Shown here in pieces: positions 1 through 64,000 of a DNA stretch of 64,000 bases. The notes beneath the pieces were generated by a model that ran no database searches, had not been told where the DNA came from, and saw only the letters and a list, made by a program, of their open reading frames with translations. The DNA lies in NCBI GenBank assembly GCA_950295325.1, contig OX485809.1:14570001-14634000 (forward strand). The letters are read 5' to 3'. The first letter of the stretch is position 1. Every line of letters begins with the position of its first letter. A program made the position numbers and the translations under genes. This DNA is from Polytrichum commune. Lineage: Eukaryota; Streptophyta; Polytrichopsida; Polytrichales; Polytrichaceae.

Positions 1-978
1 TTTCCCTTGGATTCCCTTGGAATAGATAGTCATGACCTTGGAGGTTACTTTACCTTACTTGAGAAAATACATAGGAGGCAATGGAAGATCCAAGGAAAAT
101 TATTGTGTGTGTGAGAGAGAGATAGAAAGATAGACCCTAAACCTTTGTTTATTGGGACTATTTATAGTTATATTTTCAAAGATGTGACACCTCAAGGAAT
201 GTTTCTCTCTAAATGTTTGTGGGATAATTTTTCTAAATAACTGAGGTTGTTACGATTGATTGGATATTGACCATGCACAAAGTAAGGGCCACTTTGACTT
301 ACAGCTCAAGGCCACGACCACAAAATTGTGAGGGCCTTTGGAACTCATTTGAAGGCACTACCATGAAAAATTAAATTAAAAAGATAATGAATAGAATATG
401 GTCAGTAGCCTTCAAGTGTAGGATATGCAACCCTTTCATAGTCATTTTTTTTAAGGAGACAACAATATCTAAGTGGTGTGTGATGATGCGTGGATCTAAG
501 CATGGACACCAGAAAGATGTGTGTTATGAAAAGATTGGATTGCATGCTTAAATTTTGTTGATCGTTCTAAGCTCAATAATCGACATAATTTGGGTGGGGG
601 ACCTATGTGACCCATTAATGAACTCAAGAATCTTCACTTTGATGATGTATAAGATATTCATTGCAGTTCCACAAAGTACGAGGCAAATTACCTATGAACA
701 TGATTTGAAATTGACAATCATCTTGCACTAATTGTGTGTTAAATTGTGTGTATGCACAATGCCTCCTTTCGAGGGCCTTATCAACGATAAAGCTTTGCTA
801 TGGAGTTTTGATTATTAGATGATGAGCAAAATCAATGATCTGAGTGACATTTCGCCAAAATAGTTCCGATGTGATCCATGGTGGACAATCACACCATATA
901 AGGCACCCACCTCTTACACATGAAAATTCAATTTGTGGAATGGATTTAAGACATACGTATCAAAGCTCCAGCAACTAA
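1..978. other. gene-free left edge, repeat debris
   Basis: No coding exon could be recognised here. Positions about 460-720 are a diverged copy of the dispersed family best seen at 37690-38045. The shared marks are the words around GTGGTGTGTGATG, a GGACACC stretch and a run about a tri-nucleotide-poor TCTTCACTTTGATGAT segment. The rest is A/T-rich sequence with many stops in all frames. Confidence 0.5.
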
Positions 979-1481
979 GGGGCGGTTTACACTATGGACC
1001 AAGAGCCATGACCAAGAAAATTAAATCATTTTCATGGTCATGGCTCTTGGCCAAGAGCCATGACGATGAAAAATAAAAAATGGATTTTTGAGTGGCTTGG
1101 TCACTCTTGTAGTGTAAAGTGGATTTGGACCGGGACAACTTTGGGCTGATTTTTTTAATATAAATACAGTAACGTCAAAAATAATCGGGAAAATAATAAT
1201 ATTAAAAACAAAATTCGGCCAATGGCTGATTTTCAGCCTTACGGCTCCCTTGATTTCCGTTGAGTCGAGCATTTTGCCTCGCCTCAACGGAAAACCCGTT
1301 GGACCATGGCACATTATCCAAATGACAGATTTTAGTAGTTTTTTGGGACCTCAAAGTTAGTGGTCATTCTCCTTTTTTCAAGGTAGTATAAAGCCAAATG
1401 GGACCAAGAGCACTTTACTCTCCAATCACAGATTTTAGAATTTCATGGTCATGGCTCTTGGTCCATAGTGTAAACCGCCCC
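979..1481. mobile_element. Tourist-like MITE, copy 1 (inverted relative to copy 2)
   Basis: A 503-bp element bounded by GGGGCGGTTTACACTATGG on the left and its exact reverse complement on the right. It is flanked by the same TAA at 976-978 and 1482-1484. A 3-bp TAA duplication and a G-rich terminal inverted repeat fit the PIF/Harbinger (Tourist-like) MITE class. It has no transposase. Inner subterminal repeats of the AAGAGCCATGACC type recur. Other copies lie at 1699-2199 and 42147-42608. The class call is inference from duplication length and ends. Confidence 0.85.
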
Positions 1482-1698
1482 TAAATTCTTTGTTCTTTGT
1501 TGCATAATTATAACCAACAGTCAACCGCCACCTTGAAATCCGATGAAACGCTATAGGATTGTAACAAACCTCCCACATGTTCGTCACCAACTTTCACAAT
1601 TATAACAATTTATCAATCAAAATGATGAGTTGAAAAACTTAATTTATTTTCTTTGTAATATCTAATTACAATCATAGACCAATTAGATCTTGGTCTAA

Positions 1699-2199
1699 GG
1701 GGCGGTTTACACTATGGACCAAGAGCCATGACCATGAAATTCTAAAATTTGTGATTGGAGAGTAAAGTGCTCTTGGTCCCATTTGGCTTTACACTACCTT
1801 GAAAAAAGGAGAATGACCACTAACTTTGAGGTCCCCAAAAACTACTAAAATCTGCCATTTGGATAATGTGCCATGGTCCAACGGGTTTTCCGTTGAGGTG
1901 AGGCAAAATGCTCGACTCAACGGAAATCAAGGGAGCCGTAAGGCTGAAAATCAGCCATTGGCCGATTTTTTTTTTAATATTTTTTTTTCCCGATTTTTTT
2001 TGATGTTACTGTATTTATATTAAAAAAATCAGCCCAAAGTTGTCCCGGTCCAAATCCACTTTACACTACAAGAGTGACCAAGCCACTCAAAAATCCATTT
2101 TTGATTTTTCATGGTCACGGCTCTTGGCCAAGAGCTATGACCATGAAAATGATTTAATTTTCTTGGTCATGGCTCTTGGTCCATAGTGTAAACCGCCCC
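1699..2199. mobile_element. Tourist-like MITE, copy 2
   Basis: A 501-bp copy of the 979-1481 element in opposite orientation, with identical inverted ends and a TAA duplication at 1696-1698 and 2200-2202. The two copies lie 217 bp apart, so together they form a large potential hairpin. An open frame of about 65 codons inside it is a by-product, because the same sequence is present in non-coding copies. Confidence 0.85.
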
Positions 2200-2202
2200 T
2201 AA

Positions 2203-2883
2203 GCTCAACCACCCGACCTTAAGAGAGAGAGACAAAAAAAATCTTCTCTCCTCCCCCAACCCTCCTCTTATGCAAAAGGTACTAATTTTACTTTCATTTT
2301 TCACATATAGTCAAAATATTATATTCATAGCTCTATCTTTTAGTTCTATTATGAATCTTTTATCTTTTGTTCTTCAGGAACCTTCTTCCATCTTTTAACT
2401 CAATCACATTCTTCCAATTGGAAATGTCTAATTCCAACTTGATCTTTTCATCCATACTTATATTTGAAATTGTTTATTTCCAGTGCACCTCATCGAGAGT
2501 TGTGTCTAACTCATGTGCACATGTTCTCAATCTAGGAATGGTCTAATTCCAATGCACCAAATGTGGAGTTGCCTAACTCTAGAGCATATATTGTCAATTT
2601 GGAGTTGTCTAGCTCCAGTTCATCCATCTTCAACTGGGACTTGCCTTGCTCCCATCATCCTCTAGTTACACACTGGCACATGTGGTTAGAATATTCAATC
2701 ATCCATCAATATTTCTAGTTACCTTACAGGAATCAATCTAGATCTAACAACAAAACTATCCCCAGACACATTACGTGCGGCAATGCCCACAAATGGAGGC
2801 CGCCAATGCACACAAACAATGGCTCCCATCCTCAGAGTAGGCTCTTATTCACACAACACCCCCGCCCTTGCACATTATCTACC
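2203..2883. other. gene-free stretch
   Basis: A pyrimidine-rich start near 2220-2270, then loosely repeated short phrases built on TAATTCCA/TAACTC between 2400 and 2650 with no clear period. No exon, RNA or transposon ends were recognised. Confidence 0.4.
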
Positions 2884-3096
2884 AGTGTCCGGGGAGATTT
2901 TGGGCATAATGGGTCAAACTCCTCATGTTTCCAAGTCACATGTCGTGATCTTTCGGCTTTTCTTTCCTAGTTCGACATATATTCCATAGATTCTTCTAAA
3001 ATGGCGGTAATTCTCATGATGTCTTGAACTTGAACCGGTTATTTCTCAAACTCAACCGGTTCATCTATAACGAGGGGTGGGTTCTCCCCGTGCATT
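2884..3096 (-). repeat. GGGGAGA-ended dispersed element
   Basis: A copy of a roughly 200-230 bp family with imperfect inverted ends of the form AGTGTCCGGGGAGA and TCTCCCCGTGCAT. The interior carries the family marks read on the minus strand: ACCGGTTGAGTTTGAGAAAT, a GGTTATTTCTC complement and the GGGCATAAT block. It lies about 230 bp upstream of the TATA box of the next gene. Further copies are near 20115, 22165, 28205, 36830, 41051, 41718, 43365 and 53239. Confidence 0.75.
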
Positions 3097-3324
3097 GATC
3101 CACCACTTACCAAAGTGCATTTCTATTGCGCCGAGTCGCAAGCAATCGAAACGAATTTTTGCAATTTCATGAGCATCCTATGCATGGGGGCCCTTCTACA
3201 CATTAAATAAAATTAGACAAAGACCACAGAGGCCCGTGATAGATGGCGAGGGCGCATGCGTGATGGATGGCTCCCCTTGCTTCGCTTCGCCACTCTTCTC
3301 CCCACTCTTCCCCTCTCTGTCGCC

Positions 3325-3332
3325 TATATTAA
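3325..3332 (+). promoter_or_regulatory. probable TATA box
   Basis: TATATTAA lies about 113 bp upstream of the ATG at 3438 in an otherwise GC-richer, pyrimidine-rich leader (CTTCCCCTCTCTGTCGCC precedes it). Spacing would put transcription start near 3357 and give an 80-nt leader. Position and sequence fit a plant TATA box; no experiment supports it. Confidence 0.5.
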
Positions 3333-3437
3333 TCGCACGCCTTGTAAGAAATCCCACGCCTCCATCTCGCTATTGCTGCTTCATCATACCTTCCCGGTGC
3401 TTCGGATAATAGCTGCCTGTGCTGCTACCTTTTGGAA

Positions 3438-4742
3438 ATGGATTTTTGTTATAGTGCCTTTGAAAATGCGATGGCTAATCCCGAGTTTCGGTTGTGGCTA
3501 CTCGACTTCAGTAAGTGGCAGAAGGGGTGTGTGAGGACTCATGGTGTTTGTGAGGTGAAAGCTCAGGTTTGTCGGGGAATTTTGGGGAAGTTCCTGGACG
3601 ATCTTGATCAATTCAAACTTGTGCAAGATCTATACGAAATCAGTTTGGGATATTCCGCGTTGGAACTCGATGGCCTATTCAATGGGATCAGAAAATTCTT
3701 TGACGAGATCGAGAAAATGTTTACACCGTCAGCAAATGATGTTCGCGAATCATACGCCGTGGTAGTGGCAGCAGTTGTCCTGCTCTCTTATGTATACTTG
3801 TATCTCACAGGCTGTGGCGGGTGGGATGGTTCTAGATCAGTGTCATCTGGGTCGTTAGATTATAGAGACACTTACATCGCCATAGTTCTCTTCCGAGGCG
3901 CCTACGTTTGGATTAAGTTCAGAGACGTTGCTTCTACTAAACCTATTCCGGTAGGAGCAGTACACCCAATAAGAACCTCGTGCAAAGATGGTCGAATCAA
4001 AGAGAAGTACGAGCCGCGGTTCAAACCTCGTAAGGAGAATGGCGAATCTTTCAACTGGATCTACCTTGGTCGTTTTGATTCGTCTGCTGATGCAGAAGTC
4101 GTATATCGGATGGCTGCGTCGTGTTACGATTACGGCAAGGGTTACGGTACTCCTCTGGATCTTGCAGGAGATGGCCGCGAGTTCTTTACGATTATTCCAG
4201 AACTCACTCCGGCAGAGAAAGCCCTGTCGGGCAGGGCGAAACAGGAATTGGTGAAAGAGCGAGTGCAGGAGCTTTACAAACGCTACAAAACAAAGAAGGA
4301 TGTCCTAAACCTGCCGCCGACCTTACCTGGAGCGAATTTGGAGCAGGAGCTTCAAAATCGCCGTCTGCAATCGGAGATTTTGAGTGAGCAACAGCAAAAG
4401 GAAGATCTCGCGCGTCAGCTACAACAGTCTTGGAATCTTCAGCAAGCGCAGATGACCCAAATTCAAAACTTACAGCTCCAGCTTGAAGATCTACAGCGTC
4501 AAGTCCAAGATCAGCAAGCGCAGCAGAATCTGCAGCAAGCACAGCAGCTCCAAGTCCCAAACTTAAATCCCCGACCCAAACTCTCACATCTTCAGCAACA
4601 ACAACGTGAGGAGCCGTTGACTATTGAGGAGATTTGTGACGTGTTGTTTGGCGCGGAGCCATTTCCAGAGCAGGCCGGGTTTGGGGCGGAGTCTATGAAC
4701 TTTTGGGGGTATATCCAACTGATGGATGAAACCACAACGTAG
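3438..4742 (+). CDS. AP2/ERF-like, Gln-rich coiled-coil protein (434 aa)
   Basis: An intronless reading frame of 434 residues from ATG 3438 to TAG 4740, much more GC-rich than the flanks. The N-terminal ~100 residues are helical and carry paired Cys (near 31, 38 and 45). Residues ~106-124 are strongly hydrophobic (AVVVAAVVLLSYVYLYL), possibly one membrane span. Residues ~153-243 end in NWIYLGRFDSSADAEVVYRM followed by an Ala-rich helix. This resembles the second half of an AP2/ERF DNA-binding domain (W-LGTF-T-E-AA-AYD-AA), but the first half is poorly matched and the usual YRGVR/WV-EIR motifs are altered. Residues ~300-395 are a Gln-rich coiled coil. The C-terminus is acidic with an FWGYIQLMDE-type end. 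It could be a diverged transcription factor, possibly membrane-tethered, or an unrelated lineage-specific protein. The gene is well supported; the function is not. Confidence 0.75.
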   Translation: MDFCYSAFENAMANPEFRLWLLDFSKWQKGCVRTHGVCEVKAQVCRGILGKFLDDLDQFKLVQDLYEISLGYSALELDGLFNGIRKFFDEIEKMFTPSANDVRESYAVVVAAVVLLSYVYLYLTGCGGWDGSRSVSSGSLDYRDTYIAIVLFRGAYVWIKFRDVASTKPIPVGAVHPIRTSCKDGRIKEKYEPRFKPRKENGESFNWIYLGRFDSSADAEVVYRMAASCYDYGKGYGTPLDLAGDGREFFTIIPELTPAEKALSGRAKQELVKERVQELYKRYKTKKDVLNLPPTLPGANLEQELQNRRLQSEILSEQQQKEDLARQLQQSWNLQQAQMTQIQNLQLQLEDLQRQVQDQQAQQNLQQAQQLQVPNLNPRPKLSHLQQQQREEPLTIEEICDVLFGAEPFPEQAGFGAESMNFWGYIQLMDETTT

Positions 4743-5070
4743 GAAGTCACCGGCCGATTCCGGAGACAATGTACACACCTGGGTACTCAATTTGCGTTAT
4801 TTATCGACGCCTATTTCAAGTGGTGTACACATAAATCAGGCAGGATTAAGCGTGAAGTAAAAGGACGAAGTGAAGAGGATTTGGGTAGCATACAGGTGGA
4901 TTATCCCGTTTGGAGTGTAACCAGAAAGTTTTGGAGGGTTTCCTTTAGATTTAGATGCCAAATTGTGCGTGGAGTTGATGCCTTATTACCCTGTTTAGCT
5001 TTCCTTGTGCGCTTGAACTCCATTCATTCCATAAGTTTGTAAAAGCTCAAGGCAGATGTCTGGAAATTTG
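4743..5070 (+). other. 3' flank / probable 3' UTR of the AP2-like gene
   Basis: No open frame. Composition falls quickly to A/T-rich after about 5000. The sequence up to the repeat at 5071 is the natural place for the transcript's 3' end; no clear polyadenylation signal could be fixed. Confidence 0.35.
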
Positions 5071-5300
5071 TACACTAAAAATTGTATTTAGTGTCACCTA
5101 TTGTATTTGTCTTGCTCAATACTAATTGTAAACCGCCTATGTAGTTGTCACCGACACTCAATGTAAAATCTAACATCATTTGTCATGGTTCATAAAGATT
5201 TTTGGGCATTACAGATTTACAATGTTGTAAGTATTGTCACTTACTAAATGATTTTTCATCCAAATTTCAATCATCCATGATAATTTTTCATCACAGGAAT
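5071..5300. repeat. TTAGTGTCACC-type MITE, family B, copy 1
   Basis: Begins TACACTAAAAATTGTATTTA and shares over 200 bp of alignable sequence with 51591-51835 and 55690-55890. The shared phrases are TTAGTGTCACC, TTGTCTTGCTCAATA, TTGTAAACC and CATTACAGATTTACAATGTT. The ends resemble the ACTACACTAA termini of family A (for example 21437-21664). Non-coding; probably a non-autonomous DNA transposon. Confidence 0.65.
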
Positions 5301-7436
5301 GTTAGAATGCAGAATATACCAAACTTTGTCTCAATAACTGGCGTGGATTTCAACCAAATGTCGATTATCCATGACAATATTTGTGAAGTTATTCATAAGA
5401 AAAGTTACCATATGAAGTACCATATAAAGTACCATATGACACTAACTATAGTATTTAGTGTAGTCTATTGGAATATCATTGGGCTTATTTCTTTAAATGA
5501 GAGTTTATGCTTGTTGAGGATGATGTGACTAAGAGTATTATTTGATGGTGATTAGGGAGAATTTATACGTAAGTTCAAGTGCACTTTGTGGGTGGGGTTT
5601 TCGATGGCCCTAGTGATGACAATGGGTAGGAGAACTTTTCAAGCCTGCGGGGATAGGAGGGGGAGGATAACCTCTACAAGGTTTTGGTGCCCAACTTGAG
5701 CCTCTTATGCATACATTTTAGTGTTTTGAAGTTGTTCAATAGGAATCATATTGTATCGATATCACTTTTTGTTGGTACGTATCATTTTATAGCTTGTTGT
5801 CTTGTAAGATTATAATTCTCTTGACATCCACACAATGCAACTTGAAAAGAGTTTGATAAATATAAAATTTAGTATAAATTGATAATTCACATATGAATAT
5901 GCTAAAAGAATTTAGGCATTAACCGCAACATATTTATCAAGTTTACATGTAGTTGTATTTTGGAGAACCTAGCATTACAATAAGTGAATTAAGAGAACCA
6001 GTCTTTTAGATTAGGACTAGGTGTGAGGGAGGGACGAGCAATGAAAAAGTAGAGCATAAATGCATCTAATAATAATCACACATACATCCCATGACCATGA
6101 AGCATCATCCTTTGCATGCCATGTAGGACTCCGTGTAGGTTTTTCCCGCCCATTAAAACTCCCTTGGTCCTTTGGGCCTTCAAGCTCTTGTGTGAGGCGC
6201 CCCTCAATCATGAAAGGAAGTACTGTGGTGTGACTTACGTTGTAAGAATTTTCTTGTTTGGCCAAGTTTTATACAATGAAATGAAATGAAATTAATTTTA
6301 GAGTCCGGAAAGTCAAAAGGCTAACGGGACTGAAAGTACATTGGGCTTGTTTCAATCAAGCTAATTCCCTAGAATGGTGGAGTGCGGTAGCCTCCATGAG
6401 ATAGAGACTAATGTCAACTGGATGATTCCGATTGAAAGGGGCCATGGAAAAATAGGTACCATGGATTAGTATGAAAAAACAACGACATTCAAGACTTCAG
6501 GTGACTGCAACAATCTTCAGGTGACGACCACAAAAAGGCTTCCCCGCAAAAGCTTTGAAGACAAATTTGTGAACGGAATGGCGTGAATGGGCAGTAGTAA
6601 AAAAGGAGCTTCAATGCGGTACAGCACTAAATATTACAATTGGCGTAGTAATGGAGAATCGAAGAGGAACGCTGTGCAGGTCAAGTGTGGATCGATCGAT
6701 CGGATCCAGTGCAGCGAAGATGAGGGATCGGTCCTCATCAGAAAATCGTGTGCACAACTTTTTGAGCCATCAACGAATTCCCAATTCCTAGTTCGCGTGG
6801 CCATGCGAGGACGTGGATGCCTGTTGTGGCGATTGGAGGGCCAATAGGTCAAAGTTCCGGCTGCAAGACGAAGAGCTAAGACAAACAATAGTTGCTCAAT
6901 CCACCTTGTGCTTGAAGCGTCGGGTTCTTTTGTGTTTTATTATTATTGTGGAAACGGCTAAGTCGTCATCCTCAATATCATCAGCAAAGTAATCGGTCTA
7001 AGAGTTTGAGCAGCCCATCGAACGTGGATAAATGCCAAATGACATCGATGAGCAGCTTCTTGATCTTCTCTTCCCACTCAAAACTCGACCGGGCTGGATG
7101 GTCTTGTTGTCTCTTGGAGCCACATCGGGGCAGTAATTTAATTTCTTCGTGCCTCATTCATCCCCTGCAAGAGGCAGCCAAGACAGGCTAATGCATGCTC
7201 GTGCCCCATTCATCCCTCCCCCGAGGACCAACAGGTTTTCAGATGAAAAGATCTCTTAACATCTTCGTCTCTTCACCTTCTCTCGAGTCTTCCAAGGGTC
7301 ACGACAGTTTCCAAGAGTTTGGAATGTCCGCTGAACCTGAGTCACTTCTCAATTTCCTTTGATCGATTGTTGGAACGCTGAATCAACCATGCATCTCACA
7401 GACGTATCCAAAGAAGTTACTTAGATTGCCTTTTAA
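5301..7436. other. intergenic, no gene recognised
   Basis: Short open frames only. Between about 6570 and 7190 composition is less A/T-rich and several frames of 60-86 codons overlap on both strands, with no family resemblance seen. A possible upstream exon of the invertase lies near 7241-7360 (a frame reading MKRSLNIFVSS), but it cannot be joined with confidence. Confidence 0.4.
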
Positions 7437-7481
7437 AAAGCATTGTCACAGCCTTGTGGTAGTTCGCATCTGGTAGAATCT

Positions 7482-10400
7482 ATGTCGCTGAAGAAGGAGG
7501 CATGGGACGTGCTAAGGAAGGCGGTGATGTATTTTCGTGGGGAGCCTTTCGGAACCATTGCCGCCACGACATTGGATCCAACAGAGGATGCCCTCAACTA
7601 CAATCAGGTGCACTTCCTTTGCACTTTGATCTTTTGCTTTCTCTGTTTCCTCAGATTGGTCCCCTCAGCCTGCTGCCTTGATTCTATCTTGACAAACTGG
7701 CGGAATGGCACACTGCGTGCGCGAAATGAACACATAGATTTCTTGTGAGGTATCGATTAGGCTACAAGAGGAGCAGAGGTGGCTCCAATGCTGCCGCCGG
7801 CGTGAACTATGATATTGCTGCATCGTGGAGTTGGTCCAAGTCTATATGTAATCCCCAAACGGGCATCACGAGAATTAGAGTGTTCCTGAAGACTACTGCC
7901 TCCTTTTCAAGGCGCGCACAGGTTGACTGAAAATATTCGGTTTATTCGGATACTTGTGATGTTCACTCGACCTATTCTCAATTGTCAGATTGTCTTGTGG
8001 GTTTCAGGTTTCAAGGACAGTGGATGATGCTATTGTAATTACAAAACCTTCAGGTCAATGACATCAAACTTGGAGGTTGGCGAATGTGACATATTTGTGT
8101 GGATTTTTGTTGCAGGTGTTTATGAGGGACTTTTTTTCCTCTGGATTGGCTTTTTTAATAAACGGCGAACCCGACCTCGTGAAGAACTTCTTATTGATGG
8201 CTGTTCAACTCCAGGGGACCGAGAAACGTGTGGACTGTTTCACTCTTGGAGAGGGTGTCATGCCAGCCAGTTTTAAGGTTCATCCCACTTCTAAAAATGA
8301 CATTTCTTTCAAACAATTTGACTTATTGGGGAATTTGTTGGGAACAATACACTACTTGTGAGAAGTGGTGCTACATGCCTTTACGGGGCACCATCATTTT
8401 GTTTAAAGTCTCATTGTTGGAGCCTGGATCGATGCGATTGATGCGGATATTTTAATTTTTGTTTCATCAGGTGATGTTAGATCCTGTTTCCAAGAGGGAA
8501 TCCTTGGTAGCTGATTTTGGAGAAAGTGCAATAGGAAGAGTGGCACCAGTGGATTCTGGTTTCTGGTGGATTGTTCTTCTTCGCGCTTACACACGCTCAA
8601 CAGGAGACTCCTCTGTGGCAGCCAGGCCAGAATGCCAACTGGGGATCATAAGATGTTTGAATCTCTGCCTTAAGGATGGCTTTGACACTTTTCCGACTCT
8701 TCTCTGTGCAGACGGATGCTCTATGATTGATCGACGCATGGTATGTCGGTGCTATGTAGATTCCATGTTAACACATATGTATGTAAGGGCTAAATTTCAA
8801 ACTTTGTCTACATATGCATATGGAGGGCTTTGTGATAGTGGCAAGGGCGAGTGAAGTTGCTAACATGTTTATTCCTTGCTGGTTATGATGAAACACCTTG
8901 TCATCCATGATTTATGACCTTTTCATGGCCTAAACAATCATGTAATGGACACACGTTGCTTGCCATTGGCTGTAGTAGGCACCCAATACCTACCTTGCCA
9001 CTACCGCAGGTGGGGAGGTTGGGTGCCTACTACAACTTGCAGCATAGCTTCTTGTATTCACCATCTAGTTCATAAGGTCACCTGCACAAAAATAAAAAAA
9101 TAAAAAAATGAAAATGAACGTCAATGCCCTTTATTGACGTGTGATGGCCATTCAACACCTTCTACCCATGCCTACGTGGGGCATGGGAGCTTGGAAAGGT
9201 GGCATATTGCTTATTTAAAGTAGGTGGATTGAGGGATTTCAAAAACCTAATATAGTTGGACCATGGCTAAGTAGTTTCCGTTCAAGCTTACGTCCAGTGA
9301 GGATGATGTGTGTTAACTATTTAATAGCGAAATGTAAGAGTCACTTGCAAAATGTTTGACACATCCATCATGTTTGTGCCTTAGGGCATCTATGGATATC
9401 CATTGGACATACAATCTCTCTTCTATATGGCACTTCGGTGCGCAAAGGAGTTGCTAAAACCATGTCAAGATGTTGCGATGTTTTTGGAAAAAATTGATAA
9501 GCGCCTCCATGCACTTACGTTCCACATGCGTCAGTACTTTTGGCTAGATCATAACCAATTGAACAACATCTATCGATATAAAACTGAAGAGTATTCGCAC
9601 ACTGCTGTGAACAAATTCAATGTCATGCCGGACTCTATCCCAGATTGGATCTTTGACTTCATGCCTACAAAAGGTGGGTATATGGTAGGCAATGTGTCTC
9701 CTGCTTTCATTGACTTCCGATGGTTTGCGCTCGGCAATTTCATCGCCATTACATCCTCTCTGGCAACCCCTCAGCAAGCATCTGCTATGATGGATTTGTT
9801 GGAGACTCGATGGGAGGAGCTCATTGGAGAAATGCCTGCCAAATGTGCTTATCCTGCATTGGAGAAAGAGGAGTGGGTTATAATTACTGGATGTGACCCT
9901 AAGAACACCAGATGGAGCTACCATAATGGTGGATCTTGGCCAGGTATGAAGTCAATTCCCCTTTCATTATCTAAGCGCATGTTATTTCTCTTGATTTATC
10001 CCAGGGAGGTTCCCCTAGTAGAAAACATAATCTAGTTTTTGTCATTTTAAGAATGGGTATTGATAATTATTAATACACATATAGAGCATTCAAGAATGTC
10101 GACCATACAAGAGTATAAAATCCCATCTATGCTTGAGCCGTGCTATCATTGATCTCATGTAGTTTTTTACATGGACCTTGGTGACCTCCTTGAATAACAT
10201 ATGCAAGCTTCCTCTATGATAGGTTTAAGTAAACCATTGTATCAACTACATATAGTAAGTTTGCATTACTTGCCGGGTCTAAAGTGCATGCCTAGGATAA
10301 TTTCATGCTTTCTTTCTCATGAACATAACTTTACTTCATGAAGCCTAACTATGGCCAACATTATTGAGCCCTAACCACTCACATTAATACTAATCCTTGC

Positions 10401-10716
10401 TCCTGGAACCCTTGCAGTTTTTTTATGGATGATGACAGCCGCTTGCATAAAAGCAGGTAGGCCACAAATTGCAAGGCGAGCAATTGAACTAGCAGAAAGG
10501 AGACTTGCCAAGGATGAATGGCCTGAATACTATGACGGAAAGTTGGGTCGCACAATAGGCAAACAAGCCCGGAAGCTACAAACATGGTCCATTTCTGGCT
10601 ACTTGGTGGCCAAGCTATTGTTGGAGGACCCCTCCCACATGGGCATGATATGCATGGAGGAAGACAAGAAGTGCAAGCCTTGTCTCACCAGATCAGTTTC
10701 ATGGTCCAGTGGGTAA
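7482..10716 (+). CDS. CINV: cytosolic neutral/alkaline invertase (GH100), 5 exons
   Basis: Hydrolyses sucrose to glucose and fructose in the cytosol. Exons: 7482-7607, 8116-8277, 8471-8740, 9385-9943, 10418-10716. All introns are GT/AG and all junctions keep phase, giving 471 residues plus TAA. Family landmarks in order: [136 protein letters not shown], and the tail EDPSHMGM...SVSWSSG. This matches the cytosolic clade of plant A/N-invertases. The Asp in MIDRRM and the Glu in EEW are the expected catalytic pair by family knowledge. The usual ~80-150-residue variable N-terminus is missing: the frame opens at 7437 after a stop, with a possible acceptor (CACAG) ending at 7449, so an upstream exon may exist. 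ATG 7482 is the fallback start. Confidence 0.93.
8971..9034. repeat. perfect 16-bp hairpin in invertase intron 3
   Basis: TGTAGTAGGCACCCAA at 8971-8986 is exactly reverse-complemented at 9019-9034, with further partial pairing (CCTACC with GGTGGGGAGG) toward a loop of about 14 bases. It lies in the sense direction of the invertase intron (8741-9384). It could be a small foldback insertion or a structured intronic RNA; it is shorter than a typical plant microRNA precursor with a two-arm duplex. Confidence 0.7.
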
Positions 10717-12491
10717 GTTTATATATAGAGTTGTAAATTGTATGGTTCTTGTTCTTTTTTCCTTTGCAAAGTCACCTCATACGCGCCAATACATGGGCAA
10801 AACATTTAAGTGTAGCTTATTGCTCGCAAACCTCACCCATAATTCTCCAATCCTGAATTTTTTTTATTTTATTTTTCTTTCATATGGAGACTCTTGGGAG
10901 ATTGTAGAGTATACTAGTTCATTATTCCCCCTTCCCCCTTCCCTCTATCTTTGATACAATCGTCATTGCAATTGAACCTAAAGATTGAGGCTTAGAATAA
11001 CACATATAATGCTACTTGTATGATTTTAGGTTACTTGAAGAGCTTGGGGTTATTTTGTTTTGTTAACAAGAGGGCCTTCTTTCCCATAGCTTGGGGGTGG
11101 GGCACTATTTGGGATGAGGGCATTATAGGTGGCTTGGAATGCATTGTACCACATGGATCTCCCTTATGTCTTAAGCATGAGAAGGCCTTGAGAGGAAAGC
11201 TTTCCACAAATGTTCGGCCTTGGGCACTTGACTTCCAGCTCCCGCCTTGCATTTTGCAAAGCCCTCCCCTCAAGGCCTTCCCAATACATAATTCATTGCT
11301 TCAATATTGTGATGTTTGTGATGTTTGCATACTTTGTGGTAGTATTTGTTGTTGTTTGCTCCACTATTGTTGTATGTTCAAACCATAGGGCAGAGTTCCA
11401 TGGGATCTCTCAATCAGGATGCACACACAACCTAGGCAATTTTGTGTAACGAAACTTCAGGCACTAACTGTTATGTATTATTTTATTTGATACAATTCTA
11501 TTCTATTAATTGAACAATGTCACATGGAGCTATCATGTTGCTCGATGCGAAAAAATATCAAAATATGGTCATGTTTTCATCATTGTCCTATGGATGATGA
11601 AAATGCATGCATGCATTGAGTATTATTATATCAACTTTATATACAATACAAATAGGGATTTATATGTTTAAATATACCATTTTGAAATCAGAATTTTGAT
11701 GCATTTGATGGGAATGCTTGTGAACAGAAAGACCGAGCATGAACATTCACCCTCATGCCCATTGGCTAAACGATAGTACTTGGCTATGGAGGAGGCTTGG
11801 ATGGCAAATTTTGGTTACTTGGGAGAATTTGTAGGCATGCTGGTGGTAGCACGACAATGCAATTCAACAACCCAATCTTATTTTTTTCTCCATTTTGCAG
11901 TCACTACTAATCCCGTGTTGGTACTTGCCATGAATACCTTCCTCCACCCTATTTTGAATTTAAATATTAGACATTTGATCATTTTCTACACACGCAATGT
12001 TTTTTTGTTTATGGTCAACTAATTTGAGGATGGTCTATTTATATGAATTAAGCATACACATGTACTAATATGATTTTCTTGGACGAATTTGCTCTCCCTA
12101 AATGCTCCTAAACTCCTAGAGTTTGAATACAGATATTTATGTCAAAGTGGCTCATTGCAGCCGTAATGTGTGTTTCTTTGAAGAATAATGTCTAAAGAAT
12201 AAGTGAACTTGACTATGTTCTCAAGATCTTAACCCCCGTGAATAGAGAGACAGTCAAAAGCATTGAACATTCCCCCTCAAAAATCGAAGACCTTCCACCC
12301 AACAATATAAATGTTGCTAGTCTTTACAAGCCTCTCCACCGACTCCATAGCAATCTATGTTTTCTCTCTTTTATTTGGACCAATAAAAGAAACCATCACC
12401 GATACTTAACCCCCCATATTGTTCTTTCAGAGGTAATTTCCCAAATACTTACGGGATGTTATCAACACAGAAGTAAAAAATTAGACCCCAG
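10717..12491. other. intergenic, no gene recognised
   Basis: Follows the invertase stop. A GC-richer patch at 11080-11290 has overlapping open frames on both strands but no recognisable domain. The remainder is A/T-rich. The invertase 3' UTR probably lies within the first few hundred bases. Confidence 0.4.
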
Positions 12492-12496
12492 AAAAA
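12492..12496 (-). terminator. Pol III terminator of tRNA-Thr
   Basis: Five A on the plus strand, that is TTTTT directly after the last base of the tRNA on the minus strand; a T run this close is the standard RNA polymerase III stop. Confidence 0.8.
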
Positions 12497-12567
12497 GCCC
12501 TCGTCGAGGATTGAACTCGAGACCTTTCCCTTACGAAGGGAACGCACTACCACTATGCTACGAAGGC
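12497..12567 (-). tRNA. trnT-CGU: tRNA-Thr (anticodon CGU)
   Basis: A 71-nt cloverleaf on the minus strand. The acceptor GCCTTCG pairs with CGAGGGC with one G-U. The D arm is GCAT/GTGC with a GG-containing loop. The anticodon stem is TTCCC/GGGAA around loop TTCGTAA, so positions 34-36 read CGT and decode ACG (Thr). The variable loop has 5 nt, and the T arm is TCGAG/CTCGA with TTCAATC. The A box (TAGCATAGTGG) and B box (GAGTTCAATCC) promoters are intact and a T5 terminator follows directly. CCA is not encoded, as expected for a nuclear gene. No intron. Stands alone between the invertase and the Ig-like gene. Confidence 0.93.
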
Positions 12568-13539
12568 GGACATGTTACAATGTGTTCGACTTAATCTTTT
12601 ATACTGTAAAAAATGAGAGACAAGAAACACTAAGTAGTGTGGACATCAGGTAATTTTTAAAAACACACTAATTCGGGAGCTTATCTTATTAAAAAATTAA
12701 ATATAGAGGCCATTATTTGATTCACTTAAGCAGGCCGTTTCGGAAAATGAAATAGGAATGTCGGTGTTCATGCATCACTGTGAAATTTATGAGTCTATTC
12801 TCTTTATTCCGATCACAATAAACCATCATGTTGGATAAGGTGTGTTTACTTCCTTTTGGAGGGTAGGCCTCATTACGATCGGTAAGGGGGGAAGTCTATT
12901 CTACTTGAGTACGATTATGTGTATATGGCATTCTTTGGTTGGTCATGCTCATTTTATGGAATGTGACCATGGCAATTATATCTCCCATGATAGGGTCACA
13001 AGTTTTTCAAACTTATTGTGTAGCGCTGACACCGGTTAATAATCTTATTAGGACACCTATATTTTGAGTGGTGTGTGCTTAGGTGTGGATCTAAGAACAG
13101 TCAATAGAAAGACACGTGTCACCGAAAAGAAATCAGACGATGTGTTCAAAATTTGCTAACCATTCTAAATTCAATAATGAACATATTTATGGGACCTACA
13201 CCTAGTCGCGTTATGGCTTTAGCACTTTTGACTTGGAAAAATCATAGCAAAACCTTGGAGAAGGTCATAGAAACCTCCATAGATTTTTGTTAAAATCTCA
13301 TATGCCATTTGCGGATCCAAGAAAACTCCTAACTCTGAACACCACGTTGAGAATCATGACAATCGACAAAAACTGACCATTTAAGACACGTTACCCTTAG
13401 GACGAGTGGCAGACAAATTGCGAATCCATTTCATTCACACTAACAATTGATGCCAACAAAGCAGGGAAACCACTTTGGGACGACTTCCATATAGCACGAG
13501 GACTAAGATCGACTGCTGTATTCTGAAATTTTGCATTAC
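12568..13539. other. intergenic with one repeat fragment
   Basis: About 13050-13190 is a fragment of the high-copy dispersed family (GAGTGGTGTGTGCTTAGGTG, GTGGATCTAAGAAC, ACCATTCTAAATTCAATAAT). Nothing else was recognised. Confidence 0.45.
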
Positions 13540-14462
13540 ATCGGTCATGTCACAATGAGCAAATTCGACAAACACTGTCGCACATATTGGTCAATCGTAT
13601 GGGACAACTATATGTGTGATCGTTTGATTGAGGTTTCAGATCACATGATGTGAGATTACCTACTTCCAGATGCTTGGAGACGCACTGATGCTTTTGCTCA
13701 GATTTTTTAGGCATAATATTGACAGAGGGAAGTCAGAGAGAATTGAGGCTCTTCATTGAGCTAAAATCTGTATGTAATTAGCAAATTGGCAAAACCTCAT
13801 CCGGTATTGTCAGTTTGGAATTTCTGGAAGACTTGTAAAATGTTGTATAGTTGTGAGAATGGTCAGAGTTCTGATATGATACAAATTTGGAGAAATTTGT
13901 GAAGTTGCTTAAGGTATTCGATGACATGATGTTTAGACTACTTGAGCCAGACGCTTGAAGAATGATGCTTTTGCTCAGATTTTTCTGCCAGGCATGTATT
14001 GGCAGAGGAGATTTGGAGAGAATTGAGAACATTCGGTGAGCTGAAACCTGTAAATTACTGTCACACTGGCATCTGGTATAATCACTGACATAGCTTTGCT
14101 GCACGATCTAGCCATTCTGCTAGACTGGTGAAATTGTGGTGTGAGAAATGTTGTACTGATGTGAAAATGGTCAGATTTCATATACTACAGTAGCAACCAG
14201 CTCATTCCTGCCTTTTCATTATCTCTCCAGTGTCGATGACGATTCGTGGCAACCATCTTCCTAAATTTCTGATTGCATCTATCATGCCACTAGGAGCAAA
14301 TTGCACTAAATTTGTAACGTTGCTTGAGCTCTGTAATCACATGAAGTGAGACTACTTGATCGAGACGCCTGAAGAATGACTGATGCTTTTGCACAGATTT
14401 TCGGCCAGGGAACTTAGAGAGAATTGAGCAGGTTCGTTGAGCTGAAATCTATAAATGGCTGC
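13540..14462. repeat. three degenerate tandem units 3' of the Ig-like gene
   Basis: Phrases such as GACGC..TGA.TGATGCTTTTGC, CAGATTTT, AGAGAGAATTGAG, GAGCTGAAATCTGTA and ATCACATGA.GTGAGACTA recur in order, near 13675-13785, 13946-14060 and 14357-14462. Spacing is about 270 and 410 bp. The third unit ends 9 bp from the stop codon of the Ig-like gene, so on the minus strand the array begins at once after the stop and must form its 3' UTR or near-3' flank. Confidence 0.7.
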
Positions 14463-14470
14463 CGATCACA

Positions 14471-17400
14471 TCAGGATGAACTGAATAACACCGGTTTGAT
14501 TTCACTCGCATGTGTACTTCCATGCTCTTGCGACTGATCCGGCGTGAAATCTCCTGCATCCGAGAGGGAATCCCCGGAATGCACTCTACTCGAATTGTTC
14601 CTACTCAATGACGATCGCCATTGCCGCGACTTGCCAAAAGAACTCGGGCTGGCGGAGTCGTAAACACTCTTATTCGAAAACTCCTCATTTGCAGCAACAG
14701 GCAGGTTCATGGTCATATTCCCCGCCATAGCCGCAGCAGCCTCCTCGAGTCGTTTCCGCTCCAAAGAGTGTTGTCGACGCCATTGCTGTAGATCCTCACC
14801 TGGCCAGTAATCCGCAGAAATCCTCCCCGCTGCTGCTACCTTCGCCACATTACTGTTAGTATTAACGTTCGGGCTCACAACACGGAAGGAGGAAGACTTC
14901 GCCGAAACTCTTCTTGGTGAAACCCTCGCGCTACTCCTCCGTCCTTCGCTATCCACGTAATTTCCTTCACCATTACCATTACCATTAGCCTCCGCCATCA
15001 CTCCTACCTGCTGCTGGCCGATCTGTTGAGGAGTTCCTCCTCCTCCATCCGTCCATCGGTGATGAGGAGTCAACGGTAACATAAGCCCTATGGCGAACCG
15101 CTTCAACAAAAATTTGACACCCGGTGTAGTATCCTCAGTTGATCCCGAGATGTGCACTAATTGTTGCACAAGAGCGAACCACTCGCTACCAGCTTGTGCA
15201 ACGAAAGAGAAAACAAGAAGGATGAGCATAAATACTCCAACACCGAAGTGATCTTCTTGTGGATTGCCACGGGAAAGAACCGCCATAGCCGCAGCGAAAA
15301 TTCCTAGTTCGCATAACACAGACACGGTCTCCGCTATTTGCACTCCTCTTCTTTGAAACGGCTTCGCAATAACAAGATACAAGAACAGAAATACCGTGAA
15401 GGTGAAAACTATTGAAACTTGAACCCATGATTCATCGGTGTATGTACCGAAGATTACACCAAGAGCGATAAGGCGAGCGAGTTCCATGAGAATATAAAGG
15501 GATTGGGAGCATCCGAGGAGAGCGTGTGAGCTAGCCACCGGAGTTTCGTCGCCTTCGTCTTCGTCGGAGTTCATTGTCGAGATTCTCCGAAGTCCGTTCC
15601 GTCCGATGCCTCTCTGGCCGTGAAAATGTGATTGCGACTGTGAATGTGTGTCGTCAATCATTGTGACTAGGCGGGGTGGACCTTTGCGATCCTCGAATAA
15701 GATGCCGTAGCGGGGGATTAACGCGGGGTTGAGTCCTTCCTTCCGAATTATCCACTTGCCTTCGTAACCCTTGCCTGCTAGGAGGGAGAGTACTTTCTTT
15801 GTAGGTGAGAGTGGGAAGGCTCCGTCTGATCTGAGCTGTGGCCGGAGCTCCTTGTATTGGACATCTTTACGGATGAGTACTGCGAGTATGATGAAGATGG
15901 CGATAACGACGAATACGATCGCCACAATTACCAAGAGTAGACTCCCTACAGCGATGCCTGCTTTTGTCCCGCCTGTTCATCACATGTGCACATTTAGCTC
16001 TTATTCAATGTAAATTGCAACTACTGAATCTGCTTCACTATAGCTGATTCCACGTACAAGAAACAGTAGAAGAAGCAGATGTGAAGAGCATGCTGGATTA
16101 TGTAAGAGGTGTGCAATTTGCACCATGCTTCATCATAGCTGATTCTACATACAAGCTACAGTAGTAGAAAGGGATGTGAAGAGCATGCTGGATTATGTCG
16201 GAGATGTGCAATTTGGACCATAGCTGATTCTACATACAAGCAACAGTAGAACAAGGAGATGTAAAGAGTATGCTGGATAATATAATAGGCACTGTGCAAT
16301 TTGCACCTGCCTCACCATTGCTCATTCAACATACAAGAAACAGTAGAAGATAGGGGTGTGAAGACCACGCTGTATACCTCGGATGATGAAGGCTGACGCT
16401 TGGCACAACGCTGGGAGTGACAGAAGTAGCAGGAAGAGCTCAAACCGGGGAAGGGAAAGTGCTCCATGCAGCTTGGACTTTATTCGCCACCGTAGAATCA
16501 GTATTGTGAGAATGTGCAAGAGAATCACACCTCCGCCTACCACCGCCAGCCAAAACATGTTGCGTGCAAAGTCGCCCCACCTGACAATCATCGAAGTACA
16601 CACAAGAGAGAGGTTAGTATACTGCCATTGATCTTGTAACACCATAACCTAGAAGAAGGGCCTCATTTCCCGAAATTAAATTTGTTGCAGTAATTTGCGG
16701 AGGCAATTTTGGCATGTATAGTAACCAGAACTGTAGAGATTTGACTCACCCTGTATATGAACTTGCATTCAGCTCATCTTTCAAGCGTTTCAGGTTGGCA
16801 GCTTGATTCTGTGGCAATACAGATCATTAGGCATTGAAGGGTGAAGACTTAAAATCCCACTATATTCATAATGCCTCGTCCTGACAAATGACGATGAAAC
16901 ATAGGTAACACATTGTAAATGTGGTAGAAGCTGCATTCGAAGGTGCAAAGCAAGGCAAGGCAAGGCAATTCACAGTGGAAGTACCAGAAAGTAGCTCTCG
17001 TATTCTGTAGCTGTGAGGGATGGACCGAATTCTGTCGCATTGGCTCCGAGATGCCTTCGCCTCCCTGGTAACCAATTTCCATCATCTTCGTCATTGTTGA
17101 CGCTCTTTGATAGGATCATTTCTTTTAATAAAGAGTGGGATGAGCAGCCTGACAGAAAACGTACATCATACTCATTGCGCTTGGCAGCCATCTGCAATTT
17201 ACTTTCAGTGGCAACGTCAGTTCAATTACATCACAAAGAGGTCAAAGAGAATATTCTCTTTCTCTTCAAGTGGTTGCATAGGCCTTCCCAAATGTGTTCA
17301 CTATTGAACCTATAAAGGTTGAAATATTCTGTGCACATAGTCCAATCTCATCATAAACTTTTTGGTGTCCATTCTTGATTATAAACCGTGCCATATAGCA

Positions 17401-20400
17401 CTCAAATATAGGTATCGAATTAAGAAAAAGAGTGACCACATAAAGCCCACATACCTTATGTCATCACTGTAGTATACTCATCATGAACAGAGAGACCCCA
17501 AGACTGCAAGCATAAGATGCATCACTACATAAGCAGGTTTGTCAACTAAACAGAAAACTTACAGATTCTCTGTGTTGATGATTGGTCATAATCGTTTGGG
17601 AAAAATCTACTGACTCATCTTGAATCTCTCTTTGACTGGCAGGGACAAGTTGATCTACCAAAAGCAAATGTCGTCGCCGCCGCCGAATGTTGACAGCAAG
17701 GTCAGGCTGGACATTGGTACCAAAGTTTGTTAAATTTGTGGCCTCATGTTTCTGCCAAGGAGTGTTGACATGAGGAATTAGCCAGCGAAGGCCCTTCACC
17801 GTCTCGGCATACTCAACTGGCAAACTCAATGTAAAGAAACTCGACAAGGCCAGGATCTGCATGTGACTTGCCATACCCTGCATTTCCCACAACCAAGAGG
17901 TAAATTGTCACGTTTCTCAAATCTCCCACTTGAAGCACGCAAATTAGAGCATAGTTCTAGACTTCCTTCAGATTCAACCCCATGACGACCCAAACGCATG
18001 AAACTTGTTTACAACAGACCCTATCAAGATATACCAGAAAATTCTTGAGGCATCTAACCGAGAAGAGTCCAGTCACACTGAACATAGTTCGAAACTTCCA
18101 TAAGGCTTTAACCCATGGCGACCCACAAGAATGACGACAGAATGACGCTTATTTACAACAGATATTAGCAAGATACTATTAAGCTTTACCAGCAAATTCC
18201 TTGAGGCATCTGAACCAGCAATTCCAGCAGATCTATGTGGAATTGCACCCACAGCTGCCAAATTTGCCGCCGAGACCGCCAGTGCACCAGAAGCAAGAGT
18301 GGTGCTTAGTAAGCCTGCTGTAATAATAGAGTATAAAGCCACTGAAGCAGCTGGTATAGTATCTGGGAGGTCACAAAAGAAAAAATATCAAAACAAGGCA
18401 TACACTGATACCAAAGTATACCAAAATCAGAGACTCGGGTTGAAGCCAGCTACCTATTGATTTTCAGTAACTTATTGGGATCAATTTACTCTTACCCCAT
18501 GAATGCAGTCAACGAATGTAATGCGAATGAACTAGGTGTAGTGAAAATAGACCTTCAAATCTCATAAAGTGCCCTATTAGAAAAAAATGGAATGACTCAG
18601 TGGCACAATGAAACCTTGTACTTACAGGTGACCGACATACAAGCTAATTCTCATAATATTTTAAATCTTCTTTATGTAAGCTGCAGATGTCAATGTGTAG
18701 TCCTTTTGCATGGGATGCTCTCAGCATGCTCAGCAAGCACAACGAGCGCCAAACCTTTAAAAATAACTTCCAAGCGATTTATTGTGTTTATATTCAGAAT
18801 TGATGGAGTGGATTGCAGAACATACAATGTTTAAGCTGCAAAACCGAAGAAGCAACGTTCGGGTTGCCAGCGACGTCCCAAGTTTGATTTTCAGCTACGG
18901 ATACTTTGAGCATATTATTGTCAATGGTGGACACCACAAGAGTGTAAGTCGTCTTTGAGATCTCCTTAAAACTGCAAGCAGAAAAGAAAGTTTGCAGTGT
19001 CAATAACTACAACACACTGTTTCTGTGATGTATTAAAATGCACAAACCGATATGTTCAAAGAATTCAAGTTACTGTCAAACAAAACATTGAGGGACACAC
19101 GTAACTGGAAGCTAAGAAATTATTATAAGACACTTTTGCTCAATCCAAAGATACTTGATGTCCATCTTTCATGTTTGGATGCCAATCACATTCCTAGTGG
19201 CAAAAGAAACACACTCACCTTCTCAGGTTTCCTCCTACAAGAGTAACACTGGATGTATTGAATAAAAATACAGGTTCTGTAAACTGGATTACAATAGGTA
19301 TGAGCACATCTTTTGTATGTGCTCGCGCCGTGGTGCTCAACTGCACTTGTGGCCTCTTCACATCTGCCACAGAACAGATGACAAGTTTCTAATTGAATTT
19401 TCTCCAATGGAAACTAGCCTCCTTTTCTAGGTCATTCATGGAAATGACGACCTTTGCTGCAATACGAACTTAGAATTACGTGTGCATAGATTGCATTTAT
19501 GATGCATATCTAGACACTTAGAAAGAGAGTTATATCATTTTATGGTTCCTGCAGAACCCTGAGCCCATAGTGTCTATTTCCCTCCCATTCAGACTGATTA
19601 TTAGCCAATCCCATATTATTGACAGCACCGAAGTTGATTTTTACATGCATCGATTACTTAAAATGTAGATGAGAAATAATCTAATTTGGAGCTGCTTGAG
19701 TTGCATACCATAAAGAAAGGTGACACTGCTTGTTTGTGCCACTGGAGTTCCATATCTATTGAGTGTTGTGTTTCCTGGAAGGCTTACTGTCACAACAGCA
19801 ACGCCTGTGTTGTTCAGAGACAACTGCCACCCACACCCCACTCTCAGGTATTAAATTTGCTTCCAACACACAAGAAGATTCCTTTTCTGCAAATCAGTAA
19901 ATCTTGATGTCAACGCTCAAATCAATAGGAGTCGTGTTGTTCAATAGGATTACTTGGTTGATGATAGAAAATTCCACTCTTCTCTACTATTTCCGTAATC
20001 ATGATCGTAATAGTGTGAAAAAGAAGGCCTGGCTTTTAGTTGCCCAGGAATAATGAAGATAATAATAGCATCATTTAGTTCCCTGACTTCAGATTAGGGT
20101 TTTTCTTATTAGTAACCTCTAGTTACAGATGAACCGGTTGAGTTTGAGAAATAACCGATCAAATTCCAAGACTTCAAGAGAATTTCCGATCATTTAAGAG
20201 GAACCTATGGAAAATACCTCAAATTAATAAAGAAAAACCAAAAGATGTAACATAGGATGTAACTGCTAGGGTTTTAACCGATTATGCCCTAAAATCTCCC
20301 TGGACACTGTTGGGATTGACATGAAAGGGTCGTGATGGATATATACTAAAAATTTGAGCTTCAAGCTCATATATCTATGAAGTAAAAGAACATGAGTTAT

Positions 20401-23400
20401 CCATTGGGGACGAAAGACGATGTTCAATCGGTTTAATTTGTCCAAAAAAAGGAAGCCATAAGTAATCCAACTATGAATCTCATGGAGAGTTTGATCCAGC
20501 CTCGGGATAACAATTGGCGACATGATTAACACATGCAAATCGTATGAGAAGCATCCTAGTGGTGTTAAATTTGCTTCCAACATATAAGAAGATTCCTTTT
20601 TGCACATCAATTGAGAACTGGCAACTAGTCACCTATCAACTGATTGAAATGACTTTGAAAAGATGAATCAATTTAAAATTTGAAACCTTAGCCCCAAAAA
20701 AACTTATCATTTTCAAAGAATAAAGAGACTATTCTCTAGTTTTCTTGAAAGCATGAACTGTTAGAAAGCTCAAAAAATCGATTCACTTCGGAAGACTTAG
20801 GATCTTAACTGGGTTGCCTTCAAATTCTTCCTGTTCGATGGTTGAATCTAGAGATCGATCAAACAAGGTGTTGGTTTCAAAAATGAGAGAAGATGAGTAG
20901 AGAGGACCAACAAGGAGCTCACCACTAGCCTTATGCTAAGCTCAAATTTTGTATCTAGAAATGGGAGCCCAAATTCTTCGAGTTTTCATTATGGGCCTCG
21001 AGACATCGTACGAAGATGGTTGACGACGGTTACTTATTGTTGTTATTGTTTTGAGGAGATCCTTATGTCAGTTACTTATTATTACTGTTGTTGTTTTAAG
21101 CTGAAAAAATGCCAAGAGTGACTCCACCCAAACGTAACCCATTAATTAATTGCATTCTCCCGATCGGAGCATGCATACCAGCATGCATACCAGCATGCAT
21201 CTTCCTGTCAGAAGGAAATACTAGAAACTTCGGGCTTGTATAAAGGACCTAGATTCAAATACATACTAACGTATATCATTCTACCATTGCTACTTAGGAT
21301 TCTACTTTTTTTCTCTCTGTAGTAGTTTAATATGTGAAAACATAGATCTGTAATGCCCAGATGTGGTTTCACAAGGACTGACAAATAATGAAAGGTTTAC
21401 ATTTCGTGTTAATGACAGTACACAAGCAGTTTTACAACTACACTAAAATTTTGTATTTAGTGTCACTTACCGTTTGCAGTTACACGATGCTGTATAATTT
21501 GACTTGTAATGTAACTTTCTACCAAGTAAAAGATGTTAAATGTTCCATAATGTCCAAACAACCAATTTGACCTTTGTTGACAAAACATTACGTATACAGT
21601 AAATAGATATAGCATTGGGCAATTCCAAATAGTAAGTGACACTAAATACAACAGTTAGTGTAGTATTGATCAAGACAATAAAATTGGTGTCATTAATTAC
21701 AATATTAAGTGAAACGGTTTCAGCATCAAAGAATCTTTTTAAAATCGTCAGTATGGAATATAGGGCGAGGATTTTTACTATATACATACCAGGAACCCGA
21801 AGCGGCGATTCCCACGACTCCTCCTTTGAGTTGGAGTGAGAATGCCATTCGTAATATTGAGCAGGCTTTGGAGCTCGGCCGCTGTGTCTGTGATCGGTTG
21901 ACTGAAATCCACATAAATTCTGAGGCTGCTCATGCTATTGGTAGCCTGGACAGTCCGCGCTTGCTCCCGAATTACAACTTGGGAGTTCCCAAATGCAGTC
22001 CAAACATTCACTGTGGGCTGTGTTCGATCTGGAAAAGAAAAATTAAGCAATTGATGCGTAAGGTTAATGAACTTGGGACAATTTTAATGAGCGACAACAG
22101 CATGATTTTACCTGTAAAGCTCCCTACAAAAACCACCAGTGAATTGGGAGAACCGAACACTGTGTAGTTAAGATGAAGCGGTTGAGTTTGAGGAATAACC
22201 AGTTGAAGTTCAAAGCTTCAGGAGAATTACAGATTGTTATGGAGGAATCTATGGAATATATCCCAAATTAATAAAGGAAAACCGAAAGATCACACCATGT
22301 AACCAGTTGGACTTGGAAACACTAGGATTTTGACCAATAAGGTAGAGATGCAGGAGACATGCCTTGATTCAGTTGCTTGTCTTTATTGAATACCTATATT
22401 TGAGTGGTATGTGATTTGGTGTGGCTCCAAGAATGGATACCAAAAAGACATGTGCTTAAGAAGGGCCATGCTCAAAATATGATAACCATTCTAGGCTCAA
22501 TAGTCGACATCATCGGGGGGCATATATGACCATTTAATGAGCATATGACTCTTCACTTTGATAATGAATAAGATGTTCATACGAGTTCTGGAATTTATTA
22601 GGAAAGCGGCTACAACCTCGATTTGGATTTGCTCCAACTTTTGTACTAATTGCATGTTCATGTTCCTGAAGAAGTGGACTAGTAAAAAAAAAGTAACCAT
22701 TGAAGACCCATCTACCTATAGCCCAAAAATCTCCCCAAACACTACCCCCAACAAATTATGTTTGACTGGGTATAATGCTTAAGGGCCGGTTCACATGGGT
22801 CCCAAGTCACTTGAGGTCAATCTGTGCAATCTCCACCGTTGAGAGCATAGAAGTTGGGACTTACCACTTCACATGGGTCCCAAGTCCTAAGTCCCAAGTA
22901 TGACATGGATGCCTACATGGCAACACTTTTTGGAGGTGAGGATCAAGACTTGTGTTGAGAGTTGGGTCGAGCAAAATGCTAAACCCAACTCTCAACACAA
23001 GTCCCCAAAAACCTCTATTGCATAAATTAATCAAGATTAGACTTTCATGAATATAAACTGTATTTTAATGGTTTCTTGGGGCTCAAAAGTTGGGACTTCG
23101 CCTCCACGTTGGGACTTCACTAGCATGAGTGAGACTTGGGACTTGGGACCCCATGTGAACCGGCCCTTGGAATAGTCAACACACTTTGAACACTTTGAGT
23201 CCAATCTCTTTTAAACAAGTGTATTTTTTGGTGTCCGTTCTTAGATCCCACCCAACGGACACACCCTACTCAAATGTAGGTGTCCAATTAAGATAAGTGA
23301 CCGAATTAGGCCCACTTACCTTGATTTAGTCCCTGCTTTTGTCTTGAAAACCTCAACTAAGAATCTACCCACAGTTTCCAAGGGAATCGTTAATGGTGGT

Positions 23401-25855
23401 GTTAAGTACCGGTGTATCAACTTCGGAAGAACGACATTCAATGCAACCGAAAGAAAAGAAAAGAAGAAAAAAACTTCAAATAATAATTAATGATTAAATG
23501 GGTGGTGCTCATGTGTACCATAATGGACGACAACACTCGAATTTGAATTGCGCTGGTACAAATTGCCAGCCTTATCAGTGCAAAATTGTTTTCTTGTGAC
23601 AATGGTCACCCGGCCGGTAGGAGTCAATGTTGAAAGCCCGACTTGAAGTGAATATGCAAGTCCTGGATTCTTCAACACCTCCAACGTCGATGGCAACACC
23701 GTCCCGGATCCGTAAACCAGTAGCTGGCACCCACTCCAAAAAAAAAATTAGAAAAAACAAACCACAACTCCATTTTCAGTCGCAAAATCATAAACCTCAA
23801 GTGTCAAATATGTCACCAAGCAATTTCAGGAATCGTGCATCAGCAACACGGATTTCACATTGACTCAACTCACATCAGACTACTACCACATTGAATCGAT
23901 CAGGATTAAGTCAATGCATACCAGAACAATATTTTGTAGCTTTTTGTTTCCATATTTTATACTACACTGATTCTCTTAATTATGCAGTGCAAAAGCATCT
24001 TACTCAGGAGTTCAATTCTTACTAACGAAAGTTCAACAGGTTGTTCAGACATTATAGAACATAAAATGACTTTGCTCGATAGAGAATTACAATCTCGATA
24101 AATAGGAGAGGACTGAGTAACTCCAAATAGTAACACGCACTAATCGGGATAATCAGTGTAGACTTTGCAAGACCGAAAAGGCTGAACTAAGTTTTTAGTT
24201 GTATCAATGTCAGCACGGGAATGTTTGAGTTAGCATACGGAACCCTGAAGCTGTCAGTTTGGATCTTCAACACCAGTGACTCAACATTAAAATCGCAGGT
24301 CACTTGCAATTTGAGATGAAGTAAAAGACATCATAAATAGCAAATTAAGGAGGCCAGTAACTCACATCACAAGAACTTATATTTGAACATTGAAAGCCTC
24401 CTTGCCCACTACAGCTCTCCGTGAAGTTGATAAATACAGTGATATTGACAGCATTTGTGAAAAGTTCTGCAGTGGTGAGCTTGGCTGTTGGTGGGACAGT
24501 ATCTGCAGAAACAAATACACCTTTATATATAGATAGTGCTGAATGGTGAACCTTTAAAATGAGTAAAATCATGAGACACATTAAGTTTAGAGTCTTGGTC
24601 ATTGAAAAGGAGAAACCAAAATTGAGTGAATTTGTTAGATGTGATTCCGAGTGAGGTTTGAAAAGTAGAAAAGCCATGGTGGTGATCAAGGTAGTAGAGG
24701 CATATATATATTTTACCTACACTCCAGGTATATACACTTGAAAATTGTAGTCCACTAGATGTGTTTACAGCCACATCGAAGCTATGTGACCCATCCAAAA
24801 GATTCACATAAGTGAGCGTCCGCCCGGAGCAATTCTGGGCGTTGCCCGAATCCAACTGCAAGAACACGGGCAAGTGTCAAAACAACAACTTTTTTTTCTT
24901 GTCATAGTTTCCTGGCAGATGGCACATTTGGAGGAAAAGATTCAGCAATTTATTCTACTTCAGCCCACAGGATTTCGCGGAAGTTGCAATTACAGATAAT
25001 GACTTAACACCTCCAAGGTTGTGTCAATCTTACGTATCTAGGAAGCAGAATTTTTGTGCTTCATATTCAACTAGTTTCTAGGTACATCTGTTCGAAGGGA
25101 ATTGTTGCAGGAGTACTAACTTAATGGATCGTCTAGAATCTGGGCACTTCTTTAATCATCATTTAGGGTTATCGAGCCACACTAGACCCCCAATAACCTT
25201 TCAAGTCACCCCATTTTCCTCCAAATTCAAAATGCTCTGAAAATTGATCGTATTTCTCTATTCATTGATGATGACGAGAATTGACCCCTGGAAGAACTAA
25301 TTCAATGCCTAAATGGCCTTCCGTAGAGTAATTCGCTTCGTCTTTCTCACTTCAAAGAGCCCGCTAGATAGAAGAGCCGTAACTTGCACAGTTTCTGCTC
25401 TGAGTCTGCCTCCAGAATCCTATATTACTAGATTTACGCGAAGAAAAAAAGAGAAAGAGAAGGCTCTGTTCTAATTTATTATCTTCGAAAGCCTCAAAGG
25501 GTGGCCAGCCAACTCTCCCCCGGGGGTTTAAGCTTCAAACAGATACACCCCAAATTTGCAAAAACCAAATGAAATGTGGAAGCCTCCTCACCTTGCACTG
25601 GACGCCGCAAGTTTGGCCTGCACTGCAAGGGTCACTCCCATTGTTGTCAAATGTGAAGATAAAAACTGCACTAGAATTGGAGGTGACCGCCGGCGGTGAT
25701 TCTAGAAACTTCACAACCGCCTGAGCTTCAACCTGTACTAAAACTTGAAATTGAGGGAGAAAAACAATCTGAAGCAGCCACAACCCCACTAAACCCTGGA
25801 AAACACCACCACCGCCACCACCCCTGCATCCCTGTACCATCCTTTGCAGTGTCAT
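14471..25855 (-). CDS. Ig-like repeat / TRP-like multi-pass membrane protein, 14 exons
   Basis: Minus-strand exons: 25855-25592, 24855-24717, 24502-24366, 23723-23519, 22028-21790, 19823-19709, 19363-19219, 18971-18826, 18362-18190, 17877-17563, 17191-16985, 16808-16750, 16580-16378, 15972-14471. All splice sites are GT/AG, every junction is in phase, and the total is 1282 residues plus stop. Layout: Gly-rich start and signal-like hydrophobic stretch (~15-45). Then an extracellular part with N-glycosylation sequons, Cys pairs and at least three Ig-like (bacterial Bap/Big-type) units starting DTVPPTAKL (~134), DRTQPTVNV (~248) and DVKRPQVQL (~366), the last ending WDVAGNPN. Hydrophobic spans follow near 467-500, 522-545, 720-745, 758-782 and 785-815, then four more. 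A Ser-rich cytosolic tail (~1010-1282) ends it. This resembles TRP-like/adhesin-like proteins of seed-free plants as I recall them; channel function is inference. ATG 25840 is an alternative start. Confidence 0.85.
16031..16390. repeat. four-copy tandem array in the last intron, reaching the splice donor
   Basis: Units of about 85-98 bp begin near 16031, 16126, 16216 and 16308 and share CATAGCTGATTCTACATACA, AACAGTAGAA, GAAGAGCATGCTGGATTATG and GTGCAATTTGCACC. The fourth unit runs into exon 13: its GAAGACCACGCTGTATACC covers the donor at 16377/16378. The array therefore fills most of intron 13 (15973-16377), and its unit may have arisen by duplication of the exon-13 edge. Confidence 0.85.
20115..20308 (+). 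repeat. GGGGAGA-ended element in an intron
   Basis: A diverged copy of the family at 41718-41941, in intron 5 of the Ig-like gene. GATGAACCGGTTGAGTTTGA is at the left and TCTCCCTGGACACT at the right. The left terminal GGGGAGA has decayed. Confidence 0.7.
21168..21201. repeat. 12-bp tandem triplet with RY motifs
   Basis: AGCATGCATACC occurs twice in full and a third time in part, so the palindromic RY word CATGCA(T), the site bound by plant B3-domain factors, is present three times at 12-bp steps. It lies in intron 5 of the Ig-like gene, so a regulatory role is only a possibility. Confidence 0.75.
21437..21664. mobile_element. ACTACACTAA-ended MITE, family A, intronic copy
   Basis: A 228-bp element with perfect 10-bp inverted ends ACTACACTAA/TTAGTGTAGT and longer subterminal pairing (TATTTAGTGTCACTTACC against GTAAGTGACACTAAATACA). 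It sits in intron 5 of the Ig-like gene. Related copies: 33661-33884, 45656-45882, 50365-50582 and, more diverged, 23935-24165, 50585-50790 and 52635-52857. Confidence 0.8.
22165..22345 (+). repeat. GGGGAGA-family fragment
   Basis: An internal part of the family (GCGGTTGAGTTTGAGGAATA through CACTAGGATTTTGACC), truncated at both ends, in intron 4 of the Ig-like gene. It is followed at 22385-22770 by a copy of the high-copy dispersed family. Confidence 0.65.
22783..23166. mobile_element. Tourist-like MITE with GGGCCGGTTCACATGGG ends
   Basis: Inverted ends GGGCCGGTTCACATGGG (left) and the matching CCCATGTGAACCGGCCC (right) bound 384 bp, with subterminal direct and inverted CCCAAGT/ACTTGGG words. 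It is inserted in the middle of high-copy family sequence (22385-22770 and 23170-23310 flank it) in intron 4. An exact target duplication is not clear (TAA left, TTG right). No coding capacity. Confidence 0.8.
23935..24165. repeat. diverged family-A MITE
   Basis: Right part AATAGTAACACGCACTAATC followed by GGGATAATCAGTGTAGA matches the right end of 52635-52857. The left end is eroded. Located in intron 3 of the Ig-like gene. Confidence 0.5.
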
Positions 25856-26344
25856 ATCTGCTCCCAAATCACACAACCACCCAATTCCTCCTTCCTGGAG
25901 CTCAACTCGAAACTTGTGCACAAAAGTTGTGTCATAGTGCAAATTGTGGCCACCCCCAAGTTGATATTGTTGTTGTCATCAACAACGGCCAATGTTTACT
26001 ACTACTACTACTACCACCCCTCCTAAACCTCAAAACCTTGTTGTGTCCAATGCCAGGCCTAAACCTCCAGCTCTTCAAGAAAAAAGCAATTCTCGGTTTC
26101 CTCCGAGCACCATCATGATGGTTGTTGGGTAGATTGATCCCGGGTGATGATTCGAGAAGTTGTCGCAAATTTTCTAGTTTCTCCCTCCGCTTGGATCGCG
26201 GTTTGGATTTGTTGTTGTTGTGCCTGCAGCAGCACACCAGCTGTGCCTCTGAGCGTTCGGGCGTGGGTCTCATGACCCCCGACCTTACTCCACTTCCTCA
26301 AATCTTGTCAATCCTCTCTCTACTTTGATCCTTTTTTTTCTTTC

Positions 26345-27600
26345 TAGTGTCGGTACGAACTTCAACCCTTGCAAACCATCCAGGTAGCAGCTATCAACTA
26401 ACTCCTCTTGAGAACGCTCACAGAAATTCAGTCGAAGCAACTTCGTCTCTTGAATGTAACTTCAAAGAATTCCGTTTTCTTCCCAAGATCATAAGTGCAC
26501 AAAGTTCAACCCTTCAAACCCATTCGATCCTGCACCAGAGGTTCTGTTTTTCTCCACTTCCTCAATCTTTTCCTCGAGTCCTCTTCTTCTTCTTCTTCAA
26601 TTCCTAGACTAATTCTGGAACTCAACCTCGGTAACCTCACAATTGGTCGGAGCCGATCCTAACCCCACCCGACCATACTTTCATTCTATCAGTAAAGTAG
26701 CACCAACTTCACTTGCAAGTTGTAAACACCCAGGTGGTAGGAGCTACCAACTCCTCTTGAAAATGCTCACAGTACAAATCCAGTCGAAGCAGCAAATTCA
26801 ACTCTCGAATATTGTTCACAGACTTCCGTTCACCGAGATAACCCTCGCTTGTCACCGAGGAGTACACAAACCTTCAAACCCATTGGATTCAGCAAAGCTC
26901 CTGCTTCTCAACTTCCTCAATCTTCTTGTCCTCTTCTTCGGTTCCTATAATTGTCGAGGTTAACCTCAGTAACCTCACACTCACTCGAAGTCGGTCCTAA
27001 AATTACCCAACTCAACCCAACCCTCTTGGTGAGCTAAAGATAAGTCTCTTTTCTGTTGGTACCAAGCTCCAACTTCACTTGCAAACCGTGACAGAAATCG
27101 GGTAGCAGCTGGCTACCAACTCCTCCTGAAAATGCTCACAAAATTCCAGCAACTTCTTCTCTCCAATGCTGAAAGGAATTTCGTTACCAGGATGTAATCT
27201 TTGCTCGCCTCCAATACGCACCAGACCTGCTTCTCCTCCTCCTCTTCAGTTCCTCCAATTCTGGACTTCAACCTCGGCAACCTCACAATCACACGTAGTC
27301 AATCCTAACCCAACCCTCTTGCTCATGCAAGCATATAAGCCTCTTTGTTGGTAAACCAACCAACTTCTGGAACACCCAAAGAAGTCGGGTCGCTGCTACC
27401 AAATCTTCCTGGAAATGGTCACAGAAATCCAGCAGAGGCAACTTCTTCTCTCCTCTTCCCTTCCCTTCTCTCGAATGCTCACAGAAGTCCGTTACCAAGA
27501 CCATTCATTACCCTCGCTTGCCTCAGACACAAACCTTCAATCCCAAACCTTCAAAACCATAATACACCTTTAAACCCACAGCACCATCCCACTCCACCGA
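26345..27600. repeat. four degenerate tandem units upstream of the Ig-like gene
   Basis: A recurring block of AACTTCACTTGCAAA, then GGTAGCAGCT.CCAACTCCTC, GAAAATGCTCACAGAAAT, CAG..GAAGCAACTTC and CTCTCGAATG starts near 26381, 26731, 27100 and 27386 (steps about 350, 370 and 290 bp). Long stretches are strongly pyrimidine-rich on the plus strand. It begins ~490 bp upstream of the gene's start codon, so it lies in its promoter region or 5' UTR. Overlapping open frames of 60-110 codons inside it look like low-complexity by-products. Confidence 0.75.
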
Positions 27601-27932
27601 CCTGCTTACCCAAGCTGATAGTAACTTGACTTCCCTCCCAATTGCTCCTCCTCCTCATTCTAGGCCGTCTAACTTACTGGAACAACAAGCCAACAACAAC
27701 AGCGGAGGCCAAATCCAACTTTACAGTGCGACTACAACAAGCTGCTGCCGACTTGTCAGAATTCATGTCATGTCACCGCCTACAATACTAAACTTCCAGC
27801 TGGGCTTAACGTCTGCCAGATCGGAAGCAAGAAAGCAAAGCAACACCCAAAATGGGGGTTGAAGTGCCACAAAACTGCAACCTTTGCGTTCCAAAACTGC
27901 GACCTTTTGGTACGAGGGATTCGACCCAAGAA

Positions 27933-27960
27933 GCCAGCCAGCCAGCCAGCCAGCCAGCCA
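27933..27960. repeat. (GCCA)7 microsatellite
   Basis: Seven uninterrupted GCCA units, 28 bp. Confidence 0.95.
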
Positions 27961-28204
27961 AGGCTGCAGCGGCAGGAGTGTGTTGATGGGTTTCTCCACT
28001 CGCAGTTACTGAAAACCATAACTGGGACTCTAGTAAACTACAACACCTCTAAAAGATCTAGTAGCTATGTATGAATGCAGCTAGATTATAAGTAACTAGG
28101 CTATCAGTTTGACGTCTGCTCCGAATCATTGTAGTCTACACTAGGTAGCTTATTATAGACCAACGCTGGCTACCTGAAGTTGAAGACAATGAACGGGAAG
28201 AATC

Positions 28205-28420
28205 GACCGCTACGTACAGATGAACCAGTTGAGTTTAAGAACTAATCGGGTTGAAGTTCACTGCAAGACTTCAGGAAAATTGCCCATCGTTTTAGAGGAA
28301 TCTATGGAATATGTCTCCTAGTAATAAAGAAAAAACCAAAAGATCACAGCATGTAATCGATTGGACTTGGAAACGCTAGGATTTTGCTCGATTATGTGCA
28401 AAAAATCTTCCCGGACACTG
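28205..28420 (+). repeat. GGGGAGA-ended element
   Basis: Carries GATGAACCAGTTGAGTTTAA, GGAATCTATGGAATATGTC, ATTGGACTTGGAAACGC and the right end TCTTCCCGGACACT. The left terminus has drifted. Confidence 0.7.
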
Positions 28421-29135
28421 GTTGAAGATCAAGAAGAAAATAAAAGTAGACCCTCTCCAGGCACCGGATGCTTTGGCCACCATTGATGGTCCTAGATCTT
28501 GGGTCCAGAATCTATGGGGTGGGTACATACCAGTGGGAAAGTAAGTACCAACTACTGTAGTCCTGGGTTCCAGGTTCTCTGTTGATTCCCAGGTATTCTC
28601 TAGTAGTACTATTGTGCACTTAACTTAATTATTACGTATTTACAGGCTCTTGAATTTCGCTAACTTGTTACTAATTCGCTAACTTGTTACTAACCCTAGT
28701 TTAATAAGTAGCTCGCTCACAGCATGCACGGCTCAGAGTCTCAGAGCGAGAGTGCTTTGCTTTGCAGGGCAAGTTAGGTACCAAACTTGAAATAGTCAGC
28801 TTGAAGCTCCAACAACAATATGACCAGTGAGTTCCGCCTCTCAGATTCTGCCTACAGACTAGGCACCATGGATATTTTGACTTCTGGAAAATAAAAAGAC
28901 AACATGGAAATTCTTCGATGCGCTTTGTAAGTTGTGCGTTATACAGTATCATGTTTTTGGGTGCTTTTTGAAATAATGATACAGCCCATGACCAGATCAA
29001 TACCTCAGTGTGTAATTTTGACAAAGTTTTTGCAAGGTTTGGACATGTGACACACACAAAATGCATGTCATTTGACACGCACAATTTAGAATTTGACATG
29101 TAGTGTGACTTGACAAGAAAAAAATCGCATGTCAA
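28421..29135. other. no gene recognised
   Basis: Contains a short direct duplication of CTAACTTGTTACTAA near 28658-28695 and an open frame of 144 codons on the minus strand (29135-28701) that has no family features and no homologue in its repeat-rich surroundings. I do not call it a gene. Confidence 0.4.
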
Positions 29136-29300
29136 TTGATACGTTAGAAATTGAAACTACAAGTACTAGTAGGTATGTGACACTGAGGTGGCATTTTGGA
29201 AGAGAATGTAGATGTCAATTGACATTTGTTTTTTGTTTTTGAAAATGTCACGTGACACTTTAGATTTGAAGTTGAACATCAAATGAAATTTGTCAAACAT
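29136..29300. repeat. dispersed repeat, copy 1 of 2
   Basis: Aligns with 54300-54470 through TTAGAAATTGAAA, AGATGTCAATTGACATTTG, GAAAATGTCACGTGACA and GATTTGAAGTTGAACATCAA. Non-coding. Confidence 0.6.
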
Positions 29301-29739
29301 ACACTCTGCCTAGTCTCACATGTAGGATAGGAGAGACTATCAAACACAAGTGCGTTCATTAATTAAAGTAGACAGACTCATTTCCGATAACTTAAGCAAT
29401 TTCACATAAGTGTAGTACAAGGGGGATACTAGAGTGATTTTTCACATGTCTGGAAATTGATATCATAACGTTTAAGAAAAAAATCACAATTTTATTTCCA
29501 AGTTTTGAAATTACTGTAGAATTTTAAAGGCGAGATTCTCTCCCAACTCATACTCATATCATAGGTCAACCTATTTTTTTAGAATTGGGAGACAAAAAGT
29601 TGCTAGACGTGATAGCAACATGTGTGAAGCTTCACGGCTTTAGGGGACTCTATGTATTAAGATTGGGGGGATATTGATAATGAGCCTATCTACTATAGGT
29701 ATAAGTAGTGGTGGCCTTATCTCGTCATTTGGATACCTA

Positions 29740-30480
29740 TAGGCTATATTTGAGTGGTATATGGCAAGGTTTGTGGTAATTAAGAATGGATACCAATTGC
29801 ATAACATGTCAAGATGAGATTGGACTATGTGCTCAAAATGAAGATATCCTTCAAAGTTCAATTTGTTGGCACAATTAGGAGGGCCTACATGATCGCTTTT
29901 AGAGTTCGAAATAGAATCAATCTCTCATAGCTTGTGCATCTCAACTCCAATTCTTTAACTTGAAATGACAATTTGTGCGATTTCGCAATTGTTGACACGA
30001 TTAAGAAGGCATGTGTAATCACTCACAAAGAAAGAGCATATTCAATCTCTCATGGTTTCTGCATTTCACCTCCACCTCTACAACTTGAAACGACAATTTG
30101 TGCGATTTGCAATTGCAAACCGGATGAGACCAACCCCCAAGCCGATCCCATGGCCAAAATCCTATGCGGAGTTGGAAGCGCTCAAACTAGGGCCACTTAC
30201 CGTATGAAGGTATACATAGTTTCCATTAAAAAAATCAAGTTGTGTGCCATGGTTTTAGAAACTAGCCATGTTTCGATCAACTTCAATCAAACACTAATCT
30301 TATGCAAACGCCTATATTTGAACGATACATGGCAAGGCTTGTAGCTAAGAACGGATATCAAAAGTGACATGGTACAATGAGATTGGAGTGAGTTGTGTGC
30401 TCAAACTAAACACACCGATCTATATTCAATAATTAGCACAATCAGGAGGACCAACGCACTCACTATAAAAAGGTTAAAAA
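29740..30480. repeat. two fragments of the high-copy dispersed family
   Basis: About 29740-29960 and 30305-30450 both start with TATATTTGA.TGGTA(C)ATGGCAAGG and proceed through GGATACCA, TGACATG and GAGATTGGA. Sequence 30060-30200 holds the family's tail (GCAATTGCAAACC, GGAGTTGGAAGCGCTC). Confidence 0.55.
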
Positions 30481-30513
30481 AAATTGAAACTCTTTCCTTT
30501 GACCTCTCACCTC

Positions 30514-30659
30514 CATAACATTATTCATATCCATAACAATGTTGCGTGGGATTGACAATATTTCACAAAAAAATTCCATATTCAATCTGAATGTGGAGAA
30601 TATTCCATGAAATATTGTCAGTCCCACATAACACTACTATGGATCTGAATGATGTTATG
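30514..30659. repeat. palindromic foldback element, copy 1
   Basis: CATAACATTATTCATATCCA at the left is answered by the inverted copy GGATCTGAATGATGTTATG at the right, with inner arms GACAATATTTCA and TGAAATATTGTC. The whole 146 bp can fold into one hairpin. A second, shorter copy is at 61151-61246. Confidence 0.75.
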
Positions 30660-30881
30660 TCTAATCTTCATCACTTCAAATTAAACAACAATCCTCACGA
30701 TTCATGTCGATTGCTGCTGACTGGAAAACCGGAATCACAGTGAGGTTCCTTATCCAGGGTAAGCCATGAACACTTGCTGTTGTACTAACTTTGAAAGTCT
30801 TCCGAAGGTTAATGGGATGGCAGTGGGCTCATCAGATCCGTTGTGTGTGAACTGGTACCACAGAAATTAAAACTTTGTGGT

Positions 30882-30977
30882 CGATGATGATGATGATCTA
30901 GATGGACTCGGACGCTAAATTAAATGACTGAACTTATTACTTACAGATCGCTCATCATCATCATCATCATCATCATC
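30882..30977. repeat. opposed GAT and ATC microsatellites
   Basis: A (GAT)n run at about 30882-30896 and a (TCA)n run at 30952-30977 about 55 bp downstream are reverse complements and could pair. Confidence 0.8.
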
Positions 30978-31198
30978 TGCTGGGACTCACCGGCTCTTAT
31001 CTTATATGCACACAATTTCAAACATTATAACCACAGTAGTAGTGTCCTTTTGTTCATGGGCATTGAATTAACTTAGTGGCCAGAGAGAGGTTGACCACCG
31101 CTCCATTTGGCACCGGTTTGAAGGTGCAAATCCCGTTCTGACACCACAACAAAATTCAACGCGAATCCGTGTTCATTTTCCTCAGTCTTAATCAATTA

Positions 31199-31540
31199 AC
31201 ATGTAGACTCTAACCTCCCACATGTATATCACGCCCGTGGCAACCAAAGTGCACGTGATATTGAGGAGGTATGTAGTGTTAACATGGATGTGTGATGATG
31301 GAGAATTAGTGTAGCAGGTGACATTATGGAATAATATAAAGTGAACAGTGTGTTAATGACAGTGATGATGATGTGATGCGTGCGAGCGTGTGGTTCGGAT
31401 TTTTGGGTGGACTATTTCCGTGTCAAAACAAGTGATATGTGTGTGAGAGGGAAATGTGACACCAAGTGGGGAGATTGAAACTGAGCACATCCGTTCCCTA
31501 GGGTTTCAGGATATAAGAGACGGAGTGATTGCAGAGGTTA
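31199..31540. repeat. uninterrupted copy of the repeat that holds the FAD gene fragment
   Basis: 31199-31350 aligns with 59353-59510 (GTGGCAACCAAAGTGCACGT, GTGTTAACATGGATG, GAGAATTAGTGTAGCA) and 31362-31540 aligns with 60873-61050 (GATGTGATGC, GGGAAATGTGACA, ACATCCGTTCCCT, GGGTTTC, GGAGTGA). In this copy the two halves are nearly adjacent; in the other they are parted by about 1.36 kb containing oxidoreductase exons. No long open frame. Confidence 0.75.
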
Positions 31541-31742
31541 GGGTGTATCACTTGTGTGACCATCTTGTGTTCTCTTTTTTACTTGAAAACGAGCCTAACT
31601 TACCGTTGTGTCAAGTCAAATTGTTTGATGATGATAGTTTGTCGAGTCGAATTGGTGATGATGATTGGCTTTAGTGGTCTAAATTTGGTTAGCGTTGGGT
31701 TTGTAGGGTTTATTCTAGTATGAAGAATTGACTGCTTGCTAA

Positions 31743-32124
31743 GGGTGAGTTTCCATGTAGGCCACTCGCCCACCATATTCTAGTGGAAATAAGGACAAGT
31801 TCGCCCAAATGTAGATGAAATTTGGTGGGTAGGGTTTGTACATGTCACTAGCTACTCTCATCTTCTCAAAATCCGGGCCCACCTACTAACCTCCTCCCTC
31901 CTCCTAAAAATCAGTCTTCAATCCTTCGTTGACCGGCACTTGTAAGTTAAAAAGTGCTTTAGTGTGCGCATGAAAGTCGAGCGGCCCATGTAAATGGCCC
32001 TCCACATTCTAGTAGGCCATCAAAATGTGGTTGGTGGGTGGCTTGTGCTTATCAACACGAGAACACCTCCAACCCGTTAGTATTCATAATCTAGTAGGCA
32101 AGCCGCCTGCATGGAAACTCACCC
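31743..32124. mobile_element. Tourist-like MITE with GGGTGAGTTTCCATG ends, copy 1
   Basis: 382 bp with inverted ends GGGTGAGTTTCCATGTAGGC and GCCTGCATGGAAACTCACCC, flanked by TAA at 31740-31742 and 32125-32127. Subterminal CATATTCTAGTGG/CATAATCTAGTAGG words repeat inside. Non-coding; a second copy is at 49417-49824. Confidence 0.85.
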
Positions 32125-32234
32125 TAATGGCACCAGAACTAGCAACCACCAATTGTAGAAGGCACAACCAACTTTCAAATCCAAACAGAAATACTATAAT
32201 TTTTGGATCATTAATGTTGATTTGGAAACACAAC

Positions 32235-32590
32235 ATATTAAGGTATGTGGGTGTTAAGTGGTTCATATTTTTCATGTTCTCCATTTTCTATCAATTAGAT
32301 TCACATAACAAAAACTCGTGTTGCATTAGCAAATCTACAATGAAACATATGCAAAAATCCAACCTCCCCTAATTTAGGTATGCTTATCGGAAGTGCATGT
32401 TTCTTGATTTCTTAGCTGGACACATAAATCCTCCCAACTGTGAACACTATCGAGTATAACGAGAGTAGGTATCAATATTTAAAGATATGATCCAACCTCT
32501 TTTAAACATGTGTCTTTGTGATGTTCTTTGATCCTCACGGAACCACATACCAATCAAATCTAGGTGTCCAACTAAAGAAAAGCAGCCACT
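32235..32590 (-). repeat. long copy of the high-copy dispersed family
   Basis: On the minus strand it reads as 37690-38045 does. Shared marks on the plus strand: GGTATGTGGGTGTTA, TTCATGTTCTCCA, GTGTTGCATTAGCAAAT, CTACAATGAAACATATGCAA, TAAATCCTCCCAA, TCCAACCTCTTTTAAACATG, TCCTCACGGAACCACATACC. No coding capacity. Confidence 0.65.
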
Positions 32591-33660
32591 AAAGACCCAT
32601 CCACCGTACCCATATTTGCAAGGTCCACTTAAAGTGGTGGGGTTGATGATTTTAAGTTAGCTAGCTAGGTAATATAAGGGCGTATCACTTGTGATTTATT
32701 TCCCCGAATGATGATTTAATTTGGAATCCGAAAACCCCTCACATTATGCGCGGAAGAGGGTCTTAAATGCAAAAGGGGTTCCTAGGTTATATTTAGTGGC
32801 CATAATGGCGGGCCTTGTTGACCACCCTCTAAGTTACTAACTATATGTTGGAAGGACAGTCAACAATCCTTTGTCAGACAACCATGACAATATTTAAACT
32901 ACATTATAGTGGATCCATGTGCTTATTGCTAGCTCGCCAACCCGGAGTTTTTCTCATTACGGGCACACATATTACCCGTGATGTTTCATTTTAAAAGAGG
33001 ACTTGGAAACTCCCAACAATATTTGTGGCGAAGCTCTTACATGCCAAAAGCATCTCTAGCTTGTTTTGTTTTGTTTTGTGTGCAAAGATAACTTAGCGGC
33101 TCGAAGATAGCCGGCCCTTGTTGACCACCCTTTACTTGGGATGGGAAGGTGGAATTCTATTTTGACACCACACACACTATTTTCTCTAGAATCCATGCAC
33201 TTATTACTAGGCCGGGTTGTGTCGTCTGTGTTAAGGTCGAGGCATCTATAACCAATTTAATACGAGGAATAATAACGGGGGATTGTTTTTTTCTTCTTGT
33301 GAAACGAAAGGAGAATGCAATTTTATTTTATTTTCTGAAATTTTTCATGGATATGGAAATTGTTGCAAATTTTGTAGTAAAGTTTACTGGAACACACAAT
33401 CAATTTATAGGTTAATCCATAACCGCTCATCTAAAGGTTAATTCCTGGCTACGATAATTGTCAAAAACTCTTACGAGAGTAATCAATTTCTTCCTACACG
33501 GGAAAAATTTGCACCGCCTTATACTTCTCCAAATTTGATGTAGAATCTCTTAAGCAATCGGTGATGGCTGCCTCTACTCTATATCATTGCTCAGCTTCAT
33601 GGTCCACCTAATGCTTACCCTATCACAAAGAATAATTTGGGAATAGCACCAAAGAACATC
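32591..33660. other. gene-free stretch
   Basis: Includes a (TTTTG)3 run near 33060 and a block at 33480-33600 that shares phrases with 49140-49200 (inverted) and 50085-50130. No exon recognised; an 88-codon frame at 33149-33415 lacks family features. Confidence 0.4.
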
Positions 33661-33884
33661 AACACCATTTATGGTATTTAGTGTCACTTACCATTCCAAG
33701 TTATGCATTGCTCCAACTTTTTGCTAAGAATGTAAGTTCTTACCAAGTGAAATTACTTCTGTTATATAATATCCATACGCTCTATTTGATATTTGTTGGC
33801 AAAAAACGGAAATTTATTGCAAGAAGCTATTAAAACACGTAATACCAAATAGCATGTGACACTAAATACCATAAACGGTGTAGT
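33661..33884. mobile_element. family-A MITE copy
   Basis: Left AACACCATTTATGGTATTTA then GTGTCACTTACC, right GTGACACTAAATACC then ATAAACGGTGTAGT. The inverted ends and the internal TTGTTGGCAAAA word match 21437-21664. Confidence 0.7.
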
Positions 33885-34189
33885 ACATAGCTTGACATGT
33901 TATGTGACTTGGAAACCCCCCAACACCATTGGTGGCAAAGGTCTCGAATGTTAAAAAGGTCTCTCTCTCTCTAATTCAAATATATTTTTAGTTTAAAGCT
34001 GGAACTCTAAACCCGAAGTACCTTAAGATTATACATGTTGACATGGTTTAGAAACATTTTTTTTATTATGGGAGGGGAGGTCGTGCTTGAATGGTGGGGA
34101 CCCCACTCTCATCCTTTTTTGCATTTCAAGACCTTCGCCACACACGATGTAACCAAGGCTTGGAACCGATCATGTTAAGGTAGGAATAC

Positions 34190-34615
34190 GGAAAAAGGTG
34201 AAAATAAGCTAATTCGGCCAAAAAGAGTGGCTTGAAGTTTGTGCAATATTTTCCAAAGATGGAGCAATGGAAACGATGAAGAATGCAAGTCGTTTATCGA
34301 TTCTATTATGTGTAAATAATCAGTTACATTTCCTAAAGAGGCAAGTAAATCAAACTCCCTACGTGCACAACAGAGTCTCCCTAGTGTTAGCATCAAATAC
34401 CGTACATTCGCATACGAACGAAACAGTTAACTCAATGGCACCCAAAAATGATCTCAAGTATTGTGGAACATGACCTCTCTATCCATTCATTACATCCAGT
34501 CTAACACTACATCCTTTTTTTACCACCACTTTTACAGTTAACCATTTTGGGTCCATAAAAGAATCATTATACTCCTGGTCTAGTGCACCGATAAGCGGTC
34601 ATTCACCGTTTTCCG
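34190..34615. repeat. 430-bp dispersed repeat, copy 1 of 2
   Basis: Aligns end to end, same orientation, with 56280-56715. Shared phrases include GGTGAAAATAAGC, GGCCAAAAAGAGTGG, AAAGAGGCAAGTAA, TGGGTCCA...AGAATCATT and GGTCATTCA. Both copies are full of stops. It may be a piece of a larger unrecognised transposon. Confidence 0.7.
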
Positions 34616-36017
34616 TTTTTCTACCTTATAGATTTATCTATTTATTTTTTATGTAAATTGAACACGTTCAAGAGACCCCATGAAATCAAGAGACGAAAAC
34701 CTAATCTAAGCCTAAACTTCCCTATGACCACCAAATTCATATGAGAGGCAAATTAACTCCTTTCACACTCCCACTGCCCTAAAAGGAGAGGCTACTTGCT
34801 CGGTGTTTCTCTCATTTGACTTTGATGGTCATATTAATCGGTCTACTTTCAAAGTGAATCGAAATCGCTCAATTTTCGTTGACATATTTCCCGATGAAAG
34901 TTTCTTGAAACAACACACACACTTGCAGTGTAATAATAGATTAGGGTTGCACATTTCTACACAAGGACTCCGTCTTTCAACGTGCTTGAAATGGTGTCAT
35001 GATTCATTCAATTCCAATAATGGAGTTCTTGAGGTATTTTTAGCACTTCCAAAGCTTTACTATATAGTATAGGTTGCATTGGTTGTGTAAGTTATGTCTC
35101 ACTTATCCGGCTTCAAAGTCAAGCTATTTGATGGCAAGCCACAAGTATAATGAACTTGGACACCCGTTACTTCTAGAATTTGAAAAATTCCTCGTAGTTG
35201 AAACGTTGTCACACGTTGTTCTTATGTTGGGTAAGACATGCTCGAATCCAACTTGAAAAATATAGCCTAGCATCAAAATAGGTGGAGGAGAAGTCTATAT
35301 ATCTATATATTTATATCGTATACCCATATATCTATATCATGTTACTATAGAGTCCTCGACATCTACAACTTGTTTCCGATTTGAAGGCAAGACTATTCTA
35401 AACAGTTGATTTGACTCATATTGTTCATCATCACCCCACAACAACTAAATTGTATATGACAAGTCATGACGACCACTCTAGCTAGGATGCCACATTGATG
35501 TTAGTGCCACACAAAAACCAAATGATGGTTAGTGTAGTTGGGACATTTTTAAATGACAAAGTATTAGATTGAGCGCCAACATTCAACCTTGTGTGGGGGT
35601 AAAACTATCTAGGATGGTCTTGTGATCAACACTATCATAAATATATTTTGTAACATTTTTTGGTAATTTCTTATTTCAAATCCTGGATCGACCATATGTT
35701 ATGAGAAACTCCTTTATTTTTGAGCCATTCTTCTCCTCCAAAAATCACAATTTAGAATGACATTTCAAAACACATAAAAATATGTGAATAAATGCTAAAA
35801 TCTACTCATATTTTACTTCTACATGAATGACAATGGTAAGTAATGATCAATTTTTTTCATCACCTTGGCTGCCTTGCTTAATTTAAGCACATATATTGAT
35901 GTGTGCAATTAGGTCACCTTCACAAATAGGTTGCCTCTTCATCCTTGCAAAGTACATTGGGTTGAAATCATATCACAAATTATAGCTTTGTGTATTCATA
36001 CGTATAGCAATTGCAAT
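34616..36017. other. gene-free stretch
   Basis: Short open frames only (longest about 90 codons at 34803-35072, no domain seen). An AT-rich ATATCTATATAT patch lies at 35295-35340. Confidence 0.4.
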
Positions 36018-36108
36018 AAGAGTGTGTTAGTGTAGTAGCAAATAATACACATATAAGAGTGTGTTAGTGTAGTAGCAAATAATACACATATAAGAGTGTG
36101 TTAGTGTA
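36018..36108. repeat. 37-bp tandem repeat, about 2.5 copies
   Basis: Unit starts AAGAGTGTGTTAGTGTAGTA and ends AATAATACACATAT. Two full units and part of a third, plus a decayed piece at 36121-36148. The unit carries TTAGTGTAGT, the terminal repeat of the family-A MITEs. Confidence 0.9.
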
Positions 36109-36829
36109 GTATAACAAAATGATTTTGTTAGTGTAGTAGCAAATATTCAAAAGAGTGTGGGATGTTGATGACATTGTAAATAAATTAGTGTGGGACAACC
36201 TAATTGCACAAATTAGTCTACACTAAACATCTTGTATATTGTGCCCAACATTGTTCATCATCGACCCACGTTAATTGTGCCCTCAATACATGACAACTAA
36301 AGAGGGTCTCAGTATATGACACTTGATGCTACATGACAAGTCACAAAGACTGCTCTTATTAACATGGCACACCCATGTTAATGATGCCATGTTAAATCAA
36401 ATATGTAATGCAGTGAACAAGATAATTTAAATCCAACTGTAAAAAGAGGAACAATAAGAAATAACAAAAATGTAAGGTTTTTTTTTTCCCCCAATAACAA
36501 TGATATCTCTGAAGACATCAAGAGCTCAAATCAGGTTGCCAAAAAACTTATGGGACTAGAAGAACATCAAGGTGGGGTGGACAATAAGGCTAGTTCCGTA
36601 AAGTGACACAATGTAGTGGCCTAGTATGTGGCAGATCATCTAATTTAACTCGATGATTTGGTGAGTAGAAAGACTTGAGACTACCTAGCATTCAAATTTC
36701 GGAACAAGGAAAAAGGACCTAGACCTCATATTGTAGAGTGCACACTCCAACACAAAATGTGTTGCATTTTCAACATGAATATAAGACCCAAAGTGACAAC
36801 ACAATTTGTTACCTCTAGGGCTCGGGAAC

Positions 36830-37054
36830 AATGAACGGGGAAAACCAACTACTACTTTAGAGATTAACCGGTTGAGTTTGAGAAATAACCGGTTGAAGTT
36901 CAAGGCTTCATGGAAATTACCGATCCTTTTTAAAAGAATATGATATGCCTCAAATTAGTAGTAAATAAAACGGAAAGATCACAACATGTAACCCGGTGGA
37001 CTTGGAAACACTAGGGTTTTGACCATATGGTGTCCAAAAATCTCCCCGGACACT
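36830..37054 (+). repeat. GGGGAGA-ended element
   Basis: Left end AATGAACGGGGAAAA, interior ACCGGTTGAGTTTGAGAAAT, GGACTTGGAAACACTAGGG, right end TCTCCCCGGACACT. Confidence 0.75.
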
Positions 37055-37689
37055 TGTTGGCAATGTACACTAATGCATACGTAATGCTTGTTTAAATGTG
37101 GGCCCTCTGATAATAAAAGTAAGTCCGTTCATGAAGAGTCACCGCAAGGTATCATTTACCATATTATTTTAATATGGCAAACACGTACATACACCTTATG
37201 ACTCAACTTGGTCAAGCTTTAAAGACGATAAAGGTGGGCCACACATGGGTGCTTGTGTAAGTTACGGTTAGGATATTTGGAGCATCTTTGACAAATTGAG
37301 ACTACGGCCGTGGCTCTTGAAGACTTCTTGAACTTTCATTGGTTGAGAGAGAGTGTCATGGTTCTCCACTTTAGGTTTACGTGGGGGTAGTTTTGGATTA
37401 CAGTCCATCGATACCGTTTTCGGCGGATGAAAAATCTATATGGAATCTCACACGATAAGTATGGATAATGTTGGTCGTGATGGTAGGGAATTTTTGAGTA
37501 TTGCTTTTGAAGGTAGGCTTGACGGACTTTGCAGCAAGAATTTAGGTTTACAGCTACAGCTTCTACCCTCCAAAGGACTTTGGGCTATAGTCTATGGACT
37601 TCTATGTGCTCTCATCCAAAAAGCGGGGTTGTTGAAGAGCCATGGCGTAATGCCTTTGGTGTAAACCAACCCTAAGGTCTGTGTGTGTC

Positions 37690-38045
37690 ATTCGGTTAGT
37701 TTCCTTAATTAGACACCTATGTGTCAATTGGTGTGTGGTTTGGTGAGGATCAAAGAACAAACACCATAAAAAAGATATGTGTTAGAAGAGACAAGATTGC
37801 CTTTTCAAATTTTGCTAGCTACTCCACACTCAATAATGAACACAATTGGGAGGATCAATGTATTATGTTAAGGAATCAAGAAACATGTACTTCCGATGAC
37901 CATAACTGTACCATGGGAGGTCCAAATTTTTATCCGATTTATGTGGATGCTTCATCATAGATTTGCTAATGCAACACAAGCTTTGCTGTGTAAATCTAAT
38001 CTATAGAAGTTGAAGAACATGGAAAATGATTGAATAACATCCACA
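37690..38045 (+). repeat. long copy of the high-copy dispersed family
   Basis: A near full-length member: AGACACCTATGTGTCAATTG, GGTGTGTGGTTTGGTGAGGA, CTCAATAATGAACACAATTG, GGGAGGATCAATG, TTTGCTAATGCAACACAAGC, GAACATGGAAAATGATT, ending CCACATAC. Other long copies are 32235-32590 (-), 52110-52480 (+) and 61515-61885 (-). Pieces occur near 460, 13050, 17320, 22385, 23170, 29740, 30305, 51490, 54720, 56900 and 62380. Confidence 0.7.
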
Positions 38046-40130
38046 TACTCGAAGATCACTTTGTCTTCCAACATGGAACTCCTTGTTGGATATATAATTT
38101 ATACTTATAACATTGTCAGTGTAATTTCAAGTAATAAGCGACACCAAATACAATATTTCATGTAATTTTTGTGTGCTTAGAATTACATTGAAAATGCATG
38201 TTTTGTGCCCACACCACTCTGGGAAGTGCGAGGTCTTGCCACAAGTTCTCTTCCACCAAATAGTTATGGAGTTTATAAATATGGATTGAAAACATGGTGC
38301 TCTAGTAGGGGTTTTGCTATCATGTAGAGCAATGAGACTTTGAGCGGTGAGCATAAAGATGGATATATGTGTATTTTTCTCAAAAATGTGGATGGATATT
38401 CAAGTTGACATCACTTTCATTATTCCCAAGTTAAATTGAAGGAGTTCTTTCACATGTCAAAGGAGCTTAATGGCTTCAGTGATTGGGTATTGTCACATTG
38501 GTTCTCACAAGGAGAAATTCCCACACATGTGCAGGTAGGAAGTTTGGGCAGTGAAGGAGGTGTGGGAGGGGTGGGCCCCAACCGAATGAAGATGTCATCT
38601 AGCCCAGAGCCCAACTTTGTATCTAGATATACCTAAATATACAAGTATACAAATTTTCTCATTCTATCAAGTTCGGTGTTGGGTTTTATTTTAAAATCAT
38701 GCAAGGGATTGATGTTCTATAAAGTTAGTGTGTACCATATATTCTAGAGATTTCCACCCCCATGCTAACTCGAGATCGCCAATTTTTTTATTGAAAGAAA
38801 AACAAACTCTTGACATGTAAGAGCCGATTTCCGATGAAGCTCAAGCGGTCAACTTCATGCATAAATTGCACTTTGTTATTGATGTGATGTGACGATCTAG
38901 TGGTTTTAATTAAGTGTAACATATTCAAGTCGAGATGCATATTAATTAACACTTTTGATTTCACATGCTTCCTACTCATTGATGCCAAAAACACCCCAAA
39001 CTATAAGTTCATGAAGGTACCTTACTCAACTTATCGCTACACAATCAAGCAAGGCCGAGTAGCTAGTACTCCGTCTTTTTATTGTGGTCATAAACCCTTA
39101 CATGTCCTTGAAGTAGTGTCCAATTTTATTTTTTCCTCTTCCCAAAACTTTCACCGGCCCAATTGAATGTCAATGTCAATGACTCAACAAACGTCATTCA
39201 AGGTGATTAGCGACGCTTAACTAAGTACTTTGGCGTGATTAGCGGTAAGACGGTAAGTTAAACACTCCATTAAGTTAAACTTAGGGTTATTAATTGATCA
39301 AAATCAATTAATAATGGCCGCTATTGTGCAATGAACAGCGAGAAACCGACAGCTGCACTAAATAGTCATTTTCTAGAGCGCATGCCAATTCTTACAATGG
39401 AATTAATTGGGCCAGGGTAATTATTTTATAAGACAATTAACATGGATGATTATTTTATTTTGTGCTACTTTTGTGCTATAAACAATACTTAGTATGTTGG
39501 TCAAAAGTCTTCATGAAGACTTAGGGGACCCATGGTCTTTGACCCACATTAATTCAACATTACCTAGAAAATCAACGTGGCCCATGCTAATTATTTTCAT
39601 GTTAACTCTCCACCCACACTAACATGACTATTCAGTGTAGTTACATATGAACTAGTTGAGTTTGAAAAATAATTTGGCTGCAATTTTCTCCCATGACTAT
39701 ACTTGAACATACAATTGCTAGCACGTTGGAGTAATGGTGCCCGAGAATTGCGCATGAATTTACGTGTTCAGAATTAGGGCACGTCGCTTGCTTTTGTCTT
39801 ATGCCATTGTCTCATAACTTGTCGGACATTAACCAATTGATACCCTTACGGATCGCCAAATAACCGAGGTTTCGTAATTGTCCCAATTTACAATTGTTTT
39901 GAAGGAAGGAGGGGGAGGGAAACTTGTTCTTTGAACATAAGGTAGAGGGTGCTAAAACCAGCACCTATAAACGCCTCCCAATTGCCAACACTCTACGACC
40001 TTGAACCATACCTTGTGGTGTAGGAGTGTTTGGGCCCACGGAGTGACAGTTTTAGGTGCCATTAGTGGTGCCACCTCATAGCAGCCTCCACTACCTTCAT
40101 GTAGGGTACGTAACGGGCTCCACTATATTT
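38046..40130. other. gene-free stretch
   Basis: Holds a fragment of a family-A MITE near 38105-38165 and an isolated scrap of the GGGGAGA family near 39650. No exons recognised. Confidence 0.4.
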
Positions 40131-40224
40131 TGGGTTGGTTCAAGCTGAGATTAAGGCGGCTTATCAATGCTTGTTCTAGCCATTCTATTCACAACGCCAA
40201 GGAGGTAGGCCCACAAAGCACAAA

Positions 40225-40310
40225 AGGGTCATTTCCTAGGATGCAAGGGGGTTGGTTCCTGGGATGTAAGGGGGTCGGTTCCAGGATGCAAGGTGATGGT
40301 TTTGCAAACG
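40225..40310. repeat. short degenerate tandem repeat
   Basis: About 25-bp units of the form TCC(T)AGGATGCAAGGGGGTTGG occur three times in a row with small changes. Confidence 0.65.
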
Positions 40311-40854
40311 AACCGGGTGGGATCATGGAGGTAGCCGCGTGGCTTTGCATACCATTACTACTTGGACTTTGATGTAGTTTGGGTCTACTACCCAGCTATG
40401 TTGTGTTGGTTTTGGGAAATGAAGGTGGGAGTCCTCATCATATGCGAGGTTGCCATACGGGGCTATGGATTGGTATAAGGAAGCTAGTAGTTCTGACTTT
40501 GAATATTCATCAAATATTCAATTGAGACTAAAAATATTCTTTCTTTCTTGATACCTATGTTTAGCCCAAAGGCTAATATGAATATGAATATATATATATA
40601 TATATATCAACCACATAGCCATATGTATGTGCAATAGCTTAAAGTGTTGGTTTAAGCACCCTCTACCTTAACCGTCCTTGGTACTCCACGTTCATTAAAT
40701 TGGAAACACATTAGCCACAAACCTAGAAGAAATCGAATATCAATATTCTATAAATACTCGGTATGCTCACATGCAACAATCCGCACTCAACCGGCTTTGA
40801 AATTGTGTTACCGGACGTGAACCAAATCGATAATATCATCTTCTTCTTCTTTAA

Positions 40855-40930
40855 GGGCCCCCCACACATACTGGTGGCGGGGGGCAGTGAACGGACGAAG
40901 TCCGTTCGCCGCCACCAGCATGTGTGGGCC
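40855..40930. repeat. GC-rich palindrome
   Basis: A left arm GGGCCCCCCACACATACTGG and TGGCGG pairs with the right arm CCGCCACCAGCATGTGTGGGCC in 76 bp, with an inner GAACGGAC/GTCCGTTC pair. A decayed relative (CCTGCTGGTGGGGG against CCCACCAGCAGG) is near 42085-42140, just outside the MITE at 42147. Confidence 0.75.
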
Positions 40931-41050
40931 AAATTAAAGTTGCCACTAGGTAATAGAGCAGAAGGCAGGGAAATAGGGCTGGTCGATTTTACTCCGATTT
41001 TACTCCGATATGGTTAGGTCGGAAAGTTACTGGTGGCGTAGGTTCCTAGC

Positions 41051-41272
41051 AGTGATCGGGGAGATTTTGGGGCATTACCGGTTGAGATCCTAGTATTTGC
41101 AAGTCCAACCGGTTATATGTTGACATCCTTCGGTTTTCCTTTATTAAATTGGGGTATATTCTATAAATTCCTTTAAAATGATCGGTAATTTTCCTACAGT
41201 CTTGAATTTCAACCGGTTATTTCTCAAACTCAACCGGTTCATTTGTAACTAACTGCCGGTTCTCCCCGATCA
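41051..41272 (-). mobile_element. GGGGAGA-ended element with 12-bp target duplication
   Basis: Ends TGATCGGGGAGA (41053-41064) and TCTCCCCGATCA (41261-41272) are perfect inverted repeats. TAGGTTCCTAGC stands on both sides (41039-41050 and 41273-41284). At 222 bp with no coding capacity it is the clearest member of its family and shows it moves as a DNA element. Duplication length suggests a Mutator-like mechanism, but the right copy overlaps the start of the next foldback element, so some caution is needed. Confidence 0.8.
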
Positions 41273-41280
41273 TAGGTTCC

Positions 41281-41646
41281 TAGCTGCTTAGGCAAAAAAT
41301 AATTAATTACAAGTCTGCCTATATATCCTGGAAATTCTTGACTCTGTTTGCCTAAAAAACATTGAAATAAAATTGGGTTGGCTAGTCACCCAAGTTACTT
41401 AATCTAACTTTGTGCTTGAATGCCACCGTAGATGTGTGTAGCTAGCCACCCAAGTAATGTAAAACTGCCCAACTGGGATGGCTAGCTACATTTTTCTATG
41501 GTGTCATTCAAGCACAAAGTTAAATTAAATTACTTGGGTGGCTAGTTAACCCATTTTTAATTTTTAATTTTTTAGGCAAACAAAGTCAAGAATTTCCAAA
41601 AAGTTTAGGTAGATTTGTAAATAATTATTTTCTGCCTAAGATGCTA
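41281..41646. mobile_element. 366-bp foldback element
   Basis: Two arms of about 150 bp are inverted copies. TAGCTGCTTAGGCAAAAAAT at the left is answered by TTTTCTGCCTAAGATGCTA at the right. Inner parts also match (TTGACT.TGTTTGCCTAAAAA, TTGGGTTGGCTAG, ACTTTGTGCTTGAATG). It sits directly against the 41051-41272 element. Confidence 0.8.
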
Positions 41647-41717
41647 TTAACCTATGGTAGGACTTCAACCAATTATGCCCAAAAATCTCCCCGAACACGG
41701 GCCACTAAACTCAAACC

Positions 41718-41941
41718 AATGATCGGGGAGAACTGGCAGTTAGTTACAAATGAACCGGTTGAGTTTGAGAAATAAACGGTTGAAGTTGAAGACTACATGA
41801 AAATTACCGATCATTTAAGAGGAATCTATAGAATATACCCCAATTTAACAAAGAAAAACCAGAGAATGTGAACATGTAACCGGTTGGACTTGTAAATACT
41901 AGGATTTCAACCGGTTATGCCCCAAAATCTCCCCGAACACT
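41718..41941 (+). repeat. GGGGAGA-ended element, best preserved forward copy
   Basis: Left end AATGATCGGGGAGA, right end TCTCCCCGAACACT; interior GATGAACCGGTT-type GAG block, GTAACCGGTTGGACTTG and GGTTATGCCCCAAAATC. A right-end scrap of another copy lies just before it at 41664-41702. Confidence 0.8.
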
Positions 41942-42146
41942 GACCCTAAACGTCGGTCGAACGAGAACCACGCAGGTAACTTATGGCTCCCTTATTCTGA
42001 AATTTACCTTGAGGGCCAGTGAACGGCCAGACAGGCTGGGCCTTGCGCCTAGTCGCTGCCGGACCACTTTTTGATTCAAAAAGCCCCTCCCTGCTGGTGG
42101 GGGCCTGCCACTGCCCCTCCCACCAGCAGGTGTGGGGAGGGATTAA

Positions 42147-42608
42147 GGGGCGGTTTACACTATGGACGAAGAGCCATGACCATGAAATTCTAAAATCTGT
42201 GATTGGAGAGTAAAGTGCTCTTGGTCCCATTTGGCTTTACACTACCTTGAAAAAAGGAGAATGACCACTAACTTTGAGGTCCCCAAAAACTACTAAAATC
42301 TGCCATTTGGATAATGTGCCATGGTCCAACGGGTTTTCCGTTGAGGCGAGGCAAAATGCTCGACTCAACGGAAATCAAGGGAGCCGTAAGGCTGCAAATC
42401 AGCCATTGGCCGAAATTATTTTTTTAATATTATTTTTTCCCGAATTTTTTTGACGTTACTGTAGATCGTTGGGATAGAAATTTAAAAAATCAGCCCAAAG
42501 TTGTCCCGGTCCAAATCCACTTTACACTACAAGAGTGACCAAGCCACTCAAAAATCCATTTTTTATTTTTCTTGGTCATGGCTCTTGGTCCATAGTGTAA
42601 ACCGCCCC
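42147..42608. mobile_element. Tourist-like MITE, copy 3
   Basis: Same family and orientation as 1699-2199, with ends GGGGCGGTTTACACTATGG (one base changed inside the left subterminal part) and TAA at 42144-42146 and 42609-42611. About 40 bp of the right subterminal palindrome is absent compared with the other copies, so it is an internally deleted derivative. Confidence 0.85.
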
Positions 42609-42858
42609 TAAGTTAAGTATCGTGTCCAAGCATGCAATGTGAATGGGGCTACTCTTGATTATCAACTATATATGGTGGTGTGAGTGTTTTTGGGTTCATT
42701 AATGATCGTAAAAGTGTGGGCCTAATTTAGATGTGTGGGCTTGAATTTGTTAGAGGTCAGCTTTGCCCCTTTGACTTCGATTTTCATATTCAAACAAAAA
42801 GCTGGCCCCAAGGGACCAGACGCATGCAGTTGCAAACAAACCTCCCCCGACTTAACTT

Positions 42859-43362
42859 GGGCCTCTTCACACACGAGACTGAGGGCCCGTGACCATGGCA
42901 CTTCAAGCACTCTCATTGGTGGAAAAGGCGGAGCCGGTCCAAGCTCGCTTCCCCACTACGCTTGAGGGACCAACGGAGTATGTGAATGCAAGATGGATGG
43001 TAAAGTCTACATGGATTCCTACATGGCATCGAATGGATCATGTTTCATGGTCACTTGGATTATTTTCGAAAACCACCTCTTGAAGGTAGGCCTAACACAA
43101 AATCATTGGGAGACCATGGCACTCTGAATGCTCACAACCGTTGATTTATTTTATTTTATCATGCATGAGGATCCACATGGATAGAAATTCATTGAAATAG
43201 CATTTGGTTGAGGGCCTGGTCACAAATGACTCGACACTACACTTGAAGATCGGTGACCACACTACATGATGTTGGAGGTGTGTTGGGACGACCTTTGGAC
43301 ACTTTCTTTTGGGCTCTCACAAATTCATGGTCACGGTTCTTGGCTCGTGTGTGAAGTGGCCC
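42859..43362. mobile_element. MITE with GGGCCTCTTCACACACGAG ends
   Basis: Left GGGCCTCTTCACACACGAG and right CTCGTGTGTGAAGTGGCCC are inverted with one mismatch. Pairing continues inward (CCGTGACCATG against CATGGTCACGG). 504 bp. The right end is followed at once by another element starting at 43365, which may have removed or masked the target duplication. Confidence 0.75.
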
Positions 43363-43364
43363 TG

Positions 43365-43559
43365 AGTTTGGGGAGATTTTTGGGCATAATCAAGTGTTTC
43401 CAACTCCAACCAGTTCCATGTTATGATCTTCCGATTCTTTTTTGTCTATTAATTTGAAGTATATTCTAAACATTCCTCTAAAATGATGGGTAATTTTTCG
43501 GAAGTCTTGAACTTCAACCGGTTCATCTGTAACTAGCAGTCAATTTCTCCCCGTTCATT
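43365..43559 (-). repeat. GGGGAGA-ended element
   Basis: AGTTTGGGGAGATTTTTGGG at one end and TCTCCCCGTTCATT at the other, with the family interior reversed. It abuts the MITE at 42859-43362. Confidence 0.75.
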
Positions 43560-44995
43560 GAGCAGGTTTGTAGTTGGAAATTTATTATGGTTGAATTGAC
43601 CATAAATCTTGGAGGCGTGTTTCTCGGCCTTATTTTTTATCTCTTGAAATGGCTAGTGGACATCCACTAATCGTACAAATTGTACCTATGATTAAATATA
43701 TATATATATTATAATGCACATAAATTGATTTTCTAAGCACGTCCGACACCAAAATCGACATTAGAGACCTTGACTCTAGTCTAGTATGATCCAAATGGGT
43801 CAAATGGGTCAAAATTCTACGGGTGACAATGTTTTAGGAGACTTTTTCACCTCATGAGATTGGTGGAGGTCCAACTAAAACAAGACATCTAAACCTAGGT
43901 AAGAGGAGAAGGGTCTCCAACTACACCATTTATGGCATTTAGTGTCACATGCGTAATAGTGTCACTTACCCTATTTTGAGGTGTATGTTAGGTTACAATG
44001 ATGATTAACAACTTCATCATTAGTGTCATCTCATGACACTTGGCGTTCAAGTGTGCTTATTAATATATTGGCATCATGAGTATGTTCAATAATGTTGGGA
44101 GGGTTATGTCTTGTTACACAACGGTTTACAAGTTGACTGAAGTGTACGTAATTAGCACTTGGCATTAGCATGCTCAAGAATATCTTCCTCTTGCATACTA
44201 AAATGTAAACACTTGAAACCTGCCATTAATACGCTCAGTATTATCTTCCCCTTGCATACTAAACCGCAAATCATTCATCTCAAGTATGCCATTGTAGTGT
44301 GCTACACTAAATGTCATAATGTAAATGAATATTCACTTAAAATTTTATTTATGGTGATGAATAGTATCATATTGGCAATTAGGGGACGTGACGCTTTGAG
44401 ACCTCTACGCATCTAGTTTAGGCACTTTGCAAATAGTGTATGTGACACCAAGTAACACACGTGACATAGTTGTGTCATTGGCATGTAGACTCCCAAATTT
44501 GCCAATTGTTCACATGGAAGTTGAGTAACCAGATTAAGCATTGGAGGGATACGTCTTTGTTGAAGCAATTGGAGGTGTTTCTTGAAGGTAGTTGGGTGCT
44601 GAGCAGTAAACTAAGATTTAAGTTTATATGAATTTATGCATGAATTTTGGACAATTCTAATTGCCAATATGACATATTACACTAGATTGCAAAACTACAC
44701 AAATATAGTGGTTGGCGAACATGGAATACAAACATTCAAAGTTGTGGTTGTTGCTTATGTTGTTATCATTTGATGTTTTTGCCCCCCACAAGTACACACT
44801 CCTTATTATTTTTACACAAATGGTTTGTCCAAATCTATTTAAATATCAGTTACTAAGCCTACCCTCTACCAAGCATGTACTGACTTCAAGAAGAGAAAGC
44901 CACCAACTGAATAGATAACATCACATAACACATTAATTTTGATTCAATAAATATGTTGTAACTTACAATGTGGACCTCTGATGTTATATATTGTG
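43560..44995. other. gene-free stretch with repeat scraps
   Basis: A family-A MITE end (CTACACCATTTATGGCATTT, GTGTCACTTACCC) lies near 43920-43975. Two similar stretches near 44165-44215 and 44235-44280 share CTTGCATACTAAA. No exon recognised. Confidence 0.4.
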
Positions 44996-45004
44996 GACTA
45001 TTGG

Positions 45005-45344
45005 CTCAGGGGGGGGGGCAGTGTGTTAGAAAGTTAAGGACATAGGTGCGAACAACCACTATTTTATAGGGGGGTATTACTTTCAATTTTTTTTTTTCAC
45101 ATGCTATCATTATGTAAATTTCTACTTTGGGTTAATAGAAAACTGGCTTGCATTACTTATAATTCCAAATTCCCTATTATTCCATACCCTATAGTACTTT
45201 AAAGATGTCCAGTGCCATTTTTGATACCCTATATTACTCTTAAGTCCAATTATAAAATTTTGCCCCCATGTTTTTAAAATACCCTATCATTTGTTCGCAC
45301 GTATATTCCTACTCCAACCAATGACTACCCCCCCCCCCCCCCGA
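45005..45344. mobile_element. G-run/C-run-tipped element with 9-bp target duplication
   Basis: GACTATTGG is present on both sides (44996-45004 and 45345-45353). The 340-bp element begins CTCA plus ten G and ends fifteen C plus GA. Inside, GTGCGAACAA (left) has an inverted partner (TTGTTCGCAC, right). Runs of CCCTAT/ATAGGG recur. No coding capacity. The 9-bp duplication fits Mutator-like or related elements; the homopolymer tips are unusual. Confidence 0.7.
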
Positions 45345-45655
45345 GACTATTGGTTAATAGTGTCCACCTTCAGTCCATCCACTATATTATCCCTAGTAGT
45401 CTAGCATAGATACTTCAATATTAGTGTGACCCACAATGCCCACAATATTTGCCATATTTAGTGTAGTACAAAGTAGAAACCCTCTTAAAGAAGGTTGCTC
45501 CCTTGATTTTTTGCTCATAACCACCTTCCATTTTTGAAGCACTTCATGAACAACAAAGGAATAGGAAGGAATTTTCTTGTACTTGAAACATGTGCATCTT
45601 ATCCCCTTAACCATGTCTATCTTGTAAAAAATAGTTAGTTTGTGTTCCTATTTTT

Positions 45656-45882
45656 ACTACACTAGATATTGTATTTAGTATCATTTACTATTTGGAGTTA
45701 CATATTTCCTTCTTCTTTTTACTATCAATGTAATTTAACCAAGTAAAGATGTGAATGTTCTATAATGTCCAAACAACCAATTTGACCTTTGTTGGTAAAA
45801 AAAATTGAGATTTAAAATACATAATTATAGCATTGCATAATTTCAAAAAGTTAGTGACACTAAATACAATATTTAGTGTACT
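45656..45882. mobile_element. family-A MITE copy
   Basis: ACTACACTAGATATTGTATT at the left and AATACAATATTTAGTGTACT at the right; the interior CATAATGTCCAAACAACCAA-type block and TTTGACCTTTGTTGG match 21437-21664 closely. Confidence 0.75.
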
Positions 45883-46639
45883 ATCATCTCCCATGTAAGT
45901 GTTTCTAGATTCCCTGCATGGATATGGGCTCCACCTACTTCCGACTCCTTGTTCCTTCATTATTGTTCTCCCTCTTTATTAAGACTCATTTGGTCACACA
46001 AGGAAGTGTAATGTTATTTGAATGTTGTTTTCTCGGTAATATGACATTTGGGCCTCAAATGTCGTACTATCCACAGGTGGGTCACTCTATAGGATTTTTG
46101 TACACCACATGCGGCGGAGGGGTATTTGTTTAAGGGATATCTACTTCTAAGGCATGCATTAAAGGTTCCCTATGTTTACTTAATTCTTCAAAACGACATG
46201 TTTGTTTGCACCTTATCACTACTTAGATTTCCCATGCCAATGCAATTTATTGTAGTCTATAGTCCTTTTAAATAATAAAAATAATCCTTGTCCATACATA
46301 CCATTGCATACATACACTCCACGTTCACACGTACTATTACAAACATGGTTCCTGAAGTCATGAACTTTGGAGGGACTTCAAACAAAATACAACCATGTCA
46401 TACTTGCATATCATAGACAACCCTAACAACAACTAGAATAACATGCACCATATGTATTACAAAAGTGCAGGTCTACCGAGAAAAGAAGTATTATGATTGT
46501 GGGCTATAAAACACAACACCCGCTTTGTAGGAGTCTTCACACAAGCACAAAGAAAATCTTATATGGGTACAAAATATAATGACAAACCTCAAAATTTGAC
46601 AACCTCTTGTGAATTCATAATCCCCTAGTTCCCAAACCC

Positions 46640-47960
46640 TGATTGTACAGCAGATTTTTGGGCTATAGTCTGAACTGAGATTTTTTGGAACTAAGTTTTT
46701 GAAGGATAGATGAAAACAGTAGACTATAGTCAGATGAAAGTACCTCTGCAGCGGTTTGAGCAGTCGAATGCCGCAGAATGGAGTTATAACCGCCTGGGAG
46801 GAAGGGAGATAAAGGACTATAGTCTGGAGGAGAAAGTAGGCCATTAACAAAGAGTTTTACAGGCGATAGACTAGCGTAGTTGCTCTCAGCGAAGAATGTG
46901 TAGGATCGGCCAAGTGCCGAAGTTTGAAGAAAGTTACTTCAACTTTGTGATAGAGTGAAGATTAGGCAGTGTAATCAGACTATAATATGAAAGTAATTGA
47001 TATTCGGTGAAAAGCATGAATGTATGAGAGTAATATTGTGTGATGAAGAGAGATTTCAGAGTGAGCAGACTAAAATCCGAGATCGGAGTCCCGGTGTGAT
47101 TGATAATTCAAGAATCTGATAGTTTGAGGAAGTAAGTAATGTGATAGAGCAACAGGAAGGAAGGCATCTCAAAGCAAGAGAGAACATAGCAGCAAAGGAG
47201 TATTTGGAAATAAGAGAGTCTGAGAAAGAAATGCGAGAATGAAAGAATCATTGAGGGGAAGAATAGAGTGTTGTAAGCGCAATAGGACTATAGTCAGTCA
47301 GGATGCCACAAGAGATACAAGAATTGAGTGGAATGTGGAAAGATAGACCTAATTAGCATTAACAAGAGCTATGCAGGGTTAGAACTTTCGCTCAGAGAGG
47401 AAAGAGAGAGAGAGAGATGATGGGATTTGTTAGGGATTAGAGGAGCGCAATCTGATGATGAGAGCACAGACAAGCTAATCCCGGATGAGATATGAGTGTA
47501 GGCTGAGAAATGTATTGTTCATCATTACGAAGCATGTGAGATTACCGCGTGAGGTTGAGATAAAGAATTGCGGGATGAGTGACTGATATTACATAGTTTA
47601 TTGGCTTGAATAATACTCGGCTAACCAAAGCTTTGAGTTAATATAGAACATAATCCTGTTTGTTTATTCTATCTCGAAATGTGCAGAGATTGTAGACCGG
47701 AATGGAATGGAGGATGGTTCATGAATGAGATAAGTTATTAAATGAAGATTAATGCAAATAAGATAATTAATGAATCCATTGCATTGAATGAGATTATTTG
47801 AATTCGAATTGAAGATCTTGTATTGTTGTTTCATGGAAACCAAAGGATACTAACCCCAATAGGATGAAAATCCATTGGATGACTATTGACCGGATACTCA
47901 AAGACAATAGTCCAAATTTATGAGATTTACGACGGAAATAGGTCGAACCTTAGAGTGATA
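46640..47960. other. purine-rich tract with repeated GACTATAGTC palindromes
   Basis: The plus strand is strongly A+G-biased over more than a kilobase (many GAGAGAA/GAAAG/GAATGAG words). The exact 10-bp palindrome GACTATAGTC occurs at 46722, 46815 and 47286, with near matches at 46661 and 46975. No open frame, no transposon ends found. Different in texture from everything around it. Could be a non-coding leader or LTR relic, or a processed non-coding locus; not recognised. Confidence 0.5.
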
Positions 47961-49416
47961 GTACCTACCTGAAAGATAGGACAAACAACACTCACTACAG
48001 AACCCTCACGTATGAACTAATAAAGAACAGAAAGAATGGGATAATTTAAGATGGAAGAGAGTCAAGAATGAGAATTACCATACAATGTTATTGTGAACCT
48101 TAATCCAATGTGACATTAACCCTTAGAGACACTAGCTCAGTCTTCCTGGAGACCTTGTTCCCTGGGTTTTGTTGTTTTAAAGATAATCCAAAAACTTACT
48201 ACACTGATCATACTTAACATAAACATTAGGATCCTAAACTTCAATCCCTATATTAGCTCTATTAGAAATTAATGGCCCCACATTTTATACCCATCTACTA
48301 AACTTATAACAAGGTTTTCTACTTTTAATAGACCCTTCATTGTTTGGAATTAGTTTATAATTTGCATTTCAAATGAATTTAATCCTCCTCCTTATATTAT
48401 GTTGCATGTCATTTCTAAAATGCACGAAGTGACCCACTTGTGGTACTATCAGGATTCTTGATGAAAATGGCCTATTTCAATGTAAATTGCCATTTTGTAT
48501 ACATAATGAAGATACATACAAGTATGAATGAACATTTGTATCAAAGAAATATGCTCACAATGTTCTCCAAGGTTTCTTAAGGTTCCCCTCCATGTTCCAA
48601 AGTACTAATCACATATGAATCTTGAAATACATGTGAGTCCCATCACTTATGCACATTAATGACCTTTGTTATATGACAAATCGTGCCTAGAATGTCGTAT
48701 TACAAATGTCATAGTCGTAACATGGAGGTAAATTAATGATAGAAAGTTGGTCGACGAAAAATGCATTGTATGGTCAAGGTGTTGTATAAATGAGTGTTGT
48801 AATATGGAGGTTACACTATAGTTCAATACATTGGGAGCTTTGGGAACACTAGAACCCTATTTTCTAAATTTGTTCTCTAGAACTCTCAATGAATTGGCAC
48901 CCCTCAATAATAAGACAACATACCTTAATATGTGTTGCAATGATTAATTTCCTACATAACATTACTCAACTATATATTTATACTTTGTGGGGCCGGGGAT
49001 TTATTAGGCATTATGTCCCTAATAGTATGGGTTCCTCCACATTTTGGGTGTACTCACCATGACCATTGTTCACCACAACAAGTTGCACTGACAACTAGAG
49101 TAGAGCCACCCATAACTGATCACTTAAGAGATTATGTGCCAAATATGGAGAAGTATAAGGCGGTGCAATTTTTTCCCATGTAGGATGATAGAAATTAAGA
49201 GGACTGCAATTTTTTTTGGGTAATGTTGTTCCCTATTTTGAAATTACTATGAATTTTTGAAACCAAAAGTTGGCCCAAACACATTATCAATGTCTAGAGT
49301 TTGCCACAACCACTCATTTTGAGATGATTTCCTTCTCACTTTAGCACTCAAAACCGGGACATGTGTCATGGCACTGTCGATTCCATGGTAATACCATAAC
49401 GGAAGTTGAAGACTTG
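47961..49416. other. gene-free stretch
   Basis: A/T-rich, no exons recognised. 49140-49200 shares an inverted block with 33480-33550. Confidence 0.4.
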
Positions 49417-49824
49417 GGGTGAGTTTCCATGTAGGCGAGTGTCCACAACCCACCATATTCTAGTGTGAATAATGACAAACCCGCCCAAATGTAGAGGGAA
49501 TCTAGTGGGGTAGGGTACGTATGTACCGACTAGCTACTTCTCAACTTTTCAAATGTGGGTCCACCTACTAACCTCCTCCTCTAGGTTAAAACCTCCTCCT
49601 CCTTCTAAAACCGGTATTCAAACCCTTCGGTGACCGGCACTTGTAGGTTGAAGATTATTTAGTGGATGCATGGAACTCTAGCGGCCCGTGTCCACAACCC
49701 TCCACATTCTAGCGGACCGCCAAAATGTGGTTGGATGGTTGCTTGCACGTAAGTTTATGCGAACACCTCCAACCCATCATTTTCTAGAATCTAGTGGGCA
49801 AGTGGCCTACCTGGAAACTCACCC
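49417..49824. mobile_element. Tourist-like MITE with GGGTGAGTTTCCATG ends, copy 2
   Basis: 408 bp, ends GGGTGAGTTTCCATGTAGGC and CCTACCTGGAAACTCACCC; flanks TTG and TTA, so the duplication is imperfect. A further partial relative follows at about 49840-49945 (GATTCTAGTGGAAATG, CAACCTACATGGA). Confidence 0.8.
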
Positions 49825-50364
49825 TTAGAGTTGGTTTCTAAGTAGGCTGCTTCGTCCACAAGATTCTAGTGGAAATGTAGATTCCACTTGATGTCATCCA
49901 CATTCCCACTAGAATATGATGGGCAAGCAACCTACATGGATAACCTTAGAAACCCTTAAACATGGAAGCTTATTTTAACCACCCATGAAAAGAAATTACC
50001 AAAATAAGCCCGAGCATGATTGAAATTATGGCACTCTATAGATTCCGGATGGGGTCTTCATCGGGAATAGGTGGTTCTACTTCTCTAGATTTGGCACAAA
50101 ATTTCTTAAGTGATCGGTTATGGACACCTCTACTCTACCTACAAACTACAATGTGTGTGGGGATGCGAATGGTGGCTTTAGGGTTTTTGCAATCCGACCA
50201 ACACATGGTCGCCATGTTGTTCAATAAGTCACTCAATAAGTGGTTGCATATTCATTGTGTCAGCCAACATTGGCCCATCGATCTCCCTTCATAAAGAGAG
50301 GAAGACCATATGACCCAAGTAATGTTATGCCCCTTGAGGGTTCATTTTCCTACCTATTATTGAC

Positions 50365-50582
50365 AACTACACTATTTTTCCTATTTAGTGTGGGTTACCA
50401 TTTGGAGTTACACATCGCTACAACGTTTCACTCATACCGTCAATTTTAACCCAAACAACATCATAAGTAGTTAGCATGCACATTGAAGAACCAAGTTGGT
50501 AAATAACAATCATTTCAGTAAAAGTTTACAGCACCTTGTAACTCTAAATGGTAACCCACACTAATTAGAAAAAATAGCGTAC
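50365..50582. mobile_element. family-A MITE copy (diverged)
   Basis: AACTACACTATTTTTCCTAT and TTAGTGTGGGTTACC at the left; GGTAACCCACACTAATTAG at the right. Another diverged relative follows directly (50585-50790). Confidence 0.65.
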
Positions 50583-50900
50583 ATTGATTATCCGATCAAT
50601 GCATGTTACAATTCGGAATTACACAAAACTATAACTATTTATTGAGAATGGAATCTTCTACCAAGCATAGTCATTTATGATTGATAATGTCTAAACAACC
50701 TATTGAACATTCGTTAATAATAATAGATGTTATTGCACTACACAACTCCGAATAGTAGCACACACTTATTGAGATAATCATTATACTAGCACATGTTGGT
50801 TCAAACTCACATACAAGCGACACTTCTCACTCATATGGTCAATCACATGGTTAAATCAACCAACAACCAATAGGAGATTGGATCTTCTCCGGTTCTAGTG

Positions 50901-50913
50901 CCCCCCCCCCCCC
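50901..50913. repeat. poly-C run (13)
   Basis: Thirteen C. Similar homopolymers lie at 52519-52532 (14 C), 52959-52976 (18 C), 53892-53904 (13 G) and 54519-54528 (10 C). True lengths are uncertain because such runs are error-prone in sequencing. Confidence 0.7.
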
Positions 50914-51590
50914 TCTTTCCTTGTTCTCACAAAAATGACACTGGGATGCTTAGTATGAGTGAAGTGAAGTTTGGTGTTTGGTGCCACACACTTGACATCA
51001 CACATGTACCAAACTCGAAATCAATTCCGAATGGGACGGCTTTCAAATTTTGTAAGGGGCGAGTGAGTATAAGCTACATATATAACTTAACTCCAAGTTC
51101 CAACATTGATACTCGACGCTTTAATTCGATCCATGTGCCCCCGACAAATTAATTCCCCGCCTAATCACACTATGAACACTATGGTCAAACAAATCCGATC
51201 CCGAGGTTGACCGTGTGCAAATCATGCCAACCCTCACTTGGGATTCATTTCATTTGTGTTGAATTAACCACTGAAATCACGTTGCGGAACATCGGTTGGA
51301 GAGGCCTTATGTTAAGTTAATTGGATGCTTTGGTTCTCTTTCCATCCACTTCTCTTAATTAGGATATGAAACATGCGATTAGTGCATGACAATTAGCAAA
51401 TCCAAATCGTGCCCTAGCCATTTGTGTTGTAGTCCTCTCCCCTCCCAATCATGTTGATTGTTGAGTCTAAAATGGTAAGCATATTTTGATCACTTAGTCT
51501 GATTTGTTTTGAGCATATGTTTTTTTGGGGTGTTAGTTTTTAGATTCACACTTGACCAGATACCACTCAAATACAGGTGTCTAGATTATT
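50914..51590. other. gene-free stretch
   Basis: Contains a fragment of the high-copy family, minus sense, at about 51490-51580. No exon recognised. Confidence 0.4.
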
Positions 51591-51835
51591 ACTACACTAA
51601 ATATCATATTTAGGGTCACGAATTCTAATTGACTTGCTCAATATTAATTGTAAACCATTGTGTAGTGTCACCAACACTAAATGTTAACCTAATGTTAACC
51701 CAACAATATTTGTCATTCCTTGTAAAACAATTTGGGTGTTATAGATTTACAGTGTTGCAAGTATTGTCACTTACTAAGTGATATTTCATCCAACTTTTAA
51801 TCATCCATGATAATATTTCATCATTAGGAATTTTA
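51591..51835. repeat. family-B MITE, copy 2
   Basis: Starts ACTACACTAAATATCATATT; aligns with 5071-5300 through TTGACTTGCTCAATATTAAT, TAGTGTCACCAACACTAAAT, TTATAGATTTACAGTGTTG and TAATCATCCATGATAAT. Confidence 0.65.
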
Positions 51836-52109
51836 CGATCTTTTGATTTTGGTGGAGTCTAGGTATTTGAGGATATCTTTTGAGTTTGTTGCCATTCGGG
51901 TCTATATATACCATGCAAGAACCTTGACACTTAGGTCAACTCGCCCTAGTATTAATATATGTTGTTAGGATAATACTAACCCAAATAAGAACTCGGTAAT
52001 ACAAAAATTCTTTTGCCTTTTGATAGCCACCATATATACCAATACTTGACTACGATCATTACAATTTTGATGCTAGTTAGATAGGTTAATTGATACCATC
52101 ATTGCTATT

Positions 52110-52480
52110 GTGTAAGGCATGTGGGTGTCATATTCGGTATTGAACACCTATATTTGAATGGTGTGCAGTTCAGTTCATGTCAACGAACAAACACCAAAAA
52201 TGACACAATGGTTACCTTTTCAAATTCATCAACTACTCCACACACTTCATAGTGAACACAATTGAGAGGACCTATATGTTCAGTTAAGAAATCAACAAAC
52301 ATACGGATAACCATAATCAAATAAAAGGATATCCACTTTTTCATCTAAATTTAATTGATGGTTCATTGTAGACTGGCTGATGCAACACAAGTTTCATTGT
52401 GTAAATCTCATTGGTAGAAATTGGAGATATTATAAAAAAACGAATTGTATAATACCCACATACCTTTAGTACCCATATAC
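52110..52480 (+). repeat. long copy of the high-copy dispersed family
   Basis: GAACACCTATATTTGAATGG, AACAAACACCAAAAATGACA, GTGAACACAATTGAGAGGAC, GATGCAACACAAGTTTCATT, ending TAATACCCACATACC; colinear with 37690-38045. Confidence 0.65.
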
Positions 52481-52634
52481 TATGCATTCATGTATATACC
52501 TTTCCAACATTGTCATCACCCCCCCCCCCCCCAAAAGGTAGGCTAGGGATTCGTGGTGTAAATGATTATTTGAAAGCAATTTGATTCCGAAAGTAGCATA
52601 AAAAAAACTCCAAAATAGTCTAGTGGGCTCTAAA

Positions 52635-52857
52635 TCGATCATCCCAATTACCGCGTGTTACTTATTATGAGTTACGCGGTGCTATGACTATTTAACGAGA
52701 ATGTAATATTCTCCCATGCAAAGTCATTCATGTTCTATAATGTCCGAGCAACTAACGTGTTGAACTTTCGTTAGTGAAAATGAACTCCTAAGCAAGACGT
52801 CATTGCACTGCAAAACTCCGAATAGCAACACGCACTAATTGAGATAATCAGTGTAGT
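52635..52857. repeat. diverged family-A MITE
   Basis: Right end CGCACTAATTGAGATAATCA followed by GTGTAGT; interior TTCTATAATGTCCGAGCAAC resembles the family-A centre. Confidence 0.55.
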
Positions 52858-53238
52858 TGGAATGAATCGACCCTCAACCTTATAGCGAACAATTTTTTCA
52901 CTAGAGCCCCTTCATCCACAATGGATGAGTTTACAAAGGCGCCGCGCTTTTCAATTCTCCCCCCCCCCCCCCCCCCTTTAGCCTTTTTAAAGAGGATATA
53001 GGCTTTACCTTTTCAATTCCCTTACTTTTAGTGTCTCAACACAATCATCGACTTATTACTCAAAGTAGGAAGCGGCCGCAACTTCTTGAAATACGCCTTT
53101 AAATACTGATGGCATTTGGCGACTTGCATTTATAGACACCACTTTCCCAAAAGATCCTCCTCAAAATTTAAAACCCCCCCCCAAAGAAAAGGTTCATCAA
53201 AATATATCCGTGTAACAAAAGTTTGCATGCGGCTTTGC

Positions 53239-53493
53239 AATGTCCGAGGAATTTTTATTTGGGCATAGTTGGTGTTGCCAAGACCAACAACTTACATGCC
53301 AACATCTGTCGGGGTTTCTTTGCTAAATTGAGGAATATTCGATAGGAAAAATAAAATAAAAATTGAAATTGAGGAATATTTTGTAGATTCTTATGAATGG
53401 GTTGGTTATTTTATGGAAGTGTTGAATTTGAACCGGTTTTGCCTCAAACTCCACCGTTTCATTTGTAACTAGCAGTCGGTTCTCCCTGTTCGT
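53239..53493 (-). repeat. degenerate GGGGAGA-family element
   Basis: AATGTCCGAGGAATTTTTAT at the left and TCTCCCTGTTCGTT at the right with family interior in minus sense (GAACCGGTTTTGCCTCAAAC). An ATTGAGGAATATT phrase inside is duplicated. Confidence 0.6.
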
Positions 53494-54299
53494 TGGTGTC
53501 ATGGCAACAACTTCACGTTACACCAGGGGGCGGACTCTTCATTGGGAACGTGAATGACATGCGTGGGTCATTGTGAAATTATATATGAGAAGTTTATATA
53601 GAGAAAAACAAAATAAAATGTACAAACAATAGGCTACAGTGGACTCGTGTTTATATACTAAGCTTTTCATTTAATGTGATAAATGTCTCTACTACATCTG
53701 CAATTAAATAGGCCTTTTTTCCTTATAAAAATCACTTTCACTTAGCCACAATCCAAAGAGCAAAACTCAAGGGGAGCTCGTGAGTGCTCCAAGAGCCTCC
53801 GGTTCATAAAACCTTAGAATCCAAAATGCAAAGCCCAAGAAGAAATGGGCAGGGTAGTCATTGAGAACATTATGAAGTGTAACATCTGCCCGGGGGGGGG
53901 GGGGTGGTTGGACTCTCCACACAATGTACGAACTAATGTGAGTGTAAGAAGGGGTATCATTTGAGGCATTAACGCACATAGTATACATAAGGGAGAGAGG
54001 TATTGTTTTCCTCTAGTGTGTACATTTAGAAAAGTTATTAAGTATTTTGAAGTAAAGGTAAACGTACAAAAAGGGGACCCTAAGGTTTAGAGAAACAATT
54101 TACAGATGAACCGGTTTAAAGATTCATGGGGCTTGGTGGCCTGGTGGCCTGGTGGTTTTCTTTTAAAAAATACATAAATAAGTGAAATCAACATCTAAGT
54201 AGGATTTGCATTTACTTTGACAAAGCTCTTGCAATTTGCTTTAACATTTGACATGTAAAGACTTGCACCAATAAATAAATAAATAAATGCACATCATTT

Positions 54300-54470
54300 G
54301 ACATGTTAGAAATTGAAAAGACACGTACTAACAGGCAAGTGGTGGCATTGAAACAATATTTTAGAGTAGAATATAGATGTCAATAGACATTCATTTTGTT
54401 TTTTTGAAAACGACATGTTAGAGTTTGGATTTGAAGTTGAACGTCAAATTAACTACACATTGCTTAAGAT
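54300..54470. repeat. dispersed repeat, copy 2 of 2
   Basis: Partner of 29136-29300; shared GACATGTTAGAAATTGAAAA, AGATGTCAATAGACATTCA, GGATTTGAAGTTGAACGTCA. Confidence 0.6.
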
Positions 54471-54719
54471 CACTTTGACACATGAGACTAGTCACAAGGT
54501 CGACGGGTCTTAAATGGTCCCCCCCCCCTCCCTCCACGCCCAACTAACCCACTTCTCGTAAGACATGAAACACGTAGTTAGCACGAGATGGTTAGCAAAT
54601 CGAAATTGAGGCCATATAACCTCTTTCCTCACAATTTATGGAGGCGTATGAATCTCATATTCATTATTGAAGTGAAGGTTCCTTGTGCTCATTCAATGGT
54701 TATACAATCCCCTCCCTCT

Positions 54720-55040
54720 CCCTCCCCTCCTCCAAACTATGTTGACTATTGAGCTTGAAATAGCTAACATGTTTTGAGCACTTAGTCGAGTCTCTCTAGT
54801 GCCCAATTTTGGAGCCACACCTAACCACACACCACTCTTAAGCAGTGGATGAGTGGTGGCAGGAACGGAGGAGATTAAGGGAGGAGGGTTACATCGGTCA
54901 AATCTGACGATCGAGAAAGCACAGGCAACATGGCCTCACCAGAAGCCAGAAGTTGCTTTCATCGCCCATAGACTTCTTCTCGACAAAGGTGTCCATTTAA
55001 GACAAGTAACAAAATCGAGTCCACTTACCTTAGTCATAAT
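54720..55040 (-). repeat. high-copy family fragment split by a foreign insert
   Basis: The family runs to about 54844 (ACCACACACCACTCTTAAG) and resumes at about 54986 (AGGTGTCCATTTAAGACAAG). The ~140 bp between (54845-54985) is GC-richer, has an open frame throughout (…NLTIEKAQATWPHQKPEVAF…) and is absent from the other copies. Its origin was not recognised. Confidence 0.5.
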
Positions 55041-55689
55041 TCCATGTCCTAGAACTACAATGGCTCTACACACTAAATAGGCTCATTAGTGTGACTAACA
55101 CTAATTTCTCGATGTTTTGAATATCCAAAATATTTACTTGTATTATAAAAAATATTGGAAATTGGGCTGAAATTATTTTGTATCAAACAAGTAAGGGACA
55201 CTCTCATGCCCTGATCGCACCAAACTTTATGTCCGGTTCCAGCCGTGAAATTGTTGTGGATTGTGTTCAGAAATAGATGTTGGCGCACCATTTTTAACAT
55301 TATTACATCTGGAGATGCGGACGGATAGTGTCAAAAATGATTGGTGTGTTGACTTACATGTCTGCAAGCGAAATATATTTTTAACTCAATAAATCTAATG
55401 AACCTGATTAGTGTACACCTATATGTGCAATTAGATTGCCCCACACTAATTTATCAACATTCCACATATTTTGAGTATTTATTACCACAGTAATACAACA
55501 AACTTACTATTTTCTTACAATGGTTATATGTTTAGTGTGATACGATTTTAACCCAAGGTAAATTGCATGGGTGAAGAGGCAACCTATTTGTGAAAGCAAC
55601 CCAATTGCACACAATATCAATGTAGACATTTAATGAAATGTGAGACTGGGTGAATTTGGAAGCAATTATTTGTTGGATAATTCACGCAA

Positions 55690-55890
55690 CACTACACTGA
55701 GTATTGTATTTAGTGTCACCAATTATGTTTGTCTTGCTCAATATCGATTGTGGACCCCCCATGTAGTGTCACCAACACTAAATGTAAACCTAACGTTGTT
55801 TGTCATTCCTTGTAAAATATTTTTGGGCATTACAAATTTACGATGTTGCATTTACTGTCACTTACTAAGCGATTTTTCATCCAAATTTCA
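55690..55890. repeat. family-B MITE, copy 3
   Basis: ACTACACTGAGTATTGTATT, TTGTCTTGCTCAATATCGAT, TAGTGTCACCAACACTAAAT and GGGCATTACAAATTTACGAT align with 5071-5300. Confidence 0.65.
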
Positions 55891-56279
55891 TATATACAAT
55901 CTATGGTTGTTAATTCTAGTTCAATTTTGTTTTCCATTCGTAGGATTTCCTTTTATTTCCTTGAATTTTGAGCAGCTACTTGTGCAATCTAAAGTAGAGT
56001 TGACCATCATTGAAGATGATCATAAAACTTCGGGTAAGTTCAACAACTTCGAGGCTATGGTGCAACCCCATTATTATGTCAATGTCTTGAATATAAATGA
56101 GCCTTCATGAAGTTGAAGCCCAAAAGGCATCACCTCTTTGTAGGTTGTCACGATATAATTGAAGTTAAGTTAGTAGTCACGAAGTGCAAGTGTGTGGAGA
56201 GGGAACCCTATGATCCTATCATAGTTGATTCGCTCATTAATGTAGATGGGTCTTAAATGGTTACTATTTCCAATCAAGG

Positions 56280-56715
56280 TAGAAATATGAAAGACGGTGA
56301 AAATAAGCCGATTTTGGCCAAAAAGAGTGGTTTGAACTTTGTGCTATGTTTTTTTTAAGAGATGGAGTAGAGGAAATGAGGAGGAATGTGAGTTGCTTCG
56401 TAATTTTATTCTATGTAATTAGATAGTTGGTTACATATTTCCAAAGAGGCAAGTAAGTCAAACCCCGTACTTGTACAACAAAGTCGTTAAGTTTGAGCAT
56501 CATATCATCTTACACTGCATTAGAATGCACACAAAACGGTTAATTCAATGACACCCAAAAGTGATTCCAAGTGGTGTGAAACATGACCTATCCGGCCTAT
56601 CAATAGATCCTTTTCAGGCCACCACTTCTATAATTAGCCATTATGGGTCCACACAAGAATCATTCTACTCCAAGTATAGTGCAATAGTAATGGTCATTCA
56701 TCATTTTCCTTTTAT
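56280..56715. repeat. 430-bp dispersed repeat, copy 2 of 2
   Basis: Direct-orientation partner of 34190-34615, alignable across its whole length; no open frame. Confidence 0.7.
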
Positions 56716-57189
56716 AAATTTTAATTAATATTAATCTTAGCCCACTTCTCCCCAAATATGAAATTTGCTAAATTATTGCAAGATGATTAGCATATTCAAA
56801 TCAAGGCCTTAGTGACGTTCCTTGTAGCTTTTTGGAGCTCATATGAATATTTTATACATTATCAAAGTGAAGACTCTCGTACTCATTAAATGGCCATATA
56901 GATGCCCCCAACTTTGTCTGAGCACATAGTCCAATTTTTTCAAGCATATGTGATTTTGATACATGTTTTTCAAGAGATACCTCACCACATAGTATCACTT
57001 GAATAAAGATGTTTGATTAAAATAAGCAACTAGATTAGGCATGCCTATCTTAGTGTGATGTTGGGGGTTTACATTAGGATCCCAAAGCAAAGAAACTCTG
57101 AAAATGAGCAACCCTACTTCTTGAAAGCAAATCTTCAAATCCAAAGAATTTGCACTAGAGACTCGCATAACATTGCAGTGGACATAAAC

Positions 57190-57420
57190 AATGTAAATTG
57201 GTTATGGTATTTAGAGTCATGTATGTTGACATTTATTGGTTATGGTATTCATAATTCAATTTTCATAGTCAATGTAAATTGGTTATGGTATTTAGAGTCA
57301 TGTATGTTGACATTTGTTGACATTTAGAGTCATGTATGTTGACATTTATTGGTTATGGCATTCATAATTCAATTTTCATAAACAACGTAAATTGGTTATG
57401 GTATTTAGAGTCATGTATGG
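57190..57420. repeat. 81-bp tandem repeat with a nested duplication
   Basis: AATGTAAATTGGTTATGGTA starts units at 57190, 57271 and 57384. The first step is 81 bp, the second 113 bp, because about 32 bp around TTTAGAGTCATGTATGTTGA is duplicated again inside the second unit. A mutation-poor, recent-looking array. Confidence 0.9.
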
Positions 57421-59350
57421 CGCTATTTACAAAAAATTAAACTACATTTTTCGATGGCCTAGAAATATCACCTATACTAGTTGTCAACACAACAAATGTC
57501 AACATGCATAACTTTTTGATGTGGTTTTTTTTACAACATGACATTCAATGTAGCATGTTGGAGTACTTGAGTTGATAGTTTTATGTTCTAACTTGGTATG
57601 CAAGAGGAGGATATTTATGAGGATATTAATGCCAAGCATCATGTGTTTACACTCATGGTCAACAAGTTGACTATTATTTTGACCTAGACATAGGCATCAT
57701 AATATTATAAAGCATTCTAATGTTGAGATATTATTGAGCATACTAATACCAAGTATCATGTGAGTTATCACTTTTGACATACATTTTCGGAAGTTAAAGA
57801 TATGGGATTATATTATGATACGAGAATGAATGATGCCCCATACATAAAAACTAGTAGTGTTTTTGTGTACCAAGTTAGTGTTTGGAGGGAGGTAACCCTT
57901 CGAGTCTAGAGTTATGAGATTGCCTATGGGAAGGTTGGATTATGCTTAGTTTGCAGTTTAAGGTATGTATGATTGTAACTTAAGAACATACAAACTCTGA
58001 TCAACATTCTTCCTCATTGAAAAATGCTAGCAAAATGAGTTCTTCAGGTTATATATTTCCTCATATGATCATTCATCCAATGGCCATATGGGTCTTCGGA
58101 GTTGGAAGTGGCCACAATAGGCACATGTACCTTATGGCAGATTGAGGGAAACAATCATAATAGGAAGTGTTTTCAAGAAGGTTCAAGGTATGGATGGAGG
58201 ATGGGATGGAGTTAAGGAAGAGAGGGATGAGATAGGTGGGTCTTGAGATGTTAAAAAATATAAAAGATGTTGCAGAAGGCTCCCTATTCCAACCCAAAAC
58301 ATTTAATTTTCCCTCAAATTTTGCCATGTGTCATGCTCACGTTCACTGAGAACCACTTGTATTCCATGTGGAAATTATATTCCAACACAAATAAAGATGA
58401 GATAGAGAGCCCTCTACAGTATCGGGTTGAGATGGATGGTTGGGTCACTAAATGGCTAGAGCTTTGTGGTGTCTCAGTAAACCCATCCATTAGCTGGAAG
58501 GTGAAAACTCAATGTACTATTTCATAACTTGCAACCTTTTATTTTTTTAGACTTTGGACTTCAGAATATGGTATTGGAACCCTCAAATTGGTCTTGTAGG
58601 CACCGGTTTAATATAAGTTGACTCTCAATCTACATGGACTTCTTTTACAAGAGCTGCTTCATCCACATTGGATGAGTTCACATAGACATTGTGAATCTTA
58701 TGCTCTCACAATGATTCTTGATGTCTACATAAACTCATCTATTAGATAGGTGACATAACATTACTCAACTAATGAGATGTGTTTATGGGCCCAGTGGTAA
58801 ATTCAAGAATAAAAGTCCGGATGTCGGAATCCCAATGCTTCAAATTGATTATGAAGTCAAGACAACTGAACACAACTCATTAGCTGATTCATATTATGGA
58901 AGACATTGTGAATTATTTTATAGCCCGAAAATGGTCATTTCCTTTCTTTCTTTCTTGAGATTTGATCCAACATTGGCATCAAAGACCCATGATTAGGACC
59001 CATGCACTTGGAATAAATTGGCCCTTGACATGTAGGGGGCTTGTTGTTAAATATGGATGGGTTTTACATATAATCTTCATGATCTTTGTGTAACTCATTG
59101 CTCACAAATGAAGGGGTCCAGAAAAAAAAAAAAAAAAACGCCTTGTCAGGTTGGGGCCAATTTATTCTAATTGGACCCTAATAGAGTAATTTGAGATCTT
59201 TGATACCATTTATGGAATTGTATTATCTAGAAATACCTATTTATATTTAAACATTTGGTGTGCTTTCACCTTCCTAATGGACGAGTGTATTTACAACACC
59301 ACGAATATTTGGTCTTGCAAAAATATGGGATATGTGTATCGAACATTCAA
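57421..59350. other. gene-free stretch
   Basis: Open frames of 60-86 codons at 58073-58527 and 58772-58996 show no family features. An 18-A run lies at about 59121-59138. No exon recognised. Confidence 0.4.
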
Positions 59351-59352
59351 TA

Positions 59353-59510
59353 TGTACACTCTAAACTCCATAATATCATGCATGTGGCAACCAAAATGCA
59401 CGTGATATTAAGGAATTATGTTGTGTTAACATGGATGCATGATATAAGAGAATTAGTGTAGCATCTGATATTATGAAATAACACAAAGAGCAACATTGTA
59501 ATGTTGAAAT
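59353..59510. repeat. left half of the repeat that holds the FAD gene fragment
   Basis: Aligns with 31199-31350 (ATGTGGCAACCAAAATGCAC, GTGTTAACATGGATGCATGA, GAGAATTAGTGTAGCATC). The right half is at 60873-61050. Confidence 0.7.
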
Positions 59511-59597
59511 TGATAGTTTCATACATAAGACATGAATAATCTCTCCAAGTTGCACAAATATGCAAAGCTCAAGCTTTTTAAGATATGTTTCATCTAG

Positions 59598-60474
59598 AAA
59601 GTTGCAAAACGAAATGGTGCGGTGGTGGAGCTTCCAGAGAATGGCAGGGAGCTCAAGGCTAGGTTCCTTTACTTCCACTTCGAGGAGTTTCATGCAGGTG
59701 TAATCGAGCGGGGAGGGGCAGGGTGTGTGAATCCTCGGGCTATGGTGAAAGCGCAACTAGAATGTGCAAGTAAACATGGTGCACACGTAGTTCCAGAGAC
59801 AACGGTGGAAATTGCAGCCATTGATGATGATGATGTGGTTGTTACCAAAGATGGAGGCAGGGTTATCTCTACATTGAAAATTTCTTCTCTACACCGATGC
59901 TTATATGAATTTGCTTGATCAAGGATATACGAATCTGTTGTGCTTGCAGAAATTGGAGAGAAAGAGGTGGAGAGCTTGACAGGTTTGTCAGCCATCGTAT
60001 GGCTCCTTGATAATCACCCTCTCTTTCACTCTGTGAATGCTTGCCCTCCTGTGCTCTACCCTGACGGCGAGAAATACATTGGGATTGGTGGATCGCAGCG
60101 GAAGCTCATGCAAGATCAAAACCAGAGGATATCGTCTAGTGGTTTCACGGAGATGGTAGACCAGAGGTAATTGAATCACTCTAGAAAAGCCTCATTCAAC
60201 TACTTCCACAAACCTTCAACTCGTTCCAGAGAAAATTCATGCATCGTGGCCTACACTGCGATGAATTACCCTTACGTCACAACTATGGATGGCAAACCTG
60301 GTCCTGGAGCACATGTTTTCGTGTGCGCGGGTGGGTGTGGCGCCGTTGCCAAACTCTCGGACGAGATTAATTGGCCGCGTGGGTGTTCTCCTGATCGGCC
60401 ACGGCGTGTGGAAGTATGACATGGAGGAACAAAATTTCGCAGTACGTAGTTTCCTCGAAAGATCTACAACATGA
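59598..60474 (+). pseudogene. broken FAD-dependent oxidoreductase fragment, introns kept
   Basis: Three exon-like blocks: about 59598-59860 (ELPENGRELKARF..., NPRAMVKAQLECASKHGAHV, VPETTVEIA), 59950-60166 (EIGEKEVESL, NHPLFHSVN, CPPVLYPDGEKYIGIGGSQR) and about 60229-60474 (CIVAYTAMNYPYVTTMDGKP, VFVCAGGCGAVAKLSDEI). These resemble the middle and C-terminal parts of plant FAD-dependent (sarcosine-oxidase/DAO-like) oxidoreductases: substrate half, then the Y-P-DG-KY and GG-GA-AK-SDEIG motifs near the C-end. The N-terminal GxGxxG FAD site is absent upstream. At 60366-60372 the sequence ATTAATT shifts the frame: SDEI continues as IGRVGVLLIGHG only one base out of phase, as if four bases were duplicated. 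Introns are present (CTTGCAG before block 2, GAG/GTAATT after it, TTCCAG before block 3), so it is not a retrocopy. It lies inside a repeat whose other copy lacks it. Confidence 0.7.
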
Positions 60475-60872
60475 TTCATATCACAGTACTATGGTCCGAT
60501 GAAACTCTCTAACCGCTACGGCGATGGCTGAAGCTTCCCGCGGGCGATTCAATATCTGCTGCATCGACGATGGAACTTACTCGCCATAGCTAGCATGATG
60601 CGATTCAAGTATGTGAAATTGGTACACTGGAAGAGATTCACATATGCACCGCCCAAACAACCATGCACACAATTCACTATTCACTCTGAAAATGAAGGTT
60701 GGAAGCATTTCGAGCAAGGATTCTCCGAGCGTTCGCAACTGCTCTACGAAAGAGACGAGAGGCAGACGTAGAGGAGGAGGAAGGCTTCTCAGATCTACTA
60801 GAATCGTAGATATGGTGGTGGTTTTGGAAGATGTTGTGGATCCTCCATTTTGATAGATGTCAGGGGTTCCAA
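60475..60872. other. remainder of the insert beside the FAD fragment
   Basis: GC-richer than the surroundings, open in several short frames on both strands (for example 60891-60577 minus), ending in a polypurine block (AGAGGAGGAGGAAGG). It has no match in the 31 kb repeat copy, so it belongs to the same insert as the FAD fragment; its own origin was not recognised. Confidence 0.4.
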
Positions 60873-61050
60873 TATTGACGATGTGATGCAATGCGAGAGT
60901 GTGATTTGACTTCTTTGACAGTTTGCAATAATTTCAAAAATCCATGATATAAGGGAGGGAAATGTGACAATAAGGAATGAGATTTAATTTGAGAACATCC
61001 GTTCCCTGGGGTTTCGAGATTTTAGAGAAGGAGTGACATTTAAGGAGGTT
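60873..61050. repeat. right half of the repeat that holds the FAD gene fragment
   Basis: Aligns with 31362-31540 (GATGTGATGCAATGCGAG, GGGAGGGAAATGTGACA, GAACATCCGTTCCCTGGGGT, AAGGAGTGACATT). Confidence 0.7.
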
Positions 61051-61150
61051 GATAAAATGGAGTTTAATGTATAATATTCAAGCATAAATTCATATGTGCA
61101 TTTTTATTCAACCTATTCTAATTATATTCAAAGAAATCTTTGAGTGTAAC

Positions 61151-61246
61151 ACATAACATTATTCAAATTCATAACACTGTTATGTGGAACTAACAATATT
61201 CCATGGAATTCCTTAGAGATTGTTATGGATTTGAATAATGTTATGT
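61151..61246. repeat. palindromic foldback element, copy 2
   Basis: ACATAACATTATTCAAATTC at the left and GGATTTGAATAATGTTATGT at the right form a near-perfect hairpin of 96 bp, related to 30514-30659. Confidence 0.8.
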
Positions 61247-61514
61247 AGTACTACATCTATAAAAATAGGTTGAAATAAACATAAATTATATCAACTTTAT
61301 ATAATATCATCTAATATCATGAGGGTAAGTGCAAGGGAATTACTACTACAAGCGTCATCATGATCATGTCACTTCTAGATCATGTGTTGTTAGTAATGTC
61401 TAAAAAGTCCACACTCCATACTAGGTACATATTACATGACATGTATGAAGGAAAATATTAATATATGTTGTAGCATTGTCAGTCAATGTGGTCTATGAAA
61501 AATTAACATGGGCC

Positions 61515-61885
61515 CCCAATGGTGAGGTATGTGGGTGTTATTTGGTTCATTTTTCATGTTCTCCAACTTCTATCGATTGGATTTAAACAACATAACTTGT
61601 GTTGCATTAGCAATTTTACAATGAAACATTTGCAAAAAAAAGAAAAACAAATTGAAAGTTGGACCTCACCTAAGTTAGTTATGGATATTGGAAGTGCATG
61701 TTTGCTAATTTTTTAACTAGATATGTAGGTCCTCCCAATTGCGTTCACTGTTGAGTGTAGAGCACTTATTGATATTTGAAGACATAGTCCAATCTCTTTT
61801 GAACGTGTTTTTATGTTGTTTGCTCTTTGATCCTCACCAAACCGCATACCAATCAAATATAGGGGTCCGATTAAGAAAACAAGCC
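61515..61885 (-). repeat. long copy of the high-copy dispersed family
   Basis: Colinear with 32235-32590: GGTATGTGGGTGTTATTTGG, TTCATGTTCTCCAACTTCTA, GTGTTGCATTAGCAAT, TAGGTCCTCCCAATTG, TTTGATCCTCACCAAACCGC, ATACCAATCAAATATAGG. Confidence 0.7.
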
Positions 61886-63542
61886 ACTTAAGACCCATCA
61901 ACCATAACATTACTCATCAATTTTCTTCCGTTTATGGGCCACAAGAATATAACCAGGGGATGACTCAAATTCGGATTGTGCTCCCAACACCCCATGGTTA
62001 TATTACCGGGGCCCACAAAATGAACGCACAACATTGAGTAGTGGTATGACCTTAGGTGTCAGCCAACGAAATCCTCAGAATACCTTGTCTGTTCCATATT
62101 ATTTGCGCATAATTTTATTCTAGTTTGCAAGCATGGGAATCTAGAAATCACGACCACAAGATTTGAATACCATACATTTTTTTTGGTAATTTCTGTTTTA
62201 TTCAACTCAAAATGTTTAGTGTAGAACTTCAATTTCAAAAAATGGGGGAAAGTTGTATTGAGATTTTTCATATTTTTTGGTTTTTGTTGTAAAGAATGGA
62301 CACTCGAATGAGTCATGTTAAAAAAAGAAAAAATAAAAGAAAAATTTTAAACTTTTTGTTCAAAATACAAACATTGTTGTAGGGTCAGTAGTTAACACAA
62401 TTGTGAGGGCCTAATGCGATCAATAAAAAAATAAATAAAGAGTTTTAAAAAAAAAATCATCACTTTGACCTCTTGTTACTTTTGCATCTCAACTCTGAAC
62501 TTGAACTTGTAATGATAATCTATTGGATTCATAATTCCCAACCAGATGGGACAATACGCAATCCGATCCAGCGCCCACAATTGTTTGCAAAGTTGGAAGT
62601 GCTCACAATAGGGCTGCATACCACAGTTAAATCTTCAAGGCAATGATGCTCTGTGTTAGTGTGACTTAGAGCATGCTGAATGCTACAAAAAATTGCGTCA
62701 CAGTGTGTGGTTCAATAGAGTGACCACAAATCAATGTTTGACATGTGATGTTTTAAAGTTATTAATGTCTGCAGGTTTTTTCATTACACACTTTTAGTTG
62801 AGTCCTTCTGAACCCTCTTCTAGATTTCAAGGAATTTGTATGGAGGTTTTTGGTACAACAGTTATAACTAGATTTCCAGGACAGTCTCTGATGTTTGACA
62901 TGAAGAATTGAAAGATTAATGTCTTGGGTAGAGAAACAAATTCCAACCAAGTAGAGCTCTGTGCAAGTACTAATGCCTTGATTTGTTTGGAGTGCATTGG
63001 ATAGCTTCGCATGGTTGAAGAATTGCGATAAAATGTCAGAAAAATGTTCCCAACTTACAAGGAAATCCGTGAGCTCAAAGTGTGTAAATGATGAGCTCAA
63101 AGCTCGTCTCTGCTCAACTGTCACTTGATTTGAACACCATAAGGATTTATGAAATTCTTCTTTATTTTCTGTAAGTATTCATATAAAGACATAAGGCCAA
63201 ACAATAGCACTCAATGAATAAGCTTTGAGAGATTGGTAAGAAAAAAGAGTACAAGACCCACTGCCTTTGAATGAATTATGTACAGAGTGAATGGCCACTA
63301 CGGGTGGCCTGACCGATTGAGACAATCTCACTTAATACATTTTCCGAGCATACAAAAGGCGGCGAATTTTTGGAGGACTACTGTTGCTAGCTAGGAATTA
63401 ATGAAACACCTCTTGGAACCTAAAGAGGAACAACTAAATGCCGCCTCAATTGAATGTGGTATTGATCTAAAGTCTAGAGAGAAAAAGAGAAAGAGTCTGG
63501 ACTCTAGACTCTAGAGAGAGTTTGTGGATATGCAGCTACCTA
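61886..63542. other. 3' side of the ABCG gene; repeat debris and probable 3' UTR
   Basis: About 62380-62600 is a tail fragment of the high-copy family. 62640-63540 has no repeat match and no gene features; on the minus strand the first part (below 63543) would be the transporter's 3' UTR. A 120-codon minus frame at 63124-62762 has no recognisable domain. Confidence 0.4.
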
Positions 63543-63821
63543 CTAACGTGTTTGGAAGTTGAGCTTCTTGATTCCAAGGACAAAGATGAAGGCGAAGAAG
63601 GCGGCCCATCCAAACAACATGATGGCCACGTATTTCATGAAGCTTTCTTCATATCCAAAGGTTGTTTTTACGTACGCGGCGACATTGGTGATATTAGCAC
63701 TAGAGTCTGAGATGGTGAGAGGTGTCGTATGGAGGTCGCCAAATTGAGAGGTGATCAGTCCATTCAGTGTCCAAGCCAGGGGGCAGATCCAGTAGTACCA
63801 GATCCACCACACAGGAATATT
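63543..63821 (-). CDS. last exon of a PDR-type ABCG transporter (partial)
   Basis: Minus-strand exon of 92 codons plus TAG, preceded by a CTGTTGCAG acceptor at 63822-63830. It reads NIPVWWIWYYWICPLAWTLN, GLITSQFGDL, then FGYEESF, a final membrane span AIMLFGWAAFFAFIFVLGI, and the C-terminus KKLNFQTR. IPVWW-WYYW-CP-AWT-GL-SQ-GD and a terminal IKKLNFQ-R are hallmarks of full-size plant ABCG (pleiotropic drug resistance) exporters, which pump hormones, terpenoids and other lipophilic compounds across the plasma membrane. The rest of the gene lies beyond the right edge; 63831-64000 appears to be intron. The exon looks intact, so the gene is probably functional. The exact ABCG member and substrate cannot be told from this exon. 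Confidence 0.9.
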   Translation of the reverse strand, partial: NIPVWWIWYYWICPLAWTLNGLITSQFGDLHTTPLTISDSSANITNVAAYVKTTFGYEESFMKYVAIMLFGWAAFFAFIFVLGIKKLNFQTR

Positions 63822-64000
63822 CTGCAACAGATTCAAGGCACTCAAATGTCAGTATTGTATCTTTCAAAAGGATTAAAAGAAACATCATTTCAATTTGGAA
63901 AGCTTCAATCAAAACAAGTTCGGGTGAGTCTGAAGTGAAGTATGTCAGGAATCGCTTCTCAATAAGTTTTATGGTTTACAGTTTACAGTTTGATAGGGTT

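Follow-up and report, generated by a model that had tools for sequence, protein, structure and literature searches.

A TA-inserting inverted-repeat transposon carrying a captured sarcosine-oxidase-like gene fragment in Polytrichum commune

Gene capture by transposons is a known process. Pack-TYPE elements of the Mariner superfamily (Pack-Mariner) have been described in rice and maize, mostly at low copy number (Gisby & Catoni 2022, PMC8903248), and the Tc1/mariner superfamily also includes the Stowaway MITEs, such as DcSto in carrot (PMC3695323). The window analyzed here, a stretch of 64,000 nucleotides (C7:14570001-14634000) of a 408-Mb genome that lies nearly entirely in seven large contigs, contains an element that is similar to Pack-Mariner elements in several respects: it is a terminal inverted repeat (TIR) element without a transposase, it occupies a TA target site, and it carries a host coding fragment whose intact parent is found elsewhere. 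Its TIR sequence is different, and the capture has been amplified to at least eight loci, whereas most of the rice and maize Pack-Mariner elements were reported to be low copy.

The terminal consensus of Stowaway elements is of the CTCCCTCC type. The family to which the window element belongs shares with the Stowaway MITEs short non-autonomous members, TIRs, the TA target site and a very high copy number, whereas its ends read TA-CACTCTAAACTCC instead of CTCCCTCC and its long members have foreign middles. The carriage of gene fragments is also common to Pack-MULEs, but the 9-bp target-site duplication of that class is absent here. The present case is a clear example of gene capture and is not new in kind; it is a new member of the Pack-Mariner type with non-Stowaway ends and an amplified capture, in a genome other than those of rice and maize.

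Structure of the element and its family

The element and its parts in the window are as follows.

59355-61073 (+): whole non-autonomous TIR transposon, about 1.72 kb; its arms and the same ends are present in dozens of family copies
59355-59378 (+): left TIR, TACACTCTAAACTCCATAATATCA, in which TA is the target dinucleotide
59379-59598 (+): left subterminal transposon sequence, common to other family members (to about 59590) and to seven other gene-carrying copies (to 59598)
59599-60684 (+): captured, dead sarcosine-oxidase-like (DAO) gene fragment, ending at about 60684 and 84% identical over 1,114 aligned columns to C3:8332007-8333107
60681-61049 (+): right subterminal transposon sequence, common to other long family members
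61050-61073 (-): right TIR, diverged
31204-31547 (+): compact MITE of the same family at another place in the window, 344 bp, TA...TA

The two ends and the DAO piece account for the 1.72 kb of the element, whose right end is at 61071 or 61073 because of an ambiguous terminal TATA. The 24-nt TIR arms are imperfect, matching at 19 positions, and none of 20,000 random pairs drawn from the same stretch was as good. The weakness of the right TIR in this copy (19/24) nevertheless counts against the explanation that we favor. No transposase domain was detected by Pfam in the open frames scanned within the element. Just to its right (window 61146-61251) is a 31-nt inverted repeat with 90% complementarity and a 44-nt spacer, which resembles a further small MITE.

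When the whole genome was queried with the 31 kb copy, 3006 first-look matches were returned, and the left and right halves gave 2601 and 2054, respectively; these are search candidates and not verified copy numbers of the family. Aligned family copies begin sharply at TACACTCTAAACTCC(A/G)TA(A/G)TATCA, after one unconserved base, and the 24-nt TIR of the family has 415 exact matches in the genome, as against none for the reversed control. The left and right terminal dinucleotides were equal in 32 of 61 two-ended copies, nearly all of them being TA, and none of the 61 was flanked by perfect direct repeats of 5-10 bp. Paralogous empty sites, found in other copies of the surrounding repeat, have a single TA at the junction for L103, L091, L048 and L016, as does one of two sites for L098 (compared with L049). 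The family copies have common TIRs together with a TA target-site duplication, as in non-autonomous Tc1/mariner elements, and it is solely because of the single-TA target-site behavior that we assign the family to this superfamily, as no autonomous element with the ends of the family was found to provide a matching transposase. The genome contains 149 DDE_3 transposase matches, several with intact frames, and none was tied to the ends of the family; when the exact TIR hits on C1 and on a portion of C2 were compared by eye with the listed DDE_3 loci, no locus lay between such hits.

Four further segments of the window (49410-49709, 45669-45880, 21445-21671 and 22372-22574) are copies of other dispersed repeats and provide the empty target sites for TIR family members that are located elsewhere in the genome.

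A sequence-only reading of the window had described the 59-61 kb and 31 kb copies as behaving like filled and empty versions of one site. The two halves do align with the 31 kb copy (59349-59499 with 31198-31351 and 60955-61036 with 31447-31528, at about 80%; E 4e-32 and 7e-16, respectively), well beyond what chance would give, as that reading had noted. The captured segment, however, is not bounded by 59510 and 60873 as proposed, its breakpoints being 59598/59599 on the left and about 60681-60684 on the right; 59514-59598 and 60685-60870 are also transposon sequence. Compact copies join points equivalent to about 59514 and about 60870, so that the sequence of 59515-59598 and 60685-60869 is missing from the 31 kb copy as well. 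The sequence at 31 kb, which belongs to a compact subfamily, is a MITE of the deletion type that occupies a different locus; it does not represent the 59-61 kb site in its empty state, the two being members of a high-copy TIR family at unrelated sites. A few hundred bases to the left of the 31 kb MITE, at window 30880-30980, are oppositely oriented runs of the trinucleotides GAT and ATC.

The parent gene and its captured copy

The search for an intact parent oxidoreductase, which had been put forward as a check, led to a locus on C3 (L010), where the gene lies at C3:8331664-8332920. This parent is one uninterrupted, intronless frame of 449 codons, full length and with an FAD-binding start, which matches Pfam DAO at residues 37-411 (E 2.6e-33). 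Its protein aligns near end-to-end with the monomeric sarcosine oxidase structures 1l9c/1el5 (E ~1e-12), its closest solved relative. It is single copy, being the only intact match to the captured gene in the genome, and the 1.5 kb flanking the parent match on each side contains no family ends.

The captured piece is a contiguous stretch of ~1.09 kb, comprising the 3′ two thirds of the coding region and ~190 bp past the parental stop. It begins about 145 codons into the parental frame, and the FAD-binding start is absent, in agreement with the description of a fragmentary FAD oxidoreductase between the two halves; the copy retains a Pfam DAO match for 59598-59915 (E 4e-05). The parent fits the monomeric sarcosine oxidase/DAO family, whereas the captured copy, lacking the FAD-binding N-terminus and frameshifted, is not a functional member. 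The copy is collinear with the uninterrupted parental frame, and the introns previously read into it are in fact a 22-bp deletion and frame-breaking indels. The frame is indeed broken, as had been stated, but not by a single frameshift: there are several frame-breaking indels (1-4 bp) and three in-frame stops. Differences from the parent amount to 13, 11 and 17% at codon positions 1, 2 and 3, a pattern consistent with drift in a dead copy and constraint on its parent.

Copies of the loaded element and other long members

Protein matches to the gene were found at only about ten places in the genome. The same left gene/transposon junction was present at seven other loci (L011-L017), falling at parent position 1497-1502 in all of them, and since these copies at other loci share the junction, we conclude that one capture was followed by amplification. 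All seven are without the segment corresponding to 60026-60684, the window copy has the longest gene piece, and recognizable right ends were found for the window copy, L016 and L017, being absent in the other gene-carrying copies. The seven shared junctions at other loci, together with the empty site for L016, indicate that the loaded element moved as a unit. For the stretch that these sequences have in common, a tree that took in the window copy, the parent, L018 and the copies with a located junction was a star with no supported inner branch, in which the parent branch was the shortest (0.059 versus 0.10-0.19 for element copies). The star shape suggests, weakly as regards timing, that amplification occurred in a burst soon after capture. 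At the junctions of the captured piece, just a few bases are shared, and on the right the family sequence stops short, continuing inward for about another 50 bp in other members.

Another piece of the same oxidoreductase gene, 83% identical and without the family ends, is located at C4:8551205-8551402 (L018:1484-1700). It adjoins long open frames that are hAT-transposase-like in appearance, with no Pfam or PDB match, and is possibly an independent capture by another transposon.

The genome was also searched for repeat copies with other captured pieces, as had been proposed, and other long members of the TIR family were found to have different middles. In one group, the middles contain phosphatase-like pieces:

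L024:230-1498 (-): phosphatase-like piece
L026:1954-2277 (+): phosphatase-like piece
L031, about 475-900: phosphatase-like piece, shared by DNA and protein similarity

Read against the direction of the element, the middles of L024 and L026 encode a fragment resembling diphosphonucleotide phosphatase 1 (3zk4; E 1.3e-10 and 4.6e-05, respectively). This identification comes from a search of solved-structure sequences, the Pfam scan of the pieces having given no match. Candidate donors are located at C1:1708357-1708566 and C1:1714474-1714683, and the phosphatase-like piece is likely to be a second gene captured by this family. When donors were sought for other middles, candidate loci emerged at C3:18944341, C1:1708367 and C1:1714595. 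Pfam scans of nine long-member middles (L069, L042, L058, L030, L037, L024, L022, L020 and L021), which covered some or all of the six frames of each, revealed no convincing known domain; L022 gave a weak PSME4_C signal (E 0.09) that found no support in a comparison with solved structures. A large long subfamily represented by L040:1632-2051 and its relatives has the same ends and 129 matches genome-wide; from about 130 bp inside the left end, it contains a decayed acidic open frame without a Pfam match, which could be a remnant of an autonomous-element gene or another captured piece.

Origin of the gene-carrying element

We consider the window feature to be a non-autonomous Pack-TYPE element of the Tc1/mariner kind, with TACACTCTAAACTCC... 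inverted ends, inserting at TA and carrying a captured gene (probability roughly 0.9). As in other Pack-TYPE elements, a host coding fragment lies between the TIRs, the parent is elsewhere, the whole moved as a unit, and no internal transposase is present. That a transposon captured part of a host gene, as the sequence-only reading had also proposed, is strongly supported by the inverted ends, the TA target site, the intact parent with no repeat ends nearby, and the seven additional copies that have this junction. The interior of the element may have been replaced by gene sequence during break repair, through a template switch or abortive gap repair; alternatively, gene sequence may have been trapped between two ends. 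A transposase supplied in trans from elsewhere would then have moved the loaded element, which was probably amplified in a short burst, and the window copy would now be decaying as a pseudogene within a dead transposon. It is difficult to distinguish capture during repair from a history in which a gene piece inserted into an element and the element moved afterwards.

Membership of the element in a different TIR superfamily (Mutator, hAT, PIF/Harbinger or CACTA), with TA flanks that are only apparent, is improbable. After the TA, its TIR starts with CACTC, loosely like CACTA ends, and canonical Stowaway ends (CTCCCTCC) were not seen in the aligned copies; against this, the empty sites carry a single TA, and among the 61 two-ended copies no flanking repeat of 3, 8 or 9 bp exceeded chance. 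The 9-, 8- and 3-bp duplications of Pack-MULE, Pack-hAT and Pack-PIF elements were found in 0/61, 0/61 and 1/61 copies, respectively, and these assignments were rejected.

We regard as very improbable the insertion of a gene fragment, such as a truncated retrocopy or repair filler, into an old immobile repeat with no later mobility. The copy is dead, as this would have it, and the parent is intronless, so that intron loss is no guide against a retrocopy; however, the seven loci with the same left junction in the same element, which have unrelated flanks, mean that the loaded element moved, the piece continues for ~190 bp after the parental stop and has no poly(A) tract, there is no flanking duplication, and the family sequence at the right junction was replaced rather than split. 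Slightly less probable still is the opposite history, also raised in the sequence-only reading, in which the repeat contained the oxidoreductase segment from the start and the 31 kb copy simply lost it; we reject this reading. Although the compact MITE does resemble an internal-deletion derivative of a longer member, the segment is not found in all other copies: the gene is matched at about ten places, compared with thousands of repeat candidates, the middles of other long members are unrelated, the repeat ends are absent near the intact gene, and the join in compact copies (equivalent to 59514/60870) differs from the capture breakpoint.

Returning to the Pack-TYPE element with its captured gene, we have the donor, the family that accepted it, the junctions, the empty sites and several descendant copies, so that the events by which a TA-inserting transposon captures a gene can be placed in order. 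The case adds an amplified example of the Pack-Mariner type, along with a second gene that this family is likely to have captured. A broader proposal, which we offer as speculation and consider rather unlikely in full, is that a TA-inserting, non-Stowaway family captures genes repeatedly (the oxidoreductase, the phosphatase and probably others) and amplifies them in bursts, and that the dead copies may influence the single-copy parent, for instance by giving rise to small RNAs.
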